From a virus, in IMG/VR virus record IMGVR_UViG_3300028840_006257, positions 62,001 through 126,000 of that record: a stretch of DNA of 64,000 nt; one strand, given 5' to 3'. Shown here piece by piece: positions 1 to 64,000 of the stretch (positions are counted from its first letter, which is position 1; each line of letters opens with the position of its first letter). Position numbers and translations under genes: made by a program. The notes below the pieces were generated by a model that saw nothing but the letters and a program-made list of their open reading frames with translations, was not told where the DNA came from and did no database searches.

Positions 1-115
1 ACCCACTTCTGATTTTCATGAAGAAAAGGTTCCATCAACCCGTGACGGCGCTCGGTAGTGCGCCTATGTTTCACTATGGTTGGTCTCACGTGACCTGAAA
101 GGGCAGTCGACCGCG

Positions 116-475
116 ATGGCACGCCGCGAACCCCAGACGAAACCTCTCCTGCAGGGGGACCTCACCCCTCGCATGACGGACGGGACGGACCTGCGGAACG
201 ACAACGCGGGCGACTACCAGAAGCAGGCCCGGAGCCTCGTGATCCGGTATCTCGAGAGCCTCCCGGCCGAGGCCACGGTGGACGTCGCGACGATGGCGCG
301 GGACATCGAGCGGCACTATCCTTTCCACGGAGAGGGAGAGGGCTTCTTCAACAAGATCGTGAACGGCCTCGCGAAGGAGGGCTGGGTCAAGAAGGAGGGC
401 AGTCAGGTCCACCTCCACAAGATCGCCCGCGTGACGCGCCGGTTCCTCTTGGCGAGCTGCGAGAAGTCCCGATAG
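116..475 (+). CDS. Small winged-helix-like hypothetical protein
   Basis: A 119-residue basic protein. I do not recognise the family. The C-terminal two thirds (from about residue 40) alternates helices and turns and ends in a strand-like stretch (EGWVKKEGSQVHLHKI) that resembles the wing of a winged-helix domain, so DNA binding is possible but unproven. The frame is open upstream to a TTG at 80. I prefer the ATG at 116 because an AAAGGG lies upstream, though the spacing is long (about 13 nt); an ATG at 172 behind a GGGGGA is a further alternative. It is the first complete gene of the window and is followed by a promoter-like gap and the spanin-like pair. Confidence 0.55.
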   Translation: MARREPQTKPLLQGDLTPRMTDGTDLRNDNAGDYQKQARSLVIRYLESLPAEATVDVATMARDIERHYPFHGEGEGFFNKIVNGLAKEGWVKKEGSQVHLHKIARVTRRFLLASCEKSR

Positions 476-477
476 CG

Positions 478-503
478 CCTCTATAGCAGATCCTCTGTAG
501 GAG
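478..503 (+). promoter_or_regulatory. Putative phage promoter, CTCTAT-N12-GTAGGAG
   Basis: This is one member of a motif that recurs in short intergenic gaps of the window: CCTAT or CTAT, then 12 nt, then GTAG or GGTAG. Here CTAT is at 481-484 and GTAG at 497-500, about 50 bp upstream of the anchored coiled-coil gene. The copies at 7784, 9538, 53986 and 60177 have the same layout. Function as a promoter is inferred from recurrence and position only. Confidence 0.45.
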
Positions 504-554
504 TTCTGCGTCCAGATGCCCTCTAGCTCGACCATCGCGACGAAGGAAGGCGCC

Positions 555-815
555 ATGAGGTTCTTCGACATTGCGCTGAAAGTCCTCTCGATGCTCGTGA
601 TCCCGGTCATCATCTGGGCCGTGAAGCTCGAGGTGAAGAACGCGATCCAGGACGAGAGGATCGTCGAACTTCAGGAGGACCTGGACAAGCTGTCCGACGT
701 GACGAACGTGGTCCAGGCGAACTCCCTCGCGCTGGTCCGGCTCGAGGGAAAGCTCGACAACGTCGACGAGAAGATCAGTGAGGTCAAGACGCTGCTTCGC
801 GACCGCGGTCAGTAG
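555..815 (+). CDS. Small membrane-anchored coiled-coil protein, i-spanin-like
   Basis: An 86-residue protein with one N-terminal hydrophobic segment (about residues 5-20, IALKVLSMLVIPVIIWAV) followed by a charged heptad-type coiled coil to the end. This is the layout of inner-membrane spanins (Rz type): an N-terminal anchor with a periplasmic coil. The start chosen is the ATG at 555 behind GAAGGAAGG; an upstream in-frame start at 516 has no good ribosome site. The next gene begins inside it in another frame and encodes a candidate lipoprotein, the nested arrangement typical of Rz/Rz1 pairs. A coiled-coil holin-like or other small membrane protein remains possible, since no endolysin gene is visible beside it. 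Confidence 0.5.
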   Translation: MRFFDIALKVLSMLVIPVIIWAVKLEVKNAIQDERIVELQEDLDKLSDVTNVVQANSLALVRLEGKLDNVDEKISEVKTLLRDRGQ

Positions 816-1326
816 CCTCCTTCTGCTCGCGATTGCCTGCGAGGGCGCCGAACCGAGGGACGCCACGGTCCCGGCTCGCGCGGCGGGCGGGGGCGAGGTC
901 GAGCACAAGGAACCGCCTCCACCTCCGGTGCCCGGAGCTCCGCCGTCCGAGGCTCCCGAGCAGACCGGAGTCGAGGACGATCCTCCGCCCGAAAACGCGG
1001 ATCCTGGCTCGCCGCCGGAGGACGGTGTCTCTAAGACCAAGCGGCCCGAGCGAGGGAGGGACGGCTGCCGCCTGGGCGAGATGCGATTCGAGGGCGAGTG
1101 CTGGTCGAAGAAGTACGTGAAGATGCTGCTCAAGCGGCGCGAGCAGGAGGCCCTGGAGAAGGTCCAGAAGGCGCGGGACGTCGCCGACGCCGCGCAGGGA
1201 GCCCGCGACCTGCTCGAGCAGAAGACGGTCCAGATGGATAAGGTCGAGGACGACCTGGACGAGATCCTCGACGAGTTCAGGCGCCAGCAGGAGGAAGAGA
1301 AGAACAAGAAGGAGGAGGGCCCCTGA
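778..1326 (+). CDS. Proline-rich lipoprotein with C-terminal coiled coil, o-spanin-like
   Basis: A 182-residue protein starting at GTG 778, overlapping the preceding coiled-coil gene by 38 nt in another frame. The N-terminus is a short basic region, a hydrophobic stretch (SSLLLLAI) and a lipobox-like AIAC with Cys21, so it probably matures to an outer-membrane lipoprotein. A Pro/Glu-rich linker follows (about residues 40-85), then an acidic and basic coiled coil (about 115-180). A lipoprotein overlapping an anchored coil suggests an o-spanin that, with its partner, would fuse inner and outer membranes at lysis. It is longer than classical Rz1 proteins (about 60 residues), and the lipobox has Ala rather than Leu at -3, so the assignment is tentative. 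Confidence 0.5.
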   Translation: MRSRRCFATAVSSLLLLAIACEGAEPRDATVPARAAGGGEVEHKEPPPPPVPGAPPSEAPEQTGVEDDPPPENADPGSPPEDGVSKTKRPERGRDGCRLGEMRFEGECWSKKYVKMLLKRREQEALEKVQKARDVADAAQGARDLLEQKTVQMDKVEDDLDEILDEFRRQQEEEKNKKEEGP

Positions 1327-1369
1327 CGGTTTTCACGAAGGGATTTTCGCCGGTCGGTAGAGTTCCGGC

Positions 1370-1738
1370 GTGTCAGAGACCGAGATGAACACCCCACCCG
1401 AGACACCACCAAGCGACGACGGCGCCGCGACGCCGCCCGAGGATCCAGACGTGATCGGCAAGGTCACGCCCGAGGAGCAGGCGGCCATGATGGCGATTCG
1501 CGGCGAGCAGCAGCAGCTCATGCTGAAGATCGGAGAGCAGGAGTTCCTGAAGACGCGCATCCTCGCGCGACTGGACGAGCTCGAGCGCAAGCAGCAGGAG
1601 TTCGTCAACGGAATCTCGCAGCGCCTCGGCATCAAGGAGGGGCAGCAGTGGGTCGCCGTCGCCGACGGGACCATCCGGCTGGTCAAGCGCGGCGAGCCGG
1701 TCCAGACTCAGGAGGGAGCAGGACCACCCTCAGGATAG
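1370..1738 (+). CDS. Hypothetical coiled-coil protein
   Basis: A 122-residue protein with a GTG start. The first 30 residues are Pro/Glu/Asp-rich and probably disordered. Residues about 33-85 form a Gln/Glu/Leu-rich helix with heptad character, followed by a short beta-like stretch (QQWVAVADGTIRLV). No family is recognised. The gap before it holds TTTTCACGAAG (1330-1340) and a GGTAG (1356-1360) like the right half of the recurrent promoter motif, but no CCTAT at the right spacing. Its stop codon abuts the next start at 1739, so it is probably co-transcribed with the intein-containing neck-like gene. Confidence 0.6.
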   Translation: MSETEMNTPPETPPSDDGAATPPEDPDVIGKVTPEEQAAMMAIRGEQQQLMLKIGEQEFLKTRILARLDELERKQQEFVNGISQRLGIKEGQQWVAVADGTIRLVKRGEPVQTQEGAGPPSG

Positions 1739-4468
1739 GTGTCCATGACGTGCGTGAACAGCGGCAAGGAACCGTGGGCCAGCAAGGCTAATCCCCTGGA
1801 GCCGGCCTCGTGCGACGACGGTGACACGCCGCCCGACACGCCGCCGTGTCCCGATCCGTCGCCCAGTCCGGGTCCCTTCGGACCGGGCTGCGTGGGTTGG
1901 GAAGTTGGTCCCAACGAGTGCCCGGTTCCGCCGACCAACGTCCAGGTCGTGAGCCCGCTGTTCGCGGGAACCCTCGACGTCCGGTGGGATGATCCCGCGA
2001 TCCTGGCCAAGAACGGCAAGTTCAACGTGGTCGGGGTGAACGTCTACCGGAGCGACTCCTCCGAGCGAGGTCCCTACGCGCGCCTGAACAGGACGCCCGT
2101 CGGGGGCCTGTTCTACCGAGACTTCACGGACAACGTCCTGGTCGAGGACGAGGTGGTCGACTGGGACACGAGCTGGCTCTCGAGGGGGGAACAGTCGAAC
2201 GACCGCAAGTGGGTCTTCAGGACTAGCCGCTACCCCATCGTGAAGAAGTCGGGGCAGGCCATCGCGGCCGACAGCCCGATGGACGTGCGCCTCGTGATCG
2301 ACGGGCAGATCGTTCCGGTCCAGGCCGTGTTCGGACCGACGGGAGAGGTGACGCTCATCAACGTGCGGGGCTACAACTTCGCCACGGAGCGCTGGATCGA
2401 GCCGACCCTGCCGACGGGGCCCGAGACGGCGGTGTCGCTCAGCTACTGCTACAACGCCAACGCGATCCGCACGAGCCTGGACAGGAAGATCTGGTATCGG
2501 GTCACGACGGTCGCCGCCGATCCGAGCTCTCCGACGGGCTTCCGCGAGACGCCGCTCGACTTCGCCGAGCCCGCGACGCACAGGGCGGTCGAGTCCCTAG
2601 ACTACATGTGGCGAGAGGCGATCAGGCGCAACAACTGGGTGCTCGAGCAGGGCGGCGAGCGCGTCAAGATCTTCGTCAAGAAGACCTCGGGCGAGCAGTG
2701 CTTCTGCGGGCGCGACCCGCGGGCCATGGAATACGCGCAGCACCCGAGCGCGCGCTGCGAGACCTGCTTCCCGCTTGGCACCGAGGTCATGATGGGAGAC
2801 TTTACCCGCAAACCCATTGAGGAGGTGCAAGTCGGAGACGAAGTTCTGACCCACGCAGGTAAAGTCCGCCGCGTCTACGAGACGATGAGCCGTCCGGTTC
2901 GAGAGTGCCTCATCGACATCCAAGCGACCCACGGTGTGGGGTTCTCTCCGACCGGGAATCATCCGGTGCTCATTGTCAGACGTGAGGACGCGCGCTGCGT
3001 CAGGAACAAGAGGAGCTTGTGCACGGGGCCGGAGAGCAAAGTCATCTGCACCCGCAAGTCTTGGGCGGATCCTTGCCAACGAGACGTGCAGCAACATGCC
3101 CAGTGGGTGAGGGCTGACGAGGTCCGCGAAGGAGACTATCTCGTGTTCTGCCTGCCGAGCGACGAACTTTTCACGAACGGGATGAGTCGTGACCGGCTGC
3201 GTGTGCTCGGGTACTACGCGGCCGAAGGAAACACGGCCAAGAAGCAGCGCAAGGATGATGGGTCGACGACCCCGGACGACAAGACGACCGTCTTCGGATT
3301 CCACGTTGATGAGATTCCGTCGTTCGTGACCGAGCTTCAAGAATGTTTGCGGGATGAGTACGGGGCCTCCTCTTCTGTTCAGCCGTGCAGCAACACCGAG
3401 AACGGCTGCGCCTTGGTCGTGAGTCGTCAGGCCGTGGCTAAGGACATATTGGCTCACGTTGGGAAGTACAGTGTGGCCAAGCGACTCAGCCGAAATCTCG
3501 CGTGGCAGCGTCCAGAGATGGCGCGCGAGTTCCTGGGCGCCTATTTCAACGGGGATGGCTGGCAGTGTCTGAACGAGTCCAGGACGCACCTTGGAGTGAG
3601 TAGCGCTTCGTACGCCATGGCGCGGCAGGTGGAGGTCATGCTTCTCCGACAAGGAATAGTTCCGAGGTTCGACTCTCGGTATCGCACGGGGGTTGCGAAT
3701 CCGGGCCGTCCGGGCACGCACGAGACGACGGAGCACACGGTGGCTGTTCGCAAGACAGACATGCACGTGCTTGCCAGTACGATGCAGAAGATGACCGACG
3801 TGCCTTCGGAGAGGCGCCGAGGAGGATGGGCTGTCAGTGCAGGTCGTCTCGTTCTCTATCCCGTCCGCAGCGTTCGTCACATCCCGTACGAGGGCTCCGT
3901 CTACAATCTTGAAGTCGAGGAGGACCATTCCTACGTGGCCAACGGGGCGGTTGCCCACAACTGTTTTGGAACGGGTTTTATCGGTGGGTTTGAAGGGCCC
4001 TACGACGCCATCGTCGCCCCCGACGACGCCGACCGTGCCGTGCGCCAGACGCCGAACGGGCGCTACCTCGAACACATGCAGGACGTGTGGACGGGCCCGA
4101 GCCCGATGCTCACGCAGAGAGACTTCATCGTCAAGCAGACGAACGAGCGCTACAGCATCGGTCCCGTGCGGAAGCCGAGCAACCGGGGCAACGTCCTCCA
4201 GCAGCACTTCCAGATCCGGTACCTCGACGAGCAGGACATCCGGTACAGGGTGCCCCTGTTCGACACCACCGAGCTGTGCTGGCCCGAGACCCGCGAGCGT
4301 CCGGCCGTCCTGCAGCGGGGCGCGTGGGAGACGGAGTATCCGCCCGAGGGTCCGCACCCCGTGGGCGCCGACTACCAGCAGACTCCGATGGAGACCGAGA
4401 AGGAGAACGTCCCTGACGAGCGCGAGCAGAGAGGCCGGACGCCGGTCTGGTCCAACATATCGTACTGA
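1739..4468 (+). CDS. Zinc-ribbon neck/tail structural protein interrupted by an intein
   Basis: The open frame encodes 909 residues, of which 343-741 are an intein; the spliced product would be about 510 residues. The N-extein has a Pro-rich start and then a fibronectin-like stretch (PPTNVQVVSP..LDVRWDDP) and ends in a metal-site pattern: Cys321, Cys323, Cys340 and, after splicing, Cys742 (CFC...CET-CFGTGF). The C-extein has a charged acidic tail. Context at the head of a neck/tail gene series suggests a virion connector or neck protein, but I do not know its precise role. The start is GTG 1739 directly after the previous stop, or ATG 1745. The exteins are strongly GC3-biased: the 30 codons sampled before the intein all end in G or C. 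Confidence 0.7.
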   Translation: MSMTCVNSGKEPWASKANPLEPASCDDGDTPPDTPPCPDPSPSPGPFGPGCVGWEVGPNECPVPPTNVQVVSPLFAGTLDVRWDDPAILAKNGKFNVVGVNVYRSDSSERGPYARLNRTPVGGLFYRDFTDNVLVEDEVVDWDTSWLSRGEQSNDRKWVFRTSRYPIVKKSGQAIAADSPMDVRLVIDGQIVPVQAVFGPTGEVTLINVRGYNFATERWIEPTLPTGPETAVSLSYCYNANAIRTSLDRKIWYRVTTVAADPSSPTGFRETPLDFAEPATHRAVESLDYMWREAIRRNNWVLEQGGERVKIFVKKTSGEQCFCGRDPRAMEYAQHPSARCETCFPLGTEVMMGDFTRKPIEEVQVGDEVLTHAGKVRRVYETMSRPVRECLIDIQATHGVGFSPTGNHPVLIVRREDARCVRNKRSLCTGPESKVICTRKSWADPCQRDVQQHAQWVRADEVREGDYLVFCLPSDELFTNGMSRDRLRVLGYYAAEGNTAKKQRKDDGSTTPDDKTTVFGFHVDEIPSFVTELQECLRDEYGASSSVQPCSNTENGCALVVSRQAVAKDILAHVGKYSVAKRLSRNLAWQRPEMAREFLGAYFNGDGWQCLNESRTHLGVSSASYAMARQVEVMLLRQGIVPRFDSRYRTGVANPGRPGTHETTEHTVAVRKTDMHVLASTMQKMTDVPSERRRGGWAVSAGRLVLYPVRSVRHIPYEGSVYNLEVEEDHSYVANGAVAHNCFGTGFIGGFEGPYDAIVAPDDADRAVRQTPNGRYLEHMQDVWTGPSPMLTQRDFIVKQTNERYSIGPVRKPSNRGNVLQQHFQIRYLDEQDIRYRVPLFDTTELCWPETRERPAVLQRGAWETEYPPEGPHPVGADYQQTPMETEKENVPDEREQRGRTPVWSNISY
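2765..3961 (+). mobile_element. Class 1 intein with LAGLIDADG homing endonuclease
   Basis: A 399-residue intein (residues 343-741 of the host protein). It starts at Cys343 (CFPLGTEV, block A). Block B is TGNHPV (405-410). There are two LAGLIDADG-type helices (VLGYYAAEG, 489-497; FLGAYFNGDGW, 598-608). A block F-like strand (VYNLEVEEDHSYVANG) leads to the terminal VAHN, followed by Cys+1. All splicing residues expected of a Cys1/His-Asn/Cys+1 intein are visible, so it should be splicing-competent. GC3 is about 70% in its first 30 codons against 100% in the adjacent N-extein, consistent with horizontal arrival. Both endonuclease helices keep an acidic residue (AEG, GDG), so the nuclease may be active. 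The insertion point is inside the CxxC pair of the host zinc site. Confidence 0.93.
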
Positions 4469-4484
4469 TCCGAGGACCTGATCG

Positions 4485-5018
4485 ATGCTCGGGATCAAGA
4501 TCAGGACGACGCGCGGCAAGACCTGGACGAACGTCGCGTCGGAGGACTTCATCACGCGGAAGTTCCTGCAGAAGGTCGGCAGGCTCTTCGTGAAGTCCAT
4601 CGTGTACGAGGCCCGCAAGGACTTCGCCAAGCAGGGGGGCTCGCGGACGCCGACGGGACAACCCGAGGGGATTCCGGCCGACGAGGCTTTCTACAAGTCG
4701 TTCAAGTTCAGGACCACGGAGAAGACCGTCGAGATCTACTGCTCGTGGCCCCAGATCGAGCAGATCACCGAGGGCAGGCGCCCGTACCCGATGGACTGGC
4801 TCACGCAGCAGGCCGGGATCTCCCGCGTGCCCATGAAGGGCCCGGGCGGTACAGTGCTGATCAAGACTACCCCCGCCAGCTCCGAGGACGCCTGGATCCA
4901 TCCGGGCTTCCGCAAGAACAACTTCCTTCGTCGGGGGTATGAGCGGGCACGGCGCGAGATGGACACGATGCTCCAGCAGCAGATAGTCGAGACCCTGAAG
5001 AAGCTGCCCCTTGCATGA
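4485..5018 (+). CDS. HK97 gp10-like tail completion / neck protein
   Basis: A 177-residue basic alpha/beta protein. The N-terminal half has long basic helices (DFITRKFLQKVGRLFVKSIVYEARKDF, rendered here only in part). A later motif, AWIHPGFRKNNFLRRGYERA (about 138-157), resembles the conserved H-P-G-x-x-x-x-x-F-L segment of HK97 gp10-family head-tail and tail-completion proteins. That family joins the connector to the tail tube. The start is ATG 4485 with GAGG upstream. The stop overlaps the next start (ATGA at 5015), indicating translational coupling. Neighbours are the zinc-ribbon neck-like gene upstream and a coiled-coil protein downstream, which fits a neck role. The assignment rests on motif resemblance only. 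Confidence 0.55.
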   Translation: MLGIKIRTTRGKTWTNVASEDFITRKFLQKVGRLFVKSIVYEARKDFAKQGGSRTPTGQPEGIPADEAFYKSFKFRTTEKTVEIYCSWPQIEQITEGRRPYPMDWLTQQAGISRVPMKGPGGTVLIKTTPASSEDAWIHPGFRKNNFLRRGYERARREMDTMLQQQIVETLKKLPLA

Positions 5019-5719
5019 TCGAGGCCCACATCATCTGCTGTCGGAAGTGCGAGATCCGAGACCTCGGGCTCACGATGCTGCCCGGTCAGGAGCAGTGGGT
5101 CTCGGAGGTCGTCGCGGGGAACTCCGAGGACCTCCGCGCGGAGCAGCGCAAGGGGAACGTCCGCGTCTACCGGAGGACGCGGCCCGTGAATAGGGAGCCG
5201 AAGCGTCCTCCCCCTCCGTTCGTCGTGCGCTCTCGACCCCAGGTTCGGGAGCGCGAGGAGCCTAGGGTCATCCAGAAGGTCATCGAGAAGGTCGTGGAGG
5301 TCGTCGAGACCAAGGTCGACACCGAGGAGGTCGCGCGCCAGGTGCGAGGAGCCCTGCTGGGGGACATGAGGGAGATAATCGCGGAGGAGATGAGCAGGCT
5401 GCTCGAGGCCCAGGCGACGCCCCAAAGGGCCCAGGCGACGCCCCCGACGGTCGACGCGGCCGCCCTGGAAAGCGCCCTGGAGGCGGTCTTGGGGCGCCTG
5501 GCGGGTGCTGTGGCGCTTCCGGTCGCTCGGACGGCTCCTCCGTCTCCCGACAGGCCCCTCTACCTGCCCGAGAACCTGGTCGACAAGGACGCCAAGGTCA
5601 GGATCAGGGTGAGCGAGCGTGCTCAGGACGAGGGCGCCGACCTCGACGACGCCGCCGACGCGCTCCGAAAGTTCAAGAAGCGCCACGCGGGTAAAACGAA
5701 GGAGAGCGAGGAGAGCTGA
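5015..5719 (+). CDS. Hypothetical protein with N-terminal Cys cluster and coiled coil
   Basis: A 234-residue protein, start overlapping the preceding stop by 4 nt. The first 60 residues contain CCRKC and look like a compact domain (LPGQEQWVSEVVAGNSEDLR is reminiscent of small head-tail accessory domains). A Pro-rich linker (PPPPFVV, near 68-74) follows, then a parallel coiled coil rich in Val/Glu/Lys (about 83-135), an Ala/Pro-rich region with a near-duplicate word (QATPQRAQATPP), and a charged C-terminus. No family recognised. Its position between a gp10-like protein and the actin-like ATPase suggests a virion or assembly role. Confidence 0.55.
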   Translation: MIEAHIICCRKCEIRDLGLTMLPGQEQWVSEVVAGNSEDLRAEQRKGNVRVYRRTRPVNREPKRPPPPFVVRSRPQVREREEPRVIQKVIEKVVEVVETKVDTEEVARQVRGALLGDMREIIAEEMSRLLEAQATPQRAQATPPTVDAAALESALEAVLGRLAGAVALPVARTAPPSPDRPLYLPENLVDKDAKVRIRVSERAQDEGADLDDAADALRKFKKRHAGKTKESEES

Positions 5720-5723
5720 GACG

Positions 5724-6731
5724 ATGACCGAACGTGAAACTCCGATCCACGGCGTCGGGCTAGATTGCGGGACCATGAACCTCGTCGCGGCCAGGCGGAG
5801 CAAGGAGGGCGTCGTGACGACCCGCATCAGGGACGCCTTCCTCGACCTCCCCCGGGAGCACAAGAAGATGCTCCGGCTCTCCAACGTGAACTACGTCGAG
5901 AAGGGGGAGGACCTGGTAATCGTCGGGGACGCCGCCTACGAGATGGCCAACGTCCTCGGAAAGGAGGTGAGGCGTCCGCTGCATTCCGGGGTCGTCTCTC
6001 CACAGGAGATGGAGGCCCTCGAGATCCTCGCCATCCTGATCCGACACGTCCTCAAGGAACCGGTCCAGGAGGATGAGATCTGCTACTTCTCCGTCCCTGC
6101 TCCTCCCGTGGATCAGCCGGGGAGGGACGTGATCTACCACCGCGGCATCCTGGAACGCATCATCACGGAGTGCGGCTACCAGGCTCACGCCTCGAGCGAG
6201 GCGCTGGCCATCATCTACTCCGAGTGCGCACAGGACCAGTTCAGCGGCATCGGCATCTCCTTCGGCAGCGGCCTGTCGAACGTCACGCTCGCCATCAACA
6301 CGGTCGAGGGGCTCAGCTTCTCGGTCGCCAGGGCGGGCGACTGGCTCGATCGCGGCGCGGCCAGCAGCACGGACCTCACGCGGGCTCGGATGTGCACTCT
6401 CAAGGAGAAGGGCCTCAACCTGATGCAACCCGGAGGACGCGAGGAGGAGGCGCTGTGCGTCTACTACAAGTCCCTCGTCGAGTACGTGCTCGACCACATC
6501 GCGAGCGAGTTCGACAAGATCAAGGGTCGCTTCGCGCTGCCCCACCCGATCCCCATCGTGGTCTCGGGAGGCACGAGCAAGGCCGGGGGTTTCCTCGAGT
6601 TCTTCACGCGGGTCTTCGAGGAGAAGCGCCGGAAGTTCCCCATCGAGGTCAGCGAGGTCCGGGCCGCGAAGGAGCCGCTCGACGCCGTCGCCAGGGGGCT
6701 GCTCGTCCAGGCCCTCCAGGAATATGAGTAG
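5724..6731 (+). CDS. Actin/MreB/Hsp70-superfamily ATPase
   Basis: A 335-residue protein with the three nucleotide-binding signatures of the actin-like ATPase superfamily in order: phosphate-1 (GLDCGTMN, residues 12-19), phosphate-2 (GIGISFGSGLSN, about 175-186) and the adenosine motif (VVSGGTSKAGGF, about 279-290). The region between (RDVIYHRGILERIITECGY ... SSEALAIIYS) parallels the MreB/Hsp70 connector. The frame is open upstream to 5619, but ATG 5724 follows a GAGGAG..GAGACG ribosome site 4 nt after the previous stop. Phage actin homologues elsewhere build segregation or positioning filaments; here the gene sits inside a structural cluster, so a morphogenesis or chaperone role is equally possible. 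It overlaps the next gene by 8 nt. Confidence 0.8.
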   Translation: MTERETPIHGVGLDCGTMNLVAARRSKEGVVTTRIRDAFLDLPREHKKMLRLSNVNYVEKGEDLVIVGDAAYEMANVLGKEVRRPLHSGVVSPQEMEALEILAILIRHVLKEPVQEDEICYFSVPAPPVDQPGRDVIYHRGILERIITECGYQAHASSEALAIIYSECAQDQFSGIGISFGSGLSNVTLAINTVEGLSFSVARAGDWLDRGAASSTDLTRARMCTLKEKGLNLMQPGGREEEALCVYYKSLVEYVLDHIASEFDKIKGRFALPHPIPIVVSGGTSKAGGFLEFFTRVFEEKRRKFPIEVSEVRAAKEPLDAVARGLLVQALQEYE

Positions 6732-7779
6732 GTCCGACGGCCTGTCGCTCTGGACGGGGACGAGGACCGACCTGTCGTGCGTCCCCGAGCGGCTCGAGGA
6801 GTACCAGCCCGTCGTCAGCTTCAGCGGCGGCAAGGACTCGGTCGCGACCACCCTCGCGCTGCGAGAGCACGAGATCGAGGCGCGGCACGTCTTCGCCGAC
6901 ACGGGCTGGGAGTCCGAGCAGACCACCGACTACGTCCGGGAGATCGGCCAGAAGCTCGGCATCCCGATAGAGGTCGTCGAGACGACGCCGCCCGAGCTCG
7001 AGCCGTGGGTCGAGGAGCTCGTCGCCGAGGCCGAGAAGCGCCTCGGTCGAAGGTTCGGCGCGCTCCCGAGGGGGATGCTGCACCGGGGAGGGACGCCGCT
7101 GAGGATCGGCCGGTGGTGCACCATCGAGTACAAGCTGCGCCCTATCAAGGCGTACCACGAACGCGTGAGCGACGAGACGGGACTAGACGTGGTCAACGTC
7201 GTGGGCGTCCGGGCCGAGGAGAGCCTGTCTAGGGCCCGGAGGGAGACGTGGTACCTCGACCGGCAGTGGGACGGCTACATGTGGCTGCCCATCCACCACT
7301 GGCGCACGGACGACGTCCTCCGCATCCACCAGAGGCACGGCATTCCCGTCAATCCCCTCTACAGGAAGGGCCACGACCGCGTCGGCTGCTACCCGTGCAT
7401 CCTCGCGCGGAAGGACGAGATCCGCCTCATCGCTCAGCTTGAGCCCGGGCGCATCGAGATGGTGCGCGAGCTCGAGCAGCTGTTCGAGAAGATCAGGACG
7501 CGCCGTAACAGGGAGCGGCCTGGGCGCTACGGCAAGGAGGATCCCGGTTTCTTCGAGGCCGTGATCGAGCGCGGCAACTCCACGGTCCCCGCGAAGATCG
7601 ACGACGTGGTGGACTGGGCGCGTACGGGACACGGCCGCAGGGTGAGGCTCACCGAGGTCCCGCCGGGCGGCGGCTGCTTCCGGTGGGGACTGTGCGAGAC
7701 GGTGGAGAGGCCCGACGATTCCGACCGGGAGTCCATCGCTGCCGTCCTGAACGAGGCCCTGGGCACCTCGAGCGAATGA
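6724..7779 (+). CDS. PAPS reductase / DndC-like PP-loop protein
   Basis: A 351-residue protein with the adenine-nucleotide alpha-hydrolase PP-loop SGGKDS (residues 34-39), the following HVFADTGWE motif (55-63), a WCT..YK motif with Cys132, and a CxxC (Cys222, Cys225, in GCYPC). This set is typical of the phosphoadenosine-phosphosulfate reductase family, including DndC-like proteins and many phage homologues. A further Cys pair lies near the C-terminus (GGGCFRWGLC). Family members activate substrates by adenylation or reduce PAPS; the extra Cys residues could hold an Fe-S cluster. The true substrate cannot be told from sequence: sulfur assimilation, nucleotide or tRNA thiolation and DNA modification are all possible. 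No Dnd partner genes are in the window. Confidence 0.75.
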   Translation: MSRSDGLSLWTGTRTDLSCVPERLEEYQPVVSFSGGKDSVATTLALREHEIEARHVFADTGWESEQTTDYVREIGQKLGIPIEVVETTPPELEPWVEELVAEAEKRLGRRFGALPRGMLHRGGTPLRIGRWCTIEYKLRPIKAYHERVSDETGLDVVNVVGVRAEESLSRARRETWYLDRQWDGYMWLPIHHWRTDDVLRIHQRHGIPVNPLYRKGHDRVGCYPCILARKDEIRLIAQLEPGRIEMVRELEQLFEKIRTRRNRERPGRYGKEDPGFFEAVIERGNSTVPAKIDDVVDWARTGHGRRVRLTEVPPGGGCFRWGLCETVERPDDSDRESIAAVLNEALGTSSE

Positions 7780-7783
7780 TTCT

Positions 7784-7808
7784 CCTATCGGGCGCCCCTC
7801 GGTAGGAT
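7784..7808 (+). promoter_or_regulatory. Putative phage promoter, CCTAT-N12-GGTAGGAT
   Basis: CCTAT at 7784-7788, 12 nt, then GGTAGGAT at 7801-7808, located between the PP-loop gene and the next gene. It is the best-formed copy of the recurrent intergenic motif. The TAGGAT end resembles a bacterial -10 hexamer, although the left half is unlike a standard -35. The related copy at 20624 shares the word CCTATCGGGC and the CCCCTCGG that follows. Confidence 0.5.
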
Positions 7809-7830
7809 CTTGATCAGGAGGCCCCGCGCT

Positions 7831-8289
7831 GTGACCCTCGAGGAACGCGTCCGCGCCGTCAAGGCGAAGTTTGAAGAAGCGGCCGACGAGCTGCTCGCAC
7901 TCGTCTCCGAGAGTCCGAGCCAGGTCTCGGACATCATGCGGATCGCGCGGCCGAGCACGGAGGACGGGCCCTCCTTCTCGGTCAGCAGCGAGCTCGTGGA
8001 GCGGCTGCAAGTGGAGGGCCACCCTCCCAGCGAGGACCGTCTCTCGCTTCCGTGGGAGGGTCGCTTTCTCCAGGTCTCGTCTCGCAGCGTCCGACACGAG
8101 AAGGAGCCCGTAGACGTCCTCATCCCGGAGGGAGAGGTCTTCGTCCTGGTCAACGTCTGGCCCGAGAACCCGGCGCGCACCCAGGCGTTTCGCGAGCTGA
8201 ACGCGGGAGCCGGGGGGCCCGAGGAGATTCAGCGGCGTCTGGCCGAGATCAGCGAGGCTGAAGAGGCTGGTCCATGTACTACTTCCTGA
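7831..8289 (+). CDS. Hypothetical neck-region protein
   Basis: A 152-residue protein. An in-frame TTG at 7810 exists, but GTG 7831 is preferred because AGGAGG (7817-7822) sits about 8 nt upstream. The N-terminal 35 residues are helical; a beta-rich middle follows (PSFSVSSELVERLQVEG, RFLQVSSRSVRHE, VDVLIPEGEVFVLVNVWP); the C-terminus is a short helix. No family recognised. It overlaps the next gene by 16 nt, which suggests translational coupling with the terminator-like protein. It is probably a small virion or assembly protein. Confidence 0.55.
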   Translation: MTLEERVRAVKAKFEEAADELLALVSESPSQVSDIMRIARPSTEDGPSFSVSSELVERLQVEGHPPSEDRLSLPWEGRFLQVSSRSVRHEKEPVDVLIPEGEVFVLVNVWPENPARTQAFRELNAGAGGPEEIQRRLAEISEAEEAGPCTTS

Positions 8290-9533
8290 CGGGTCAGCTC
8301 CAGCGCAAGTTCATCCACGAGCTTCGGCGCTACTGGCGGTACCACCCCAAGTACTCGGACATCGTCGAGCACATTCAGGGGAAGTACTCGCACCGGGAGC
8401 GGCCGCAGTACGGCATCGTCCTGAAGAACAGTTCGGGCAACCAGGTTCAGCTGGCGGCGGACAACTTCCAGGGGTACGTCCACTCCTACGTCTACCTGGC
8501 GCACGTGGAGGGGAGACCGAACCTGTCCGTGGAGTGGGTGCGCGAGGACATGATCGCCATCCAGGACAACGGCGGCATGTTCCCGTCGCCTCCCGGCATC
8601 TACTACCTCGACTTCTGCGACGCGAACGGGAACCCCACGGACGAGACGTTCTACGTCGACCCGCTCCTCGACGTGATCGACGAGACCGTCCTCAAGATCA
8701 ACGACACCCAGTACCAGCTCGAGGAGGGCAAGTTCCTCGCCGGAACGCTCAGACTCTACCGGATGCCGGGCAACATCAGGCTCTACGACGGCACGAACTA
8801 CACGGCCGTCCCGGAGACGGGTGTCGTCACGCTGATCGACACCCTGACCGACGACGAGTTCCTCTCGGCCGACTACCGCTGTCCCGCCGAGAGCACGGGA
8901 CCATGGGTCGTGCGGGAGGAGTACGCCCTGCGCGAGCCCATCCCGGGCTGCGTCCTGGCCTTCGGACGCCGCGTCACTCCCGGCGACCGGCTCGCCGTGG
9001 TCGTCCAGCAGAGGCGCACCATCGCCGCCCTCGAGTACGGGGGGCGCTGGGACCTCTCGCTCGACGTGGACGTCATCGCCCGGGACCCGGACTCGCAACG
9101 TGAAATTCTCGATCAGACCTCCCTGTACCTCTGGTCTACGGCGCGGCCGAGGCTCTCGAGCCAGGGCATCGAGATCTCGGCCGTGACCATGGGAGGCGAG
9201 ACCGAGGAGACCTACGATGACGTGGCGGACGACTGGTTCTACAATGCCAGCTTCAGCATCCAGGTCCAGACCGACTGGATGATCCACGTTCCGCTCGGCA
9301 TCTGCATCCGGGCCATCGAGCCCGGCAGCGGGGAGGCCATCGTGCCCGGAACTGCTCCCCTCGTGGCCCCGTTCGTCGAGCAGATCGCGGGCCTAACGGA
9401 CGAGCAGATCGCCCAGATCCAGGCCAACTTCCGCAAGATGGCCGACCTCGGATTGCGGGCTCCATGGGATCCGTGGTTCGTGGGCAAGGAGGGCCACCCG
9501 GGCGTCTACGGCACGGGTCCGATGCTCCGTTAA
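8274..9533 (+). CDS. Virion structural protein, tail terminator/neck-like
   Basis: A 419-residue protein. The N-terminus is a helix rich in Tyr/Arg (FIHELRRYWRYHPKY) followed by beta strands. A central domain has short beta segments with DxxxDE words. The C-terminal third (SLDVDVIARDPDSQREILDQTSLYLW ... EISAVTMGG, given in part) has the pattern of terminator-type virion proteins, in which a helix named by 'LDQTSLYLW' packs on a beta sheet. Its position just before the sheath and after connector-like genes supports a neck or tail-terminator role. This is an inference from architecture and context; I cannot name a specific family. Confidence 0.5.
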   Translation: MYYFLTGQLQRKFIHELRRYWRYHPKYSDIVEHIQGKYSHRERPQYGIVLKNSSGNQVQLAADNFQGYVHSYVYLAHVEGRPNLSVEWVREDMIAIQDNGGMFPSPPGIYYLDFCDANGNPTDETFYVDPLLDVIDETVLKINDTQYQLEEGKFLAGTLRLYRMPGNIRLYDGTNYTAVPETGVVTLIDTLTDDEFLSADYRCPAESTGPWVVREEYALREPIPGCVLAFGRRVTPGDRLAVVVQQRRTIAALEYGGRWDLSLDVDVIARDPDSQREILDQTSLYLWSTARPRLSSQGIEISAVTMGGETEETYDDVADDWFYNASFSIQVQTDWMIHVPLGICIRAIEPGSGEAIVPGTAPLVAPFVEQIAGLTDEQIAQIQANFRKMADLGLRAPWDPWFVGKEGHPGVYGTGPMLR

Positions 9534-9537
9534 TGGG

Positions 9538-9560
9538 CCTATGTAGGTCCCGATATAGAC
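9538..9560 (+). promoter_or_regulatory. Putative phage promoter, CCTAT-N12-ATAGAC
   Basis: CCTAT at 9538-9542, 12 nt, then ATAGAC at 9555-9560, filling most of the 40-bp gap before the FmdB-like gene. It is a copy of the motif at 7784, 53986 and 60177, with the TAG displaced by one base. The gap also contains CGATATAG, a second possible -10-like word. Confidence 0.4.
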
Positions 9561-9573
9561 GGAGCACGCGCGC

Positions 9574-10080
9574 TTGCCGATTTTCCAGTATCAGTGCCCG
9601 AGCTGCGCCCTGCGGTTCGGATCCATGCAGCCTCGGGAGGGGGTGCGCGACTCCCTTCCCTGCAGGCGCTGCGGCAGACCTGCGACTCGGCAGCTCAGCG
9701 CGTCGAAGTTCAAGTTCGGCCACCGACCCGACGGGCCTCGCCCCCAGAACACGGGCGCGAGCTCGGTCGACCACGACGTGGACGTGATCATCGGCCGGAG
9801 CGCGAAGCAGAACCTCCGCGAGTTCCAGAAACGCCAGGACCACAAGCGTCGCGTGATCGCCGCCAACGGCACCGCGGGCGACAACCTCAGTCGGCTCGAC
9901 GACGGCGACTACTTCGTCATGACCGAGCAGCAGAGGATCGCGGCGAAGAAGGCGCGCCTCTACAACCAGGAGGCGATGAGACGGATCGTCGAGTACCGAA
10001 AGGAGCGACGCGCGTACGGCGGCCAGCCCGAACGCGTCCTCACCAGCGTCCACGAGATTCCCGACGAGGCTGCTTCCTGA
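9574..10080 (+). CDS. FmdB-type zinc-ribbon protein
   Basis: A 168-residue protein with a TTG start. The first 45 residues form a zinc ribbon of the FmdB/CxxC_CxxC_SSSS type: IFQYQCPSC (Cys9, Cys12), then CRRCGRPATRQLS (Cys30, Cys33). The remainder is basic and helical, with a run of charged residues (EQQRIAAKKARLYNQEAMRR) likely to be a long helix. FmdB ribbons are often called putative regulators, but homologues in phage structural clusters are common and the role is unclear. Placed immediately upstream of the tail sheath leader, it may be an assembly factor or a regulator of the tail operon. Its stop codon lies in the loop of a GCTTCC/GGAAGC hairpin (10072-10086). Confidence 0.65.
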   Translation: MPIFQYQCPSCALRFGSMQPREGVRDSLPCRRCGRPATRQLSASKFKFGHRPDGPRPQNTGASSVDHDVDVIIGRSAKQNLREFQKRQDHKRRVIAANGTAGDNLSRLDDGDYFVMTEQQRIAAKKARLYNQEAMRRIVEYRKERRAYGGQPERVLTSVHEIPDEAAS

Positions 10081-10516
10081 GGAAGCGGTCGCGAACCCCG
10101 GCCTCCCTCGGGAGGACCCAGACGAACAGACAGACGGATCAGATGGAGACGAATCCCGCCTAGCGGACGAGACAGACTCCCCTCCCTCGGGAGGCGGTCA
10201 GACGGAAACCGACGGAACGAATGCGGACCTGAACGCGATGTGAATGTCAGCCCGCGCTGAGCGGGCAAACCGCGACTGCAACCAGGGCCTCGAGCTCCAC
10301 AGGAGTTGTGCGCCCTGAAGGCTCGGAGAGGCTACCTCTCGTTGACTCTTTCCATTCAGACATCCCCTGCGACCTGGCAGGGCGCCGCTGATCGCGGCAT
10401 CGGACTCGTGATGGCTCGAGCCCGACGTTCGGTGACGAGCGGGCGAGCCGTCCGTACAGGTTCCACGTTCACCAGAGACAACCGGGTTCCGCAGGAGCCC
10501 GCAAGGGGTTGAAACC
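10081..10516 (+). promoter_or_regulatory. 436-bp structured non-coding leader upstream of the tail sheath
   Basis: This is the longest non-coding stretch of the window. It holds several predicted hairpins: GCTTCC/GGAAGC around the upstream stop (10072-10086), CCTCCC/GGGAGG twice (10102-10115 and 10181-10194), GCCCGC/GCGGGC (10250-10266), GAGAGG/CCTCTC (10326-10340) and GCCGC/GCGGC (10384-10398). None has a clear U-tract, so none is a standard terminator. No CCTAT-N12-GGTAG promoter motif is present. A 68-codon frame (TTG 10306 to 10512) crosses it but has no convincing ribosome site. The second CCTCCC hairpin and the words after it recur upstream of the tail chaperone gene. A long mRNA leader controlling the very abundant sheath is the most likely role. 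Confidence 0.55.
10181..10266 (+). promoter_or_regulatory. Shared leader element, copy 1 (CTCCCTCGGGAG box)
   Basis: CTCCCTCGGGAG, then CGGTCAGA (10195-10202), ATGTGAAT (10239-10246) and GCGCTGAGCG. The same words in the same order (CTCCCTCGGGAG, CGGTCAGA, ATGTGAAT, GCGCTGTG) occur at 22299-22365 upstream of the tail assembly chaperone. The hairpin CCTCC-CTCG-GGAGG has a tetraloop. Conservation between two otherwise unrelated gaps implies function, possibly protein binding to RNA or a promoter of another class. Confidence 0.5.
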
Positions 10517-13500
10517 ATGGCAAATTTCCCTGGGACCATCTACGCGCCTCCTGGCGTCTACACCCGCACCAGGTTCCAGAGCCCCGTCTCTGGCGTCCTG
10601 GCGGGCGTTCGCATCCCCGTCTTCATCGGCACCGGCAACGAGCTGCTTCAGCAGCAGGACCTCGAGGTCATTCGTGGCTCTAGCAGCTCGGTCGATCAGC
10701 AGGTCCCGCAGGAGGACGAGACCGGTCGTGCCGTCGTGAGCATCTCCGATACGGGTCAGGTGACCCTCGGGGACTTCAACGGCGCGCGACAGCGCATCCA
10801 GGTCCGCAACTTCCCGATCACGAACGGAGACGGAAGCGGGACCACCGCCACGGACCCGAGTTCCATCCTCGTGACCATCAACGGCAGGCCCGACGTGGTC
10901 CTGAGCGTGGCTCGCGCCGACATCGGCGTCATCGAGATCAGCACGGCGCCCGACCTGAACGACGACGTGCGGGTGACGTACTTCTTCAAGCGGCACGACA
11001 CGCAGATGACGGACAACGTGTCGGACCAGGTGACTCCCGAGTCGGCCATCCTCGAGGGCGCCATCGGCAACCTCTTCGAGTTCACCTCGGACGACAACGT
11101 GTTCACCGTCACGGTGGACGACGACCAGAACCAGGTCGTGACGGCCACCTTCCCGACGGGGAGCGTCTCGGCCTCGACGGTCGTCTCGCTGATCAACGGC
11201 GCCGCGGCGGGAACGTCGCTCATCGCGTCGGAGTACACGAACAACTTCGGCCTCACGGCCGTTCGCCTCGTGGCGGACCGCAACCTCCTCATCGGGAGCG
11301 GTTCGGCCAACGTCGTCCTCGGCTTCACGCAGGGCCAGGCGACGAGCCGCAACAAGAACTTCGTGACGTTCAACGGTCCCATCGTGGACGGGACGAACGG
11401 GGGCATCACGACGACAGACACGTCCAAGGTCACGGTCCGCGTGAACGGGACCCAGGTCATCCCGACCGAGCTCGACGGACGCAACCGCACCGTGACGCTG
11501 CCCTTCGCGCCGGCCGCCGGCGATCTCGTCACGATTCAGTACTACTTCAACACGTGGCAGGACACCTTCGACTACCTGGCCAACATCAACGTGACGGAGG
11601 TCCTCCGCTGCGGGATCGTGCCGGGCAACAACGACTTCATCGAGCAGGCGGACTTCGTCCTGAAGGACGACCTGATCGTGTGGGGGAGCGCTTTCCTGGT
11701 GAGCGCCGGCGTGACGAGCGTCGGGGCCCCGGCCTTCGGGCCGACGCAGATCAGCGGCCTTCTGGTCGACAACCGCTGGTTCCTGTCCGAGACGACCGTC
11801 GTCGTGGACGACACGGTCTCCCCGCCAGTCGAGAACCGTCGGCAGTTCCAGCTCCCGGCCCAACCCACGACGGGCAACGGCCGCGACACACCGCTCGGCC
11901 AGAACGTCTTCCTGTCCATCTCCAACCGGCGGGTGGACCTGCCGACCAACAACCCGAACCTCGTCAAGGCCTACTGGGGTTGGAGCGTGCAGGACGCCCT
12001 CCAGCGCGGTCCCGTGACTGTGACCGAGGTCAAGGGGTCGATCATCACCCTCGAGGAGTCCGTTCCCGTCGGAGCGGGCGTCTGGGCGACCTTCTGGTAC
12101 AACATCCTCGTCGACGAGGAGTACACGGTCCAGGTCGAGACCTCGGGACCGTCCGGCATCGGCACCTACTTCCTCTTCGACGGCGACGGAAACCCCGTCT
12201 ACACGCCGACCTTCGGGAGCAAGGGCCCCGCCATGACCGGGGTGACGATTTCGTTCCCCTCGGGCTCCGAGCTCACCCCCGACGTGCACTTCGAGGGCGG
12301 CACGAGTGGTCCCGTCGAGGAGACGGTGACGGTCCAGTTCGCGGACAAGGACGCCACCATCGCGAAGTTCACGGTCGGCGGCAGCGGTCCCTACGCGTTC
12401 GTCTCGGGCGAGTCCGACAGGGCCCGGTTCATGATCGACAGCAGCGCCCTCGCGGGCGGCACGGCCGGGATCGACCTGTCCGCGCCGCACGGCATCCAGG
12501 GACTCGGTTTCAGCGCGAGCCTCCTCGGAGAGGAGATCCAGTACGACGAGGATACCGGCACCACGACCTACGACGTCCTCGCGGGCATCAACGACGACGT
12601 GTCGATGTCCGTGGACGGCGTGGTCATCTCGGTGACGGTCCCGGCCCAGACCGGCGTGAACGCGGACGCCTACGTCGAGGCCATCAACGCCGAGGCGAAG
12701 CTGTCCGCGAACTCTCCGTACCTCGACGGCACCACCCGGTTCCTCGGGACCACGGTCGTGACCGCGGGCGAGTACGACAAGCTCGTGTTCAACTACACGG
12801 GCGTCACCAACCCCGCGACGGGCCCGGTGACCGCCGTCATCGCCCCGGGAACGTACGCCTCCCCGGCCTTCATGGCCGCGGCGGTGGACACGGCCCTGAA
12901 CACGGCCATCGCGGCCCTGCCGGCGGGGTATGCGGGCCTCGACATCGCCGTGACTGCGAACGCCGACGGACAGATGCGGTTCACCTACAAGGCGGCCGAC
13001 ACCGACCTGGGCACCTCCGCGAGCGGGACCGTCACCGAGGTGGGAGCCATCGTGGGAGACACGATCACCATCGACACGGTGACCTTGACCGGGGCTCTGA
13101 CGCAGGTTTCGGGCGGTCTCGACTTCGACACCGGGCAGGCTCGGGCGACTCTCGTGCCGACCGGCGTGGAACCCGGCGACAACTTCACGATCAACGCGGG
13201 GGGTGGCCCGATCACCATCACCGCGTTGGGCGCCCAGACCCCGGGTGGCCTGAACTTCGATGAGGGGGACCAGGCGACGGGCACTATCACCGTCTCGGGA
13301 CCAATTCCGAACGACACCGTCACGATCAACGGGATCACGCTGACGGCGCTCGGAGCTCAGACCCCGGGTGGCCTGAACTTCGACGAGGGCACGCGAGCCA
13401 CCGGCACCGCCACGCTCACCGGGGTCCAGTACGGCGACACGATCTCCATCGACACCACCGCGGTCGGGGGAGGTCCCGTCACTCTGACGGCTAGCAACAC

Positions 13501-16500
13501 GCTGACCCCGGGCGGCCTTGACTTCAACGTCGGCACGGCGGCGACGGGAAGCATTCAGCTCGTGGGCGTGCGGCCCGCGACCATCGCGCCGTTCCCGGTG
13601 ACCGCGGCCGACACCGTCACCATCGGCGGGAACGTCCTGACGGCGAACGAGGGGCCGCGCACGCCGGGCGCCGACGACTTCGACGCCGGGACCAGGGCGC
13701 TCGGGAGCGTCACGGTCGTCGTGGACGCGCTCCCGGCGACGGGCGTCCTGTACGGCGACACGATCACCGTCGGGGGCATCGCCCTCGTCGCGGACAACGT
13801 CACGACTCCGGGTGGCCTGAACTTCGACGCGGGCACCCAGGCGTTCGAGGTGCTGACCGTGCTCCTGGCTCCGGGCGTCCCGACGCCTCCCGCGGTCATC
13901 ACTATCGACGTGGGCGGCGCGGCGGGCGGACCGTTCCCGCTCATCCCGGCGGGCGGTCCGCGCACCCCGGGCGCGAACGACTACGACGAGACGCTCGGGA
14001 CCACGATGGCGATAGCGGCCGACATCGCGGCGGCGATCAACGATCCGCTCAACGTGTTCTCCGCGTTCATGAGCGCGGCCGTCGGGCCCGGTCCTTCGGA
14101 CGTGACGTTCACGTGGAACGTGCCCGGCGTGGTCGCCAACGGCATCGTGAACCTGACGGCCGATCCGATGCTCTCTCCGCTCGTCGGCTTCGCCGGCGGC
14201 GTTGGCACGGAGGTCACGACCGCGACGGCCCTCGTCACGGCGCTCAGCGATCCGCTGAACGGGCTCACGGGCCTCATCCAGGCGCACAACACCGGCGGCG
14301 TTTCCAACGTCGTGAACCTGCAGGCCCTCACCCCGGGCCTCGCGGGCAACTCGATCAGCCTCGTCTCCACGGCGCCGGCGCGGCTCGTGCCGTCGGCGGC
14401 GACCATGGCGGGCGGCGTAGGCGACGACCTCACGGCCGCAACCGACGTGCAGGCGGCGGTGAACGACGTCGCCAACTCGTTCGCCACGGCGGTGACGGCC
14501 CTCACGACCGGAGACACGGCGGCCCTCACGGCGGTCACGCCCGGAGCCGTGGGCAACCTCATCACGCTGACCACGACGGCGGCCGGGAGGTTCGTGCTGT
14601 CCGCCGGGACGCTCACGGGAGGGGTCGGCGACGACATCTCGGCGGCGACGAGCCTGGTCGCGGCAATCTCCGACGCGGGCAACGGACTCGTCGGCGGCGT
14701 CGTCGCGGACAACGCCTCGGGCACGACCAACGTCGTCACCATCGACTCGTACACGCCGGGACTGGTCGGTAACGGCGTCCTCCTGGCGGAGTCCACGGCC
14801 GGAGCTCGGATCGCGCTCTCGGGCGCCACGCTGCTCGGCGGCGTCGGCGACAACACGACGGTCGCGGCCTCCATCGCGGCGGCCATCAACGACGTCGGAA
14901 ACGGCATCGTGACCTCCGTGACGGCCCTCGCGGCCCTGGCCGTCGTCACGATGACGGCGGTGACGCCGGGCAACGCCGGAAATTTGATCGGTACCACGTC
15001 GTCAGACGCGACGCGCCTGCTCATGTCGGGCCTGACCCTCGCCGGGGGCTCGGGAACCGACCTCAGCGTCGCCACGAGCATCGTCGCGGCGATCAACGAC
15101 CCGGGCAACGGGCTCGCCGTGGACGTGATGGCCGACAACGCCAGCGGAACCTCGACCACGGTCACCGTGTGGGACCTGACTCCGGGCGTGCTCGGCAACA
15201 CGAACACCATCGCCTCGTCCACGGGCACGCGGCTCCCGGTCTCGGGCGCCAACTTCACGGGCGGCGACACGGTGGTGGGCGTGGGTTCGAACATCGTCAC
15301 CGCGATCAACGACGCGGCCAACGGCCTGAACGGAATCGTGACGGCCGACAACAGCGGGGGCACCTCGGCGGTCGTGGATGTCACGGCGGCCGTGCCGGGC
15401 CCGCAGGGGAACTTCATCGTGCTCGCCTCGAGCGACGCGGGGCGCCTCCCGGTCTCCGGCGCGACCCTCACGGGAGGTGCCGGCCTCGGCGGCGGCGTGT
15501 TCGAGTTCCTCGACGCGGCGACGGTCGCGGAGGACTTCGCGATTCTCGCGGGCCTCTCCACGGACGCGCTGCCCAGCCAGGAGCAGACCAAGGTCGTCGA
15601 CGGAGATCTCGTGCGCCGGTTCACGGCGTCGGGCAGCTCCGGGCGCCTGATCTACGACCGGCTCGTCGTCCGCAACCGCGTCGTGCCCGGCAGCGGGTCG
15701 CTCGCGGCCGAGTCTCAGGTCGACCAGACCCAGCTCGTCATCGAGGGCACGAACGCCGAGGACGAGACGGGCCTCCAGCCGAGGGCATTCGGATCGGCGG
15801 GGATCGAGGCGACGATCCGGTCCGCCTCCTTGTACGGGGAGGTGGGCTTCAAGGACGGTCAGGTGGCGTCGGGGACGTACGGGGACTCGCGCGACGGACA
15901 GCCCGCGGTGATGTTCTACGCCCAGGGTGGCATCAATCCCCAGAACAACGTGTTCAAGTTCAACATCGACGGGACGCCCGTGACGGTGGTGTTCACGGAC
16001 GGCGTCGGGGCCGCGATTCCCGCGGCCGGGAGCGCCAGCGTGCCTCTCGGTCCGGTCACGACGGCGAACACGGTCCTCGCCCAGATCCTCGCCGGGGCGG
16101 TCGGCGCCGGACTGCCAGCCTCGGTCGTGCTCCAGGAGGGCGCGGGCACCCGACTGCTGAGCGCCACCGCCACCACGGACTCCGCCGTCACGATAGGTGC
16201 CGGGAACGCGAACGACGTCCTCGGCTTCTCCGACGACGCCACGGCGGCCCGGACCCTGGTCGAGCCCGAGGTCACGGCCTCCGCGCTCATGATGCACCAC
16301 AGCGCGTCCCTCAACGACGCGCTCCTGGACTACCAGAACCCCGACGCGACGTACTTCGCAGAGCAGGCCCTCGCGGGCGTCGAGACCGACTCGAGCAACG
16401 CGCAGTTCCTCTTCATCGAGTCGCAGGCCAACAACATCGTGGGCCTCGGGGCCTCGTCCAACATTACGTTCCTCACCGCCACGAGTGACTCGTGGCTGCG

Positions 16501-17965
16501 CACGGGGACGGGAGTCGGCGTGGCGACGGGCGAGGGGGCCGCGGGCGAGAGCGGATTCCAGGGCTACTACGTCACGAGCTCGGACCCGGTCGACGGCTCG
16601 GGTTCCGCCAACACGTCGTCCCTCAACAACGGCACGGGCCAGGACGGCATCATCGGCACGACGTACCGCGACGCGGTGACGGGCCTCACCTTCACCGTCC
16701 TCGAGCGCGAGGGGGGCTCCGCCTACCCGACGGGCGCGGGGGCCTGGTTCACCTTCGAGGTGCGCAAGCTCGTCACCACGGACGCGAACATCCCGGTCAA
16801 CTCCATCCCGGGCCTCGAGATGACGGTCGCGAATACCGAGGGATCCACGATCCCGCAGGGAGACACGGCCATCGTCGAGACGTTCGACCGGGGCGGCCAG
16901 GAACCCGCGGTGGGGGACTCCTACTTCGTGACCTACAACTTCTCGAAGACGGAGGCCGACTTCGAGACGATGCTGTTCACGAATCAGCGGGCCGTGGAGG
17001 CGAACTACGGGGAGGTCAACCCGGACAACCCGGTGTCCCTCGCCGCCTACCTCGGCTTCCTGAACGGCGGGGTCGTCCTCGCCATCAAGCAGGTGCCGAA
17101 GATCCCGGGTTCGAACCAGGCGAGCACCCAGAGCTACCTCGACGCGCTCGACGACCTCAGGGGACCGCTGCCGGGAGGCGCCACGCTGGACACGATCACG
17201 CCGCTCAAGGGCGACGACGAGGACCTGTTCCTCTCCCTGTCGAACCACTGCGACATCCAGTCGAGCATCCGGTACCGCTCCGAGCGGACCGGGCTGATCG
17301 GGGTCTCGTCGGGGACGCAGCCGACGGACGTCGGCGGCATCGCGCAGCAGATCGCGAACACGCGCATCAGGCTCGTGTACCCGGACATCGTGACCCTCAC
17401 GATCCAGGACGCCCTCGGGAACGACAAGCAGTTCCTCGTGGACGGGACCTTCCTCGCGGCGGCGCTCTCGGGCAACCGAGCCGCCCCGAGGATCGACGTG
17501 GCGACCCCGTGGACGAGGGCCCGCATCGTCGGCTTCGACGAGCTCGCCCGTACCCTCGACGCGGTCGAGCAGAACCAGGTGGCCGTACAGGGCGTCACCG
17601 TCCTGGACCAGCGCGGCACGATCATCCGAGTCCGTCAGGGCCTCACGACGGACATGAGCAACATCCTCACCAAGCTCCCGACGGTCATCACCATCGCGGA
17701 CGAGGTGCAGCGCTCCGCTCGCAGGGATCTCGACAGGTTCATCGGGGTCAAGTTCCTGCCGGGCATCCTCTCGGAGATCGAGGGCCAGCTCGCGACCACC
17801 ATGAAGGCGCTCAAGAACGCCGAGATCATCGCGGCGTTCACGGGCATCCAGGCGCGGACCACCAACGACCCGACGCTGGTGGAGATCGAAGCATTTTATC
17901 AGCCGATTTTCCCGCTTTTATACATCGTTATAACCTTCAACCTTCGCAGCAACCTTGGAGGTTGA
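10517..17965 (+). CDS. Giant tail sheath protein with internal tandem repeats
   Basis: A 2,482-residue protein. The N-terminus (FPGTIYAPPGVYTRT) and the C-terminal ~350 residues (long helix with DEVQRSARRDLDRFIG, ending PLLYIVITFNLR) are typical of contractile tail sheath proteins; sheath subunits polymerise around the tube and contract at injection. Usual sheaths have about 400-800 residues, so this one is several-fold enlarged. Residues about 835-1158 are seven repeats marked by TPGGLNFD-like words; about 1160-1655 are seven or more repeats of about 70 residues ending in TLTGGVGD. These extra domains should project from the sheath surface. The start ATG 10517 follows AAGGGG. The last 25 codons have atypical codon use (see findings). 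No frameshift or intein is visible. Confidence 0.88.
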   Translation: MANFPGTIYAPPGVYTRTRFQSPVSGVLAGVRIPVFIGTGNELLQQQDLEVIRGSSSSVDQQVPQEDETGRAVVSISDTGQVTLGDFNGARQRIQVRNFPITNGDGSGTTATDPSSILVTINGRPDVVLSVARADIGVIEISTAPDLNDDVRVTYFFKRHDTQMTDNVSDQVTPESAILEGAIGNLFEFTSDDNVFTVTVDDDQNQVVTATFPTGSVSASTVVSLINGAAAGTSLIASEYTNNFGLTAVRLVADRNLLIGSGSANVVLGFTQGQATSRNKNFVTFNGPIVDGTNGGITTTDTSKVTVRVNGTQVIPTELDGRNRTVTLPFAPAAGDLVTIQYYFNTWQDTFDYLANINVTEVLRCGIVPGNNDFIEQADFVLKDDLIVWGSAFLVSAGVTSVGAPAFGPTQISGLLVDNRWFLSETTVVVDDTVSPPVENRRQFQLPAQPTTGNGRDTPLGQNVFLSISNRRVDLPTNNPNLVKAYWGWSVQDALQRGPVTVTEVKGSIITLEESVPVGAGVWATFWYNILVDEEYTVQVETSGPSGIGTYFLFDGDGNPVYTPTFGSKGPAMTGVTISFPSGSELTPDVHFEGGTSGPVEETVTVQFADKDATIAKFTVGGSGPYAFVSGESDRARFMIDSSALAGGTAGIDLSAPHGIQGLGFSASLLGEEIQYDEDTGTTTYDVLAGINDDVSMSVDGVVISVTVPAQTGVNADAYVEAINAEAKLSANSPYLDGTTRFLGTTVVTAGEYDKLVFNYTGVTNPATGPVTAVIAPGTYASPAFMAAAVDTALNTAIAALPAGYAGLDIAVTANADGQMRFTYKAADTDLGTSASGTVTEVGAIVGDTITIDTVTLTGALTQVSGGLDFDTGQARATLVPTGVEPGDNFTINAGGGPITITALGAQTPGGLNFDEGDQATGTITVSGPIPNDTVTINGITLTALGAQTPGGLNFDEGTRATGTATLTGVQYGDTISIDTTAVGGGPVTLTASNTLTPGGLDFNVGTAATGSIQLVGVRPATIAPFPVTAADTVTIGGNVLTANEGPRTPGADDFDAGTRALGSVTVVVDALPATGVLYGDTITVGGIALVADNVTTPGGLNFDAGTQAFEVLTVLLAPGVPTPPAVITIDVGGAAGGPFPLIPAGGPRTPGANDYDETLGTTMAIAADIAAAINDPLNVFSAFMSAAVGPGPSDVTFTWNVPGVVANGIVNLTADPMLSPLVGFAGGVGTEVTTATALVTALSDPLNGLTGLIQAHNTGGVSNVVNLQALTPGLAGNSISLVSTAPARLVPSAATMAGGVGDDLTAATDVQAAVNDVANSFATAVTALTTGDTAALTAVTPGAVGNLITLTTTAAGRFVLSAGTLTGGVGDDISAATSLVAAISDAGNGLVGGVVADNASGTTNVVTIDSYTPGLVGNGVLLAESTAGARIALSGATLLGGVGDNTTVAASIAAAINDVGNGIVTSVTALAALAVVTMTAVTPGNAGNLIGTTSSDATRLLMSGLTLAGGSGTDLSVATSIVAAINDPGNGLAVDVMADNASGTSTTVTVWDLTPGVLGNTNTIASSTGTRLPVSGANFTGGDTVVGVGSNIVTAINDAANGLNGIVTADNSGGTSAVVDVTAAVPGPQGNFIVLASSDAGRLPVSGATLTGGAGLGGGVFEFLDAATVAEDFAILAGLSTDALPSQEQTKVVDGDLVRRFTASGSSGRLIYDRLVVRNRVVPGSGSLAAESQVDQTQLVIEGTNAEDETGLQPRAFGSAGIEATIRSASLYGEVGFKDGQVASGTYGDSRDGQPAVMFYAQGGINPQNNVFKFNIDGTPVTVVFTDGVGAAIPAAGSASVPLGPVTTANTVLAQILAGAVGAGLPASVVLQEGAGTRLLSATATTDSAVTIGAGNANDVLGFSDDATAARTLVEPEVTASALMMHHSASLNDALLDYQNPDATYFAEQALAGVETDSSNAQFLFIESQANNIVGLGASSNITFLTATSDSWLRTGTGVGVATGEGAAGESGFQGYYVTSSDPVDGSGSANTSSLNNGTGQDGIIGTTYRDAVTGLTFTVLEREGGSAYPTGAGAWFTFEVRKLVTTDANIPVNSIPGLEMTVANTEGSTIPQGDTAIVETFDRGGQEPAVGDSYFVTYNFSKTEADFETMLFTNQRAVEANYGEVNPDNPVSLAAYLGFLNGGVVLAIKQVPKIPGSNQASTQSYLDALDDLRGPLPGGATLDTITPLKGDDEDLFLSLSNHCDIQSSIRYRSERTGLIGVSSGTQPTDVGGIAQQIANTRIRLVYPDIVTLTIQDALGNDKQFLVDGTFLAAALSGNRAAPRIDVATPWTRARIVGFDELARTLDAVEQNQVAVQGVTVLDQRGTIIRVRQGLTTDMSNILTKLPTVITIADEVQRSARRDLDRFIGVKFLPGILSEIEGQLATTMKALKNAEIIAAFTGIQARTTNDPTLVEIEAFYQPIFPLLYIVITFNLRSNLGG
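13063..13990 (+). repeat. Sheath repeat family A (7 units, about 40-50 residues)
   Basis: Seven diverged units, each with the pattern G-D-T-I-T-I-x-G..LTA followed by TPGGLNFD-x-GT-x-ATG. Marker words occur near 13108, 13240, 13360, 13504, 13663, 13806 and 13965. The two central units are nearly identical (ALGAQTPGGLNFDEG twice). The pattern is a beta-rich decoration module. Near-identity of neighbouring units suggests recent duplication or gene conversion. Confidence 0.75.
13996..15490 (+). repeat. Sheath repeat family B (about 7 units of 70 residues)
   Basis: Units follow the pattern VAAINDxGNGL...VxADNxSGT..VVTV..xTPGxxGNxIxL.S...RLxVSGATLTGG. The TGG(V/A)G junctions fall at about 14191, 14407, 14617, 14833, 15043, 15256 and 15469, a period of 210-216 nt that is a whole number of codons. 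Units differ from each other by many substitutions, so the array is older than family A. Confidence 0.75.
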
Positions 17966-17983
17966 TCTAAGCGGTTGCGGCAG

Positions 17984-18001
17984 TCCTACCGGGTGGTAGG
18001 A
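17984..18001 (+). promoter_or_regulatory. Hairpin between sheath and nuclease-methyltransferase genes
   Basis: A perfect 7-bp stem TCCTACC/GGTAGGA with loop GGGT occupies the 43-bp gap. There is no U-tract. The right arm contains AGGA, 7-8 nt before the GTG start at 18009, so the hairpin may mask the ribosome site and keep this gene weakly translated. The GGTAGGAT word is also the right half of the promoter motif at 7801. An operator for the encoded HTH is another possibility. Confidence 0.45.
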
Positions 18002-18008
18002 TTGGCAC

Positions 18009-20606
18009 GTGACCCCTGAACAACTCGAACAGGTTCTTGCGGCGTTTGCGTCCGACGACGCGGCCGCCGTGATTGCGAAATGCACAGGTGTGCCACGGGG
18101 TCACGTCTACAAGCTCTGGAAAGAACAGTTCGGACCGCGAGCTCTTCGGGATCGGGGCAACCGACTTCGCGGCCTGGCGAAGAGTCGTTCGGGAAACTCG
18201 GCCAGAACTGAGGTTCGCGACGCCGCCATCGCTGCCTTCGAAGAGGGGGAGGCGATGAAGGCCGTCGCGCTCCGGTTGGGGGTTCACTACACGCAGATTC
18301 GTGAGTGGTGGGTTGAGGTTTACGGGGTGGAGACGGTGGCCGAGCGGGGCCGTGCCCTTCAGAGGACTCGAACTCGTGCTAACCATGAGAGGCTCAGGGG
18401 AAAAGCGCGAAAGGTCCGCGTTATCTCGGTACCTTGTGACGCGTGCGGTCGGGATCTTGAGGTTTCTACCATCTCGGCGGCTAAAAGTTCGCGAATCGTG
18501 TGTTCCTCCTGCGAGCAGTCGGAACGAGGGGCCGACACCGCGTGTCCCGTCTGTGGTCGACTCTGCGTCGGGAAAAGGGGACTCGCGAGCCACTTAGGGA
18601 GCGCCAAAGATGAGGTCCATCGCGAGTATCTTCGGCACCAGGAAGAAGAGCGTCTTGGAGAGGAGGGTCACGGGCACGTGGTGTGCCTTGAGTGCGGCCA
18701 TCGTGCTCGGAATCTGTGGAAGCATCTTGAGGCGGAACACGAGATGACACCCTCCGAGTATGTCGGAAAGTGGCCGGGTGCGTGCTGGCGTACCGAGGCG
18801 GCAGAACGAGCACGAGTGCGACGGTCCTCTGAGGCACGTTCGGCCAGCGGCTTTGGAAAGGGGACGCGGAAGATCGTGGCATGTCCCCAGTGTTCAACGG
18901 AGGTCGAGGTCTCTCGTTTTGCGGGGCCGCTTCACGATCTACGCTGTGACGAGTGCAGGGCAGAGGACGAACTGAAGACATGGTGTGGGAAGAGCGAACC
19001 CGAGGACTACGTCTCCTGTCGAGAGTGTGGATTTCGGGCAGAATTTCTCATCTCTCATGTCCGATCCGCACACGACCTTGCAGAGTACGTGACTCGTCAT
19101 CCGGATGCGCCGTTCACGGCGTGTCGGGCTGGTCAGCGGAAATCACCGAGTACGAAGCTCGTGCTAACGAAGGAGCAGCTGGTGCCCTTCATGGATGAGG
19201 GGCGCGTTGTCGCGGCCGCCGCGGCGAGGGCCTTCGGGTGCGCGCAGTTTCAAATTCGTCGGGCGTGCAACGAGCTGGGGCTGCAAACCCGACGGCGGCT
19301 CGCCTGGCAGAAAGCGGTCCTGGATCGTGCCGCGTCGTATCTGGGCGTCGGCTACAAGTCGGAGTGGACCGATTCAAGGATCGTCAACGAGGCAACCGGC
19401 CGGAAGCTTCACTACGATGGCTTCTTTCCTTCCCGGAACTTGATCATCGAGGCTCACGGGGACCAGCATTTCTTCTTCATCGAAGCGTGGCACCGCACCT
19501 ACGAGGAGTTCGAACGCCTGCGCGAGTTGGATCGCTTCAAGCTCAGGCGCGCTCAGGAGCTCGGGTTTGCCGTGAAGGTCGTCCGGTACGGGGACGCGAT
19601 TCACGAGAGAGGCTTCTGGAGACGGCTCCTGGAGGACGACCGGGCGCTGTGGGCCAACAAGTCGGAGAGCGAGCGCCGGGACGACGTGGAGAGGGTGCTG
19701 CGGGAACTGAGGGTCTCGGGATTCCCCGACATCCTTCCCTCCCCGAAGACACGCGCCGAATTCACGAAACTCCAGAGACAGACGATCTATCTGGACTCGT
19801 CGGGAACGATCCGTCCACAGACGACGCGAGGCACGACGGCGTGTGCCTCTTTTTTTCCGAACAGGTACCGGGCCCGTTACAAGGGGGCGCCGAGCGTGCT
19901 GGAGGCGTGGGACGACGACGACAGGTTGCGCAGGGCAGTTCGGGTACAGATGGAGGCGGGACATCCCACCACCCCTCACCGTGTGCTGCGGGCCCTCCAG
20001 ATGATCTGTCGAACGCCCTCCGTGTTTCGTCCCGGAGTCGCCAAATACGTCTGTCAGACCTACTGTCGCGAGGGGGGGACCGTCTGGGATCCGTGTGCCG
20101 GCTACGGGGGGCGTCTTTTCGGCGCGATGGCAACGCACGTGGGGGCCTACCTGGGCACGGACGTCGAGCCCGAGATCGTCGAGGGAAATCGGAGATTGGC
20201 GCAGGAGATCGGCGTCTCCGATCGATGTCAAGTGGTTCAGGCGGCGGCCGAAGAGTTCGATCCCGAGTCCCCCCTCGATTTGGTATTCACGTCTCCACCG
20301 TACTACGACCTTGAAAGCTACGGGTCGCGGTCCGATGCTCGGGCCTACTCCGACGTGGGCGAGTGGCTTGAGCGTTTCCTGGTGCCCGTGATCAACAAGG
20401 GCGCCGAGCATCTCAGGTCCGGCGCCTACTTGATCCTGAATCTTCCGGCCAAACCCCGCGCCGGCGTCGTCCTTGCCGACGAGGCCGTCAAGATCGCCGT
20501 ACGAGCTGGTCTCGGGGTTCAGCCCGTCGTTTTCATGCCCGTCAGGCGCCTTCGGACCTCTCGATCTGCATGGAAGGACCCGCTAGTCGTTTTTCGCAAG
20601 CCGTAG
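18009..20606 (+). CDS. HTH / zinc-finger / Vsr-like nuclease / DNA methyltransferase fusion
   Basis: An 865-residue multidomain protein, GTG start. Order: two HTH-like segments (about 5-40, 68-105); Zn ribbon (Cys143, 146, 165, 168); C2H2-like finger (Cys179, 182, His195); MucR/Ros-like finger (Cys226, 229, His239, 244) with MTPSEYVGKW; a second Zn ribbon (Cys292, 295, 313, 316) and second MucR-like finger (Cys337, 340, His350, 355); HTH (about 387-430); Vsr/EDxHD/DUF559-type nuclease core (HYDGFF 468-473, EAHGDQH 481-487, ELDRFK 506-511, VVRYGD); and an amino-methyltransferase with SAM motif DPCAGYGG (694-701), TDVEP and catalytic TSPPYYD (761-767). GC3 is 60% in the first 30 codons. Reading: a mobile homing-type nuclease with its own methylase. 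Confidence 0.8.
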   Translation: MTPEQLEQVLAAFASDDAAAVIAKCTGVPRGHVYKLWKEQFGPRALRDRGNRLRGLAKSRSGNSARTEVRDAAIAAFEEGEAMKAVALRLGVHYTQIREWWVEVYGVETVAERGRALQRTRTRANHERLRGKARKVRVISVPCDACGRDLEVSTISAAKSSRIVCSSCEQSERGADTACPVCGRLCVGKRGLASHLGSAKDEVHREYLRHQEEERLGEEGHGHVVCLECGHRARNLWKHLEAEHEMTPSEYVGKWPGACWRTEAAERARVRRSSEARSASGFGKGTRKIVACPQCSTEVEVSRFAGPLHDLRCDECRAEDELKTWCGKSEPEDYVSCRECGFRAEFLISHVRSAHDLAEYVTRHPDAPFTACRAGQRKSPSTKLVLTKEQLVPFMDEGRVVAAAAARAFGCAQFQIRRACNELGLQTRRRLAWQKAVLDRAASYLGVGYKSEWTDSRIVNEATGRKLHYDGFFPSRNLIIEAHGDQHFFFIEAWHRTYEEFERLRELDRFKLRRAQELGFAVKVVRYGDAIHERGFWRRLLEDDRALWANKSESERRDDVERVLRELRVSGFPDILPSPKTRAEFTKLQRQTIYLDSSGTIRPQTTRGTTACASFFPNRYRARYKGAPSVLEAWDDDDRLRRAVRVQMEAGHPTTPHRVLRALQMICRTPSVFRPGVAKYVCQTYCREGGTVWDPCAGYGGRLFGAMATHVGAYLGTDVEPEIVEGNRRLAQEIGVSDRCQVVQAAAEEFDPESPLDLVFTSPPYYDLESYGSRSDARAYSDVGEWLERFLVPVINKGAEHLRSGAYLILNLPAKPRAGVVLADEAVKIAVRAGLGVQPVVFMPVRRLRTSRSAWKDPLVVFRKP

Positions 20607-20623
20607 ATCTCTCCGCTTTTCCC

Positions 20624-20649
20624 CCTATCGGGCCCCCTCGGCATCAGGA
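20624..20649 (+). promoter_or_regulatory. Degenerate copy of the CCTAT promoter motif
   Basis: CCTATCGGGCCCCCTCGG followed by CATCAGGAGG. It is nearly the sequence at 7784 with the GGTAGGATCTTG block shortened to GC before ATCAGGAGG, so it may be a remnant or a variant. It lies 12-36 bp before the SpeD-like gene and includes its ribosome site. Confidence 0.35.
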
Positions 20650-20659
20650 GGGCACTGTC

Positions 20660-21055
20660 ATGCGGGACGACCTGTACGCGGGCTGGCATCTGCTCTTCGA
20701 TGCCTTCGTAGACCCCGAGCACGCCGAGCGTCTGGACGACGCCGAGTTTCTTGAACGGTTATTCCGAGATCTCGTGGAAGTGCTCGACATGGAGATCCTC
20801 GGGGAACCGGCGTTCAAGAAGATTCCCTGCGATCCCTCCAGGCTGGACACGGAGCATGACGAGGGCGGCGTGACGGGTACCGTCATCGTCACCACGAGCC
20901 ACCTGAGCATCCACACGTGGCCCCTGCGGAAACGCTTCTGCCTCGACGTGTTCTCGTGCAAGCAGTTCGATCACCTCGCGGTCGAGAGGCTCGTGAGGGC
21001 ACGCCTCCGCGTCGAGAGGCGGTCGAGTCGCTGGATCCCACGGACGTGGCCGTGA
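20660..21055 (+). CDS. speD: S-adenosylmethionine decarboxylase-like (SpeD) pyruvoyl enzyme
   Basis: A 131-residue protein of bacterial SpeD length. The signature TSHLSIHTWP gives Ser80 (pyruvoyl precursor) and His85, and VFSC gives Cys100; the +5 and +15 spacing equals that of Ser63/His68/Cys83 in the Thermotoga enzyme. SpeD makes decarboxylated SAM for spermidine synthesis after self-cleavage before the Ser. The residue before Ser80 is Thr, whereas it is normally Glu, which is unusual. Some SpeD homologues, including phage ones, are known to decarboxylate ornithine or arginine instead, so the substrate is open. The ATG 20660 follows AGGAGGGC; an upstream in-frame extension overlaps the preceding gene and is unlikely. 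The stop overlaps the next start. Confidence 0.75.
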   Translation: MRDDLYAGWHLLFDAFVDPEHAERLDDAEFLERLFRDLVEVLDMEILGEPAFKKIPCDPSRLDTEHDEGGVTGTVIVTTSHLSIHTWPLRKRFCLDVFSCKQFDHLAVERLVRARLRVERRSSRWIPRTWP

Positions 21056-21258
21056 GCGATTTTCACGAACGGCTCTCCGAATTCATGAACGTGTCGCCGA
21101 CCGAGCTCGCGCGTCGGCTCAGAAGAGAGGATGACCCCGAGAAGCGCCGAGCGATGCGCCGGGCCCTCGAGGCATGGCGGCTGACGGAGGGGAATCCCCT
21201 GACCCGGAGTGCCTCGCGCGTCGCCCGCACGTGGCTGGCTTCGTTTCTACGTTTATAG
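21052..21258 (+). CDS. Small helical hypothetical protein
   Basis: A 68-residue, Arg-rich, helical protein whose GTG start (GTGA at 21052) overlaps the SpeD-like stop codon, the usual sign of translational coupling. The middle segment SPTELARRLRREDDPEKRRAMRRALEAW is given only as a description: a basic helix-turn-helix-like region that could bind nucleic acid or act as an adaptor. No family recognised. The upstream part of the same frame (from 20917) lies inside the SpeD-like gene and is not likely to be translated. A weak TTTAT-N12-TACAGG promoter-like sequence follows near the end of the gene. Confidence 0.45.
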   Translation: MSDFHERLSEFMNVSPTELARRLRREDDPEKRRAMRRALEAWRLTEGNPLTRSASRVARTWLASFLRL

Positions 21259-21333
21259 GCGGTCGATCTACAGGAGGGGACCGTCCTGTCCCCATTTTGA
21301 GCGGTGTAAGCCGCCTGACGAGAGGAAGGCAAC

Positions 21334-22125
21334 ATGGCTAACAAAGACCTCGCCCCCGCGAACGGCGTACAGGGCTCGAGCTACATCTACGACTTCGGAA
21401 CGTCCCCGCAGACGCGAACGGCGGTGAGTCAGAAGGTCCGTCTCCTGACGCCGGCCTACGGCTCGGATGCGAACCTCCTGTTCCAGATGGGGGTCCTGAG
21501 CTCCTTCACGCCGAACGAGACGCGCACGATCGACACCCTGCGCGGGATCGGCTTCGGCGACATGATCGCCGAGCTCGTGCCGTCGGTGACGGAGGCGATG
21601 ACGGCCGGCTTCGAGCGGGCACTCCTGTACCTCTCGAACCTCTGGCAGGCCACGGGCTACGCGGGGGGCGCCTCGGGCCCCGTCAGGAGCCTGCGGCACC
21701 ATCGCTGGCCCTTCGACATCGAGCAGCAGCTCGTGTTCTCGACCCTCGCCGACTACGACCTCACGGGTCAGGCGGGCGTCGGGTTCAACGGGGGCGGCGG
21801 CACCTTCGACGGGGGCGTGAAGGAGATCGTCTACCCGCAGGTCACCAACGATCCCAACAACTTCCCCGGCGACCTCCGGGGTCACACGGCGATCATCACG
21901 CTCTACGAGACCTGCTGGTTCAACTCCTGGTCCCTCACGAACGTGAGCCGCGACACGGGGATGCTGATGGAGACCGGGGACGTGACCATCAGCGACGTCC
22001 ACGACTTCAGCTCCGAGTACGGAGAGTTCCTCGCCACCGGCAACGACCCGACCATCGGTCAGGTCGGGTCCGTCCGGTTCAACGTGGGCGATCAGCGGAC
22101 CGCCTCCGACTTCATCACGACGTAA
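21334..22125 (+). CDS. Probable tail tube protein
   Basis: A 263-residue, beta-rich, mildly acidic protein. The central region (about 175-235) alternates strands as RGHTAIITLYETCWFNSWSL and METGDVTISDVHDF, as in tail tube folds where a beta sandwich forms hexameric rings. Gly-rich loops (GVGFNGGGGTFDGG) are present. It is the first structural gene after the sheath and precedes the tail chaperones and tape measure, the standard place of the tube gene in myophages. The ATG 21334 follows GAGAGGAAGG. A tube assignment is made from size, order and fold character, not from a recognised family motif. Confidence 0.6.
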   Translation: MANKDLAPANGVQGSSYIYDFGTSPQTRTAVSQKVRLLTPAYGSDANLLFQMGVLSSFTPNETRTIDTLRGIGFGDMIAELVPSVTEAMTAGFERALLYLSNLWQATGYAGGASGPVRSLRHHRWPFDIEQQLVFSTLADYDLTGQAGVGFNGGGGTFDGGVKEIVYPQVTNDPNNFPGDLRGHTAIITLYETCWFNSWSLTNVSRDTGMLMETGDVTISDVHDFSSEYGEFLATGNDPTIGQVGSVRFNVGDQRTASDFITT

Positions 22126-22298
22126 CCCTGAGACTTCGCGGGTAGGGTGAGGGAAAGCGCCCTTCCCGCACGGTGCCTCTCGGCCCCAGGGTTGGGAGGT
22201 CTTAGTGCTAACCGAGCAATCGGTGGAGCGTCGCAGACGCAAACGTGAATGTGAAACACATGGGAACGAACAGATCCCTCGAGCTGTAGCCTCCTCCT

Positions 22299-22365
22299 CT
22301 CCCTCGGGAGACGGTCAGATGTGGACGAGAATGGGATCGAACCAATGTGAATCTCTTGCGCTGTG
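22299..22365 (+). promoter_or_regulatory. Shared leader element, copy 2 (CTCCCTCGGGAG box)
   Basis: CTCCCTCGGGAG (22299-22310), CGGTCAGA, a GACGA/GAATG stretch, ATGTGAAT and GCGCTGTG, the same order of words as at 10181-10266 upstream of the sheath gene. The spacing between words differs by a few to about 20 nt, so alignment needs small gaps. Confidence 0.5.
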
Positions 22366-22384
22366 AAAACGACCCACCGGCTTG

Positions 22385-22402
22385 CTCCACGACAGAGTGG
22401 AG
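22385..22402 (+). promoter_or_regulatory. Hairpin masking the ribosome site of the tail chaperone gene
   Basis: CTCCAC (22385-22390), loop GACAGA, GTGGAG (22397-22402). The right arm contains GGAG of the ribosome binding site GTGGAGAGAG, 6-9 nt before ATG 22409. Folding of the mRNA would hide the site, so initiation may be regulated or kept low, as fits an assembly factor needed in small amounts. Confidence 0.5.
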
Positions 22403-22408
22403 AGAGTC

Positions 22409-23857
22409 ATGGTCACTTTAAAAGCCCTTGAGGCCGCGATCGTTCAGGTCGAGCGCATCCGCGATTTCGAGTATTCGTTCGAAGCCAATGACGTCGAGAT
22501 CACGCTGAGACCTCTGCGTCCCGACGAAGAGACCGAGGTCCAGCGATATGCCCAGATCGCGATGGAGGACTTGGAGGAGGGTGAGGCGACTCAGGCGGCC
22601 TTCGCTGACTTCATGGATAGGATGCGGCATGCTTCGTTGGCGTTCGCCATCGTGCAGATTGGGGACCTGGATCTTCGGGACGTCGAGTACGTCGAGACTG
22701 GCGAGCAGGACGAACAGGGCAGGCCCGTCTCGGTGCCGAAGTGGGAGGGTCTCCGGAACATGATCGGGCAGGAGTGGACGCGCTCAATGCTCAGTCAAGT
22801 GTTCGCGCGATTCGGAGAACTTCTCGAACGAGTGGAGCTGAGAGCGTCCAAAAGCGTGAAATTCGACGCCGTCGACCTGGACGAGGAGATCGCTCGTGTG
22901 GAACGGCGGCTCGCCGAGCTCCGCGCCGCGAAGCAGACTCTTGAGGCATCTCCTGAGGAGGACAACGTACGCAAACAGCAGCGTCTCCTGACGGAGATTC
23001 AGAGGACTCGGCAGCAGCAACATGACAACATCCGCGGCGGCACGGCGACGGGGGACGTCGAGGAGTCCGCGAGCGCGTCGGAGCCCTCAGGAGAGAAAGT
23101 CGAGGCGTCGAAACCCGCACCGAGCGACGGTTCGGCAGTCGAACCCCGGCCCTCCTCGGCTGAGACGACCTCTCGACCCGTGGGAGAGCGGCCCTCGGCT
23201 TTCCCCGATGCCGGGCCTCCGCCTGAAGTCGATCGGCCGGACGCTTCTGAGGGGCCTCTCGGCGGCGCCGAGACGCAGGACCAGGAAGGTTCCGAATCCC
23301 CGTCGAAGCGTACCGAAGCCGTCGATTCACAGAACATTCCACTTCCACATGGAGGAGACTCCTTCTTTGATCCCACTGACCCAGATGAGGCCATGGAGAT
23401 CGAGGCCCATCGTCAGGAGATGCTGCATCGGCAGCACATCCTCCGACAACGCGAACGTAGGCTGGAGGAACAGAGACGCGAGGCTTTGGGGATGCCGAGT
23501 GCGGCTGAGGCGGCTCGAAAGGCGCAAGAGGCCCAGAGACAGGCGCAGGTCCCGCAGAAGGCAGCTCGGCTCGATCCTCGCACGAGCTCCCTGAGAGAGG
23601 CCGCCAACGTCTCCGATGCCGTCTTCGACGCAGGCACCGGCAGCATTCAGTCGGCGCGCCCCCCAACTCCTCGATCGCAGAGATCCGGTAAGGGGACGAC
23701 GGCCACCTTACACGGCAAGCCCGTCTACAAGATGCCCCCACAGACTCTTGAGAGGAAGGAGGCCACCGGAACGCCGGATCAAGGCGAACCCATGGTGCCG
23801 ATCAACCCGCCTCCGGGATCGAGGAACGAGCGATTCAGAGGTCCTGGCGAACGGTAG
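22409..23857 (+). CDS. Tail assembly chaperone-like protein, long form
   Basis: A 482-residue protein. Residues 1-160 (DVEITLRPLRPDEETEV, followed by helices with LAFAIVQIGD and a WEGLRNMIG segment) resemble tail assembly chaperones that bind the tape measure. A helical linker (LDEEIARVERRLAELRAAKQ) follows; then a Ser/Pro/Glu-rich disordered tail with a charged coil (RQEMLHRQHILRQRERRLEEQRRE) and low-complexity C-terminus. ATG 22409 is preferred to a TTG at 22382 because of GTGGAGAGAG. No slippery frameshift is needed: the next gene has its own start 3 nt after the stop. GC3 is about 70% in the first 30 codons, lower than flanking virion genes. Confidence 0.5.
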   Translation: MVTLKALEAAIVQVERIRDFEYSFEANDVEITLRPLRPDEETEVQRYAQIAMEDLEEGEATQAAFADFMDRMRHASLAFAIVQIGDLDLRDVEYVETGEQDEQGRPVSVPKWEGLRNMIGQEWTRSMLSQVFARFGELLERVELRASKSVKFDAVDLDEEIARVERRLAELRAAKQTLEASPEEDNVRKQQRLLTEIQRTRQQQHDNIRGGTATGDVEESASASEPSGEKVEASKPAPSDGSAVEPRPSSAETTSRPVGERPSAFPDAGPPPEVDRPDASEGPLGGAETQDQEGSESPSKRTEAVDSQNIPLPHGGDSFFDPTDPDEAMEIEAHRQEMLHRQHILRQRERRLEEQRREALGMPSAAEAARKAQEAQRQAQVPQKAARLDPRTSSLREAANVSDAVFDAGTGSIQSARPPTPRSQRSGKGTTATLHGKPVYKMPPQTLERKEATGTPDQGEPMVPINPPPGSRNERFRGPGER

Positions 23858-23860
23858 AGA

Positions 23861-25105
23861 ATGCAGCTTCCCAAGACCACCTCAGACGAGAGGACGTCCA
23901 TTTATGACGACGTGCGAGCTCTGATCGTACCCGGATTCATTGCTCATCCTCTTGAGGTGCACGGAGCGCGTTTCGTCATGCGCTCACTCGATGCTTCGGA
24001 CTGGCATCTTTTGAGGTTCAGAGCACACGGTCTCCGGGATCGAGAGTGGATCGCGTGGGTGGTCGCATCGTCGATCTGGATGGCCGACGGCATCGTCTAC
24101 ATGGGTGAAGAAGAGGCGCTGCGAATGCTCGTCGAGATGTGTCGCAGGCTCCCGACGACGGTTCTCGACGACCTTTATGGAATCCTCGATGGTCTCATGC
24201 GGAGGATGCGGCGTGCCACAGAGATAATCGAAGCGTTCCTGTACGAGGCGGAGTCGCGTCAGCTCTGGCGCAGCGAGGGAAACGCCGTCTTGGCCCGCGT
24301 TGGAAGCCCAGGTCTGCTGCGTTCGCACAACCCTGTTTTGCAGCTGTGGATCTTCTTCAATCAGATGGAAGACGCTCGCGAGCATGACGACTACCTCTGG
24401 TCCTTGGCCAAGTTCGTGGCAGGTCCGCACGTCCCGAAGGGTGTCAAGAAGCTGAACGCCAAGGACAAGCAACGAGAGACCGACCTGCGGAATAGACGGC
24501 AGGGCGTGATGGATCGCGCCTACTACGAGACGAGAGGCGTCATTCCCAGGCGAGAACGGGATGCCAACGGGAAGAAATCGAGACGGCGATTCCAGGAAGT
24601 ACACATGGCCGAGTCTCCCGAGGAGCTCAGGGAGGAAATGCGTCGATGGGTCCTCGGAGTAAAGGACGACCATGATCGTGTCGTCGACGGGGTAAAGGCT
24701 CGGATCAAACACGAGGTCGAGATGCACCGACGAGAAGATGCGGAGCGTCGGATAGCTCTCCAGCGTGCGATGGAGGAGGAGGGCATGACCCGAACCGGGC
24801 TCGTCCCACTCGTCGGCGAGGCGGGACGAGAGTTCATCGAACGCATGAAGGCTCGCGTACCTGGTCTGTCGAGAGTGCACGACGAAAAGGGACACAACAG
24901 CGCTTACGAGAAGTACATCGCCAACAATCCCGAGGCAGGAGAACTTCGCGTTGCCGAAGATGGCCGCATCATCTCGGAGCGCCCCGTCGATCCTCGTTTG
25001 CTTGAGATGATGCGCGCCCCGGGGACCGGCGAAGAAACGCCGCTACAACGCCTAGTCGAAAAGCGTCGTCCCGTGGCGGTGATCGAGGAGGACGAGGAGC
25101 GGTAA
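23861..25105 (+). CDS. Second tail assembly chaperone candidate
   Basis: A 414-residue, charged, mostly helical protein between the first chaperone candidate and the tape measure. The first 130 residues (EVHGARFVMRSLDASDWHLL, then a hydrophobic helix WIAWVVASSIWMADGIVYM) share the domain style of chaperones that read a short beta strand then helices. The C-terminal half is Arg/Glu-rich with coiled-coil potential. The gene order, G-like, T-like, tape measure, matches the lambda-type GT arrangement, but here as two separate genes instead of a programmed frameshift. No enzymatic motif is visible. Confidence 0.45.
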   Translation: MQLPKTTSDERTSIYDDVRALIVPGFIAHPLEVHGARFVMRSLDASDWHLLRFRAHGLRDREWIAWVVASSIWMADGIVYMGEEEALRMLVEMCRRLPTTVLDDLYGILDGLMRRMRRATEIIEAFLYEAESRQLWRSEGNAVLARVGSPGLLRSHNPVLQLWIFFNQMEDAREHDDYLWSLAKFVAGPHVPKGVKKLNAKDKQRETDLRNRRQGVMDRAYYETRGVIPRRERDANGKKSRRRFQEVHMAESPEELREEMRRWVLGVKDDHDRVVDGVKARIKHEVEMHRREDAERRIALQRAMEEEGMTRTGLVPLVGEAGREFIERMKARVPGLSRVHDEKGHNSAYEKYIANNPEAGELRVAEDGRIISERPVDPRLLEMMRAPGTGEETPLQRLVEKRRPVAVIEEDEER

Positions 25106-25108
25106 CAG

Positions 25109-28100
25109 ATGCCAGACCGTCCGCAATTGATCGCCGACGTCATCCTGGAAACGAGGGGTGCGCGAGACTTCGCGAACAAGTTCGGAAGCCTGCTTTCGAA
25201 GGCCGCGACGTCGTGGCGCGACGAGCTCAAGAAGACGACGGCGGAGGGGGCCAACGCTGGTTTTAAGCTGGCGATGGCTTCCGGCAAGAGCGGCGCGGCT
25301 ATGCGCGCCTTCGTGAAGTCCAACATCGCGGACGTCTACGGGAAGTTCATGCAGGAGCTTCGAGCCGGCAACGTCGCGGAAGCCGAGAGACTTGAGCGAA
25401 TTTTGGAATCACGCACGCGTCGCTTTCAGAAGGAGGCCGACTCGATAGCCGAAGCCTTCGCTCGCATGCAGGAGAGGCAGGCGCGGACCTTTACAGAACA
25501 CACGGACCAGTTCAAGGAGAAAATCGGTTTCTTGCAGCGAGGTCTTTTCGGAGGGCTTGCGGGATTCGCTGACTTGGCTCGCGGAGGCGGTGCCCTGACA
25601 CGACGTCTGGGCGAGGAGAGAATGGAGAGAGGCCGACGGCTGCAGAAGGCCGCCGGAGAAGCGGATCCGGCGGCGACGGCCCGAGCCAACCGCATGGCCA
25701 AGATGGGCAAGGCCATCGCGACCATCGGGAAGGCGACCGTTGCCTTCGCGGCCGTTGCCGGAGCTCTCCTCATGCTCATCAAACTCTTCGCCGATCTTGA
25801 ATCGAAGATCAAGGACATGAACAAGGAGCTGATCGGCTCGGCGGGCGCGGCCCAGTTTGGTCTCACTCATGTTGAAATCGTGAGCGGTAAGCTGGCCGAT
25901 CAACTGGAACGCATGCGGAAGGAGACCACGGGGCTCAACAAGAACTTCATGGCCTTCCGAGCTGGTGCAGAGGAGCAGCAGAGGATCCTCGCGGGCTTCA
26001 ACCAGGCCGGTTTCACGTTCGCACGCATGAGCGAGGAGATCCGGAAGGGAACCAAGTTCATGGAGTCCTACTCGGACATCACGGCCTTGGCACTCACCTA
26101 CGCTCGAAACCTCGGAATGGAGTCGAGCGAGGTCACCGAGAAGATGGGTCAGTTCGCGTTCGAGACGGGGATGGGTCTTCGCGACGTCGCCGAGCAGTTC
26201 AGCATCATCTCCCGGGAGGCGATGCTCGCGGGGTTCGTGACGAAGCGATTCTACGCCGCGGTGATCGAAGTCACTTCGGGCATGGCCTTCTACGGGGTAC
26301 GAATCGAGGAGACCACGAAGCTCCTCAAGACATTCGACGCGCTCCTCGGAGAGGCCGTCGGCGCGGAGGCGTTCAAGAGGCTCGTCGGACAGTACAAGGA
26401 CAAAGGGGCACAGGATCGGATACGAGAACTGATCCTCAAGGATCAGGAGTTCGCGCAGGAACAGTTCGCGAGTGCCTTCGAACGCCGGATTCGGCAGCTC
26501 GGTCAGGAATTCAGCACGCAGCTGGGAATGGATCCTCAGGAGGTCAGGGAATTGTTGGCCCTCGATGAGATTAGCATGACCGCTGCGCTCGAGAGACAAG
26601 GATTGAAACCTGAGGAGATCGCGAGATTCCGGGGCGCCAGGCTGGTGGGCCGCGCTGCTGGTGGCGGCCTCGGGGCCATGGAGAGGGCGATGCCGTATGC
26701 CGGGCCCGGGTTCGATGTCGCCATGGCCGCTCAGGCCACGCGCATATTCGGAGGAAGGCGCATCGACGAGGTGCTTCGAGAGATGGGCACGGGCCCTGAG
26801 GCAGCCGCACAGATGGCCGCCCTTGAAGAGGCCACGGGTCTCAGTCGCGACCTGATCGAAACGGTGGGAGCGCAGTTCACCACGATGGAGGGACATTTCC
26901 GCAACCTGCGACAGATTCAAGAGAAGATGGCCACGGGGACGCCACTCTCCGAGGAGGATAAGAGGATCCTGGAGGATCTTCGTGATAAGTTCGGCATTTA
27001 TGTTGACGAGTCCACCAAGAAGATCATGAAGGGAGATTTCGACGCGAACAAACAGCTCATCAAAGGTACCGGGATAGAGTTGAAGAATGTGATGGATGCC
27101 GTCACCGAGACGACCACCATGGGCGAGAAGGAGATCGAAGAACAGATGACGAAAGACCAGGAGATCGCCACGGAGATCTCCCACAGGATCACGGGCCTGA
27201 CGGAAGTCATGCAGCAGACGGTCCTTGGCGTCCTCAATGACATCTACGACGTGCTCGTCAGCATGGCCAAGTTCTTCTTCGAGGACGAAACGGAAAAGCT
27301 GGCGAGGTTCGCCGCGTTAGACGAGGCACACAAACAGCGAGAAGCGGCACAGGCGGAGGCCGAGGAGGCGCGGGAGAAGGAGAGGAAAGCTCGTCAGGCT
27401 TTGGAGGAGGCCAAAGCCGGGGGTGACGAGGAGAAGATCGCCCTCGCGGAGGAGAACCTCAAGGAGACTACCCGCGCTGCCGACGAGACAACCCGTCAGG
27501 CGGTGGCCACGGAGGCGGCCGCGCGGACGGCCGAGAACTTGACGGCCGAGCAGATCGCCGCGCAGGGAGCTGGTTTCAAGGCAGAGGTCGACGCCATCGA
27601 AGGTGCAACCGGGGTGAAACTCTTTCGAAGCGAGTCCTTCAAGAAATCCTTCGGAACCGCCCTCGAAGACGTTCTACCACGTCTTGGCAAGGAAGTGACC
27701 GAGGCCTCCTTCGGCATGAAGGTTTCCGAGGCCATGCTGGGTCTCTTTACAGGTCAACGCCCGTTGACTCGCGAAGAGCGTGCGGCGAAAGAGCTGCAGC
27801 CCAAGAAATTCGCCGAACAGTTCATCGCCCAGATGTCGGCGAGGCCGGCACTGCTTGAACAGGCCGGAGGAATCGAGAACGTGAGATCGGCTGCCGCGGC
27901 AGGCATGGCCCAGATGATGAAACACGAGGACTGGTCGGACATGTGGTGGACCGATCAGAACAAGAAGGAGTTCGCGGCGATATTCTCCGCCGCTGCCTCG
28001 ACCGCACTTGCCGCCAATCTTCCCACCCAGGCCGAGCGGGAGCGACTGGAGGCCGAGCGTAAGGCGGAAACCGATCAGCTCATCAGAGGGCTGCAGGAAA

Positions 28101-28336
28101 TGGTCCAGGTTTGGACAGGGGCCACGGCGGCCAAGGATTTGATTCTGCCTGCCAGAGGAGGTGCCCCGATCATCACCGACATGGCCGACACAATCTTTGC
28201 CGCGCAACCGGGAGGTCCCGTCGCGGAAGCGATAACCGGAAGAGGCGGCACGGTCAACGTGAACGTTTATGGGGGCGACCAGAAGAAGGTCTACGAGACC
28301 GTCATGCGTGCCCTGAAGGTGACCGGAAATGCCTGA
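25109..28336 (+). CDS. Tail tape measure protein
   Basis: A 1,075-residue, largely alpha-helical protein. It has a hydrophobic segment at about residues 202-230 (IGKATVAFAAVAGALLMLI, in part), long Ala/Glu/Lys helices (about 730-830 with DEAHKQREAAQAEAEEAREK-type coil), and a Gly-rich beta-like C-terminus. Length, a single membrane-like segment and position after the chaperones are typical of tape measures, which set tail length and help DNA entry. At roughly 1.5 angstrom per residue the tail would be about 160 nm. No lysozyme or peptidase motif is visible. It overlaps the next gene by 8 nt. Confidence 0.8.
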   Translation: MPDRPQLIADVILETRGARDFANKFGSLLSKAATSWRDELKKTTAEGANAGFKLAMASGKSGAAMRAFVKSNIADVYGKFMQELRAGNVAEAERLERILESRTRRFQKEADSIAEAFARMQERQARTFTEHTDQFKEKIGFLQRGLFGGLAGFADLARGGGALTRRLGEERMERGRRLQKAAGEADPAATARANRMAKMGKAIATIGKATVAFAAVAGALLMLIKLFADLESKIKDMNKELIGSAGAAQFGLTHVEIVSGKLADQLERMRKETTGLNKNFMAFRAGAEEQQRILAGFNQAGFTFARMSEEIRKGTKFMESYSDITALALTYARNLGMESSEVTEKMGQFAFETGMGLRDVAEQFSIISREAMLAGFVTKRFYAAVIEVTSGMAFYGVRIEETTKLLKTFDALLGEAVGAEAFKRLVGQYKDKGAQDRIRELILKDQEFAQEQFASAFERRIRQLGQEFSTQLGMDPQEVRELLALDEISMTAALERQGLKPEEIARFRGARLVGRAAGGGLGAMERAMPYAGPGFDVAMAAQATRIFGGRRIDEVLREMGTGPEAAAQMAALEEATGLSRDLIETVGAQFTTMEGHFRNLRQIQEKMATGTPLSEEDKRILEDLRDKFGIYVDESTKKIMKGDFDANKQLIKGTGIELKNVMDAVTETTTMGEKEIEEQMTKDQEIATEISHRITGLTEVMQQTVLGVLNDIYDVLVSMAKFFFEDETEKLARFAALDEAHKQREAAQAEAEEAREKERKARQALEEAKAGGDEEKIALAEENLKETTRAADETTRQAVATEAAARTAENLTAEQIAAQGAGFKAEVDAIEGATGVKLFRSESFKKSFGTALEDVLPRLGKEVTEASFGMKVSEAMLGLFTGQRPLTREERAAKELQPKKFAEQFIAQMSARPALLEQAGGIENVRSAAAAGMAQMMKHEDWSDMWWTDQNKKEFAAIFSAAASTALAANLPTQAERERLEAERKAETDQLIRGLQEMVQVWTGATAAKDLILPARGGAPIITDMADTIFAAQPGGPVAEAITGRGGTVNVNVYGGDQKKVYETVMRALKVTGNA

Positions 28337-29108
28337 ACAGAGAGCCGTGTTCACGGGTTCATTCTCAGGGCCCGACGAGGAGAAACTCCGACGCGGGCGT
28401 CGCCCAGTCATCTTCGACGTGCTCGCTCCGGACCGGGAGACGAGCCTGCTCGACCTGGCGGAGAAGGACCTGCGCCTGGTCCTCCACGTCAACCCGCGGA
28501 CGATGCGGCTCGGTTATACGAAACAGACTGAACGCTTCCTGACGCGAGGTGGCTTCGTCGAGTACCACTGGGGCGACGCGGTCGAGGAGATCACGTTCGA
28601 CGCGGCCACGGGCGGTTTCATGCGGATGTACACGGGGCTCTCGAACATCGCGTCTTCAGGGGGGGGCCAGCCTGGACGTAGGGACACGATCGCCTATGAC
28701 AAGTACCTGGATCTCCTCGCGCTGTTCCACAACAACGGCGCGATCTACGACATGTTCGGAAACATCGCACTCCAGGGTTACCTGAAGATCATCTTCGACG
28801 GGGGCGTGCACATCGGATGGTTTGACGGGGCGTTCACGGTCACGGAGGACGCGAACGTCCCCTATATGTTCAGCCTCTCGGCCCGGTTCCTCATTGACCG
28901 CGAGATCATGCAGTTCCGCTCGCCCAACCTCTTCGACTACGGTGCCCAGGCGGTCTCCGCTCCGGGTGGCCTGGGCGACCAGCCGGAGGGCGCGACCTCG
29001 ACCATGCTGGCCGACCCCTTCGTCGGGCTGGAGGGTCGCGACTACGTCGGTCCGACGGCGGTCCCGTTCCGGTCTCAGACCGCGAACCCCTTCGAGGAGG
29101 AGCTGTAG
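28329..29108 (+). CDS. Baseplate hub adaptor-like protein, paralog 1
   Basis: A 259-residue protein. From Asn55 it carries a domain (NPRTMRLGYTK ... YHWGDAVEEITF ... YLDLLALFHNNGAIYD ... FTVTEDANVPYMFSLSARF, words only) that is clearly repeated in the next gene (NPESLQITYSK ... SWGEEQVRLS ... LMSLFTIYRNNGYIYD ... FNYNYEEDKQHGAVQFSFEF). The pattern NP-strand, W-G, L..LF..Y.NNG..YD resembles hub-adaptor and LysM-adjacent proteins next to tape measures in contractile systems. It probably joins tube to hub. The start ATG 28329 lies inside the tape measure gene. Confidence 0.55.
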   Translation: MPEQRAVFTGSFSGPDEEKLRRGRRPVIFDVLAPDRETSLLDLAEKDLRLVLHVNPRTMRLGYTKQTERFLTRGGFVEYHWGDAVEEITFDAATGGFMRMYTGLSNIASSGGGQPGRRDTIAYDKYLDLLALFHNNGAIYDMFGNIALQGYLKIIFDGGVHIGWFDGAFTVTEDANVPYMFSLSARFLIDREIMQFRSPNLFDYGAQAVSAPGGLGDQPEGATSTMLADPFVGLEGRDYVGPTAVPFRSQTANPFEEEL

Positions 29109-29111
29109 GCC

Positions 29112-30566
29112 GTGCCCGCCCAGACCGACAGGCAGCCGACCAGGTTCCAGCCGCTCGAGGCATACAGCGGCCCGGACGTCGGAGTCAACTTCGTGCGGGC
29201 GGCGATGGCGAGCGAGTCGGTCGCCTTCGACGGCACGAAGCAACGCCTCCGAGACGCGCGGCTCGGGTCGCCCTTCACGTTCAACTTCGCGCCCCCGTCC
29301 ATCCTGCTCGACGCCCTCCTGGGTCGCGGCCAGGCGCGCACGCAGGACGTGTTTGATCCCCTCCTTCGGAGGGCGTTCGACGACGCCGAGGCGAACTTCC
29401 TCGTCACCCAGGCGGCGTTCGAGGCCGGCAACGCGACCGCGGAGCAGGTCGAGGCGGCGCGCAAGGGCATGCTCGGGACGCGAGCTCCAGCTCCGGGCCA
29501 GAACATCGACATCATCGAGGGCGCCCAGCGGTCGATGAGCAACTTCTCGACTTTGGTGGAGCGGCGGAACCAGCTGAGGGCGTCCAACTTCTTCGCGACG
29601 GGTCCGACTAGGGGCGCCACGCTGACGCGGCTTGAGAACCTGATCGCGAGGAACGGAGTCCGCTTCAATCCGCGCGACGTCAACGAGTCGCAGGCGAACC
29701 AGGCGGCGGTCTCGGACCTGACCCAGGCGCTGGACGTGATCCTCCAGCTGAATCGCATCCTGGCCACTCCGTCCCTGACTCTGCTCGTCAATCCCGAGTC
29801 CCTGCAGATCACCTACTCGAAGAGGCAGGCGTACACCGACCGCAACAGATTCAACTACGTTTTCCAGTCGTGGGGGGAGGAGCAGGTTCGTCTCTCCGTC
29901 TCCGGACGGTCGGCGGGATTCGTCGTCGGGTCCCGAGGACCGGGAGACCTCGACCTCGCCCTCGAGCCCTCGGGAGGGGGCAACCTCGCCGTCTCCGAGA
30001 CGGCGGGCGTGAGCGGCTACCAGTACGCGTCGAAGTGGGACTCGGCCGCGTGGCAGAACCTCATGAGCCTCTTCACGATCTACCGCAACAACGGCTACAT
30101 CTACGACACGTCAGGGCGTCCCAAGTCGGAGGCGCACCTCTTCATCGGCAGCATCGAGATCGCCTACGACCAGTGGGTCTACGTCGGAAACTTCGACAAC
30201 TTCAACTACAACTACGAGGAGGACAAGCAGCACGGGGCCGTGCAGTTCAGCTTCGAGTTCACCGCGTCCTACATCTTCGACCGAAACCAGCGCGAGGCCG
30301 TGCGTCCCTACCAGACCCCTCCGACGCCCAGCCCGTCGGAGGCTCCCGAGGGCGACGTTCCCTTCATCCCGAACCAGCAGGCGAAGGCGACCCTCACCCA
30401 GACTCTTCCGACGCTCGGGCCTGGCGCGCAGACGTCCGGCGGCATGACTGAGGACCCCGTCCAGATCCAGGTCATCGACGAGCAGCCGATCGAGGTTCCG
30501 GCGCGGACCGAGCCCGTCTTCGACCCCGTGATCGACCCGCTCCCGTCGCTGGAGCCCGGAGGCTAG
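29112..30566 (+). CDS. Baseplate hub adaptor-like protein, paralog 2
   Basis: A 484-residue protein, GTG start 3 nt after the preceding stop. Residues 1-215 are a helical extension absent from its paralog (FEAGNATAEQVEAARKG and a long linker). From Asn227 the paralogous domain starts (NPESLQITYSK) and extends to about 400. The last 85 residues are Pro/Thr/Glu-rich and probably flexible. As with paralog 1 it is expected in the baseplate hub or tail-tip region. It is 6 nt from the hub gene, so the three are one unit. Confidence 0.55.
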   Translation: MPAQTDRQPTRFQPLEAYSGPDVGVNFVRAAMASESVAFDGTKQRLRDARLGSPFTFNFAPPSILLDALLGRGQARTQDVFDPLLRRAFDDAEANFLVTQAAFEAGNATAEQVEAARKGMLGTRAPAPGQNIDIIEGAQRSMSNFSTLVERRNQLRASNFFATGPTRGATLTRLENLIARNGVRFNPRDVNESQANQAAVSDLTQALDVILQLNRILATPSLTLLVNPESLQITYSKRQAYTDRNRFNYVFQSWGEEQVRLSVSGRSAGFVVGSRGPGDLDLALEPSGGGNLAVSETAGVSGYQYASKWDSAAWQNLMSLFTIYRNNGYIYDTSGRPKSEAHLFIGSIEIAYDQWVYVGNFDNFNYNYEEDKQHGAVQFSFEFTASYIFDRNQREAVRPYQTPPTPSPSEAPEGDVPFIPNQQAKATLTQTLPTLGPGAQTSGGMTEDPVQIQVIDEQPIEVPARTEPVFDPVIDPLPSLEPGG

Positions 30567-30572
30567 TCGACG

Positions 30573-33500
30573 ATGGCGGGCATCCAGGACAGGCCCTACG
30601 CGGGCACGTGGAAGCTCAACAACCGGACGGTGGTGAAGTACACCCCGGACGCGCTCGTGTTTATCAACGGGGACACGTCGCTGCCCGGCTGCCCGCGCTG
30701 TCGGGGACGCCTCGACATCCAGCGGTACGTCACGTCTATTGGTGTCGAGGCCGGAACCGAGCCGGGATCCCACTCCGCGAACATCAGCCTCACGCTTCCG
30801 CGGGTTCAAGGACAGCAAGTCTTCATCGACGGCTACAACATCCTCCGCGCGGGCCTTGAAGTTCACGTCTTCTTCCGCGGGTACTTCCCGGTGCGGGGGA
30901 TGTTCAAGCACCTGGCCGATCCTCAGTCCGGGCGCAACGTGAACTTCCCGAACCCGACGGACGACGACGAGCTGGATCTCTCCAAGTATGCGAGCTACCC
31001 CTACTACCCCGTGTTCCACGGGGTGGTCACGCAGGTCACCTACCAGTACGCCGACGGCTTCTACAACGGGAGCCTCAACTGCGCGTCCCTGCTCCACTTC
31101 TGGAAGTTCCAAAACGTCGTGGCGGCTGGCGCGTGGCTAGCTCAGGGCAAACTCCCTGAGGGCGCCGAGGCACGACCCACGCTCTACGGGCACAACTTCT
31201 CGAACATGCACCCGTTCTCGATCATCTACACCCTGTATCGAGACGTGGCGGGTGCGGCGGCGGGCCTCGACTACGCTCTTGACGAGGAGTCCAACCTCGC
31301 CGCGACGACTAGTCGAAGAGGGCAGTCGCTTTATCATCAGATCTCCATCTACTGGGAGCAGCGTTTCAAGACGAGGGTCCAGAGCCTGCGGATGTACGGG
31401 GTCAATGGAAGGCTCTTCAACGCGGCCCAGCAGGCGTGGTTCGGGAAGGCGGGAAAAGAGGAGATGGAGGGGTTCATCTCTAACCCGACGTACAACGATC
31501 CGCAGACGACACGAACCGAGCATGACCCTCTTGCTAGTCGTTTGGACGTTGCCAAGGCTCTCGGACTCCAGGACCAAGGCGCAGACTTGATCTGGTCGCC
31601 GCTCATCGGTCAAGACGGCGAACTCGCCAATCTCTCGGTCCTGGACATGTGGGCATTCAATTTCCAGCTCAGCGAGTTGGGAGTCACGAACAAGTGGGTG
31701 ACGACCTACGAGACGAAGATGGACGTCGCTCAGGCGGTGATGGATGCCACGGGTTACGAGTTCTATCAGGACGTTGACGGGGACCTCGTGTTCAAGCCCC
31801 CGTTCTGGAACCTCGACACGTCGCCCAACCGCTACTACCGGCTCGAGGATCAGGACATCATCAACATCAGCTTCGTCGAGAAGGAACCACAGGCGACGTA
31901 CATCATCGTGCGTGGCGTCTGGATCGCCGGCGTGTCGGATGCGACCTCCAACAGTGGGCCGCAGCACAAGCGGGCCATGTACATCGACTACAGGCTCGTG
32001 GCGCAGTTCGGCTGGCGTCCCGCGCCGTCCGTCGATATCACCTACCAGACGGACCCGAAGGTCCTGTTCTGGATGGCGGTGGGACGTCTCGATGCGACGA
32101 ACGTCGATACTTTCGGCGCATCCGTGACAATCCCGATTCGACCGGAACTACGTCCTGGATATCCGGTCTACATACCGTTCGTCGATTCCTACTACTACAT
32201 CAGCCAGATGAGTCACCAGTTCACTTTCGGGGGGCGCCCGACGACGAGTCTGGTGCTGACCTGTCGCCGACGCAAGTGGCATGCTCCGGGGATTCTGGAA
32301 GCGGCTCCCGAAGGCGAGAGCGCGATCAAGTTGATTCATCTCGATCGTCCCGACTTGCCACCTCGTCCCCTCGAGATCTTCGACAACGGGATCTCAAGGA
32401 TCGCGGGGTTCCCCAACGTCGTCATGGCACTCGACCCTCGCAAGATGAACGCCAGCTTCTCACTCGTGGGGGCCGGAATCGACTACTTCGATTCCGTGGA
32501 CGGCCCGGCGGATCTCCTGTTCGACCTGCTCGTGCGTGATGTGGCCGATCTCGAGGCATTTGAGACCGTGGCACCGGAGCCTGATGCGGATGGTAGGGAA
32601 ACACCGACCGACCCGACGAAGCCTACGAGGCTGGGTCTGCGATACGGTCCGAAGGACGAGCTCATCGAGTTCGATTTGAAGGACCTGCAATCGGGTTTCC
32701 AGGCGTTGAAGGATGTCCGTGAAGATCTCAAGGCGACGGAGCGGCGGATCGAGGACGTGACGCTTGCCGAGATCATGGCACGATCTTCCGAAAACGCCTT
32801 CGATCCTGCTCGAGGAGGGGTAGATCCCCCCAGCACGAGCATAGATCGTCGGGATTCCCTGAGCGAACTCGATCGACTCTCCCAGGAGGAGCAGACGGCC
32901 CTTGAGAACATTCGCAAGAACCTGGGCAACAATAGGAACATACAGCTCCTTGCGCTCATTTTCGACGCCCTTCAACCTTCCGGAAACAAGGCCATCCGTC
33001 GCAGGGTCGGCGGGATTCCAGGCTCCGACGTCACGCTGTCCTACTTCGACAGCCTCACACACCTGAAGTCGCAGTACCTCGCGGGGGCACTACCAGGTCA
33101 CTACCGTTACTTCTCCTGCTCGCATCCCGATCCGGAAATGCAGGGAATGCCGATCATCGAGTGGGATGACGGTGAGCGTCCTCCGTCGCGGACTCCCTCG
33201 ACGGGCCAGACACGACAGAACGGACCCGGCGCCCAAACGCCCGGCACCCCCATATCTACAGATACCAATCGCAACAGACGGCTGAGAGGAGAGGCAGCCA
33301 ACCTACAGGGACGACTTGAAGAGAGTGGAATAACCTGGGTTGGCGCGGATAGTCTGTTGAGGGAACGTGATGAGGGATCGAGCACCGACGCCGAAAGCTC
33401 GGAAGAGGAGGTTCGTAATGCTTCGTTGACGAAGGATATCGCCGAGAATCTGACCAATGTTTCGGAAGCTGGCCAGGTGCTGGCTGACCGTCTAGCTGGT

Positions 33501-35984
33501 CGGTCGGATTTCGGCGGAAGAGGGTTGACTCTGAGTGTCGGGTCGGCGTGGCGCGTGAATGCCAGCGTGGAGGGTACCGGCAGAGCGAGCGCGCACCAGT
33601 ACGGGGCAGCTCTTGATCTTGGACCGCGGGGACCTGGGATTCCCAGGAGGATTCCTCCTGATCCGAAGAAGGACAAGAGCAATCTTTACGCGGCGCCCGT
33701 GGAGGACCTCGATCCCGTACTGCGGGACGGTTACAGGGCCCTGAAGGAGGAGGCCACCAAGATGTACCAGGAGGGGTTGATCAGTGGGATTGGTTTTTAC
33801 GAGGAACGCAAGGATGGGAGTCGAAAACCCTTCGTTCACATCGACGTGTTCTGGGGCCCCCGTCGTCCTGGACGCTGGGCACAGGTACAGGGTGTCGAGA
33901 CCTACAAAGAGAATGACAAGATCGTGCAGGACTGCAAGAGAGATCAGCCGGGAAACGTCCCGGCGTGTATCAGGGGGCAGAAACTTCTCCGAGACGAGAT
34001 AGGTCCTGAGCGCTTGGACAAGGCGCTCCGCACCGCCATCGACCAGGGGGCCCCCACACGCCGTCCTCGTGGAAAACTGCCACCTTACGGGCAGTCGCTT
34101 GAACCCGGGCTGGCTGCGGCTCCTCCTCCACCGACGACTGAAGGAGGCGCAGAGGAGATCTACAAGCGTCCTACGATCAAGACCCGCGACGTGGACGCCG
34201 ACGTCGCGAGACTCGTCGTCCAGTTCAAGCCGACGGTCAGTGCTCCCGACGGGGCTCACCGGGCACCCGAAGCCGAACTCACGACGGGCAAGTGCCGCAA
34301 GGGCTTGCAGATCGCCCTGGGGCCCCAGAAGGCACCTCGCGTGATCATGACGGACCAAATCCAGACGATCTCGTTCGTTCGTCACCAGGCATCGAAGTTC
34401 ACGCAGGTCGTGGGGACCTCGCAGGCGGGCCGTAGGCTCTCTTTCAATGCGACTGGCCTCGCCCTCCAGATCGCGGCGAAGTTCGACGAGGCATCCGAAC
34501 CCTTCCTCGACGACCCGAGTACGACGGTCGCCGGGGTTTTCGGAGGGGTTTACGAGCAGATGAAGGAGGACCTAGCCTCGGTGAAGATCCCACTCTACGA
34601 GAACGGGAACGAACTCAGCGATTTCAGGATCGAACTCAGCGACTTCAGGGACGCTGTCGTACCCCCCGATGACGTACCTCCCGACCTTGACACGGTACTG
34701 GCCGCCAGTCTCGGGGTGGCCTCACTTGATCAGGTCGAGATTCCCGACCTGCGATTCGACGAGCTGGCGACGATCCCCGGATACAAGGTCCAGGGCACGC
34801 AGAAGGACGACGGGATGTCGTACGAGAGGGCGACGAGGGCCCTCGGCACGAACTACGCGAAGAGCATCGCCAGGGACATCGAGGCCGCGTTTCTTAAGGG
34901 CCAGACCGCCGCGATGCCTCCCAGTCCGGGGCGCCCTGGTCGCCTTCAGAAGGTGCAGAAGGCGATCAACGAGGCCACAGCCAAGGCGTTCGGCTCCGAG
35001 CAGGCCGTGGTCGCCACCCAGGAGAACACCACCGAGGAGAAGACGCCGAAGCAGGGCAAGAACGCGACGGGGGTTCACTCGCCGGTGTTCCCCGTGTCGG
35101 ACGAGAAGGGCTACGAGCACTACGGGGCGTACCGCTACGGGCGCGGGCTGTCCGTCGAGCCCGGCGGCACGTTCGAGTTCATCCACAGCGGCCAGGACCC
35201 GTTCACCAACGTGACCGCCCAGACCGCCGAGGAGTTCTACCGCGTGTTCCTGCTCACGAAGACGCAGAAGACCTCCGTGGCAAGCAACATCCTCAAGGGG
35301 TCTCAGGAGGGGTTGGCGAAGATCGCGGAGTTTGTGCTCGGCCAGCGCGAGCAGCCGCTCACGAACACCCTGGGCCAGACGACCGCCGAGGGCGTCGTGG
35401 AGAGCGAGGACACGCTCCAGGAGCTCGGGGTGCAGGAGGTCGGGCTGAGCGACCGCGACCGGGCCGAGATCGAGGGGTCCGTGCAGGGGCTCGCGGAGAC
35501 CGTCACGGCGCTCGGCAAGACGGCCCGTGGACAGGACACGCTGCGCGAGCTCCTCGTCGCCAACGGCGACAATCCCAACCTGCTCAAGCAGGACTCCTTC
35601 GACATCACCGACACGCAGTTCGCCCGCAACTTCGTGAACTACGCCGTGAACTACGGCAAGAGCGACGTGTTCAAGACCACGGCCGCCAACGCGGCCTACC
35701 AGCTCGCCGACCTCACGGGTCACCTGGTTTCCCGCGCGGGCGAGGCGTGCACCTGCCGGGGGTCCTATGCCGACATCATGCTGGCCGCCTACACCCGTCG
35801 CAACTTCGTGGCGGTGGAGGGCATCGATCCTCGGGTGAGCCCCGCCACGGCCTTCCAGAGCGAGGAGATGCTCAAGAAGGTCGAGCAGCACGCTCTCCAG
35901 CAGCGTCGGTACCGCGGAGCGATCACCGAGGGCGCGGCCCCGGACGCGAAGACAAATCCGAGAGGGGGCACGACGGGAGGCTAG
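30573..35984 (+). CDS. Baseplate hub protein with embedded M15-type peptidase
   Basis: A 1,803-residue protein. Residues 1-600 show gp27/gpD-like hub character (beta barrels with GYNILRAGLEVHVFFRGYFP, YRLEDQDIINISFVEKE and IRPELRPGYPVYIP). A GCPRC pair is near residue 40. An M15/VanY-type zinc peptidase is embedded at about 960-1110: SAHQYGAALDL gives His1008 and Asp1015, and FVHIDV gives His1089, the three zinc ligands. It should cut peptidoglycan stems at penetration. The C-terminal 700 residues are unrecognised. GC3 changes inside the gene: 15 of 30 codons at 33300-33389 versus 28 of 30 at 35460-35549, so the centre may have been exchanged with another phage. Confidence 0.72.
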   Translation: MAGIQDRPYAGTWKLNNRTVVKYTPDALVFINGDTSLPGCPRCRGRLDIQRYVTSIGVEAGTEPGSHSANISLTLPRVQGQQVFIDGYNILRAGLEVHVFFRGYFPVRGMFKHLADPQSGRNVNFPNPTDDDELDLSKYASYPYYPVFHGVVTQVTYQYADGFYNGSLNCASLLHFWKFQNVVAAGAWLAQGKLPEGAEARPTLYGHNFSNMHPFSIIYTLYRDVAGAAAGLDYALDEESNLAATTSRRGQSLYHQISIYWEQRFKTRVQSLRMYGVNGRLFNAAQQAWFGKAGKEEMEGFISNPTYNDPQTTRTEHDPLASRLDVAKALGLQDQGADLIWSPLIGQDGELANLSVLDMWAFNFQLSELGVTNKWVTTYETKMDVAQAVMDATGYEFYQDVDGDLVFKPPFWNLDTSPNRYYRLEDQDIINISFVEKEPQATYIIVRGVWIAGVSDATSNSGPQHKRAMYIDYRLVAQFGWRPAPSVDITYQTDPKVLFWMAVGRLDATNVDTFGASVTIPIRPELRPGYPVYIPFVDSYYYISQMSHQFTFGGRPTTSLVLTCRRRKWHAPGILEAAPEGESAIKLIHLDRPDLPPRPLEIFDNGISRIAGFPNVVMALDPRKMNASFSLVGAGIDYFDSVDGPADLLFDLLVRDVADLEAFETVAPEPDADGRETPTDPTKPTRLGLRYGPKDELIEFDLKDLQSGFQALKDVREDLKATERRIEDVTLAEIMARSSENAFDPARGGVDPPSTSIDRRDSLSELDRLSQEEQTALENIRKNLGNNRNIQLLALIFDALQPSGNKAIRRRVGGIPGSDVTLSYFDSLTHLKSQYLAGALPGHYRYFSCSHPDPEMQGMPIIEWDDGERPPSRTPSTGQTRQNGPGAQTPGTPISTDTNRNRRLRGEAANLQGRLEESGITWVGADSLLRERDEGSSTDAESSEEEVRNASLTKDIAENLTNVSEAGQVLADRLAGRSDFGGRGLTLSVGSAWRVNASVEGTGRASAHQYGAALDLGPRGPGIPRRIPPDPKKDKSNLYAAPVEDLDPVLRDGYRALKEEATKMYQEGLISGIGFYEERKDGSRKPFVHIDVFWGPRRPGRWAQVQGVETYKENDKIVQDCKRDQPGNVPACIRGQKLLRDEIGPERLDKALRTAIDQGAPTRRPRGKLPPYGQSLEPGLAAAPPPPTTEGGAEEIYKRPTIKTRDVDADVARLVVQFKPTVSAPDGAHRAPEAELTTGKCRKGLQIALGPQKAPRVIMTDQIQTISFVRHQASKFTQVVGTSQAGRRLSFNATGLALQIAAKFDEASEPFLDDPSTTVAGVFGGVYEQMKEDLASVKIPLYENGNELSDFRIELSDFRDAVVPPDDVPPDLDTVLAASLGVASLDQVEIPDLRFDELATIPGYKVQGTQKDDGMSYERATRALGTNYAKSIARDIEAAFLKGQTAAMPPSPGRPGRLQKVQKAINEATAKAFGSEQAVVATQENTTEEKTPKQGKNATGVHSPVFPVSDEKGYEHYGAYRYGRGLSVEPGGTFEFIHSGQDPFTNVTAQTAEEFYRVFLLTKTQKTSVASNILKGSQEGLAKIAEFVLGQREQPLTNTLGQTTAEGVVESEDTLQELGVQEVGLSDRDRAEIEGSVQGLAETVTALGKTARGQDTLRELLVANGDNPNLLKQDSFDITDTQFARNFVNYAVNYGKSDVFKTTAANAAYQLADLTGHLVSRAGEACTCRGSYADIMLAAYTRRNFVAVEGIDPRVSPATAFQSEEMLKKVEQHALQQRRYRGAITEGAAPDAKTNPRGGTTGG

Positions 35985-35987
35985 ACA

Positions 35988-38453
35988 ATGGCAGAGAAAA
36001 GACGACCTCCGAGCACCATCCACGACGAGGGAGTCATTCCCTCGATGCAGATGCAGTTCGACGAGTCGCCTGAGCATCGATTTAGGCGGCGCGATCCGAG
36101 CACTGGGCCGGGAGCCTTCGGCCTGTCCGTCGCCCGAGTCACCCGAGTGGACTACGCACAGAACGAGATCGACATCCAGGTCATATCGGGAGAGCACGGA
36201 GTCTCTCCCTACGCGGGAATCACCGTGACGTGCCCGGCGGCCGGTGCCCGGCACCTCATGACCGCGATGCCCGAGTCGGGCGACATGTGCATCGTGGGGT
36301 GGCTCGCCACCGAACCGAAGAGCCCCATCATCCTTTCCTGGATTCCTCACAGTCGGAAGGCTGGCCTGGAGTGGCTCCCGGTACAGGACGTGCTGCCCAC
36401 CGAGGCGGACATGAATCCGAAGACGCGGACGCACTTCGAGGGGATCTACTCGCGCACCCGGTACAAGACGCCCCCCCTGCGCCCGGGCTGCATCTACCTC
36501 TCCTCGAGTCAGGGCTCCGACGTGATGCTCGACGAGGGAGTGCTGCTCACGAACCGTCGGGGCAATGAGATCGTCCTGCGGGATCCCGACCAGGCCATCG
36601 TGTTCCGCTCCCTCCAGCAGTTCCACGCGACCGGGGGTGCCCGCGTTTACGCGGGGATGGTCCAGCGCGATGCGCAGTTCCTTCCGAGGCGCATGTTCAG
36701 CGACGGCATCGACTGGGCCGCCAGCGTGCAGCAGGACTCGAACGGAGATCCTCTACCTCCGTCTGCACTGGGTTCCAGTCCGCAGTCCATCAACCGCCTC
36801 ACTCCTCACGAGGTGTTCGTCCGCTCGGACGGGAACCAGCCCTTCGCGGACAGCGGCGTCCTGCTCCAGGACAACGTGGACCCGTACGCGTTCCTGAATC
36901 GCGGCTTCTACATCGGGACGGACGGCTTCGCCCTCGATCCGGCGACGGTCACCTCCGACGCGGAGTACGCGGGCAAGCCCATGTTCCGGGTGTCCATCGA
37001 CCCGAGCCCCGAGAACACGGCGCTTCCCACGAACGGCCTGACGGCGGAGGAGAGCACCGAGGCTGACACCCTGACGGAGTACCGGATCGAGGTCGACCAC
37101 TCCTGGGATGGGCGCCTTCCGGTCACCGAGCAGACCGACGGATTCGACGCCGACCGCCTCCCCTCCGACGCGGTCCAGGAGAGTCCCGTGAGCTTCGGGG
37201 GTCCGTTCGTCCAGTGGGTGCTCGGCTCCGTCGTGGGCAACGACCCGTACTCGAACCGAGGACGCCAAGTCTACGGGTTGCCCCTTGTGCCGAGGGTGTT
37301 CGACGGAGAGACGGTCGATCCGAGGCTCGAGTCGGGCGTCGGAATCTCACTCGGCGAGCACGCCGCTTCGCTGTTCCGAGTGGTCCCCCCGGTCGAGGAT
37401 CCCACGGCGGTTCCCCCGACCTTCCTCTCGACCACGAAGGACGGGAGGGTCAAAGGATTCATCAGCGGACCGCAGAACGAAAACTCCGTGGAGCTTGCCC
37501 TGAACGGGGGCCTCCGGCTCGACGCGAACGGCCCGCTCGAGCTCAACGCTCCCAACACGGTCCTGAACTTCTCGCAGGGCAGCGACCTGGACAACTGGGC
37601 GCTGGCGCTGAAGTCCGACACGGGAGGCATCCTGATTCGCTCGAGCGGCCCGACGACTAGGTCTAGCTTCTCCGCGCGCACCGGAAGTCCCGACAACCAG
37701 GAGCAGAACCAGCCCTCCGTCGCCGTCGAGAGTCCGAACGGAAACGTCCACGTCTCGGCCGGGCGCTTCGCGAAGATCTCGGCCGCGAACGGCGTGCAGA
37801 TCTGCGACACGGACGAGATCACGGCGATAGCCAAGAAGAACTACGCGAATTTCTCCGACAAGTGGTCTCTCCAGTGCAACACGAGCAGCCGCGTCGTCCA
37901 GGGGAAGGAAGACAACCTCTACTCGGGACCCAAGACGTTCCTGCCCACGAACCGGCCCATCCGCTCGACCAAGTTCATCGCGAACCCGCTGACGGGACAC
38001 TTCGGAGGGGAGACCGACAGCTATTTCATGCTCCTCGGCGACCGCGAGGAGACGTTCGTCGCGGGGAACCACCGTACCACCGTCGCGGTCGGCAACGCCA
38101 CGTGGCAGGCCGGACTCGGTACCGTCCGCCTCGCGTCGGGCACCGTGCCGATCCCGACGGGGTTCGCCCCCGCCACGAGCTCCGTGACGGTGTCTCCGAC
38201 GAGCGTCCAGACGTCGACGGTGGGCGTCGCGTCCACTCAGGCGCTTTCCATCTCGGGTCGCGCCCTCACCACCCTCACGCTCCAGTCGCTCGGTCCCGCC
38301 AGGGTCGGCTCGACCGCGATGTCCATCACCCTCACCGCGGGCGGCGGCAAGGCGGGCGGCATCGTCTGCTCGAGCGACCGCGATCCACTCACCAACCTGC
38401 CCTTCGCCACGTTCGGCGTCGGCAGCCCCACCCATCGCCTGGGGGCGATCTAG
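35988..38453 (+). CDS. Baseplate spike protein (gpV/gp5-like)
   Basis: An 821-residue protein. Residues about 42-120 (FGLSVARVTRVDY..NEIDIQVISG, MPESGDMCIVGWL) form an OB-fold domain as in gpV and gp5 spikes: start with an exchange of beta strands and PxxGxxCxVG. The C-terminal half is beta-rich with repetitive short strands (VELALNGGLRLDANGPLELNAPNTVLNF) that suit the triple-stranded spike shaft. The tip may need a metal; no PAAR motif is seen here. Neighbours are the hub upstream and a Gly/Ala-rich protein downstream. ATG 35988, 4 nt after the hub stop. Confidence 0.7.
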   Translation: MAEKRRPPSTIHDEGVIPSMQMQFDESPEHRFRRRDPSTGPGAFGLSVARVTRVDYAQNEIDIQVISGEHGVSPYAGITVTCPAAGARHLMTAMPESGDMCIVGWLATEPKSPIILSWIPHSRKAGLEWLPVQDVLPTEADMNPKTRTHFEGIYSRTRYKTPPLRPGCIYLSSSQGSDVMLDEGVLLTNRRGNEIVLRDPDQAIVFRSLQQFHATGGARVYAGMVQRDAQFLPRRMFSDGIDWAASVQQDSNGDPLPPSALGSSPQSINRLTPHEVFVRSDGNQPFADSGVLLQDNVDPYAFLNRGFYIGTDGFALDPATVTSDAEYAGKPMFRVSIDPSPENTALPTNGLTAEESTEADTLTEYRIEVDHSWDGRLPVTEQTDGFDADRLPSDAVQESPVSFGGPFVQWVLGSVVGNDPYSNRGRQVYGLPLVPRVFDGETVDPRLESGVGISLGEHAASLFRVVPPVEDPTAVPPTFLSTTKDGRVKGFISGPQNENSVELALNGGLRLDANGPLELNAPNTVLNFSQGSDLDNWALALKSDTGGILIRSSGPTTRSSFSARTGSPDNQEQNQPSVAVESPNGNVHVSAGRFAKISAANGVQICDTDEITAIAKKNYANFSDKWSLQCNTSSRVVQGKEDNLYSGPKTFLPTNRPIRSTKFIANPLTGHFGGETDSYFMLLGDREETFVAGNHRTTVAVGNATWQAGLGTVRLASGTVPIPTGFAPATSSVTVSPTSVQTSTVGVASTQALSISGRALTTLTLQSLGPARVGSTAMSITLTAGGGKAGGIVCSSDRDPLTNLPFATFGVGSPTHRLGAI

Positions 38454-38457
38454 CTGC

Positions 38458-39048
38458 ATGGCCATCGTAGCTTCGGCGGCCCTTATCACCCAGCAGATCA
38501 TCCTCGCTGGACAGCCGACGTTCGCCGGCTCGAGCGTGCTTCCCAGGATCGCCTCGGCCGTGGGACGCTCGATCCCGGCCTGGATTCCGATCCCGACCAA
38601 CGTGTTCGTGACCGGAACCGCCGCGGGTCTGGCGGGCGTCGGCGCCGTCACGGGCAAGATGTTCTTCGCGGGCAACGCAGGCCTCGTCGTCGCCGCGCTG
38701 AACCAGGTGGGTTTGACCGGCGTGAACGCCCAGAGACTCGGTCTGGCCGTCGGACACGGCACATGGGCGGCGCTGAACCAGGCGACGCAGTACGTCGGCG
38801 TCTCTCCGGGAGTCGGCGTCGGCGGCGACGCCTCCTTCGTGTTGTACGCGAATGAGGCCGCGCTGCTCCCGATCCTCCAGGCCAACCTGGCCTCCGTCAC
38901 GGTCGCGGGGGCCACGTCGGCACAGCTCGCGCTCGGGTTGTCTCGCGGCATCGCTGACCTCGTCAGGACTGGCCTCGGAACGGGCGCGGTCGTGGGTTCT
39001 CCGTCTCCCGTCGCGACCGTGAGCACGAGCGTCTCGTCGGTATTCTGA
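38458..39048 (+). CDS. Gly/Ala/Val-rich virion protein of unknown role
   Basis: A 196-residue, neutral, low-charge protein of Gly, Ala, Val and Leu, with repeated motifs like FVTGTAAGLAGVGAVTG and MFFAGNAGLVVAALNQVGLTG. No signal peptide and no long transmembrane helix are clear, though it is hydrophobic overall. It sits between the spike and the giant protein. A role at the spike tip or as a membrane-active baseplate component is possible but there is no motif to prove it. Family not recognised. Confidence 0.5.
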   Translation: MAIVASAALITQQIILAGQPTFAGSSVLPRIASAVGRSIPAWIPIPTNVFVTGTAAGLAGVGAVTGKMFFAGNAGLVVAALNQVGLTGVNAQRLGLAVGHGTWAALNQATQYVGVSPGVGVGGDASFVLYANEAALLPILQANLASVTVAGATSAQLALGLSRGIADLVRTGLGTGAVVGSPSPVATVSTSVSSVF

Positions 39049-39055
39049 AGGACTC

Positions 39056-42000
39056 ATGAGCTTCGACCTCACAGGATTCGTTCTCAGGGCGCCGCGCACG
39101 GCCCCGTCGAACTTCACGACGACGGATGAAGCCTCGAACGGGGTCGACCGTGACTTCAAGCCGCTGTCCGACGACTACGCGATTCCGGCGCCGGAGTTCG
39201 TGGAAATCGCGGCGGACCAGTATCGCGCCGCGGTCCTGCTCAGGGGCCTCGACGGGCAGACCGAGTACCTCGTGTGGGCGGCCAACAGCGCTAACCTGAG
39301 CGACTCGGCCAGCTTCGAGGTCGAGAACGAGGGGAGCGTTACCTTCCCGCAGGGGGACACCATCGTCACCGACGAGGACTCCGAGTTCGGCGCCTCGGGT
39401 TCGAATCGGGCGATAGTCGTCGACGACGCGAACCGCACCGTCGACATGCTCACGAGCCTCGTCGTTCGTCGTGGAGACACAGGAGAGGACCTCGAGCTCG
39501 TCGACGGTGGCGATTTCAATCCCGTGAGCGGCGTGTTCACGGTCACCGACGAGGACCTGTTGACGGCGCTCGGCGGGGGCCTCTCGGCCCCTCGCGGCGA
39601 CAGGGCCAGGGAGGTCAAGTACGAGCTCGCGGCCCCGACGTTCTGGTGGTCTCGCAACGACAGGTACGAGAACAGGTTCCTCTGGGACGGCCGGACCCAG
39701 CGGTGGAGGCCCCTCAGGGGCACGCCCCCTCGAGACCTGGGGGCCCTCCTTCAGGACGAGGACTACGTGCTCTCTCCCGCGCCCAGCACGATCACCGTGG
39801 GAAACTACCTGCCGGGAAACAGCGCGGAACCCGACTCCTACTCGATGGTGCGGATCGGTACGCGTCCCGACGCGGCCTCGGTTCCCGTGGCCGAGCCCGT
39901 CGCCGCCTCCGGCTTCGGGGGCATCAAGGTCGTGAATGACGAGGAGGTCGAGGACTACGACTTCGGGGCCGAGCCGATGCTGGCTGGGGTCGTGGGCCAG
40001 GCAACCGGATCCGTCGCGTGGAATCCCGCGTTCCTCGACGAGTACGCGGGCCAGACCGTGTTCTACTCGTACCGGAGTTTCGTGGACCAGGCGGAGGTTG
40101 AGCCGCTCGGGTCGCTCGAGGACGCCGACCTGCGACCCCTGTTCCTCTCGCCCATCCCAGGGCCGACGGAGTACCCGTTCGTCCGCATCGGTTCCCGGCA
40201 GGCTCTCGAGGTCGTGTTCGCGGACACCGAGGCACTCCTCTCGACCACGACCGTCGAGGAGGGTCAGGTCGGCCTGGCGTTCTCCACCGGACGCCTGAAG
40301 TTCTCGGACGCGGACGTGGCCAAGGCGGACCCCGACGATCCCGGCTTCGACGAGAACTACCTGTCCGCCCAGGTCTTCTACGAGGGGGTCAGCCTGACGC
40401 AGAGGCCCGTGCCCATGCGGCGCCCGGTCGAGATCGTCGGCAAGGGCGGCTCCCCGACGGTCGTGGACGGGAAAGACAACAGCCTGTACATCCCGGACGC
40501 CCAGCCGACGCCAAGCCCGGGCGTCTCGGGGATTCTCCACCTTCCGGACGGGACGGGGACGATCCCCAACACCTCGACGGACGCCGGCATCCGTGCCGGA
40601 GAAGGTTCGGGACTCGTGCGTGCTCTCGAGGGGCCCTGGGACGTGCTCCTGTTCACCGAGAGCGGTCAGATCAGGACGATCCGCACCTTCGACGACGACG
40701 ACGAGGTCCCGCGCTTCCGTTTCCGCATTCCTCGTGGCACCGCGTACGTCGACCTTCGCAAGGGCTCGGGCGGCAGCGAGATCATCCTAGGGAACCAGGA
40801 CCTGAAGCGTTTCCACGGCGAGCAGATGTACTTTGTCCAGTCGGGGGTGCAGCCGTCGGCCTTCGCGAGGGAGGCGCGGATGTACTCGCGCGTCCGCGAC
40901 GAGTTCGTGCTCGAGGGCGACGAGGTTCTGGTGTTTCGCATCGGGGGTTCGACCTCGACGTGGGACGCCTCGGCCGATCCAGGAGGCATTCCGACCTCGG
41001 CGGGCGGCGCGTTCACTCCCGAGGACATCGCCGCGAGCCTCGACGCTGCGGCGGCGACGGGGAGCGTCGTGGCGGTGGGGGGTCGTCTCGTGCTCCAGAC
41101 GGACACGACCTCCAACCAGGCGCACTACGGCGAGATCGAGATCGGATTCGGTCCGGGAGGCGAGAAGAACCTCTCGGGCCCCGCGGCACTCGGCCTCCTT
41201 CCCGGCTGGAAGATCCGCATCGCCGGACCGTCCGAGGTCGACCCTCCGCCCGATCTCACGTGGCTTCCCGACAACGGCACGGTCCTCGGAGTGTTCCGCA
41301 GTCCGTTCAACCTGAACGGAACCAGGGACGACATCTCCGACGTCCGGCACCTGGGCCGGTTCGACGACGCGGTCATGCTCGGCTCGATCCCCGAGTCTCC
41401 GATAGTGCTCCTCGACCGGGCCCCGCTCGAGGACGTGGCCGGCTACGACGACGGCATCTTCTTCCGTATCGAGGACGGTCTCGTCAGCCGCGACCTCGAC
41501 AACTTCGAGGAGATCTACCACGAGTTCGGCATCGATCGCTTCTCCTGGGTGCACGACGACACCCAGAACTCCACGCTCGAGCAACCTGCGAACAGCCTGT
41601 TCGTGGGCCAGACGAACGTGATTCCCGACTCCTTCCGCCTTCCCGGCAAGGGCCTGAGGGTCTCCGATGGAGGTCAGCCTCTGGAGGACCAGACCCTCGA
41701 CGAGGACTTCCTCATGCTCGACGGAGGGGCTCCCGGGGTCGCGGCGCTGATAGACACGGTGGGCGCGCTGGTCCAGCTCGGAGGCGCCGGGACGTTCTCG
41801 AGCGGCACGACGACGTTCACGGACGACTCGCCCGACGTGGACTTCGTCGTCCTCGGAGTCAAGGCAGGCTACCAGCTCAAGGTGACGCAGGGGAACGCGG
41901 AGGGCACGTACGTGGTCGCGCAGGACGCGACGCAGACCAACACCCTGGAGGTCGAGCAGCGCTTCCCGGCGGACGGGGGCCCGGTTCCGTGGGAGTTGTA

Positions 42001-45000
42001 CGACGGGGTGACTCGCGAGGAGTTCGACCTGGGCCTCGTGGCGGACGCCCAGTACGTCCCTTTCAGCAGCCTGCCCGACGAAACCTTCCGCGTGCGCGTC
42101 CTGTCGCCCCTCGGAGACGTTCCGGTGGACCAGGACGCTCAGTACGCCCAGCGCCTCGTCGCCGTCCTGGGAGATGCGCTGGCGAGCGGAAGGACCATCT
42201 CGGTGCGCTTCGGCCGAGAACCGCAGAATCAGGAGGCGAGCATGGTCGCCCTGGGTCAGGAGAACCTCGGGGAGATCGCGAACTCCGCGCTGACGGTGCC
42301 TGATCCCGGTTCGGAGCGGTTCGCCAACGACAACTTCTCGATCCGTGTCGGAACCAAGACCTACAGCTTCGCGGCGGGAGACCTGATCAAGGTTTCCGGC
42401 GCACTGACCTATCCTTTGGTGGGAGACGTGATCGAGGTCCAAGAGGGATCGGGCTTGTTGAACTTCGGGACGGAGGTCTTCACCCAGTTCGACGGTCAGG
42501 ACGCGGTCTACGTGGAGGAGTTCCTGACGCCAAACTCCAGTCCCCAGGAGCTCCCGCCGAGCAAGGTCGAGTACCGGGCGAGCGACGGCGAGCTCAACTT
42601 CTCCGCCGTGGACATGCAGAACTACGGCGGAGTCGAGGCATATCTCGTCGAGCAGCTCGTGGCCACCAACGGAACGGACGTGACCCTCAATCCGATTCAG
42701 GGTTCGTTGCTGCTCACGAAGGCTCTGCGAGAGTTCCAGATCGTCGAGGTTCACTACTTCCAGGCCGAGACGGGAACGGGCAGCCTTCGGCTAGAGTCCG
42801 TCGATCCGGACGACCCCTCTCAGGGCACGCAGCCCGTCGAAATCACCGAGCAGCTTCCCCTGTTCGTGCGCCTGGAGGAGGCGACTCCCGAGGAGCCGAA
42901 CGCCACGGACAGGTGGAAGTTCAATCCGACCGAGCGTACCGTCGACGAGGACGTGGAGCCCGCGCTCTACGTCGGGTCGACGCTATACAACGTCGGGAGC
43001 AGTCCGACGGCCACCTTCGACCTGCCCAACAGCGTCGCCATCCTTGAGAACGCGGTGGCGGACACGAGCGAGGTGCTCGTGACCTACGCGGTGTTTGAGG
43101 CGTTCGGAGGCGAGCAGTCGTACACGGTGAGCACGCCCCCCGTTTACCGCCCTCCCTTCAGGATCGAGGCCGGAAGGACGAGGTTCACGCTCGAGACGGA
43201 CCGCACGGAGGACCTGTTCGTGGGACAGCTGCTCCGGGTCGGGGAGTTCCCATTCTACGTGACGGCGGTCTCCTACGACTCTGGCACGAACCAGACCACG
43301 GTGGACTTCACGCCACAGACGGATGTCGAGGTGGGTTCGCGCGACCCCGCCTCGGACTCGCTGTCGCTCGTCTCCGACGTCCCGCTCGCCACGGACCTAG
43401 CACCCGAGGCCCCCGACGGTTTCTGGGCTGAGGTCGTGGTGCCCTACGAGCCCGTGAATCGGGGCTTCAATCAGATCATCTTCCACGCCGACCTCACTGC
43501 CGTGGCCGTGACCGGGCATCTCCTTGAACTCGGCGGTCTGCCGTTCATCGTTGCCGCGGCCAGCCTGTCCGGTGACGGGTCGAGGACCGCGGTCGACCTG
43601 ACGAGTTTCTTCCCGCGTGGATTCGCCTTCGGTCAGGACGCCGCGAAGATCAGCGTCCGACCCGTCTACCAACCGCAACCGACTAGCTTCATCGGGCGCG
43701 GGGCCGTGCTCCCCGACGCGCCCTTCGAGCTGATCCTCTTCGGGGAGAGAGATGGTGCTGGCAACCTACTTCCTGGAAAGACGCTCCGGCCGTCGATCGA
43801 CTACGAACTCAACACCGACGACGGGGCGGTCGAGTTCCTCGATCCTCCGAAGGGTCCGCTCCTTCCTACGCAGAGCCTTTATCTACGGCACACGCGACAG
43901 CGGTCCGTGGCTCCGATAGTCTCGGGGGACATCCTCCTGAATCCGCGCTTCGTCGCGAAGTTCGTCTACGTGAGCACGCCGTCCGAGGAGGACAACCGCC
44001 TCGGCAAGATCCTGCGCGCCACCTACAGCTTCGCGAACCCGGACACGTTCTTCTACCGGACGCTCCCGCTCCTGGACTACCTGGGAGAGGTTTCAGACGA
44101 GGTGGCGCAGGACATCGCGGCGCAGCTCCCTTCGTTCGGTCCTGCCCCGGCCGTGATCCCGCCGACCGAGAACGCCGATCAGGGTCGGCTCGGACTCAAG
44201 TCCCAGCTGCGCGACCTCCAGGACACCGACCGCGCCGCCCGCGTCTTTCTCCAGTTCTACAACGAGGCCATCGTCGGCTTCGAGCAGGTGCAGGAGACGA
44301 TCTCTGGCAACATCGTCGGAGACCGCGACGGCAAGTTCAGGTTCCACGTCGGGCGCGGCTCGGACGTTCCGCCCCCCGGCTACGAGGACGCCATCACCGG
44401 CGAGCTGAACGAGCGCAACCTCTTCAGCGAGGTTTTCTTCGGCTACAACCCGAAGGTCACGTTCCTGGTACGCGACCCCCTCGTGGACCCGACCAACTTC
44501 GTCCTCGCCGGGGACCAGCTCGAGGGGGCCTTCATCGACCCCGACTTCCTCGGGGATCTTCAGGGGCTCCAGAGGGGGTTCTCCACCAACGACGTGGACG
44601 ACGTGGTGCTCGTCTCTCGCACGCGCAAGCGTCTGCGCATCCGCCCCCTTCGTCTTGAGGCGTTTGGCCGCTACAAGCGTCTCGGAGAGCCTAGCCGGTA
44701 CTCCCGGATCTTCCCTGAGCGTGCCGAGCTCTTTACCCTGACCGATCCCGGCATCCAGGCCGATCTCGAGGCCGATCCTGTCGATCCGGGCGTCTACGCC
44801 TTCCGCAAGAAGGTGAGGCGCCTGTCCATCAAGGGCGACGGCGGCCGCCTCAAGATTCAGCTCCCGAAGCGTGCTAGCACCTTCCTCAAACCCATCGCGG
44901 ACATCGGGAATCCGGTCCTCGGACAGGTCGAGAACGTCGGGTCGGTCAGCGCCCGCGTGCGGTTGCCCCGGGCGCGAATTTTCGCCTACTCCCGAACCGG

Positions 45001-48000
45001 CTTCCCCGAGCTCGATCACCTGATGGTCGGCTTCCCGACCTTCGCGTCCCAGCCTCGACCCGCCGTCATCGCGACGCCCCTCCCGCTGCACGAGTTTCCG
45101 CTCGGCGAGGACGGCCTTCCTGACGTGGCACAGTTCGTCGCCAACGGGGGGGACGTCATCGACCTGACGACGGGGGACCCCGATCTCTTCACACCGCCCT
45201 TCGCAGAGACCGACGCCGCGAGCAACTTCCGTCCCAAGATCACCTTCGGACGGCCCGACGGGCGCATCATAGACGTCCAGACCTCGGAGGTTGTCACCTT
45301 CGAGTTCCCGCCTTCGGGCGGCACGCTGACTCCGGTGGCGTACACGGTCGCCAAGTCCGTGTTCGTGGGCGAGGTAATCCTGGGTTGCATCATCACGTTC
45401 GCGGAGGAGACTCACGACGCGGGCGACACGGCCACGCTCATTACGAGCGACGAGAACCTGCTCGAGGTGTCCGAGGACCCCGCCGCCGCCGCCGGGCCCA
45501 TCGACCTGTCGCGCGGGGACACGGTCTTCGTGACCCCCTCGGATGCCGAGGTCGTCCCGGCGGCCAACATCGACGACCCCTCAACGAACAGCGAGAAGCA
45601 GGCGCAACTCGAGGGACTCACCAGCTACCGCATCGGCTTCGATCTGGGCGTGGACAGGCCCGACGGCGAGTTCCGAGACATCACGTTCTCCTCGTTCTCC
45701 GACCCGAGCTTCTTCGGTATCAAGGAGATCCTGGGCCAGAGTCCTCCGAAGCCGCTGAGTTACCTGGAGGGCCATGTCACCTTCCGCAGCGGCCGCACGG
45801 AACCCGCGCCCATTCCGGCCCTAGTCGGAGGGTTCACGAACGACAGCGGCGACTACACGCTACCGTACCTCTACGCGCAGAACACCGAGATCGACCAGCT
45901 CGGCATCGTGCAGGGCCTCTTCACCGACGTCCTCGCGGACACGGCGATCCCGAGCGCGGCGTTCCCCGACGAGGTTCAGGGGACCGACGGGGAGATCGTC
46001 GGAGTGCTGACGGGTTCGCTTCTCCCGGCGGCCCTCAACACCTCGCTCGACGCGACGCCCGTGACGACCGCGGGAGGTTACACGCCTCTGAGCGGCGTGG
46101 GTGACGTGGTCCCCTTCGACGTCCTACTCATCGAGACGGGCCAGACGGCCAAGGGTCTCCCGGCAGGTTCCCAGGGTATCCTGTCCGTCGGGTACGTGCG
46201 GGGCTCCGCGTCGGAAAGCTTGGTCGAGCCTCCGCGTTTCGTGTCCCCCACGGCTCCTCCAGCCGCGGCGGCCGACCGCATCCGCTACAAGTTCCGATCC
46301 GCCATGGGTTTCGTGAACCAGGCGGTGCTCGAGCAGCCTCCCGGCGTGGTCGCTCGGATCGTCGGAACCGTGACCCAGTTCGACATCACGGCGATCTCGA
46401 CCGGCATCCTCGTCTTCAACGACGGGTCTCCTGGCCTGCTCTCGGGCGGGCTCAACGACATCTTCAGTCCGCCCTTCGTGGGCGCGCACAACAACGTCGT
46501 CACGATCAACCTCTGGACGGCGGCCTCCAACGCGAACCCGGTGCCGGTTTTCCTCCAGAGCGTGGTCATCGACTTCGGTGCGGGAACCGTCACCGGAAAC
46601 CTCGGAGCCTCGGTGATCAACTCCGTGACGGCGGACGACAACGTGATCTACGTCGACACCGTGGCGCCCTTCCTCTCCATCGGGTTCGCGGGGCCGCCCG
46701 AGCTGCCCGCGGATCCCACGACGCCCGGGGACTCCCTTCCCCTGTGGTTCACCGTCGACATCGACCTGACGGTCGGGGGCGGCGTCGGAACGGGCGCGAG
46801 CACGACGGGCTTCATCAGCTCGGACAGGCTCACGCTCGACGAGAGTTTCGACCTTCGTGCCGTGCTCCCCCGAGACGAGCCCGCGGTCGCGGGCGTCCCG
46901 GTCTTCAGCGAACTCGACGTCGCGTTCGTGAGGAGCGAGAGCGTGCAGGACTGCACCGTCAACGCGATGGCCGAGGTGAACGGGGGGACGCCTTTCACCT
47001 TCGTCGCGCGCTCGGACTTTGCCCCGAAGGTCGGGACGTTCGATCCCGCTCCGGCCGGCTCCGGCCGCGGGACTGTCCGGGTGATGGGGTTCGAGGGACA
47101 CGGGAACACCCCCATCACGACGACGGGCGACGTGGTGTTCTCCGCGATCCCGTCGAGCGCCTACGCGACGGGGAGCGCGGTCAAGATCGCGGAGGGAACC
47201 GGCGTCGGAGGTGTCGGCACCGACCGCGACTTCCGCATCTCTAGCGACGGGGTCACGTCGCTGGCCGCGACGACGGGGGCCCTCGGAGACATCCGGCCCG
47301 CGGACGTGCTCTCCATCTCGTCCAGCGCGTCCGGCTTCGCCTCGACCAAGGCGGGAACCTACCTGGTAAAGCACGTGATCGAGCCGAACGCGAGCGCCAC
47401 GCAGACGCGCGAGCTGATGATGCGGACGACCACGCTACCCTACAACACGGGGCGCGGCTGGGCGGCCGTCGACTTTCCGACGCTCGTCTCGGCCGACCTG
47501 AGCGTCGCCAACGAGGTCGTCCTGTCGAGGACCCTCCTCGAGTCTGACGGGACGACGAGCGCGTTCGACCCGACGGGGGGCACGCTCTACTTCGTCGTAC
47601 GGCCTGACCCCGACGACCCCGACTACGGCACGCGCAACCTCAAGGTCGACTACACGAGCGTCAATACGGCAAGCAACCTCTTCCAGGTCGATAGGACGAC
47701 GGCCACGGACTTCGCGGGCTCGGCCCTTCCGCTCCAGACCTTCGTCGACGCCATCGAGGCCCTCCCCGACACCACGATAGTCACCGGTTTCTACCGCTTC
47801 GACGTCCTGATGGATCGGGTCGGGTTGAAGTTCGCGGGTCCACCCTACGTCCTTCCACTGCTCGAAGTGCCCGAGAACCTCCCCCGCAACGTGGTCGGGT
47901 TCGACTCTGGGATCACCACGGCGGCCGGGTTCTCTCACGTGTTCGTCCGCGGCCAAGGAATGGGTTCCGGCGGCTTCGGCGTGAGCTACGGCGGCGGCGA

Positions 48001-50077
48001 CCTCGTGCTCGACGTGCCTCCGGCGGCCGACGAGCTGGCCGTCTACCGGGCGACGCCCATCGCCAACACGGCGTTCGTAAACGACGAGAACGCCTACGTG
48101 TACCAGGACGTCCCGCAGTACGTGGAGATGAACCTCACGCAGGTCACGTGGGACCTCGTCCACGCGAACTCGGCCGCGGGAGTCGGGGCCCTCCTTCCGG
48201 GCGACAGCCTCACGACCAGTGACGGCGTCCTGACCGTCGGCTTCGTCGCCCAGGCCGGGATCTTCCTTGAACCCTCGTGGCCGAGGCCCACGCTGGATCT
48301 CGCGGGAGCGAACGAGCGCATCGTGGACGCGGCTCACTCGGTTCCGGCCGGGGCGATAGGCTTCAGGAACGAGACCCTCTTCGGGGAGCCCGGACCCGTC
48401 GAGGCCGTGGGCTGGGAGGTCCGCCGCGTCCGGCGATTCCACGAGGAGCTTGAGGCCGTGGGCGAGCTGCTCGGACCTCTTCGGTACGTCTACGAGACGC
48501 GCTCGGGCGTCGTGACGGGTTACGGCGAGGACCAGGTGGGACCCGACCTGGTGGACTACCCCTTCGTGGTGATCGCCAGCGCGGGCACGAACCTCGGTCC
48601 CTTCAATGACGAGCTCGTCAACGTCAATCCAGGCGACACCTTCCGGCTCCTGGACGATGACGGGACCCTCCTCGACGAGGTGGAGATCGGGGGCGTCCAG
48701 AGCGGAACCCAGATCTGGCTGAAGGAGCCCGGCATCACGGCGATCTCCGCCGGGGACGTGCCGGGCAAGACCTTCGAGGTCTATCTGCGACAGGTTCCGG
48801 TACCGCACACTCAGAGCAACGAGCAGCTCCTCGGTCAGGTCACCACCACGGTCCTGCTCGACCGGAAGGCCGACGTGTCGCTCCAGGAGGGAGGCGAGGT
48901 TCCCGTTCAGGCGGAGCCCACGGATCCGCGCGTCCTGGAAGACACCGACAAGTCCATAGACTTCGCGGGCCTGGGAATAGAGGAGGGCGACATCGTCATC
49001 GTCGATCCGGCCGGGGACCTGACGGGAAAGTTCGGAGCTGTTCCGACCACGGGTCAGGAGAGGGGCGTGCGCGCGTTCGGGGACCGGAGCGTTCCGGGCC
49101 GTACGACCGCGACGACCGGCCAGGAGGCGCCCTTCGTCGCCGGGGCACCCTCCGAGCTCGACGACAACCGCGGCTGGTACCGCGTCACTCAGGTGAGCGA
49201 GGACCAGATGGTCGTGAGCTCGCAGACCGAGTTCTCGGCCGATCCTGGCGGCGGCTTCGTGACGTTCGGCGTAGATGCCGAGTACGCCGTGCTGCCGACC
49301 ATCTCGAGCTCGACGGCCGCCTTCGCGGATCCGCCGGGAGGTCCCGGCGTCGAAGGCCAGATGGACCTGAGGCCCACGGCGTTCGCGGGGACTCTCGGGT
49401 CGCCCCCCAACTCCTTCCTCGGCAATGGCTTCTCGATAGCTCCCTTCTCCTACAAGGTGATCCGGCCCAACACCCTGTTCAGCGACGAGGCCATCGACCT
49501 CGTCCTCCTCATGCGCGAACGCACGCTGAGCTTCCTCGAGGAGTTCGACGTGTTCTTCTCCGAGAGCAAGCACGGGAGCTACTTCGTGTTCCAGCGCGAC
49601 GAGCACGTTGCGGACCTCGGCAATCCCCTGATCCCTGACGAGGGGAAGGGCGTCATGAGCAACGAGCTCATCGACGGCGTGAGGGGGCTCGTCGCGATCA
49701 GTCCGTTTGCCAACACGACGGACTGCCTCTCCGTCCTCGACCGGAGGTTCTGGGTCAACGACTACCGGCTGGACTCGGAGTTTCCTCCGGGTTCGCCTCC
49801 GGCGGTCCCGAGCTACTCGACGCTCGAGACCAACGCCAACAATCCGGCGGCCGACGAGGGCGACGGACGCCCCGTGCTGCCCGACCGAATCGACGACGTG
49901 CTCGACAACAACGATCAGTTCCGCGAGCTGCGCCTCGCGTGGCTCGACTTTCGGGTGAACCGCGAGGACGGCACCCTTGAAGAGATCGAGCGTTTCGTCG
50001 CCGCGCTCCCGAAGAAGCGGCGGGAGGAGATCCAGCAGCTTCGACTGTCTCAGTCGGTGGAGGACGCCGGGACGTGA
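39056..50077 (+). CDS. Giant 3,673-residue virion protein
   Basis: An 11-kb open frame without stop. It is acidic, beta-rich and multi-domain, with many short EVxYxLxDGxVxF-like strands (for instance VVRRGDTGEDLELVDGGDF, LELGGLPFIVAAASLSG and RVGEFPFYVTAVSYDSG) that look like repeated, highly diverged modules of 100-250 residues. A basic segment around 1850-1880 (SRTRKRLRIRPLRLEAFGRYKR, in part) breaks the acidic pattern. The C-terminal 200 residues contain helices (MRERTLSFLEEFDVFFSESK) and a conserved-looking KKRREEIQQL. Located between spike and wedge genes, it is probably a baseplate or tail-tip scaffold or fibre. No enzyme motif was recognised. It overlaps the next gene by 4 nt. Confidence 0.6.
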   Translation: MSFDLTGFVLRAPRTAPSNFTTTDEASNGVDRDFKPLSDDYAIPAPEFVEIAADQYRAAVLLRGLDGQTEYLVWAANSANLSDSASFEVENEGSVTFPQGDTIVTDEDSEFGASGSNRAIVVDDANRTVDMLTSLVVRRGDTGEDLELVDGGDFNPVSGVFTVTDEDLLTALGGGLSAPRGDRAREVKYELAAPTFWWSRNDRYENRFLWDGRTQRWRPLRGTPPRDLGALLQDEDYVLSPAPSTITVGNYLPGNSAEPDSYSMVRIGTRPDAASVPVAEPVAASGFGGIKVVNDEEVEDYDFGAEPMLAGVVGQATGSVAWNPAFLDEYAGQTVFYSYRSFVDQAEVEPLGSLEDADLRPLFLSPIPGPTEYPFVRIGSRQALEVVFADTEALLSTTTVEEGQVGLAFSTGRLKFSDADVAKADPDDPGFDENYLSAQVFYEGVSLTQRPVPMRRPVEIVGKGGSPTVVDGKDNSLYIPDAQPTPSPGVSGILHLPDGTGTIPNTSTDAGIRAGEGSGLVRALEGPWDVLLFTESGQIRTIRTFDDDDEVPRFRFRIPRGTAYVDLRKGSGGSEIILGNQDLKRFHGEQMYFVQSGVQPSAFAREARMYSRVRDEFVLEGDEVLVFRIGGSTSTWDASADPGGIPTSAGGAFTPEDIAASLDAAAATGSVVAVGGRLVLQTDTTSNQAHYGEIEIGFGPGGEKNLSGPAALGLLPGWKIRIAGPSEVDPPPDLTWLPDNGTVLGVFRSPFNLNGTRDDISDVRHLGRFDDAVMLGSIPESPIVLLDRAPLEDVAGYDDGIFFRIEDGLVSRDLDNFEEIYHEFGIDRFSWVHDDTQNSTLEQPANSLFVGQTNVIPDSFRLPGKGLRVSDGGQPLEDQTLDEDFLMLDGGAPGVAALIDTVGALVQLGGAGTFSSGTTTFTDDSPDVDFVVLGVKAGYQLKVTQGNAEGTYVVAQDATQTNTLEVEQRFPADGGPVPWELYDGVTREEFDLGLVADAQYVPFSSLPDETFRVRVLSPLGDVPVDQDAQYAQRLVAVLGDALASGRTISVRFGREPQNQEASMVALGQENLGEIANSALTVPDPGSERFANDNFSIRVGTKTYSFAAGDLIKVSGALTYPLVGDVIEVQEGSGLLNFGTEVFTQFDGQDAVYVEEFLTPNSSPQELPPSKVEYRASDGELNFSAVDMQNYGGVEAYLVEQLVATNGTDVTLNPIQGSLLLTKALREFQIVEVHYFQAETGTGSLRLESVDPDDPSQGTQPVEITEQLPLFVRLEEATPEEPNATDRWKFNPTERTVDEDVEPALYVGSTLYNVGSSPTATFDLPNSVAILENAVADTSEVLVTYAVFEAFGGEQSYTVSTPPVYRPPFRIEAGRTRFTLETDRTEDLFVGQLLRVGEFPFYVTAVSYDSGTNQTTVDFTPQTDVEVGSRDPASDSLSLVSDVPLATDLAPEAPDGFWAEVVVPYEPVNRGFNQIIFHADLTAVAVTGHLLELGGLPFIVAAASLSGDGSRTAVDLTSFFPRGFAFGQDAAKISVRPVYQPQPTSFIGRGAVLPDAPFELILFGERDGAGNLLPGKTLRPSIDYELNTDDGAVEFLDPPKGPLLPTQSLYLRHTRQRSVAPIVSGDILLNPRFVAKFVYVSTPSEEDNRLGKILRATYSFANPDTFFYRTLPLLDYLGEVSDEVAQDIAAQLPSFGPAPAVIPPTENADQGRLGLKSQLRDLQDTDRAARVFLQFYNEAIVGFEQVQETISGNIVGDRDGKFRFHVGRGSDVPPPGYEDAITGELNERNLFSEVFFGYNPKVTFLVRDPLVDPTNFVLAGDQLEGAFIDPDFLGDLQGLQRGFSTNDVDDVVLVSRTRKRLRIRPLRLEAFGRYKRLGEPSRYSRIFPERAELFTLTDPGIQADLEADPVDPGVYAFRKKVRRLSIKGDGGRLKIQLPKRASTFLKPIADIGNPVLGQVENVGSVSARVRLPRARIFAYSRTGFPELDHLMVGFPTFASQPRPAVIATPLPLHEFPLGEDGLPDVAQFVANGGDVIDLTTGDPDLFTPPFAETDAASNFRPKITFGRPDGRIIDVQTSEVVTFEFPPSGGTLTPVAYTVAKSVFVGEVILGCIITFAEETHDAGDTATLITSDENLLEVSEDPAAAAGPIDLSRGDTVFVTPSDAEVVPAANIDDPSTNSEKQAQLEGLTSYRIGFDLGVDRPDGEFRDITFSSFSDPSFFGIKEILGQSPPKPLSYLEGHVTFRSGRTEPAPIPALVGGFTNDSGDYTLPYLYAQNTEIDQLGIVQGLFTDVLADTAIPSAAFPDEVQGTDGEIVGVLTGSLLPAALNTSLDATPVTTAGGYTPLSGVGDVVPFDVLLIETGQTAKGLPAGSQGILSVGYVRGSASESLVEPPRFVSPTAPPAAAADRIRYKFRSAMGFVNQAVLEQPPGVVARIVGTVTQFDITAISTGILVFNDGSPGLLSGGLNDIFSPPFVGAHNNVVTINLWTAASNANPVPVFLQSVVIDFGAGTVTGNLGASVINSVTADDNVIYVDTVAPFLSIGFAGPPELPADPTTPGDSLPLWFTVDIDLTVGGGVGTGASTTGFISSDRLTLDESFDLRAVLPRDEPAVAGVPVFSELDVAFVRSESVQDCTVNAMAEVNGGTPFTFVARSDFAPKVGTFDPAPAGSGRGTVRVMGFEGHGNTPITTTGDVVFSAIPSSAYATGSAVKIAEGTGVGGVGTDRDFRISSDGVTSLAATTGALGDIRPADVLSISSSASGFASTKAGTYLVKHVIEPNASATQTRELMMRTTTLPYNTGRGWAAVDFPTLVSADLSVANEVVLSRTLLESDGTTSAFDPTGGTLYFVVRPDPDDPDYGTRNLKVDYTSVNTASNLFQVDRTTATDFAGSALPLQTFVDAIEALPDTTIVTGFYRFDVLMDRVGLKFAGPPYVLPLLEVPENLPRNVVGFDSGITTAAGFSHVFVRGQGMGSGGFGVSYGGGDLVLDVPPAADELAVYRATPIANTAFVNDENAYVYQDVPQYVEMNLTQVTWDLVHANSAAGVGALLPGDSLTTSDGVLTVGFVAQAGIFLEPSWPRPTLDLAGANERIVDAAHSVPAGAIGFRNETLFGEPGPVEAVGWEVRRVRRFHEELEAVGELLGPLRYVYETRSGVVTGYGEDQVGPDLVDYPFVVIASAGTNLGPFNDELVNVNPGDTFRLLDDDGTLLDEVEIGGVQSGTQIWLKEPGITAISAGDVPGKTFEVYLRQVPVPHTQSNEQLLGQVTTTVLLDRKADVSLQEGGEVPVQAEPTDPRVLEDTDKSIDFAGLGIEEGDIVIVDPAGDLTGKFGAVPTTGQERGVRAFGDRSVPGRTTATTGQEAPFVAGAPSELDDNRGWYRVTQVSEDQMVVSSQTEFSADPGGGFVTFGVDAEYAVLPTISSSTAAFADPPGGPGVEGQMDLRPTAFAGTLGSPPNSFLGNGFSIAPFSYKVIRPNTLFSDEAIDLVLLMRERTLSFLEEFDVFFSESKHGSYFVFQRDEHVADLGNPLIPDEGKGVMSNELIDGVRGLVAISPFANTTDCLSVLDRRFWVNDYRLDSEFPPGSPPAVPSYSTLETNANNPAADEGDGRPVLPDRIDDVLDNNDQFRELRLAWLDFRVNREDGTLEEIERFVAALPKKRREEIQQLRLSQSVEDAGT

Positions 50078-50361
50078 CGCGCGCCAAGTACGAGAGTCCG
50101 TTCGACTTCAACGTCGGCGAGATGTCCGTGGAGGAGGTGAAGGAGCGTCTCCGCGCGGAGGGGTTCCCGGTGGACTCCTGGGTGAGCAACGAGGGCCGGG
50201 TCAGGGAGGGAGACAAGGCCCGGCTCCCCACGTTCACCAAGTGCGCGGAGATGCTCATGCGGATCCGAGACCTCCTCGAGCAGCAGAAGAAGCACGATCT
50301 GCGCGAGATCGACGACCTGAGCTACCAGCTGCGGCGCCTGCAGCGGGGAGGGGGTCAGTAA
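50074..50361 (+). CDS. Small hypothetical coiled-coil protein
   Basis: A 95-residue protein, GTG start overlapping the stop of the giant gene by 4 nt (GTGA). The N-terminal half has a GEMSVEEVKERLRAEGFPV helix-turn motif; the C-terminal half is a helix with coiled-coil potential (MRIRDLLEQQKKHDLREID). No family recognised. Translational coupling to the giant protein suggests a stoichiometric partner, perhaps a small chaperone or linker. Confidence 0.55.
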   Translation: MTRAKYESPFDFNVGEMSVEEVKERLRAEGFPVDSWVSNEGRVREGDKARLPTFTKCAEMLMRIRDLLEQQKKHDLREIDDLSYQLRRLQRGGGQ

Positions 50362-53028
50362 GTGGCGAATCCCGAACAGGGACCCGAGGAGCAGGGAGTC
50401 CTCGGAACATGGCAGAGCGTCTCGCTGGAGGTACCGGACTTCCTTGAACCCGTCCGCGAGGCGATCGACGCGTTCTTCTCGTTCCTCATTCAGATCCTCA
50501 ACATCCTGATCGCCGTCCTCGAGCTCCTCAAGGTCTTCGCCACGGGGTTACTCGACCCCCTCATCGCGATCATCGAGGCGATCCGAGACCTGATAGAGGC
50601 GCTCCTCAATGACCTGCGGCAGCTCGGCATCTACATTCACGGAGACTTCTACCTGATCGAGGGCCCCGACTTCGCCGCGCTCAAGGGCGGCTACCTCGGC
50701 TACGAGGGCCGGATGACGGCACGCTTGACGGACACGTCGGACCCGAACCGGCCGGACATCAGCCAGTTCTCCACGTGCCTGGCCGTGTTCCTCTACGTGA
50801 GCGCGGACATCCGAGGAATCAACCGGATCATCCAGCTGATCAAGGCGATCCTTGGCCTCTTCAGGCGCAAGTTCCCGGGACGCCTGCACAACCAGGTCAC
50901 GAACATCCGAGCGACGTACGGCTATGACGGGGCCACTATCTTCTCGTTCAACAAGGGCTTCTTCCGCGGCTTCCAGCTCAACAAGGAGAACATCGAGGAC
51001 AACTTTACGGAACCCTACAACGCCGTGAACCTGACCTGGGAGATGGCCCCGATCCCAGGACAGGACATCCCGAGCAACCCGATCATGGCGCCCGCCGGAT
51101 TCCTTGTGGAGTTCTCGACGCTCGAGCAGCCGCTCAAGGTGGTCTGCGAGCGCGTCATCGAGGGCTCGGCCCAGGACATGCAGCTCCAGAACCAGCCCGC
51201 GAAGACGGAGGTTGTGGAGTGCCTGGACGAGGACGGGAACGTCATCCTCGTGCGCGGCGGGGCCGAGTCGCTGAGGATCGAGGGGACCGTCGACTGGAAC
51301 GACGCGGTGAACTTTAAGGGAGAGTTCAAGCCTGACGCCGTGCGTGCCTACGCCATCAAGAACCTGTCCGACAACTCGCCGGTTCAGCTCTCGGATCTGC
51401 AGGACGGAGACCGCCACTACCTCCAGAGGACGTTCTTCGTTCCCTTCGCGCAGAACGTGTTTTTCCCCGGCAAGGGATACGGTGCGACCTTCGAGTTCAA
51501 GGACATGCCGTACGCGGCGGAGTGGGAACTGAACACGGGCCTCTTCAGCGTCGACCGGGGCAAACTCGAGCGGATCAACGACGACCGCCAACCCGAGCGC
51601 TACTTCGTCCGCATACGAGCCGTCAGCCGCGCGATCAAGGACGCCGACGACTACCAATTCCTCGTGGACCAGACGAGCCTCCGCGACCGGGACGGTCCGG
51701 TCCTGCCGCTCGTCAAGTCCGACGAGGTCGACCTGAACGACGCCGGACCTCCATCGTTCGTGGTGCCTATCCTGTTTCCCGACGCGAGCACGCAGCTCTA
51801 CCTGCGGGCCGTGGCCGAGGCCCTCGCGATCATGGTCCTGAGCCGGTCGGACATCCCGGTCCTCTTGGGGAAGGAGGGTCCCGTGGACTTCCCGATGGCG
51901 GCCGGTCAGGTACTCGCGAACGGTCTCCGGGAGCCGTTCTGGGAGGCGTTCCAAGATCACGCGCGGCTCGCCACGGGACTTGAGGAGGTCGCTCAGTTCC
52001 TCATGGTGAAGGTCATCGGGCGACGGCACATCAAGAAGTACTTTGCTGACGCCGACGCCTCGGTCGCGAAGTTCCGTCGCAAGCTGTTCATCAGCTGCAT
52101 CAACTTGACCAATCGAATGCTCACGCAGAACCTCCCGCCCCTTCCCGCGCGCCAGCTCGTGGTGGAGAAGGCGGAGGACCTGCTGAACTTCCAGATCCTC
52201 CGGTCCCTGACCGACACGATCATCTCGACGGTGGATCCGAACTTTCCGGGCGACCTTCAGGGCGGCTCGGTGCTCGAGCTTCTCCAGAGCGACGACACGC
52301 TCTTCGGCGTGTCTCCGAACCCCCTGTCGCTGGCGATAGCGGACGGCCGCGCGGCCGACGGGGTCCTGGTCTCCACGAGCGACCGCACTGTGCTGCCCCG
52401 AGAGCCCCACTTCTTCTTCGCGCAGCAGGGGAACACCACCCGAGGGCGAGGCTCCCTGGACATGGCGCCCGTCGTCTACAGCCGCGACGGCTCGAGGCTT
52501 CGGGACATCGAGTTCTTCCGCAACCTGGTCCCCGACAGCGTGTACGAGGGGGCACAGTTCGCCCTTCAGGTCGCCGCGGGTCCCCAGGTGCGGCCGAAGG
52601 AGCGCGGCTGGATCGCTTTCCGCGTTTTCCCGCAGGGCATCCCGTCCATCGACAGGTTCTTCGACCAGATCCTCGCCCTGCTTCGGGCGGTGCAGGCGGC
52701 CATCGAGAGCATCGCCGAGACGATCCGCCGCTACATCGAGTTCCTCCAGTCTCGTCTCCGCGAGCTACAGTCGTTCCTGAATCGCCTGAACGCCCTGATC
52801 CAGCGGCTGCTTCGTTTCTTCTTCTCCATCACGCCCGCCGCCGGGCTCATCGTGGCGGCGCCTGGTACCGACGGCGTCACGACGGCCTTCCTCTCGGCGG
52901 AGAACAAGCCGCTTGAACCCGCCAACCCGCAGGCGGACTCCTACGCGGGTGGCGTCGTGTTGTTCGCTGGTGGGATCCCCAACCTCGCCCTCGACGTGTT
53001 CCGGGCGCTCTTCAGGGGGGACACCTGA
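50362..53028 (+). CDS. Large virion protein with hydrophobic helices at both ends
   Basis: An 888-residue protein, GTG start directly after the previous stop. Residues about 28-85 hold two hydrophobic, amphipathic helices (FFSFLIQILNILIAVLELLK, in part), and residues about 760-830 another set (ILALLRAVQAAIESIAETIRR ... LLRFFFSITPAAGLIVAA). The middle is beta-rich with DDYQFLVDQ-type strands. Such ends could be helical bundles for trimerisation or membrane contact. The C-terminal residues are Gly-rich (SYAGGVVLFAGGIPNLAL). Unrecognised family; context points to a baseplate-associated structural protein. The stop codon overlaps the next start (TGATG). Confidence 0.55.
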   Translation: MANPEQGPEEQGVLGTWQSVSLEVPDFLEPVREAIDAFFSFLIQILNILIAVLELLKVFATGLLDPLIAIIEAIRDLIEALLNDLRQLGIYIHGDFYLIEGPDFAALKGGYLGYEGRMTARLTDTSDPNRPDISQFSTCLAVFLYVSADIRGINRIIQLIKAILGLFRRKFPGRLHNQVTNIRATYGYDGATIFSFNKGFFRGFQLNKENIEDNFTEPYNAVNLTWEMAPIPGQDIPSNPIMAPAGFLVEFSTLEQPLKVVCERVIEGSAQDMQLQNQPAKTEVVECLDEDGNVILVRGGAESLRIEGTVDWNDAVNFKGEFKPDAVRAYAIKNLSDNSPVQLSDLQDGDRHYLQRTFFVPFAQNVFFPGKGYGATFEFKDMPYAAEWELNTGLFSVDRGKLERINDDRQPERYFVRIRAVSRAIKDADDYQFLVDQTSLRDRDGPVLPLVKSDEVDLNDAGPPSFVVPILFPDASTQLYLRAVAEALAIMVLSRSDIPVLLGKEGPVDFPMAAGQVLANGLREPFWEAFQDHARLATGLEEVAQFLMVKVIGRRHIKKYFADADASVAKFRRKLFISCINLTNRMLTQNLPPLPARQLVVEKAEDLLNFQILRSLTDTIISTVDPNFPGDLQGGSVLELLQSDDTLFGVSPNPLSLAIADGRAADGVLVSTSDRTVLPREPHFFFAQQGNTTRGRGSLDMAPVVYSRDGSRLRDIEFFRNLVPDSVYEGAQFALQVAAGPQVRPKERGWIAFRVFPQGIPSIDRFFDQILALLRAVQAAIESIAETIRRYIEFLQSRLRELQSFLNRLNALIQRLLRFFFSITPAAGLIVAAPGTDGVTTAFLSAENKPLEPANPQADSYAGGVVLFAGGIPNLALDVFRALFRGDT

Positions 53029-53981
53029 TGCCCTTCAACTTTCTCGGGACGATGAGAGAGACCCAGTGGCGGTTCTTCCGCAACTGGGTGCTGAACGAGC
53101 GCCGCAGCGTCTCTCCGCGCCTCAAGGTGATTAACGCCGAGCTTCGTCGCATCGGACGCATCACTGTCTTCTACCGACGCAGGACGGAGACGGTAAACAC
53201 GCCCGACGGCGCCGTGCGGGAGCTCGAGACGGTGACGGAGGAGCGCGAAGCCTTCTTCGTCTCGCCTGGGTCATCTCTCGAGAAGCTCGTTCAGGCCTAC
53301 GTCGCGGCCGGGGGCAATCCCATGTCCATCTCCCTGTGGTTGCAGCCCGACCAGGTTCAGTTCACGACGGAGAACGATCCCACGGCCGACGCGAAGGACG
53401 ACCCGAACGAGAAGACGACGGAGAAGGGGTTTCAGAGCACGCCCTTCGACCAGCCGTACGGCGGGGTCGTGGCCCCTCGAAGCGCGGACTCGTACGGGCC
53501 GGGCGGACGCTACGTGGGAGGACTGCCGACCTTCATCCGAGACGTGCCCACGCAGATGGGACGCGATGCTGCCCAGGCGGACGAGACGGCGAAGATTGCG
53601 ATCAGGGTCGACCACGCTCGCAGGTGGGTGAGGCAGGAGATCGCCACGATCCAGGCCCTCGAGGCCCGGATCATGAAGTTGATGGATCTGCGCGAGCAGC
53701 TTATGGACGAGCGAGAGATGGTCATCCAGCAGGCCGTCGGCGGCTCCGTCGAAGACTTCCCGTTCGCTCCCGACCCCGACAGGTTCGCCCGAAACCTGCA
53801 CCTGACGAAGATTCAGGAAATCGACAGCGCTTTTTACAAAAGAAACGAGGACGGGAGCCTCGACTTCAACACCATCAACGTCGGTGACACGTCGGATCCG
53901 CACAACGTCGTCGTGGCGGGCATCTCCGGGGAGCCGGGCCTCCTTCGGAATCCCAGGGGGGCCGATCCCTTCGCGGAGTGA
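53028..53981 (+). CDS. Virion protein of unknown function, helical C-terminal half
   Basis: A 317-residue protein starting one base inside the previous stop. The N-terminal 90 residues are basic and beta-rich (RIGRITVFYRRRTETVN). Residues about 110-180 are Pro/Gly-rich and flexible. From 185 to 250 is a long Arg/Glu/Leu helix (ARRWVRQEIATIQALEARIM, in part), likely a coiled coil. The C-terminus is Gly/Asp-rich. It probably assembles with the 888-residue protein in the baseplate. No family recognised. Confidence 0.55.
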   Translation: MPFNFLGTMRETQWRFFRNWVLNERRSVSPRLKVINAELRRIGRITVFYRRRTETVNTPDGAVRELETVTEEREAFFVSPGSSLEKLVQAYVAAGGNPMSISLWLQPDQVQFTTENDPTADAKDDPNEKTTEKGFQSTPFDQPYGGVVAPRSADSYGPGGRYVGGLPTFIRDVPTQMGRDAAQADETAKIAIRVDHARRWVRQEIATIQALEARIMKLMDLREQLMDEREMVIQQAVGGSVEDFPFAPDPDRFARNLHLTKIQEIDSAFYKRNEDGSLDFNTINVGDTSDPHNVVVAGISGEPGLLRNPRGADPFAE

Positions 53982-53985
53982 TTCG

Positions 53986-54010
53986 CCTATAGAAGACCCC
54001 GAGGTAGACC
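53986..54010 (+). promoter_or_regulatory. Putative phage promoter, CCTAT-N12-GGTAGACC
   Basis: CCTAT at 53986-53990, 12 nt, GGTAG at 54003-54007, four bases before the ATG at 54011. It is a full match to the motif at 7784, and ATTCGCCTAT also resembles the ATTCTCCTAT there, extending similarity to the left. If transcription starts just downstream of GGTAG, the mRNA would be leaderless or nearly so; alternatively the GGTAG word overlaps a ribosome site (CGAGGTAGACC). Confidence 0.5.
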
Positions 54011-55183
54011 ATGAGTTTCGACTTCCAGCTCGCGCACGCGTGTCCTCACCTCACGATAGAGGAGGAGGTGCTCCTGGGCGACGACCGCCGCGAGCTCAGG
54101 ACCCGGCAACCCGTGGCCTCGGCCAACCACATCCGCATCACCGCCAACGATCAGGTGTCGATCCCGCGCCAGGGTCTCCTCTCGAACGCGTCGCTCACGG
54201 GTTCGAGCAGCGGTCCCTTCAAGGTCGTCAAGAACGAGAACGAGGTCACCCTCTCCAACCGGACCCAGTCGGTCGCGGACGTTGTGCTCCCCACCGGGAC
54301 GCGGGTGCCCACGGATCGTATCGTCGAGGTGCTCAACTCGGCCGTCCGCAACGCCGACGTCCAGATCCGCGTGGTCAACAGGAACGGCTCCCTCGTCCTC
54401 ACGGATTCTTCCGACCAGGGCAACTCGTCCCAGATTCGGGTCGAGGGCCCGGCCGCGGCCTTTCTGGGGTTCGTGAACCAGACGCGCGCCCGGGGGCGAA
54501 AGGTCTATCCGGCCTGGGACTTCGCGGAGCGCGAGCTCGTCGAGACCGGACGGTACCTCAACGTGAGGAGGGTGCCCACGCGCTTCCCGAAGTTTCGCGA
54601 GCCGGTCAGGGGCAACCCGGTGTTCAAGGTCTCCTACACGACCTATCAACAGCACTGCCGGCGTTGTCTCGGATACGGCATCGAGAACGACTACCGAGTC
54701 GGGGCGAACGGCGAACCCTCGACCATCGAGAACGAGGACCTCCTGAACCAGGACTGCCTCAAGGTCCTCAGCACGGTCAAGAACTCCAACCCGTTCCATC
54801 CGGAGTATGGCACGCAGCTCCTGAACCGAATAGGCACCAAGGCGCTCGGCACAGGCGTGGCGACCATCAACGAGGACGTCATCACGGCCCTGACCGTGTT
54901 CCAGCGCACGCAGGACTTCGCGGGCCGCTGGCAGGAGATCACGGCGCGGCAGAGGCTGGCCTCGGTCATCTCGATAGACACGACCCCGTCGCCGTTCGAT
55001 CCGACGATCTTCGAGGTCGTCATCGTGGCCGCGAACGCGGCCAACGTCCCGGTGGTGATCTCGACGGTGTACGCGGCCCCGGGCACGGCCGCCCTGGCAG
55101 GCTCGAACGGGCTGTCGCTCGGACTCGAGGGATTCGGACTGGATCCGCGCACGCGGGCGCTTCCAGGGATGGCGCCCAGCTAG
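54011..55183 (+). CDS. Baseplate wedge protein with gp25/gpW-like C-terminal domain
   Basis: A 390-residue protein. Residues about 30-200 are beta-rich. A CRRC pair (Cys216, Cys219) follows. From about 240 to 365 is a gp25/gpW-type domain: NPFHPEYGTQLLN (260-272), helices, then strands (VISIDTTPSPFDPTIFEVVIV, in part). That family forms the inner wedge core and nucleates the sheath in T4-like phages. It directly precedes the J-like gene, the conserved gpW-gpJ-gpI order. The N-terminal extension with CxxC is unusual for gp25, which is normally a single domain of about 130 residues. Confidence 0.7.
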   Translation: MSFDFQLAHACPHLTIEEEVLLGDDRRELRTRQPVASANHIRITANDQVSIPRQGLLSNASLTGSSSGPFKVVKNENEVTLSNRTQSVADVVLPTGTRVPTDRIVEVLNSAVRNADVQIRVVNRNGSLVLTDSSDQGNSSQIRVEGPAAAFLGFVNQTRARGRKVYPAWDFAERELVETGRYLNVRRVPTRFPKFREPVRGNPVFKVSYTTYQQHCRRCLGYGIENDYRVGANGEPSTIENEDLLNQDCLKVLSTVKNSNPFHPEYGTQLLNRIGTKALGTGVATINEDVITALTVFQRTQDFAGRWQEITARQRLASVISIDTTPSPFDPTIFEVVIVAANAANVPVVISTVYAAPGTAALAGSNGLSLGLEGFGLDPRTRALPGMAPS

Positions 55184-55192
55184 GAGTCAACG

Positions 55193-58100
55193 ATGGTAGC
55201 CACTCCAAAAGTCATCGGCCCCGACGGCGTGGCGCGCGAGACCACCATTTTCTCGACCACCATGTCCTCCAGGTTTTTCCAGGGGACCATCGACTCCGAC
55301 ACGGTGGACATGCAGATCTCGGTTCGCGGAGGCGCCTTCACCTCCGATCCCGACCTCATTGTGTTCGAGGGTGATACTTTCGCGTTTCCCAACACGACGG
55401 TGTTCCCCGAGGGCCTCGAGCTGGTGGCGGGGCTCAACGTGATCGAGGTGCGCTCCATCTCGTTCTCCGGGGCCGTCTCGGCGTCCGCCGTCGTCCAGGT
55501 CACCCTCGTCCAGGAGGCGGATGTCGGCCTGATCGGCACGACGCCGACCGACATCAGTATCGAGCAGCGCGAGGACGAGGTCGAGATCCGCATCGAGGGC
55601 GTCTCGGACGCCACCTTTCGTGGCTGCAACTTCTACGCCTCCCGCTTCGAGGGAGGCGGCGCCACGGGTTTCCAGCGTATCAACGTCAACACGATCACGG
55701 ACTCGGAGACGGTGTTTGAGACGAGCACCCTGGCGACCATCGAGTCGGACAACGCGGTCGCCACGAATCCTGATGGTACCCCCGCGGCCGATCCCCTCTA
55801 CGTGAAGACGAGGCAGACTCAGACGAGCAGCCCGGACGTCATCGAGGACCTCGAGGACATCACGCTGACCCCGGAGCTCGCCGCCGCAATCACGGAGCAG
55901 GAGCAGGAGAACCTCCTCAAGACCGACTTCGTCGAGGTCACGGAGGTCCCCGAGACCGCCACGGTTCTCCGGACGACCGTCACGGTCGACTTGGTCGTCG
56001 AGCGTTCGTTCTACACCTTCCGGCATAACCGGCAGTTCGGTCCCTCGAACGATCCGCCGACGATTCCGGTCGGCGAGTTCGCTAGCGCGCCAATCACGGA
56101 GTCCCTGTACTACGTCGCGACAGCCGTGTTCTTCGACTCTGATCGGCAGGTCGAGATCGAGTCCCCCTTCTCGGCCGAGGTCGTCGGCAAGCCGGTCCTG
56201 ATCGAGCAGAACGTGGGCACCTTCCCGGCTCCGGCTCGTCTTCAGATCGTAGAGGACACGATCTCCTCGCTCTCCCGGACCACCCCGCAGCTCGCGGTCC
56301 AACCCGGGGCCGTCATCCGGGACACTTTCGTGGATCCGTTCTCGAACGAGGTGACGCGGCTTCGGCTGCTCGTCGACTTCATGTACCGGGTCCAGTCGTT
56401 CGACACGCTGCTCCAGGTCGACGGGATCGAGCCCGACGGAACCTCCACCCCGGTCCTGCGTTCCCCGTACAAGCAGGCCCTTGCCCGCGTGTTCGAGATC
56501 AGCAATCCGAACGACGTCCAGACTATCGTGGACACCGCGTTCGAGCAGCTCGCCTCGCGCGACAACGTGTTCCGCAGCGCCGGCATCCGGGCGCGCGGCT
56601 TCGTCACGTTCTTCACGCGCACGACGCCGACCTCGACCATCTACATCCCGCTCGGAACCCGCGTCGCCAGCGGCACCGTGCAGTTCGTCACGACGACGGA
56701 CGCCTCGATTCCCATCAGCAACGTGGGGGCGTTCTTCAACCCGACGACCGGGCTCTACCAGATCGACGTACCCGTCGAGGCCGAGCAGCCGGGTGCGGCG
56801 AGCATCCTCGGGGCGGGCCAGATTCGCACCATAGTGAGCGCCCTGCCGGGCCTCTCGGTCACGAACCAGAACGCGACGTTCGGCGGCACGGATCAGGAGA
56901 CGAACCTCCGGCTGTCCGTCAGGGCGCGCAATGCCCTGGCCTCCGTGGACAGCGGCACGGAGCGCGGAATTCTCCAGACGGCGGCCGACGTGGCCGGCGT
57001 CCAGGACGTGCGCGTGGTGGCGGGCGGCGACTCGCTCATGCAGCGAGACTTCGATACCGACTACGACAAGCACACTGGAGGGAAGGTGGACGTGTGGGCG
57101 CGTGGGGAGTCTCTCGGCACCGTCACGGACACCTTCGCCTTCTCGTTCGAGGTGGCGAACGACGTCCAGTTCCAGATCATCGGCAACCCGCTGAGCTACA
57201 CGTTCCGTGCCCTCGACCCGAACCTCTCCGAGAGCAACCCCATCGCGGAGATGCTCGACGACGAGACGCTGGGCCTGGGACTGCGCAACGCGTCGAGCGG
57301 GATCTTCTTCGACCTCACCGACGTGCAGGTCGTCGACTACCGGACGGTCCAGCTTTCGACGGACGTAGTCCAGCCGACGGTCACCTTCGGGGATATCGTC
57401 CTGGGGGACTACAGGTACGTCACCTCCACGAGGTTTGTCTTCACACGCCAGCCCGTGGACTCCGTCGTCAGCGTGACCGGAGAGATCTCCGGGGAGCTCC
57501 CCGAGGACAACTACAGCTTCGTGCGTCCCGACGATCCGCTCCTCGACGGGCGCTCCACGAGGGCGCAGGCGTACCTCGACATCGTGCAGGTCGACGGGAT
57601 CCCAAGCGGAGAGTTGGTGTCCGTGACGAGCGAGCAGCACATCCTGCTCGGCCAGTACAACGAGTTTTTGCACAGTCTCGGCGCCAACCCCCTGACCGTG
57701 CAGGTGTTCAACTCGACCGGGACCGTCCAGTTCAAGGGACCTGAGGACCCGAGCGGCCAACCCGACTACGTGATCGTGCCCGGATCGCAGACGGTGGCTC
57801 TGGCCATCCGAAGGACCTTGAACAGCCAGATCAGGAGCGGCGAGACGGTCCTCGTCGACTACGAGCACGCCGAGAACTTCACGGTCGAGTACCAGTCGAA
57901 CTTCGTGATCCCCACCGTCCAGGACGCCCTGGACGCCCGCAAGCACGCGACCGCGGACGAGCTCGCGAAGGCCTCGATCCCGGTTCCGGTCGACCTCACG
58001 GCGACGATAGTCACGCGATCTGGCTCCCGCGTCTCCACGGTAGACAGCAACGTGAGGACCAACCTGACGGCCTTCCTGCGCGCCGTGCCGCAGGGCGGCG

Positions 58101-58741
58101 CCGTCCGGGAGTCGGACATCATCGCAGTGATTGACAACACGCGAGGCGTCTCCTTCGTGGAGAACCCGCTGACGAAACAGGCGCGTTCCGAGGGGGCGCT
58201 CGTCGTGCGCGAGAGCGTCCCGTCCACAACCGGCGAGGTGGAGATGCTCCTCGGCACGAGCGACGTGCCCTACTCGACCACCACCGTCAAGACGTGGCTG
58301 CTCGAGAATGAACTCGAGAATCCCACGTCGCAGGGAGGCGGCGACGGCACGCAGTTCGCGGGCGTCTTCAAGGACGACGTCCTTATGTCGCTGCTCACCT
58401 CTAACCCTACGGCCCTCAAGAACAGGGCCGACCAGGCGTTCCTCATCGGGAACGACGGACTCGTGATCCCGGGTTTCAGCGACGACGCCACGATCCAGGC
58501 AAACTACCCGGCCGCCAACACGCCCGAGGAGATCGAGGACGTACGTCAGCAGATCACGGGAAACCGCGTGCTGGTCTCGCTCGCGGCCGACGACCGGCCG
58601 CAGCTCCACTCGTTCACGGCGACCTACGCCGTGGCGTTCGTGGAGACCCGCGTGCAGGACCTCGAGGCGAGCAGCCTTGAGTTCTTCTCCGTGGGCAACT
58701 TCATTTTCACCTTCGCGGAGGACGTGCGCGATGTCGTGTAA
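55193..58741 (+). CDS. Baseplate J-like wedge protein (gp6/gpJ family)
   Basis: A 1,182-residue protein with a typical BaseplateJ core at about 480-620: IYIPLGTRVASGTVQF, then VPVEAEQPGAASILGAGQI and the GGTDQETN motif near 564. Proteins of this family form the ring of wedges around the hub. N-terminal and C-terminal extensions of about 480 and 560 residues are mostly beta-rich (FVEVTEVPETATVLRTTVTV) and have no name I can give. The usual gpJ has about 300-400 residues and T4 gp6 about 660, so this protein is enlarged like the sheath. It overlaps the next gene by 11 nt. Confidence 0.78.
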   Translation: MVATPKVIGPDGVARETTIFSTTMSSRFFQGTIDSDTVDMQISVRGGAFTSDPDLIVFEGDTFAFPNTTVFPEGLELVAGLNVIEVRSISFSGAVSASAVVQVTLVQEADVGLIGTTPTDISIEQREDEVEIRIEGVSDATFRGCNFYASRFEGGGATGFQRINVNTITDSETVFETSTLATIESDNAVATNPDGTPAADPLYVKTRQTQTSSPDVIEDLEDITLTPELAAAITEQEQENLLKTDFVEVTEVPETATVLRTTVTVDLVVERSFYTFRHNRQFGPSNDPPTIPVGEFASAPITESLYYVATAVFFDSDRQVEIESPFSAEVVGKPVLIEQNVGTFPAPARLQIVEDTISSLSRTTPQLAVQPGAVIRDTFVDPFSNEVTRLRLLVDFMYRVQSFDTLLQVDGIEPDGTSTPVLRSPYKQALARVFEISNPNDVQTIVDTAFEQLASRDNVFRSAGIRARGFVTFFTRTTPTSTIYIPLGTRVASGTVQFVTTTDASIPISNVGAFFNPTTGLYQIDVPVEAEQPGAASILGAGQIRTIVSALPGLSVTNQNATFGGTDQETNLRLSVRARNALASVDSGTERGILQTAADVAGVQDVRVVAGGDSLMQRDFDTDYDKHTGGKVDVWARGESLGTVTDTFAFSFEVANDVQFQIIGNPLSYTFRALDPNLSESNPIAEMLDDETLGLGLRNASSGIFFDLTDVQVVDYRTVQLSTDVVQPTVTFGDIVLGDYRYVTSTRFVFTRQPVDSVVSVTGEISGELPEDNYSFVRPDDPLLDGRSTRAQAYLDIVQVDGIPSGELVSVTSEQHILLGQYNEFLHSLGANPLTVQVFNSTGTVQFKGPEDPSGQPDYVIVPGSQTVALAIRRTLNSQIRSGETVLVDYEHAENFTVEYQSNFVIPTVQDALDARKHATADELAKASIPVPVDLTATIVTRSGSRVSTVDSNVRTNLTAFLRAVPQGGAVRESDIIAVIDNTRGVSFVENPLTKQARSEGALVVRESVPSTTGEVEMLLGTSDVPYSTTTVKTWLLENELENPTSQGGGDGTQFAGVFKDDVLMSLLTSNPTALKNRADQAFLIGNDGLVIPGFSDDATIQANYPAANTPEEIEDVRQQITGNRVLVSLAADDRPQLHSFTATYAVAFVETRVQDLEASSLEFFSVGNFIFTFAEDVRDVV

Positions 58742-60164
58742 AGACGACCCTCTCGTCTTCCCGAAAGACCCGTACCTCCCGTTCACTCGGGACCAGAACC
58801 CGGCCCCGGTTTCCCAGACGGGACAGCAGGCCATCAGGACCCTCCGCGACATCGTGGACTCCATCCTGCGGACTTTCCAGCAGGTGCTCCCCTCGAACTA
58901 CGTCGCGGAGATCCCCGGTCCGTACTACGTCCTCCAGTTCCAAGCGGCCGCGGAGGAGCTCGCCAAGATCCAGCTCGCTCTTGAGGAGATCGGCCTCGAG
59001 TCGGACGTGGACTTCGCCCGGCCCGAGTACCTCTGGCAGATGATCGGGACCCTGGTGTTCCCGGACACCACGAAGGCGCCGGTGGGCATCCCCGAGGTGG
59101 ACGGCGACCTCACCTACCGGGAGTTCCTGCGTCGGATGATCCTCCTGCTCCTCCAGGGGGCGACGCTCAAGGTGCAGGAGCAGGGGCTGGAGCTGCTTAC
59201 CCAGGCCGTGATCGACGTCATCGCGAAGGTGGACTGGAGCGACCGGGAGATCTCGGCGTGGGGCTTCGGCGAGCAGCACGAGTTCGAGATCAACGTCCTG
59301 TGTCGGACGATCTTCACGGACCCGACGACCGGGGAACTCATCGAGGGCGCGCTGGGCACCGGCTTCCCGCCCGATCCCTTCGTCGCGCTGCGGAACAACC
59401 TGCGCATCTTGAGGGCCCTCAAGCCGGGCAAGGCTCTCTTCGAGTACCGGCACCTCTTCCTCGACGCCTTCGGGGACCTGTTCACGGCCGAACCTTTCAT
59501 CCAGCTTGACCCCTGGTACTACGAGGACTTCCGCAAGTTCTGCTGCGGCATGAAGGAGGTCTCGGGAGACGAGGGGGAGACCCTCGCCTCTCGCATGCTG
59601 TTCTCCGACGTGACCCGCGACTTCAGCTCCGTCTGTTCGGGCGCGAACCTCGAGGTCCTCGACGGCCCGAACAGCAAGCCGACCAGCGGGGGCGACGACT
59701 TCGCGACGCTCGGGTTCTACCGGGTCGTGGGGGTCCGGCGCCTGATCACCGAGCTCGAGACGGACGAGGACGGCGAGGTCGTCCCCGACATCCAGGAGTA
59801 CACGACGAGCCCGACCGGGCTCTCGGGCACGCTCGCGATCCTGAACGACGACGGCGATCTTGAAGATACGAACCAGGATTTTTCCGATGCCGTCGAGGGC
59901 GAGGTTCTCACGATCCTCGGAGGGACGAACGCTGGCGATTACCGGCTTGGCACCCTTTTGGGAAACTCGGGAGGGCCGGTCGGGAAGGTGCCTCCCGGCT
60001 CTGGAGTCACGCGAGTGCGTGTCGCGCCTAGCATTCTCCAGATCCTCACTCGGATGCCTCGACAGGCCACAGGACAGGCCTACCGAGTCTCCATCGAACG
60101 ACTCGGAACACGCACGCCCTTCACCGTCCTGGGGGAGGACGCGTCCGCTCAGTTCTACATCTAG
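58731..60164 (+). CDS. Baseplate wedge protein, tail protein I-like
   Basis: A 477-residue protein. ATG 58731 inside the end of the J-like gene is preferred to an in-frame start at 58677 that would overlap it much further. Helices at 25-65 and 75-110, then an acidic mixed region; the segment FVALRNNLRILRALKPGKALFEYRHLF (in part, about 215-240) recalls gpI-like wedge proteins. The C-terminus has beta repeats (GTLAILNDDGDLEDTNQDF). Position after gp25-like and J-like genes gives the W-J-I order. The identification depends on gene order more than on motifs. Confidence 0.55.
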   Translation: MSCKDDPLVFPKDPYLPFTRDQNPAPVSQTGQQAIRTLRDIVDSILRTFQQVLPSNYVAEIPGPYYVLQFQAAAEELAKIQLALEEIGLESDVDFARPEYLWQMIGTLVFPDTTKAPVGIPEVDGDLTYREFLRRMILLLLQGATLKVQEQGLELLTQAVIDVIAKVDWSDREISAWGFGEQHEFEINVLCRTIFTDPTTGELIEGALGTGFPPDPFVALRNNLRILRALKPGKALFEYRHLFLDAFGDLFTAEPFIQLDPWYYEDFRKFCCGMKEVSGDEGETLASRMLFSDVTRDFSSVCSGANLEVLDGPNSKPTSGGDDFATLGFYRVVGVRRLITELETDEDGEVVPDIQEYTTSPTGLSGTLAILNDDGDLEDTNQDFSDAVEGEVLTILGGTNAGDYRLGTLLGNSGGPVGKVPPGSGVTRVRVAPSILQILTRMPRQATGQAYRVSIERLGTRTPFTVLGEDASAQFYI

Positions 60165-60176
60165 CTCGGTGGCGGG

Positions 60177-60202
60177 CCTATAAGGGCATCAAGGATAGAA
60201 CC
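60177..60202 (+). promoter_or_regulatory. Putative phage promoter, CCTAT-N12-GATAGAAC
   Basis: CCTAT at 60177-60181, 12 nt, GATAG at 60194-60198, about 30 bp before the fibre gene start. GGTAG is replaced by GATAG, otherwise the layout matches 7784 and 53986. The upstream gene ends at 60164, so the motif is wholly intergenic. Confidence 0.45.
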
Positions 60203-60228
60203 GTGGAAATCCGGGCCGAGGAATCGTC

Positions 60229-62574
60229 ATGACCGCACTGATCCAGAGCCAAGTGATCGCTCCCACGCCGAAGCCTCCGGTGGTGGGGGCGAGCCGCGAC
60301 GACCTCCGTGCCGGGGACGTCGTGCAGCTGGACCACGTGGGCCCCCCGGCCTCGACGTACGCCTGGTCGATCGCGTTCGCGCCACAGGACCGGAATCGAA
60401 ACCCCTCCGCCGCCGTCCTGGTCGGAAACGTCCTGGGCCCGGGCCCCGTGACCTTCACGGTCGACAACGAGGGCCCCTACCTCATCCGTCTCGTCACCGA
60501 TGCTGGCCTCCCGAGTTTCGACGAGCAGTACGTCCGTCTCAGGTACGACACGTTCTTCGCCGACCTCAAGCTGGTCGCCGCGGGCGAGCGCCGGGACGGC
60601 ACGGGAATCATCCCCGTGGATGTGGATGCCGAGGGGTGGGCGAACGACCAGAACTTCAACCTGAACCAGCTCCTCTGGCTCGTCCAGCACGTCAGCGCGA
60701 GCGGTCGCATCATCTACGTCGACGCCAACCGCGGCAAGGACAACCTCCACGCGCAGAACGATCCCGCGGTGGCCGAGGGCTTCGCCGACTTCTACTCGAT
60801 CAACTCCGCCATCCTGGCGGCCGAGACCGACGCGAACTACAACGGAGGCATCCCGCCGAGCGCGACGCAGCCCATGATCGTCGCGGTGCGTCCGGGCCTG
60901 TATCAGGAGGACCTCCTGTGGAAGCCGTACGTGCACGTCATCGGCTGGCCGAGTACGGGCGGGGGCCGGGGCGAGCATCCCGACTACGACAGGTCGGTGA
61001 CCGTCCGCTGTGCCAACTCGGGCGGCCCTCCGGCCGGGACGCACACTGCGAACCTCCCGAACCTCGGGGAGTATTGCTACGTCGCCAACCTCGTCTTCGA
61101 GAACACGGGCGCCACGACGAACGGCTTGGTCCGAAAGGTCGGTGAGGGCGACGTCTACTTCTTGAACTGCGAGCTCCTTCAGAGCGGCGGCGGGGCACCG
61201 AACCAGGGTCCCGGCATCGCACCCGAGCGTGGCCGCGTGTTCATGCACGACTGCCGGACGATCCAGGAGGACACCTTCAGCGGAACATCGCTGGCCTTCC
61301 AGGTCCAGTCCCCCGCGGCCCAGAGCGCGCAGCTCATCGCCCGCGAGTCGGCCTTCATCGGTCCCAGCATCGGTACCGTGGATCAGAACCTGGTCGGCAA
61401 CAACACCGCCGTCCTCTCGAGGTGCTCGCTCCAGCAGACGGGCATCGACCCGACCTCGTTCGCGATCCGCACTTGGGGCGAGAACCTCATCGTCGAGGAG
61501 AGCGAGCTGACCGTCGAGCTCGGCGCCATCACCGACGGTATCGAGGCGAACCCGGACGCGACCGGGGCGGCCACCGATCTGGTCGTCTGCGTGCGCCGGT
61601 CCCTCCTGGGAGACGAGAGCAACGTCCCCGCCTCCTACCTCGGGATCTCGATGAACCAGACGAACGTGCCGGGCAACGCCGAGCTGAGGCTCGGTTCGTC
61701 CGAGTACGGACCGATCACCACGGTGGGGGCCGTCACCCGGACGGCCCTGACCATCGGTACGTCGCTGTACTACGACAACACGATCTCGGGCCTCGTCTCC
61801 GAGAACGTGCAGGACGCCATCGACGAGATCGCGGGCGGCGGCGGGGGCGGCGCGGCGCCGAGCAACGCGGAGTTCGTCACGTACGCGGTCGCGGCAGGGC
61901 TCACGAACGAGCGCGTCCTGAGCGCGGGCAGCGGCACGGCCGTGAACCTGGCCGTCCCGAACGCCGTTTCCGTGGACCTCACGAACACCGGCATCGCCCC
62001 GGGAACGTACACGAACGCGACGGTGGTCGTCGACGCCCAGGGACGCCTCGGTCCCGGCACCGCCTCGGGAATCGTCGAGCAGACGTACTCGCGGCAGATG
62101 TTCATCCCGACGCAGGCGATCCCGGTGCCTCCTCTCGTCGTGCAGGAGTTCGACGTCATCTACGTGACGAGCGCGGCTGGCTTCCTCGCGCCGGCGAATC
62201 CGGGAGTGCAGCCCGCCGGTCCGGGTCCGGGTCCGCTCCAGTTCTACTTCAACGTGGGAGGTCCCTTCGCGCCAGACACGTGGCTTCAGGTCTACTACGG
62301 ACCCGCGGGAGCACTCGTCCCGATCCTCGATCCGGGCGCGACGGGCCCGCAGGGAGTCTACGCCGCCACGGGACTGGACTTGGGCACGCTGCCCGGAATT
62401 CCGATTCCGCCCGGCGTCCCGACCGGACCCGGTCTCTCGATGCCCCTCGCCACGATCCTGCCCGTCTCGGTGCCTCCGCTGACGGCGGCGATCCTCCTCA
62501 TCGAGGTTACCTATCCGGCCCAGGCGGCGGCCGGAACGGATGGCCTCACCGTCTCCCTCACGGGTACGGTGTAA
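60229..62574 (+). CDS. Tail fibre protein with beta-helix domain
   Basis: A 781-residue protein. N-terminal 130 residues form a beta-sandwich-like domain (VVGASRDDLRAGDVVQLDHVG, in part). From about 160 to 520 a right-handed beta-helix/pectin-lyase-like domain is likely: RIIYVDANRGKDN, then short Val/Asn-rich strands with NCELLQS and RCSLQQT words. A fibre linker follows (SENVQDAIDEI, then a Gly run, then TYTNATVVVDAQGRL, both common in phage fibre proteins). The last 150 residues are Pro/Gly-rich. It should be trimeric and bind the receptor or polysaccharide. No catalytic residues were found. Confidence 0.7.
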   Translation: MTALIQSQVIAPTPKPPVVGASRDDLRAGDVVQLDHVGPPASTYAWSIAFAPQDRNRNPSAAVLVGNVLGPGPVTFTVDNEGPYLIRLVTDAGLPSFDEQYVRLRYDTFFADLKLVAAGERRDGTGIIPVDVDAEGWANDQNFNLNQLLWLVQHVSASGRIIYVDANRGKDNLHAQNDPAVAEGFADFYSINSAILAAETDANYNGGIPPSATQPMIVAVRPGLYQEDLLWKPYVHVIGWPSTGGGRGEHPDYDRSVTVRCANSGGPPAGTHTANLPNLGEYCYVANLVFENTGATTNGLVRKVGEGDVYFLNCELLQSGGGAPNQGPGIAPERGRVFMHDCRTIQEDTFSGTSLAFQVQSPAAQSAQLIARESAFIGPSIGTVDQNLVGNNTAVLSRCSLQQTGIDPTSFAIRTWGENLIVEESELTVELGAITDGIEANPDATGAATDLVVCVRRSLLGDESNVPASYLGISMNQTNVPGNAELRLGSSEYGPITTVGAVTRTALTIGTSLYYDNTISGLVSENVQDAIDEIAGGGGGGAAPSNAEFVTYAVAAGLTNERVLSAGSGTAVNLAVPNAVSVDLTNTGIAPGTYTNATVVVDAQGRLGPGTASGIVEQTYSRQMFIPTQAIPVPPLVVQEFDVIYVTSAAGFLAPANPGVQPAGPGPGPLQFYFNVGGPFAPDTWLQVYYGPAGALVPILDPGATGPQGVYAATGLDLGTLPGIPIPPGVPTGPGLSMPLATILPVSVPPLTAAILLIEVTYPAQAAAGTDGLTVSLTGTV

Positions 62575-62599
62575 CCGGATCGACTTTGTGCTGTGCTAG

Positions 62600-64000
62600 A
62601 TGAGCGTCCTCGGATACGGACTTGAGCCCTTCGGCATGGGCCCCTACGGGGGGCTCGGCGGGGTCATGCTTCCGGCCATGGTGCCTCCTCTAGGAGGCTA
62701 CGGAGGCTACGCCTACGGGACGAGCTCGTACGGGTCGCTCGGCAGCTTCGGATCGCCTGCCATCGGGACCACGAGCGGCTTCGGCGGCTGCGGCTACGGG
62801 ATCAACTCCTACGGCTGCATCGGCATGCTCACGATGCCGCCCATGGTCATCTCGGCCGTGTCGATCACGGGGTTCATCATCGAGGTGTTCTTCTCGAACG
62901 AGATGTCGCCCGACGCCGACCTGTTCGACCCGGCAAGCTACACTCTGACCGACCTGGCCGGGGCGGCTCCGGCGACGGTCCTGAGCGTGCAGTCGGGCGT
63001 CCCCGGCGTGTGGGGACCTACCTCGGTGCTCCTGCACCACACGGGGACGACGCTGGGCGGCCTCTATCGCGTGACCGTGGTCGGCCCGCGCGACGTCTCC
63101 GGAGTTGAAATCGCCGCGTACGCGCCGCTCAACGAGGCCGACTGCCTCTGCAAGGGGGAGCCGCCGCCCTTCACGATCACGCCCACCTCGGGTACGGACC
63201 TGCTCTACGAGTTCGAGCAGGACATGCTGCCCGAGAGCGGGTTCACCCCCGGGATCCTCCAGACCGACGCCTACGACTACGAGACCGACTATCCCCAGAA
63301 CCTGATCCCGGTCGCCGTGGACCATCCGTTCGGCGGGAACCCGAAGCACGTGGAGGTGGAGGTCGTCGGGATGACGGCCGCCGAGTACCTCGGGATCGTG
63401 AGCTCCGCGACGGCCATCGACTACGACGGGACCTACCTGCCCGACGACCCCCAGGCGGACTTCACGGGGCAGCAGGTCGGCACCGGCACGACCACCCAGG
63501 GCACAGACGAGGTGCTGCTCTCGAGCGCGGTGGGGTTCTCCTACGGCTGGCGGTTCCTCGACACGTCGGGGCGCGTGCTGCCGAACTCGAGCTACCGCGT
63601 GGACGTCACCTTCGACGCGTCGGCCGCCGTCCTCCTCGATCCGGCCCCCGGGGTCGACCCGGTCGTGCTCGTGCTGATCAACGACGGCGCCGTGCAGGTC
63701 GAGCTGTCGTTCAAGCGCGTGGTGGGGGTGGATACCCTCGAGGTCGCCTCGGGCGCGTTCGTGGCCTCGTCGAGCATCGGCTGGACGGCCCAGGAGACAA
63801 CCGTCTCGCTCGCGCGTAACCAGAAGGCGGACACCTATACGGTGGTCGTCAACGGGGAACCCATCGTGGCGGGCCCCACCGCGAGCTTCACGGCGCCCCC
63901 GGGATTCCCCGCCGGCGTCCAGTTCATGGTCGATCCGAACGGGACGTACGAGGTCGTCGACCTCCCGCTCAAGGCGCTCCTGTTCACGGCGACCCAGACC
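62600..64000 (+). CDS. Partial adhesin/tail fibre-like protein with Gly/Tyr-rich N-terminus
   Basis: ATG 62600 follows an in-frame TAG, and the frame stays open for 467 codons to the window edge, so the gene is cut at its 3' end. Residues 1-73 are very rich in Gly, Tyr, Ser and Phe with GYGGYAYG and GFGGCGYG words. The rest is beta-rich in domains of about 100 residues (VISAVSITGFIIEVFF, FKRVVGVDTLEVASGAF) like receptor-binding or bacterial adhesin modules. No ribosome site stronger than GTGCTAG is seen, so initiation may be coupled to the upstream fibre gene, which ends 25 nt before. Family not recognised. Confidence 0.6.
   Translation, partial: MSVLGYGLEPFGMGPYGGLGGVMLPAMVPPLGGYGGYAYGTSSYGSLGSFGSPAIGTTSGFGGCGYGINSYGCIGMLTMPPMVISAVSITGFIIEVFFSNEMSPDADLFDPASYTLTDLAGAAPATVLSVQSGVPGVWGPTSVLLHHTGTTLGGLYRVTVVGPRDVSGVEIAAYAPLNEADCLCKGEPPPFTITPTSGTDLLYEFEQDMLPESGFTPGILQTDAYDYETDYPQNLIPVAVDHPFGGNPKHVEVEVVGMTAAEYLGIVSSATAIDYDGTYLPDDPQADFTGQQVGTGTTTQGTDEVLLSSAVGFSYGWRFLDTSGRVLPNSSYRVDVTFDASAAVLLDPAPGVDPVVLVLINDGAVQVELSFKRVVGVDTLEVASGAFVASSSIGWTAQETTVSLARNQKADTYTVVVNGEPIVAGPTASFTAPPGFPAGVQFMVDPNGTYEVVDLPLKALLFTATQT

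Follow-up and report, generated by a model that had tools for sequence, protein, structure and literature searches.

The closest anatomical match to the phage locus described here is found in fungal mitochondria, where mobile ORFs with C-terminal replacement are known from atp6 of Allomyces and from atp6, atp9, cox2 and nad3 of Glomus (PMC3630166). In these cases, an endonuclease gene arrives with a divergent in-frame 3' end for an essential gene, which differs largely by synonymous changes and replaces the native end; the latter stays downstream (PMC3630166). The fungal enzymes are LAGLIDADG or GIY-YIG endonucleases, and there is no methyltransferase (PMC3630166). In phage T4, the intronless homing of SegF, SegG and MobE involves free-standing nuclease genes located between conserved genes and co-conversion of the flanks; expression of T4 homing endonucleases is described as controlled by hairpins in which the ribosome site is hidden (PMC2988022). 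The T4 enzymes have other folds and cut at sites distant from their insertion, without a carried recoded coding end (PMC2988022). The cyanophage enzyme F-CphI, of the Endo VII type, is a free-standing endonuclease encoded beside its target gene and takes part in collaborative homing, with separate self-protection provided by an intron that interrupts the target (PMC6083498). An EDxHD (Vsr-like) family of homing endonucleases is named in the same work (PMC6083498). The engineered home-and-rescue drive HomeR is aimed at the 3' end of an essential gene, for which it provides a re-coded rescue of 22-27 codons with a new 3' UTR; it is a Cas9-based laboratory construct in flies (PMC7968924), whereas for the phage element described here we infer the cutting. 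In the open-licence literature that we searched, no paper described recoded gene ends as conferring self-immunity on phage homing elements.

We found that a phage tail sheath gene ends in a foreign, in-frame 3' segment that leaves the protein conserved, as in the Allomyces atp6 type. The stretch of DNA analyzed (the window, 64,000 nucleotides) comprises positions 62001-126000 of a 213-kb virus record, and all features given below are on its plus strand. All loci compared with that of the window phage are metagenomic contigs and are designated by L-numbers. The sheath gene (10517-17965) encodes 2482 amino acids. In a tblastn search, the C-terminal 353 residues were matched by annotated tail sheath genes of phage G, Myrna, Tunturi_5 and others, and judged by these matches the product is a contractile tail sheath. 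The protein is unusually long, and its middle (window 12000-15400) is rich in repeats of the TPGGLxFN and TAVTPGxxGN types.

The recoded 3' end (17888-17962) consists of 25 sense codons that encode normal protein in foreign codon usage. A first-pass annotation of this DNA had reported that only 12 of these 25 codons end in G or C, that the last 78 nt contain 33 G+C, that the change is abrupt at 17888, and that 43 bp separate the sheath gene from the next gene. All four statements hold. Overall, 93.0% of codons in the sheath gene end in G or C, and 12/25 is the minimum over all 25-codon windows of the gene; likewise, 33 G+C is a minimum (window mean 53.7). The maximum-likelihood change point is exactly 17888, and the next gene begins with a GTG at 18009. 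The annotation also called the C-terminus that of a normal sheath; indeed, the end of the protein is unchanged. TTA, CTA and TTT do not occur in the sheath gene outside the tract and ATA occurs twice; the tract contains TTA, ATA and TTT. In a test of the stretch between the PVFPLLY codons and the stop, whose codon usage was set against that of every window of equal length in the same gene (the tract test), the end of the sheath gene had a z of -11.3.

This shift is a property of the sheath gene end. A control test of 3'-end codon usage covered 16 further long genes of the window, 15 of which were ordinary (z -1.7 to +1.0); the sheath gene had a z of -8.0 in the same test. The sole other window gene with odd 3' codon usage (54011-55183; z -6.1) owes it to a GGA-rich tail. 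Based on the windows of the same gene and the control genes, we rejected an artefact of composition. We also rejected an error of assembly: an independent contig from another assembly (L001) is 99.99% identical over 14.6 kb and has the same locus with the same recoded sequence, which a slip in the assembly of a single record would not explain.

The gene that follows (18009-20606) encodes an 865-residue protein with an HTH, a zinc finger, a nuclease of the Vsr fold and a DNA methyltransferase; its relatives include those in L005 (64% identity) and L092 (59%), among others. The ROS/MUCR zinc finger (18672-18776, residues 222-256; Pfam PF05443, E 5e-12) was detected in 23 of 25 family members. 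The nuclease domain (19158-19652, residues 384-548) was delimited from alignments and a structure model. An alignment of 25 relatives contains invariant D470, E481, G484, Q486, H487, D508 and K511. The AlphaFold model (pLDDT 91.8) has the E. coli Vsr structures 1vsr and 1cw0 as the two highest-ranked Foldseek matches (probability 1.00, E 3e-3, TM about 0.4). As modelled, the nuclease domain has a Vsr fold. I-Bth0305I, an intron-encoded EDxHD (Vsr-like) homing endonuclease with a Vsr-type fold, was itself absent among the listed fold matches, and no solved homing endonuclease had a significant sequence match to the element nuclease. The alignment displays a D..ExHGxQH..D..K pattern. The sheath element has a Vsr-type fold in common with the EDxHD enzymes, and differs in being free-standing and in having an HTH, MucR zinc fingers and an optional methyltransferase.

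The methyltransferase domain (19674-20603; DPCAGYGG ... TSPPY) was identified by alignment, by a model (pLDDT 90.5) with structural matches to Rossmann methyltransferases, and by sequence matches to DNA methylases, including a cytosine-N4 enzyme. In a collection of annotated phages, the element was matched at the level of the methyltransferase only. This domain is dispensable: it is present in eleven of 28 distinct carriers and absent from the other 17 (e.g., L006, L008 and L029).

We found that some phages have the nuclease gene and others do not, and that its site is fixed. Scans of viral contigs, in which the sheath end and the nuclease served as queries, identified 28 distinct phage loci with a gene for HTH, MucR zinc finger and Vsr-fold nuclease directly 3' of the sheath gene, in phages whose sheath proteins range from 100% down to 40% identity. 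In viral contigs, relatives of the nuclease were found only at this position, excepting weak matches to the nuclease domain alone. The element is present in the window phage, L003, L005, L006, L008, L049 and L092, and absent from L004, L009 and L012. At the empty site of L004 (88% sheath identity), the sheath gene is followed by 95 bp with a terminator-like hairpin, an S-adenosylmethionine decarboxylase gene, and the next conserved gene. In the window, the decarboxylase gene (20660-21055; PF02675, E 2e-19) flanks the element on its other side. It is approximately 54% identical to that of L004, and its neighbours are 88-96% identical; it could be fast-evolving or could have been exchanged with the flank of the element. 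The next conserved gene (21334-22125), the right-hand anchor of the locus, is 90-96% identical in L003, L004, L005 and L049. Family searches with this gene gave no match; by its position it is tentatively tail-tube-like.

Nucleases at this site are only 28-65% identical among phages with 85-90% identical sheaths (83% for the pair L006 and L008), and similarity of the nucleases is uncoupled from that of the sheaths (rho 0.17). The divergence of nucleases next to near-identical sheaths, some without a methyltransferase, indicates that elements turn over or replace one another at one site, which homing elements would be expected to do. In L003 and L013 the element is apparently broken (L003 6148-10474), with an N-terminal ORF of 325 residues, an inserted gene for an m5C-type methyltransferase of 358 residues, and a separate nuclease-methyltransferase ORF. 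In L025, a remnant of the N-terminal region (ORF 131-469) follows the sheath stop codon, behind a strongly shifted sheath end, and the element has likely decayed.

The 43-bp gap contains an RNA hairpin (17981-18004) whose 3' arm includes a Shine-Dalgarno-like GGTAGGA, 7 nt upstream of the start codon. The predicted fold is stable in the window phage (z -3.1), L005 (-5.0), L092 (-3.7), L006 (-7.9) and L008 (-6.7) and weak in L003, and there are compensatory changes between L005 and L092. By analogy with the T4 hairpins, this structure likely limits translation of the nuclease.

We found that recoding of the sheath end is associated with the element. We called a sheath end anomalous if it was in the lowest 1% of codon-usage windows of its own gene. 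By this measure, 23 of 28 carriers were anomalous, compared to 4 of 11 loci without a detected element (Mann-Whitney p 0.0014, an optimistic value because the loci are phylogenetically related). One of these four, L025, has the element remnant described above. The other three (L018, L021 and L024) have shifted ends and no element gene was found; these may be scars or resistant alleles. In the clade of the window phage, the z values for carriers other than the window phage were -10.3 (L005), -9.5 (L008), -8.0 (L006), -5.9 (L003) and 0.0 (L049), versus +0.4 for the empty site of L004. Five carriers (L030, L049, L043, L033 and L060) had no clear shift. The anomaly begins at the V of the conserved PVFPLLY and runs to the stop codon.

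GC3 of the tract follows that of the gene in other loci (rho 0.63) and does not do so in carriers (rho 0.14). For 16 close pairs of carriers with different elements, synonymous identity has a median of 0.63 upstream and of only 0.35 within the tract. The sharp drop in identity at 17888 predicted in the first-pass annotation has the predicted direction in a comparison with element-free L004, and its size is modest, smaller than the contrast among carriers: synonymous differences increase from 23 of 67 codons to 13 of 24. The element-free relatives L004, L009 and L012 do not have the same end, but shifted ends also occur in L018, L021 and L024, in which no element was found. The description of the end as AT-rich does not apply to the family, since in AT-rich L067 the GC3 rises from 0.10 in the sheath body to 0.59 in the tract. 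The interpretation given in that annotation is partly supported. The data favour its broader proposal, in which the end was acquired with the element and replaced the native one: such ends are present in carriers and not in L004, the closest empty site, three carriers have a core in common, and the protein is unchanged. The recoding would also remove the nuclease target, as was proposed there.

That core, CTTTTATACATCGTTATAAC (17915-17934), is an invariant 20 nt common to the window phage, L005, L092 and L253, and is built largely of codons that are almost absent from the rest of the sheath gene. The six codons for LLYIVI (CTT TTA TAC ATC GTT ATA) are identical in the window phage, L005 and L092, and the flanking codons vary on both sides. 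The nuclease genes of these three phages, whose proteins are 59-65% identical, all agree at only 64 of 436 comparable codons (15%). The chance of six identical codons out of six is about 1e-5 at the rate of the nuclease gene and about 0.01 at that of the sheath gene itself. Such conservation exceeds what would survive drift. In the viral contig collection, the 20-mer was found only in carriers (those three and L253, which has the same element type), and it was not found in genome_contigs. Because the core is kept in three phages with diverged nucleases and is elsewhere found only in a carrier, the rewritten tract belongs to the element. A second subfamily (L006, L008 and L029) has a different 23-nt tract in common, even though the L029 sheath is only 56% identical to that of the window phage.

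The earlier view of a single recoded segment from 17888 can be refined. The change does begin there in the window phage; it begins at about 17909 in L005 and L092, and the conserved part is only about 20 nt. Since recoding reaches further upstream in the window phage than in its sister elements, comparison of these sequences suggests that 17888-17914 is probably a variable, co-converted flank and 17915-17934 the functional part.

Based on these results we suggest that a free-standing homing element targets the 3' end of the sheath gene and carries a recoded, uncleavable replacement for it. We assign this reading a probability of roughly 0.68; its evidence is comparative, and cutting and immunity are proposed from it. 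The element protein would bind and cut sheath genes that have no element behind them, at the 3'-terminal DNA that encodes the conserved PVFPLLYIVITF. Repair from the carrier would then copy in the nuclease gene together with the attached sheath 3' end. Because the carried end is synonymously recoded, the hybrid gene would make normal sheath and the element would spare its own genome, and keeping the sheath working while protecting the carrier from its own enzyme is probably what the carried end does. The methyltransferase, where present, might add a protective or modifying role, perhaps at partly matching sites. Carriers with a methyltransferase are seemingly less recoded (L049, L043 and L014), although the difference is not significant (p 0.19).

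Some observations go against the homing reading. There are the five carriers without a clear shift and the three shifted loci without an element. In addition, similarity of the tract is not correlated with similarity of the nuclease over all pairs of 25 carriers (Mantel p 0.47); we attribute this to a tract that is too short and too saturated, such that the link is visible only inside subfamilies. Lastly, unlike the fungal cases, in which the native end stays downstream (PMC3630166), the sheath loci have no remnant: no displaced native sheath 3' end and no second copy of the motif was found downstream in any analyzed locus.

The recoding might instead have no function. An element arriving from a phage of other base composition could have dragged along a piece of the donor sheath gene by passive co-conversion. 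Homing is known to co-convert flanks (PMC2988022), and the different 5' limits of the tract (17888 versus about 17909) make part of the tract in the window phage look dragged. However, the core is invariant in three phages whose nuclease genes are almost saturated at synonymous sites. Furthermore, in many independent elements this short tract ends at almost the same codon, and it deviates in both GC directions. We consider a purely passive origin unlikely.

A regulatory origin seems less probable still. The tract could be a promoter or operator of the nuclease gene, with the coding changes a side effect, much as I-TevI binds without cutting an operator that resembles its homing site and lacks the cleavage sequence (PMC2988022). 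The exact conservation of 20 nt is what such a function would leave, and the core holds a perfect palindrome, GTTATAAC (window 17927-17934), with GTGATCAC at the same codons in L006, L008 and L029. From its sequence, the palindrome could be a binding or methylation site; the chance of a palindrome at these codons is, however, about 1 in 4 per lineage. A scan of 17600-18200 for promoters of the sigma-70-like type, the only type covered, found none, and the core is not conserved across the family, whereas the anomaly is. The constraint on the exact 20 nt also speaks against the homing reading in that it is tighter than non-cleavability alone would require; the core may serve as operator or promoter as well. 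The exact conservation and the precedent of I-TevI suggest that the core may still be bound by the element protein, and an operator is compatible with immunity, since one bound and uncut site could serve both.

We think it very doubtful that the fusion of nuclease and methyltransferase acts like a restriction-modification system against DNA of competing phages or the host, with its place beside the sheath gene incidental. Fusion of the two activities fits such a system, as does the joining of the same methyltransferase domain to another nuclease behind the major head gene of other phages (see below). However, most family members have no methyltransferase, and the position beside the sheath gene is constant as sheaths diverge down to 40% identity. 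Repeated cutting with error-prone repair in place, for which the elevated polymorphism reported beside mobile introns of yeast mitochondria (PMC5378118) offers a parallel, is hardly credible, as independent mutation is not expected to give different phages the same core within a clean, synonymous replacement.

We found that the methyltransferase domain is also present at a second site. Immediately after the major head protein gene (phrog_2522) of other phages lies a gene that joins this domain, at about 40-50% identity, to a LAGLIDADG nuclease (PF03161, E 1e-18 and 4e-23 in two copies). Such fusions are present in L097, L098, L099, L102 and L105, and in L100, where the upstream gene is off the contig. 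Other head-gene loci have downstream LAGLIDADG genes (e.g., L193, L200, L216 and L222). The occurrence of one domain at both sites indicates that the methyltransferase module is common to homing elements with different nucleases. Head-gene ends at the fusion site are mildly shifted (median z -1.0 versus -0.1, p 0.0025), with no shift in several fusion carriers. Recoding is thus a trait of the sheath-site family and not of all these homing elements.

These two sites might belong to a widespread natural class of 'cleave-and-rescue' elements in phages, an idea that we offer tentatively and would not yet bet on. Interchangeable nucleases (Vsr-type at the sheath gene, LAGLIDADG-type at the head gene) would attack the 3' ends of essential virion genes, and the carrier would be protected by a recoded end, by the shared methyltransferase module, or by both. 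The core would double as an operator that is bound and not cut.

If the proposed mechanism is true, the sheath element would be a natural counterpart of engineered gene drives with a recoded rescue, and targeting of the 3' end would leave only about 20-25 codons to recode. Homing targets and self-immunity could then be recognized from sequence alone, wherever synonymous codon usage changes sharply at the end of a conserved gene that lies beside a nuclease gene. The findings also raise the testable possibility that recoding and methylation divide the task of self-protection between them. Homing elements would leave short recoded scars in virion genes, and these would confound work on codon usage and phylogeny of phages.

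Follow-up and report, generated by a model that had tools for sequence, protein, structure and literature searches.

A candidate homing-type endonuclease gene with its own DNA methyltransferase behind a phage tail sheath gene, and a class of related fusions with different nucleases

A free-standing homing endonuclease must spare its own carrier. In phages, free-standing (intronless) homing endonuclease genes are optional and seated between conserved genes, and the self-protection documented for them consists of altered targets or of an intron in the target (PMC6083498). Homing nucleases have also been described as weapons between co-infecting jumbo phages (PMC12908238). The gene analyzed here resembles the free-standing homing genes in being an optional gene between conserved genes, in its homing-kind nuclease, and in the zinc-finger, HTH and NUMOD DNA-binding parts seen in it and its relatives, but it differs by a complete DNA methyltransferase (MTase) fused C-terminally; none is so described in the papers found. 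In its D-E-H-D-K core and predicted fold the nuclease resembles Vsr and, less closely, the EDxHD homing endonucleases (I-Bth0305I), and it is set apart from both by its fusion to zinc fingers, HTHs and an MTase.

Other described systems bring a nuclease and an MTase together in different ways. Type IIG/IIC enzymes (such as TstI, PMC4027205) hold both in one polypeptide; the fusions described here differ from them in their homing-type nucleases, in their seat at phage structural genes and in having an MTase from a different phage family. The stand-alone members of phage MTase family phrog_12517 are homologous over the whole MTase module, but they have no nuclease and lie in different gene neighbourhoods. 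The ShiLan element physically links a homing nuclease to a phage methylase gene (PMC11855218), although there the nuclease lies out of frame inside the MTase gene and here both form one chain with an intact MTase. This HNH gene hidden inside a methylase gene is the nearest described case. No description of a homing endonuclease-MTase fusion was found in the open-licence literature searched.

The window, a 64-kb stretch of DNA, is part of a 213-kb virus record, in which no second fusion gene and no capsid gene were found elsewhere. The fusion gene is an open reading frame of 865 aa with a GTG start and zero internal stops. It and its surroundings comprise the following features:

10517..17965, plus strand: gene for the tail sheath (2482 aa), the conserved flank upstream; phrog_2839, 2e-25 on the C-terminus
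17915..17935, plus strand: recoded AT-rich stretch CTT TTA TAC ATC GTT ATA ACC at the sheath 3' end, peptide LLYIVIT
17982..18003, plus strand: RNA hairpin abutting the GTG start (z -2.8)
18009..20606, plus strand: HTH / zinc-finger / EDxHD (Vsr-like) nuclease / SPPY methyltransferase fusion gene, from ORF, motifs and homologues
18009..19097, plus strand: N-terminal DNA-reading part, aa 1-363, with two HTH-like repeats and five Cys/His clusters
18672..18776, plus strand: MucR finger, aa 222-256 (Pfam ROS_MUCR, 5e-12)
19161..19298, plus strand: HTH-like segment preceding the nuclease, about aa 385-430 (HTH_28, 7e-5; helices in models)
19353..19643, plus strand: EDxHD / Vsr-fold nuclease, aa 449-545, with D470, E481, H487, D508 and K511 (alignment, Foldseek)
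19719..20603, plus strand: methyltransferase module, aa 571-865 (homology, motifs)
20088..20114, plus strand: motif I, DPCAGYGGR
20289..20303, plus strand: motif IV, TSPPY
20660..21055, plus strand: SpeD-like AdoMet decarboxylase gene, optional neighbour (Pfam AdoMet_dc, 2.6e-19)
21334..22125, plus strand: conserved downstream flank, presumed tail tube gene (74-96% identity in relatives)

The first-pass annotation had read the protein as a fusion of five Cys/His clusters, HTH-like segments, a Vsr/EDxHD-type core and an amino-MTase, and each of these parts was recovered. All Cys and His residues named for the clusters are present (C143/146/165/168, C179/182/H195, C226/229/H239/244, C292/295/313/316 and C337/340/H350/355), and one of the five is a clear MucR finger by Pfam. 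The HTH and MTase matches of the protein to Pfam are weaker than this one, the HTH_28 match falling below the curated cut-off; helices are seen in the predicted models, and the full-length model (pLDDT 82) displays both the helices and the fingers of the N-terminal part. The five core residues of the nuclease and the two MTase motifs are likewise present, the latter being kept in relatives. Full-length homologues with 59-64% identity occur in other phages, and the fusion architecture is therefore not a chance product.

Within the nuclease, D470, G471, E481, G484, Q486, H487, D508 and K511 are invariant in all ten aligned sequences, and the catalytic residues, whose loss in all relatives would have spoken against the first-pass reading, are thus retained. 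Searching with an AlphaFold model of aa 376-559 (pLDDT 85), Foldseek retrieved Vsr endonuclease (1vsr, E 7.5e-4; 1cw0, 1.8e-3; both prob 1.00) as the nearer structural match, followed more weakly by I-Bth0305I (3r3p, prob 0.72), with PvuRts1I/AbaSI as further, less strong matches. A profile built from the EDxHD alignment gave nothing significant against PDB sequences. The middle domain is very probably a nuclease of the Vsr/EDxHD fold, as judged from the predicted structure, and the window protein holds a nuclease domain of the homing kind with intact catalytic residues according to both alignment and Foldseek.

Residues 571-865 of the protein (METHYLTRANSFERASE) are homologous to an entire phage MTase, in most cases the product of a separate gene of ~330-390 aa. 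Stand-alone homologues occur in Vibrio phage 2.058.O, Bacteroides phages DAC16 and SJC03 and Twort-like staphylococcal phages, and the family is mostly stand-alone in phages. The module matches the phrog_12517 family at 2e-15, with homology spanning the module and motifs I and IV both present, and its relatives match Pfam N6_N4_Mtase down to 6e-12 (fused) and 1e-18 (stand-alone). The Pfam N6_Mtase/Eco57I type has no match in the window protein; one relative (L292) matches N6_Mtase at 5e-6. Viral proteins annotated as N4-cytosine MTases rank among the top structural matches to the full-length model, and the PDB matches of the MTase are general Rossmann MTases. By analogy with such enzymes, the substrate would be DNA and the product N4-methylated cytosine or N6-methylated adenine.

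The sheath ORF upstream of the fusion gene is uninterrupted, with no intron or intein at the slot of the fusion gene. Its product is very long with a repetitive middle, and the profile match appears only if the C-terminus is searched alone. The product of the downstream gene has no Pfam or PHROG match. Using this downstream gene as an anchor, we fetched 80 loci and examined the sheath-to-anchor interval in each. Three loci resemble the window about equally in their flanks (95-96% for the anchor, 89% for the sheath C-terminus) and have three different contents: a fusion 64% identical to that of the window (L142), no fusion and only SpeD plus a small ORF (L092), and a nuclease 41% identical to that of the window without an MTase (L093). 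At slightly lower flank similarity, L095 (anchor 92%, sheath C-terminus 87%) has a 34%-identical fusion and L012 (anchor 90%, sheath C-terminus 87%) a 59%-identical one, with no SpeD-like gene between the fusion and the next gene. The sheath and anchor genes lie only 57-192 bp apart in L125, L150, L156 and L163. Such presence and absence between equally similar flanks bears out the homing-type insertion claimed for this gene, and the independent turnover between conserved genes, as read from these sequences, is the anatomy of free-standing homing genes.

Two loci carry broken copies. The fusion in L097 is split by a C5-methyltransferase gene; an excisionase-like HTH accompanies this C5-cytosine methyltransferase gene (L097 1348-5677), possibly as an inserted restriction-modification unit. 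In L093 (1152-2946), the nuclease-only gene is followed right after its stop by 28 residues left over from the MTase C-terminus (E 1e-5), which indicates that the MTase was deleted; the nuclease residues are kept despite this deletion.

The SpeD-like gene is itself optional in the interval (present in the window, L014, L092, L102 and L142), and its proteins are only about 50-54% identical between phages with 96% identical flanking genes. Its motif reads SHLSIHTWPL, and three consecutive TTSHLSIH units are present in the L142 copy.

Comparison of the sheath genes by blastp and codon tables revealed a peculiarity at their 3' ends. The last codons encode FPLLYI in most relatives. The TTA codon of the window stretch is the only TTA among the 194 Leu codons of the gene, and TTTATAC, TATACAT and TTATAA have no other occurrence in the 64-kb window. 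The same TTA codon is found in L142, L012 and L013 (each time the single TTA in the available part of the sheath gene) and in the TTA-rich L015, and in none of the listed element-free relatives; by a post hoc test, its presence in 5/9 fusion carriers vs 0/18 others gives p 0.0016. From its sequence, the stretch may represent either a target that was recoded and co-converted or the promoter of the element. The shared TTA is a hint at possible protection of carriers through target recoding, and this rare synonymous change might itself confer immunity. No sigma-70-type site was found in 17600-21500, and the promoter reading is disfavoured in L013 by a terminator-like hairpin between the recoded stretch and the nuclease gene. 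At capsid 3' ends, no comparable recoded stretch was seen by eye.

Strong hairpins precede the fusion gene in the window, L142 and L012 (z -2.8, -5.1 and -3.6, respectively). They lie at the start codon and have no T-run, and a role in translation control is possible. Terminator-like hairpins with a T-run are located between the sheath gene and the next gene in L092 (5209-5300) and L095 (3319-3400).

Relatives of the fusion gene were found by searching with the MTase module and reading the ORFs. Their sequences indicate that in giant phages one MTase family is repeatedly joined to homing-type nucleases, of which no fewer than four kinds, and probably six, are represented. Group A comprises the EDxHD nuclease fusions (the window, L012, L013, L014, L015, L095, L142 and L276). 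Another Vsr-type fusion is encoded by the huge phage LR756508 (L005; Pfam Vsr 3e-6, plus a NUMOD3 motif), and L340 was assigned by eye as a further one. Group B contains LAGLIDADG_2 fusions at about twenty loci and in the huge phage LR745208 (L003; Pfam 2e-38). Single representatives were found of fusions to LAGLIDADG_3 (L295, 5e-8), to an HNH nuclease (L289, phrog_374 4e-105) and to a nuclease matching a homing-endonuclease profile at 2e-8 with a GIY-YIG-like start (L290). The group C fusions (L054, L059, L183 and L179) have a duplicated domain whose PD-(D/E)XK label is provisional, since it rests only on a P[FY]D...VKT motif; the profile of this domain gave nothing significant against PDB sequences.

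MTase motif I is intact in all 37 fusions checked, and SPP[YF] in 36 of them, L005 having SIPY. All of the fusions found came from phages. From bacterial genomes, only stand-alone and ParB_N-MTase forms of the MTase family were retrieved, and a plasmid search gave no match. On this sequence comparison, the window gene appears to be one member of a class that combines a single MTase family with swappable homing nucleases.

The location of the fused genes is nearly uniform. A start directly behind a major-capsid or tail-sheath gene was observed for 35 of the 38 assessable fused ORFs, the spacing being 35-220 bp in most cases; major-capsid genes were recognised as phrog_2522 type (2e-54) or gp23-like. 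In contrast, stand-alone MTases occupy this position in only 3/102 cases (Fisher 5e-26, from counts that ignore the relatedness of the phages). In these three exceptions (L315, L322 and L330), a separate nuclease gene stands between the capsid gene and the MTase gene, and the nuclease and MTase genes overlap by 13 bp in L315 and L330. In this two-gene version (L315 2808-4876, L330 2790-4888, L322 2743-5002), the MTase has a ribbon-helix-helix-like start, and the kind of nuclease differs between loci.

The association with the sheath gene proposed for the window gene was upheld for its own group, as the upstream gene is a phrog_2839 sheath and EDxHD-MTase fusions lie behind the sheath gene in every assessable case. 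The wider family of MTase fusions is also found behind major capsid genes. One 141-kb contig has both arrangements, with an EDxHD-MTase behind the sheath gene (L142) and a LAGLIDADG-MTase behind the capsid gene (L231). LAGLIDADG genes lacking an MTase often occupy the capsid-side slot (about 27 loci); in many phages there is none. A 618-kb phage contig has three tandem LAGLIDADG genes behind its capsid gene (L190 6012-9126), and its sheath gene is followed by an EDxHD-MTase (L095).

A tree built from 98 MTase modules places most stand-alone MTases in one clade (97/97), and the nuclease fusions fall outside it. EDxHD and LAGLIDADG fusions occur together in a clade of 15 rows (100/96), and the LAGLIDADG label needs at least two changes; nucleases were thus exchanged while the MTase stayed. 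For close LAGLIDADG-MTase pairs, dN/dS is 0.05-0.14, with nuclease and MTase domains alike; both enzymatic domains are thus under purifying selection in the relatives. In group A, divergence is fastest in the zinc-finger/HTH part of L013-L015 and L095 (28-38%, large gaps included, vs 43-51% for the nuclease and 45-50% for the MTase), as expected if target sites change.

The reading that we lean towards is that of a mobile, free-standing gene for a homing-type endonuclease that has a DNA MTase of its own in the same polypeptide; the gene would belong to the class with swappable nucleases. Its domains, conserved catalytic residues, optional site behind a virion structural gene and nuclease swaps are apparent at the sequence level. 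The zinc fingers and HTHs would recognise a long site within or close to the conserved upstream gene (here the sheath 3' end), the nuclease would cut that site in co-infecting relatives without the element, and repair would copy the element across, or the rival would be lost. The tethered MTase would methylate the same or overlapping sites in the carrier DNA, whose safety from the nuclease would then not depend solely on an interrupted or recoded target. Of the one-gene homing or exclusion element put forward in the first-pass annotation, the homing-type nuclease, the MTase, the insertion and the sheath association hold, and the self-protection is only plausible; recurrent pairing and the logic of restriction-modification suggest that the MTase shields the carrier. 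Counting against the preferred reading are the common LAGLIDADG genes without an MTase in the capsid-side slot, and the SIPY of L005 in place of SPPY. L093 argues that the MTase is not strictly needed, unless its nuclease is dead, since it keeps the nuclease residues with the MTase deleted. Together with the sheath recoding in several carriers, this loss restrains the self-protection reading, leaving it plausible and not established. A more general proposal of modification-protected homing, to which we give slightly less than an even chance, is that in large phages a dedicated MTase family serves as a portable self-immunity module for nearly every kind of homing nuclease, yielding long-site, single-gene restriction-modification against the capsid and tail genes of rivals.

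The main rival treats the MTase as useful cargo against host restriction and the nuclease as an ordinary selfish homing gene, harmless by target recoding or divergence; the fusion would let the selfish gene ride on a useful enzyme, and methylation would give no protection from its own nuclease. The mostly solitary occurrence of the MTase family in phages, the recoded sheath site of several carriers and the MTase loss in L093 all agree with it, as does the pairing of a homing nuclease with an antitoxin gene to offset its cost, proposed for other large phages (PMC12619734). However, it does not account for the range of nuclease kinds joined to a single MTase family, for the in-frame fusion or for the 13-bp gene overlap, and we regard it as rather unlikely, though deserving serious weight. 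A single-gene restriction-modification enzyme for superinfection exclusion, of the Type IIG/IIC sort and not a homing gene, would also hold a nuclease and an MTase in one chain, like Type IIC enzymes (PMC12707154), but the kinds of nuclease are those of homing enzymes, the strict placement behind structural genes and the presence/absence turnover fit homing, and the fusions found all came from phages, with only the stand-alone and ParB_N-MTase forms from bacterial genomes; we consider this explanation improbable. The known HNH gene within a phage methylase gene (PMC11855218) gives a precedent for a homing nuclease that invaded an MTase gene, its homing target, and was fused to it by accident; here, however, the MTase is complete and the nuclease wholly N-terminal, and an element invading an MTase gene was rejected because the fusions lie behind capsid and sheath genes, where stand-alone MTases are absent. 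We give this history hardly any credence, and the same applies to a decaying relic without activity: the broken copies in L097 (C5-methyltransferase insertion) and L093 (MTase lost) speak for the latter, but the window copy is uninterrupted with all motifs present, and dN/dS is low in close relatives.

If true, a built-in methylase would be a different self-protection route for homing genes, in which the element need not interrupt or recode its own target, and it would link homing elements with restriction-modification, fields usually treated apart. With several kinds of nuclease swapped onto one MTase next to capsid and sheath genes, the self-protection of homing genes becomes directly testable. 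The class also offers natural pairs of long-site nucleases and methylases, and points to a possible way for large phages to compete over structural genes.

Two further observations were made along the way. In L251 (about 156444 in its own record), a SNF2-like helicase ORF apparently contains two inteins with LAGLIDADG-like parts. The window itself encodes, at 6724-7779, a phosphoadenosine phosphosulfate reductase-like gene (phrog_424, 1e-54).
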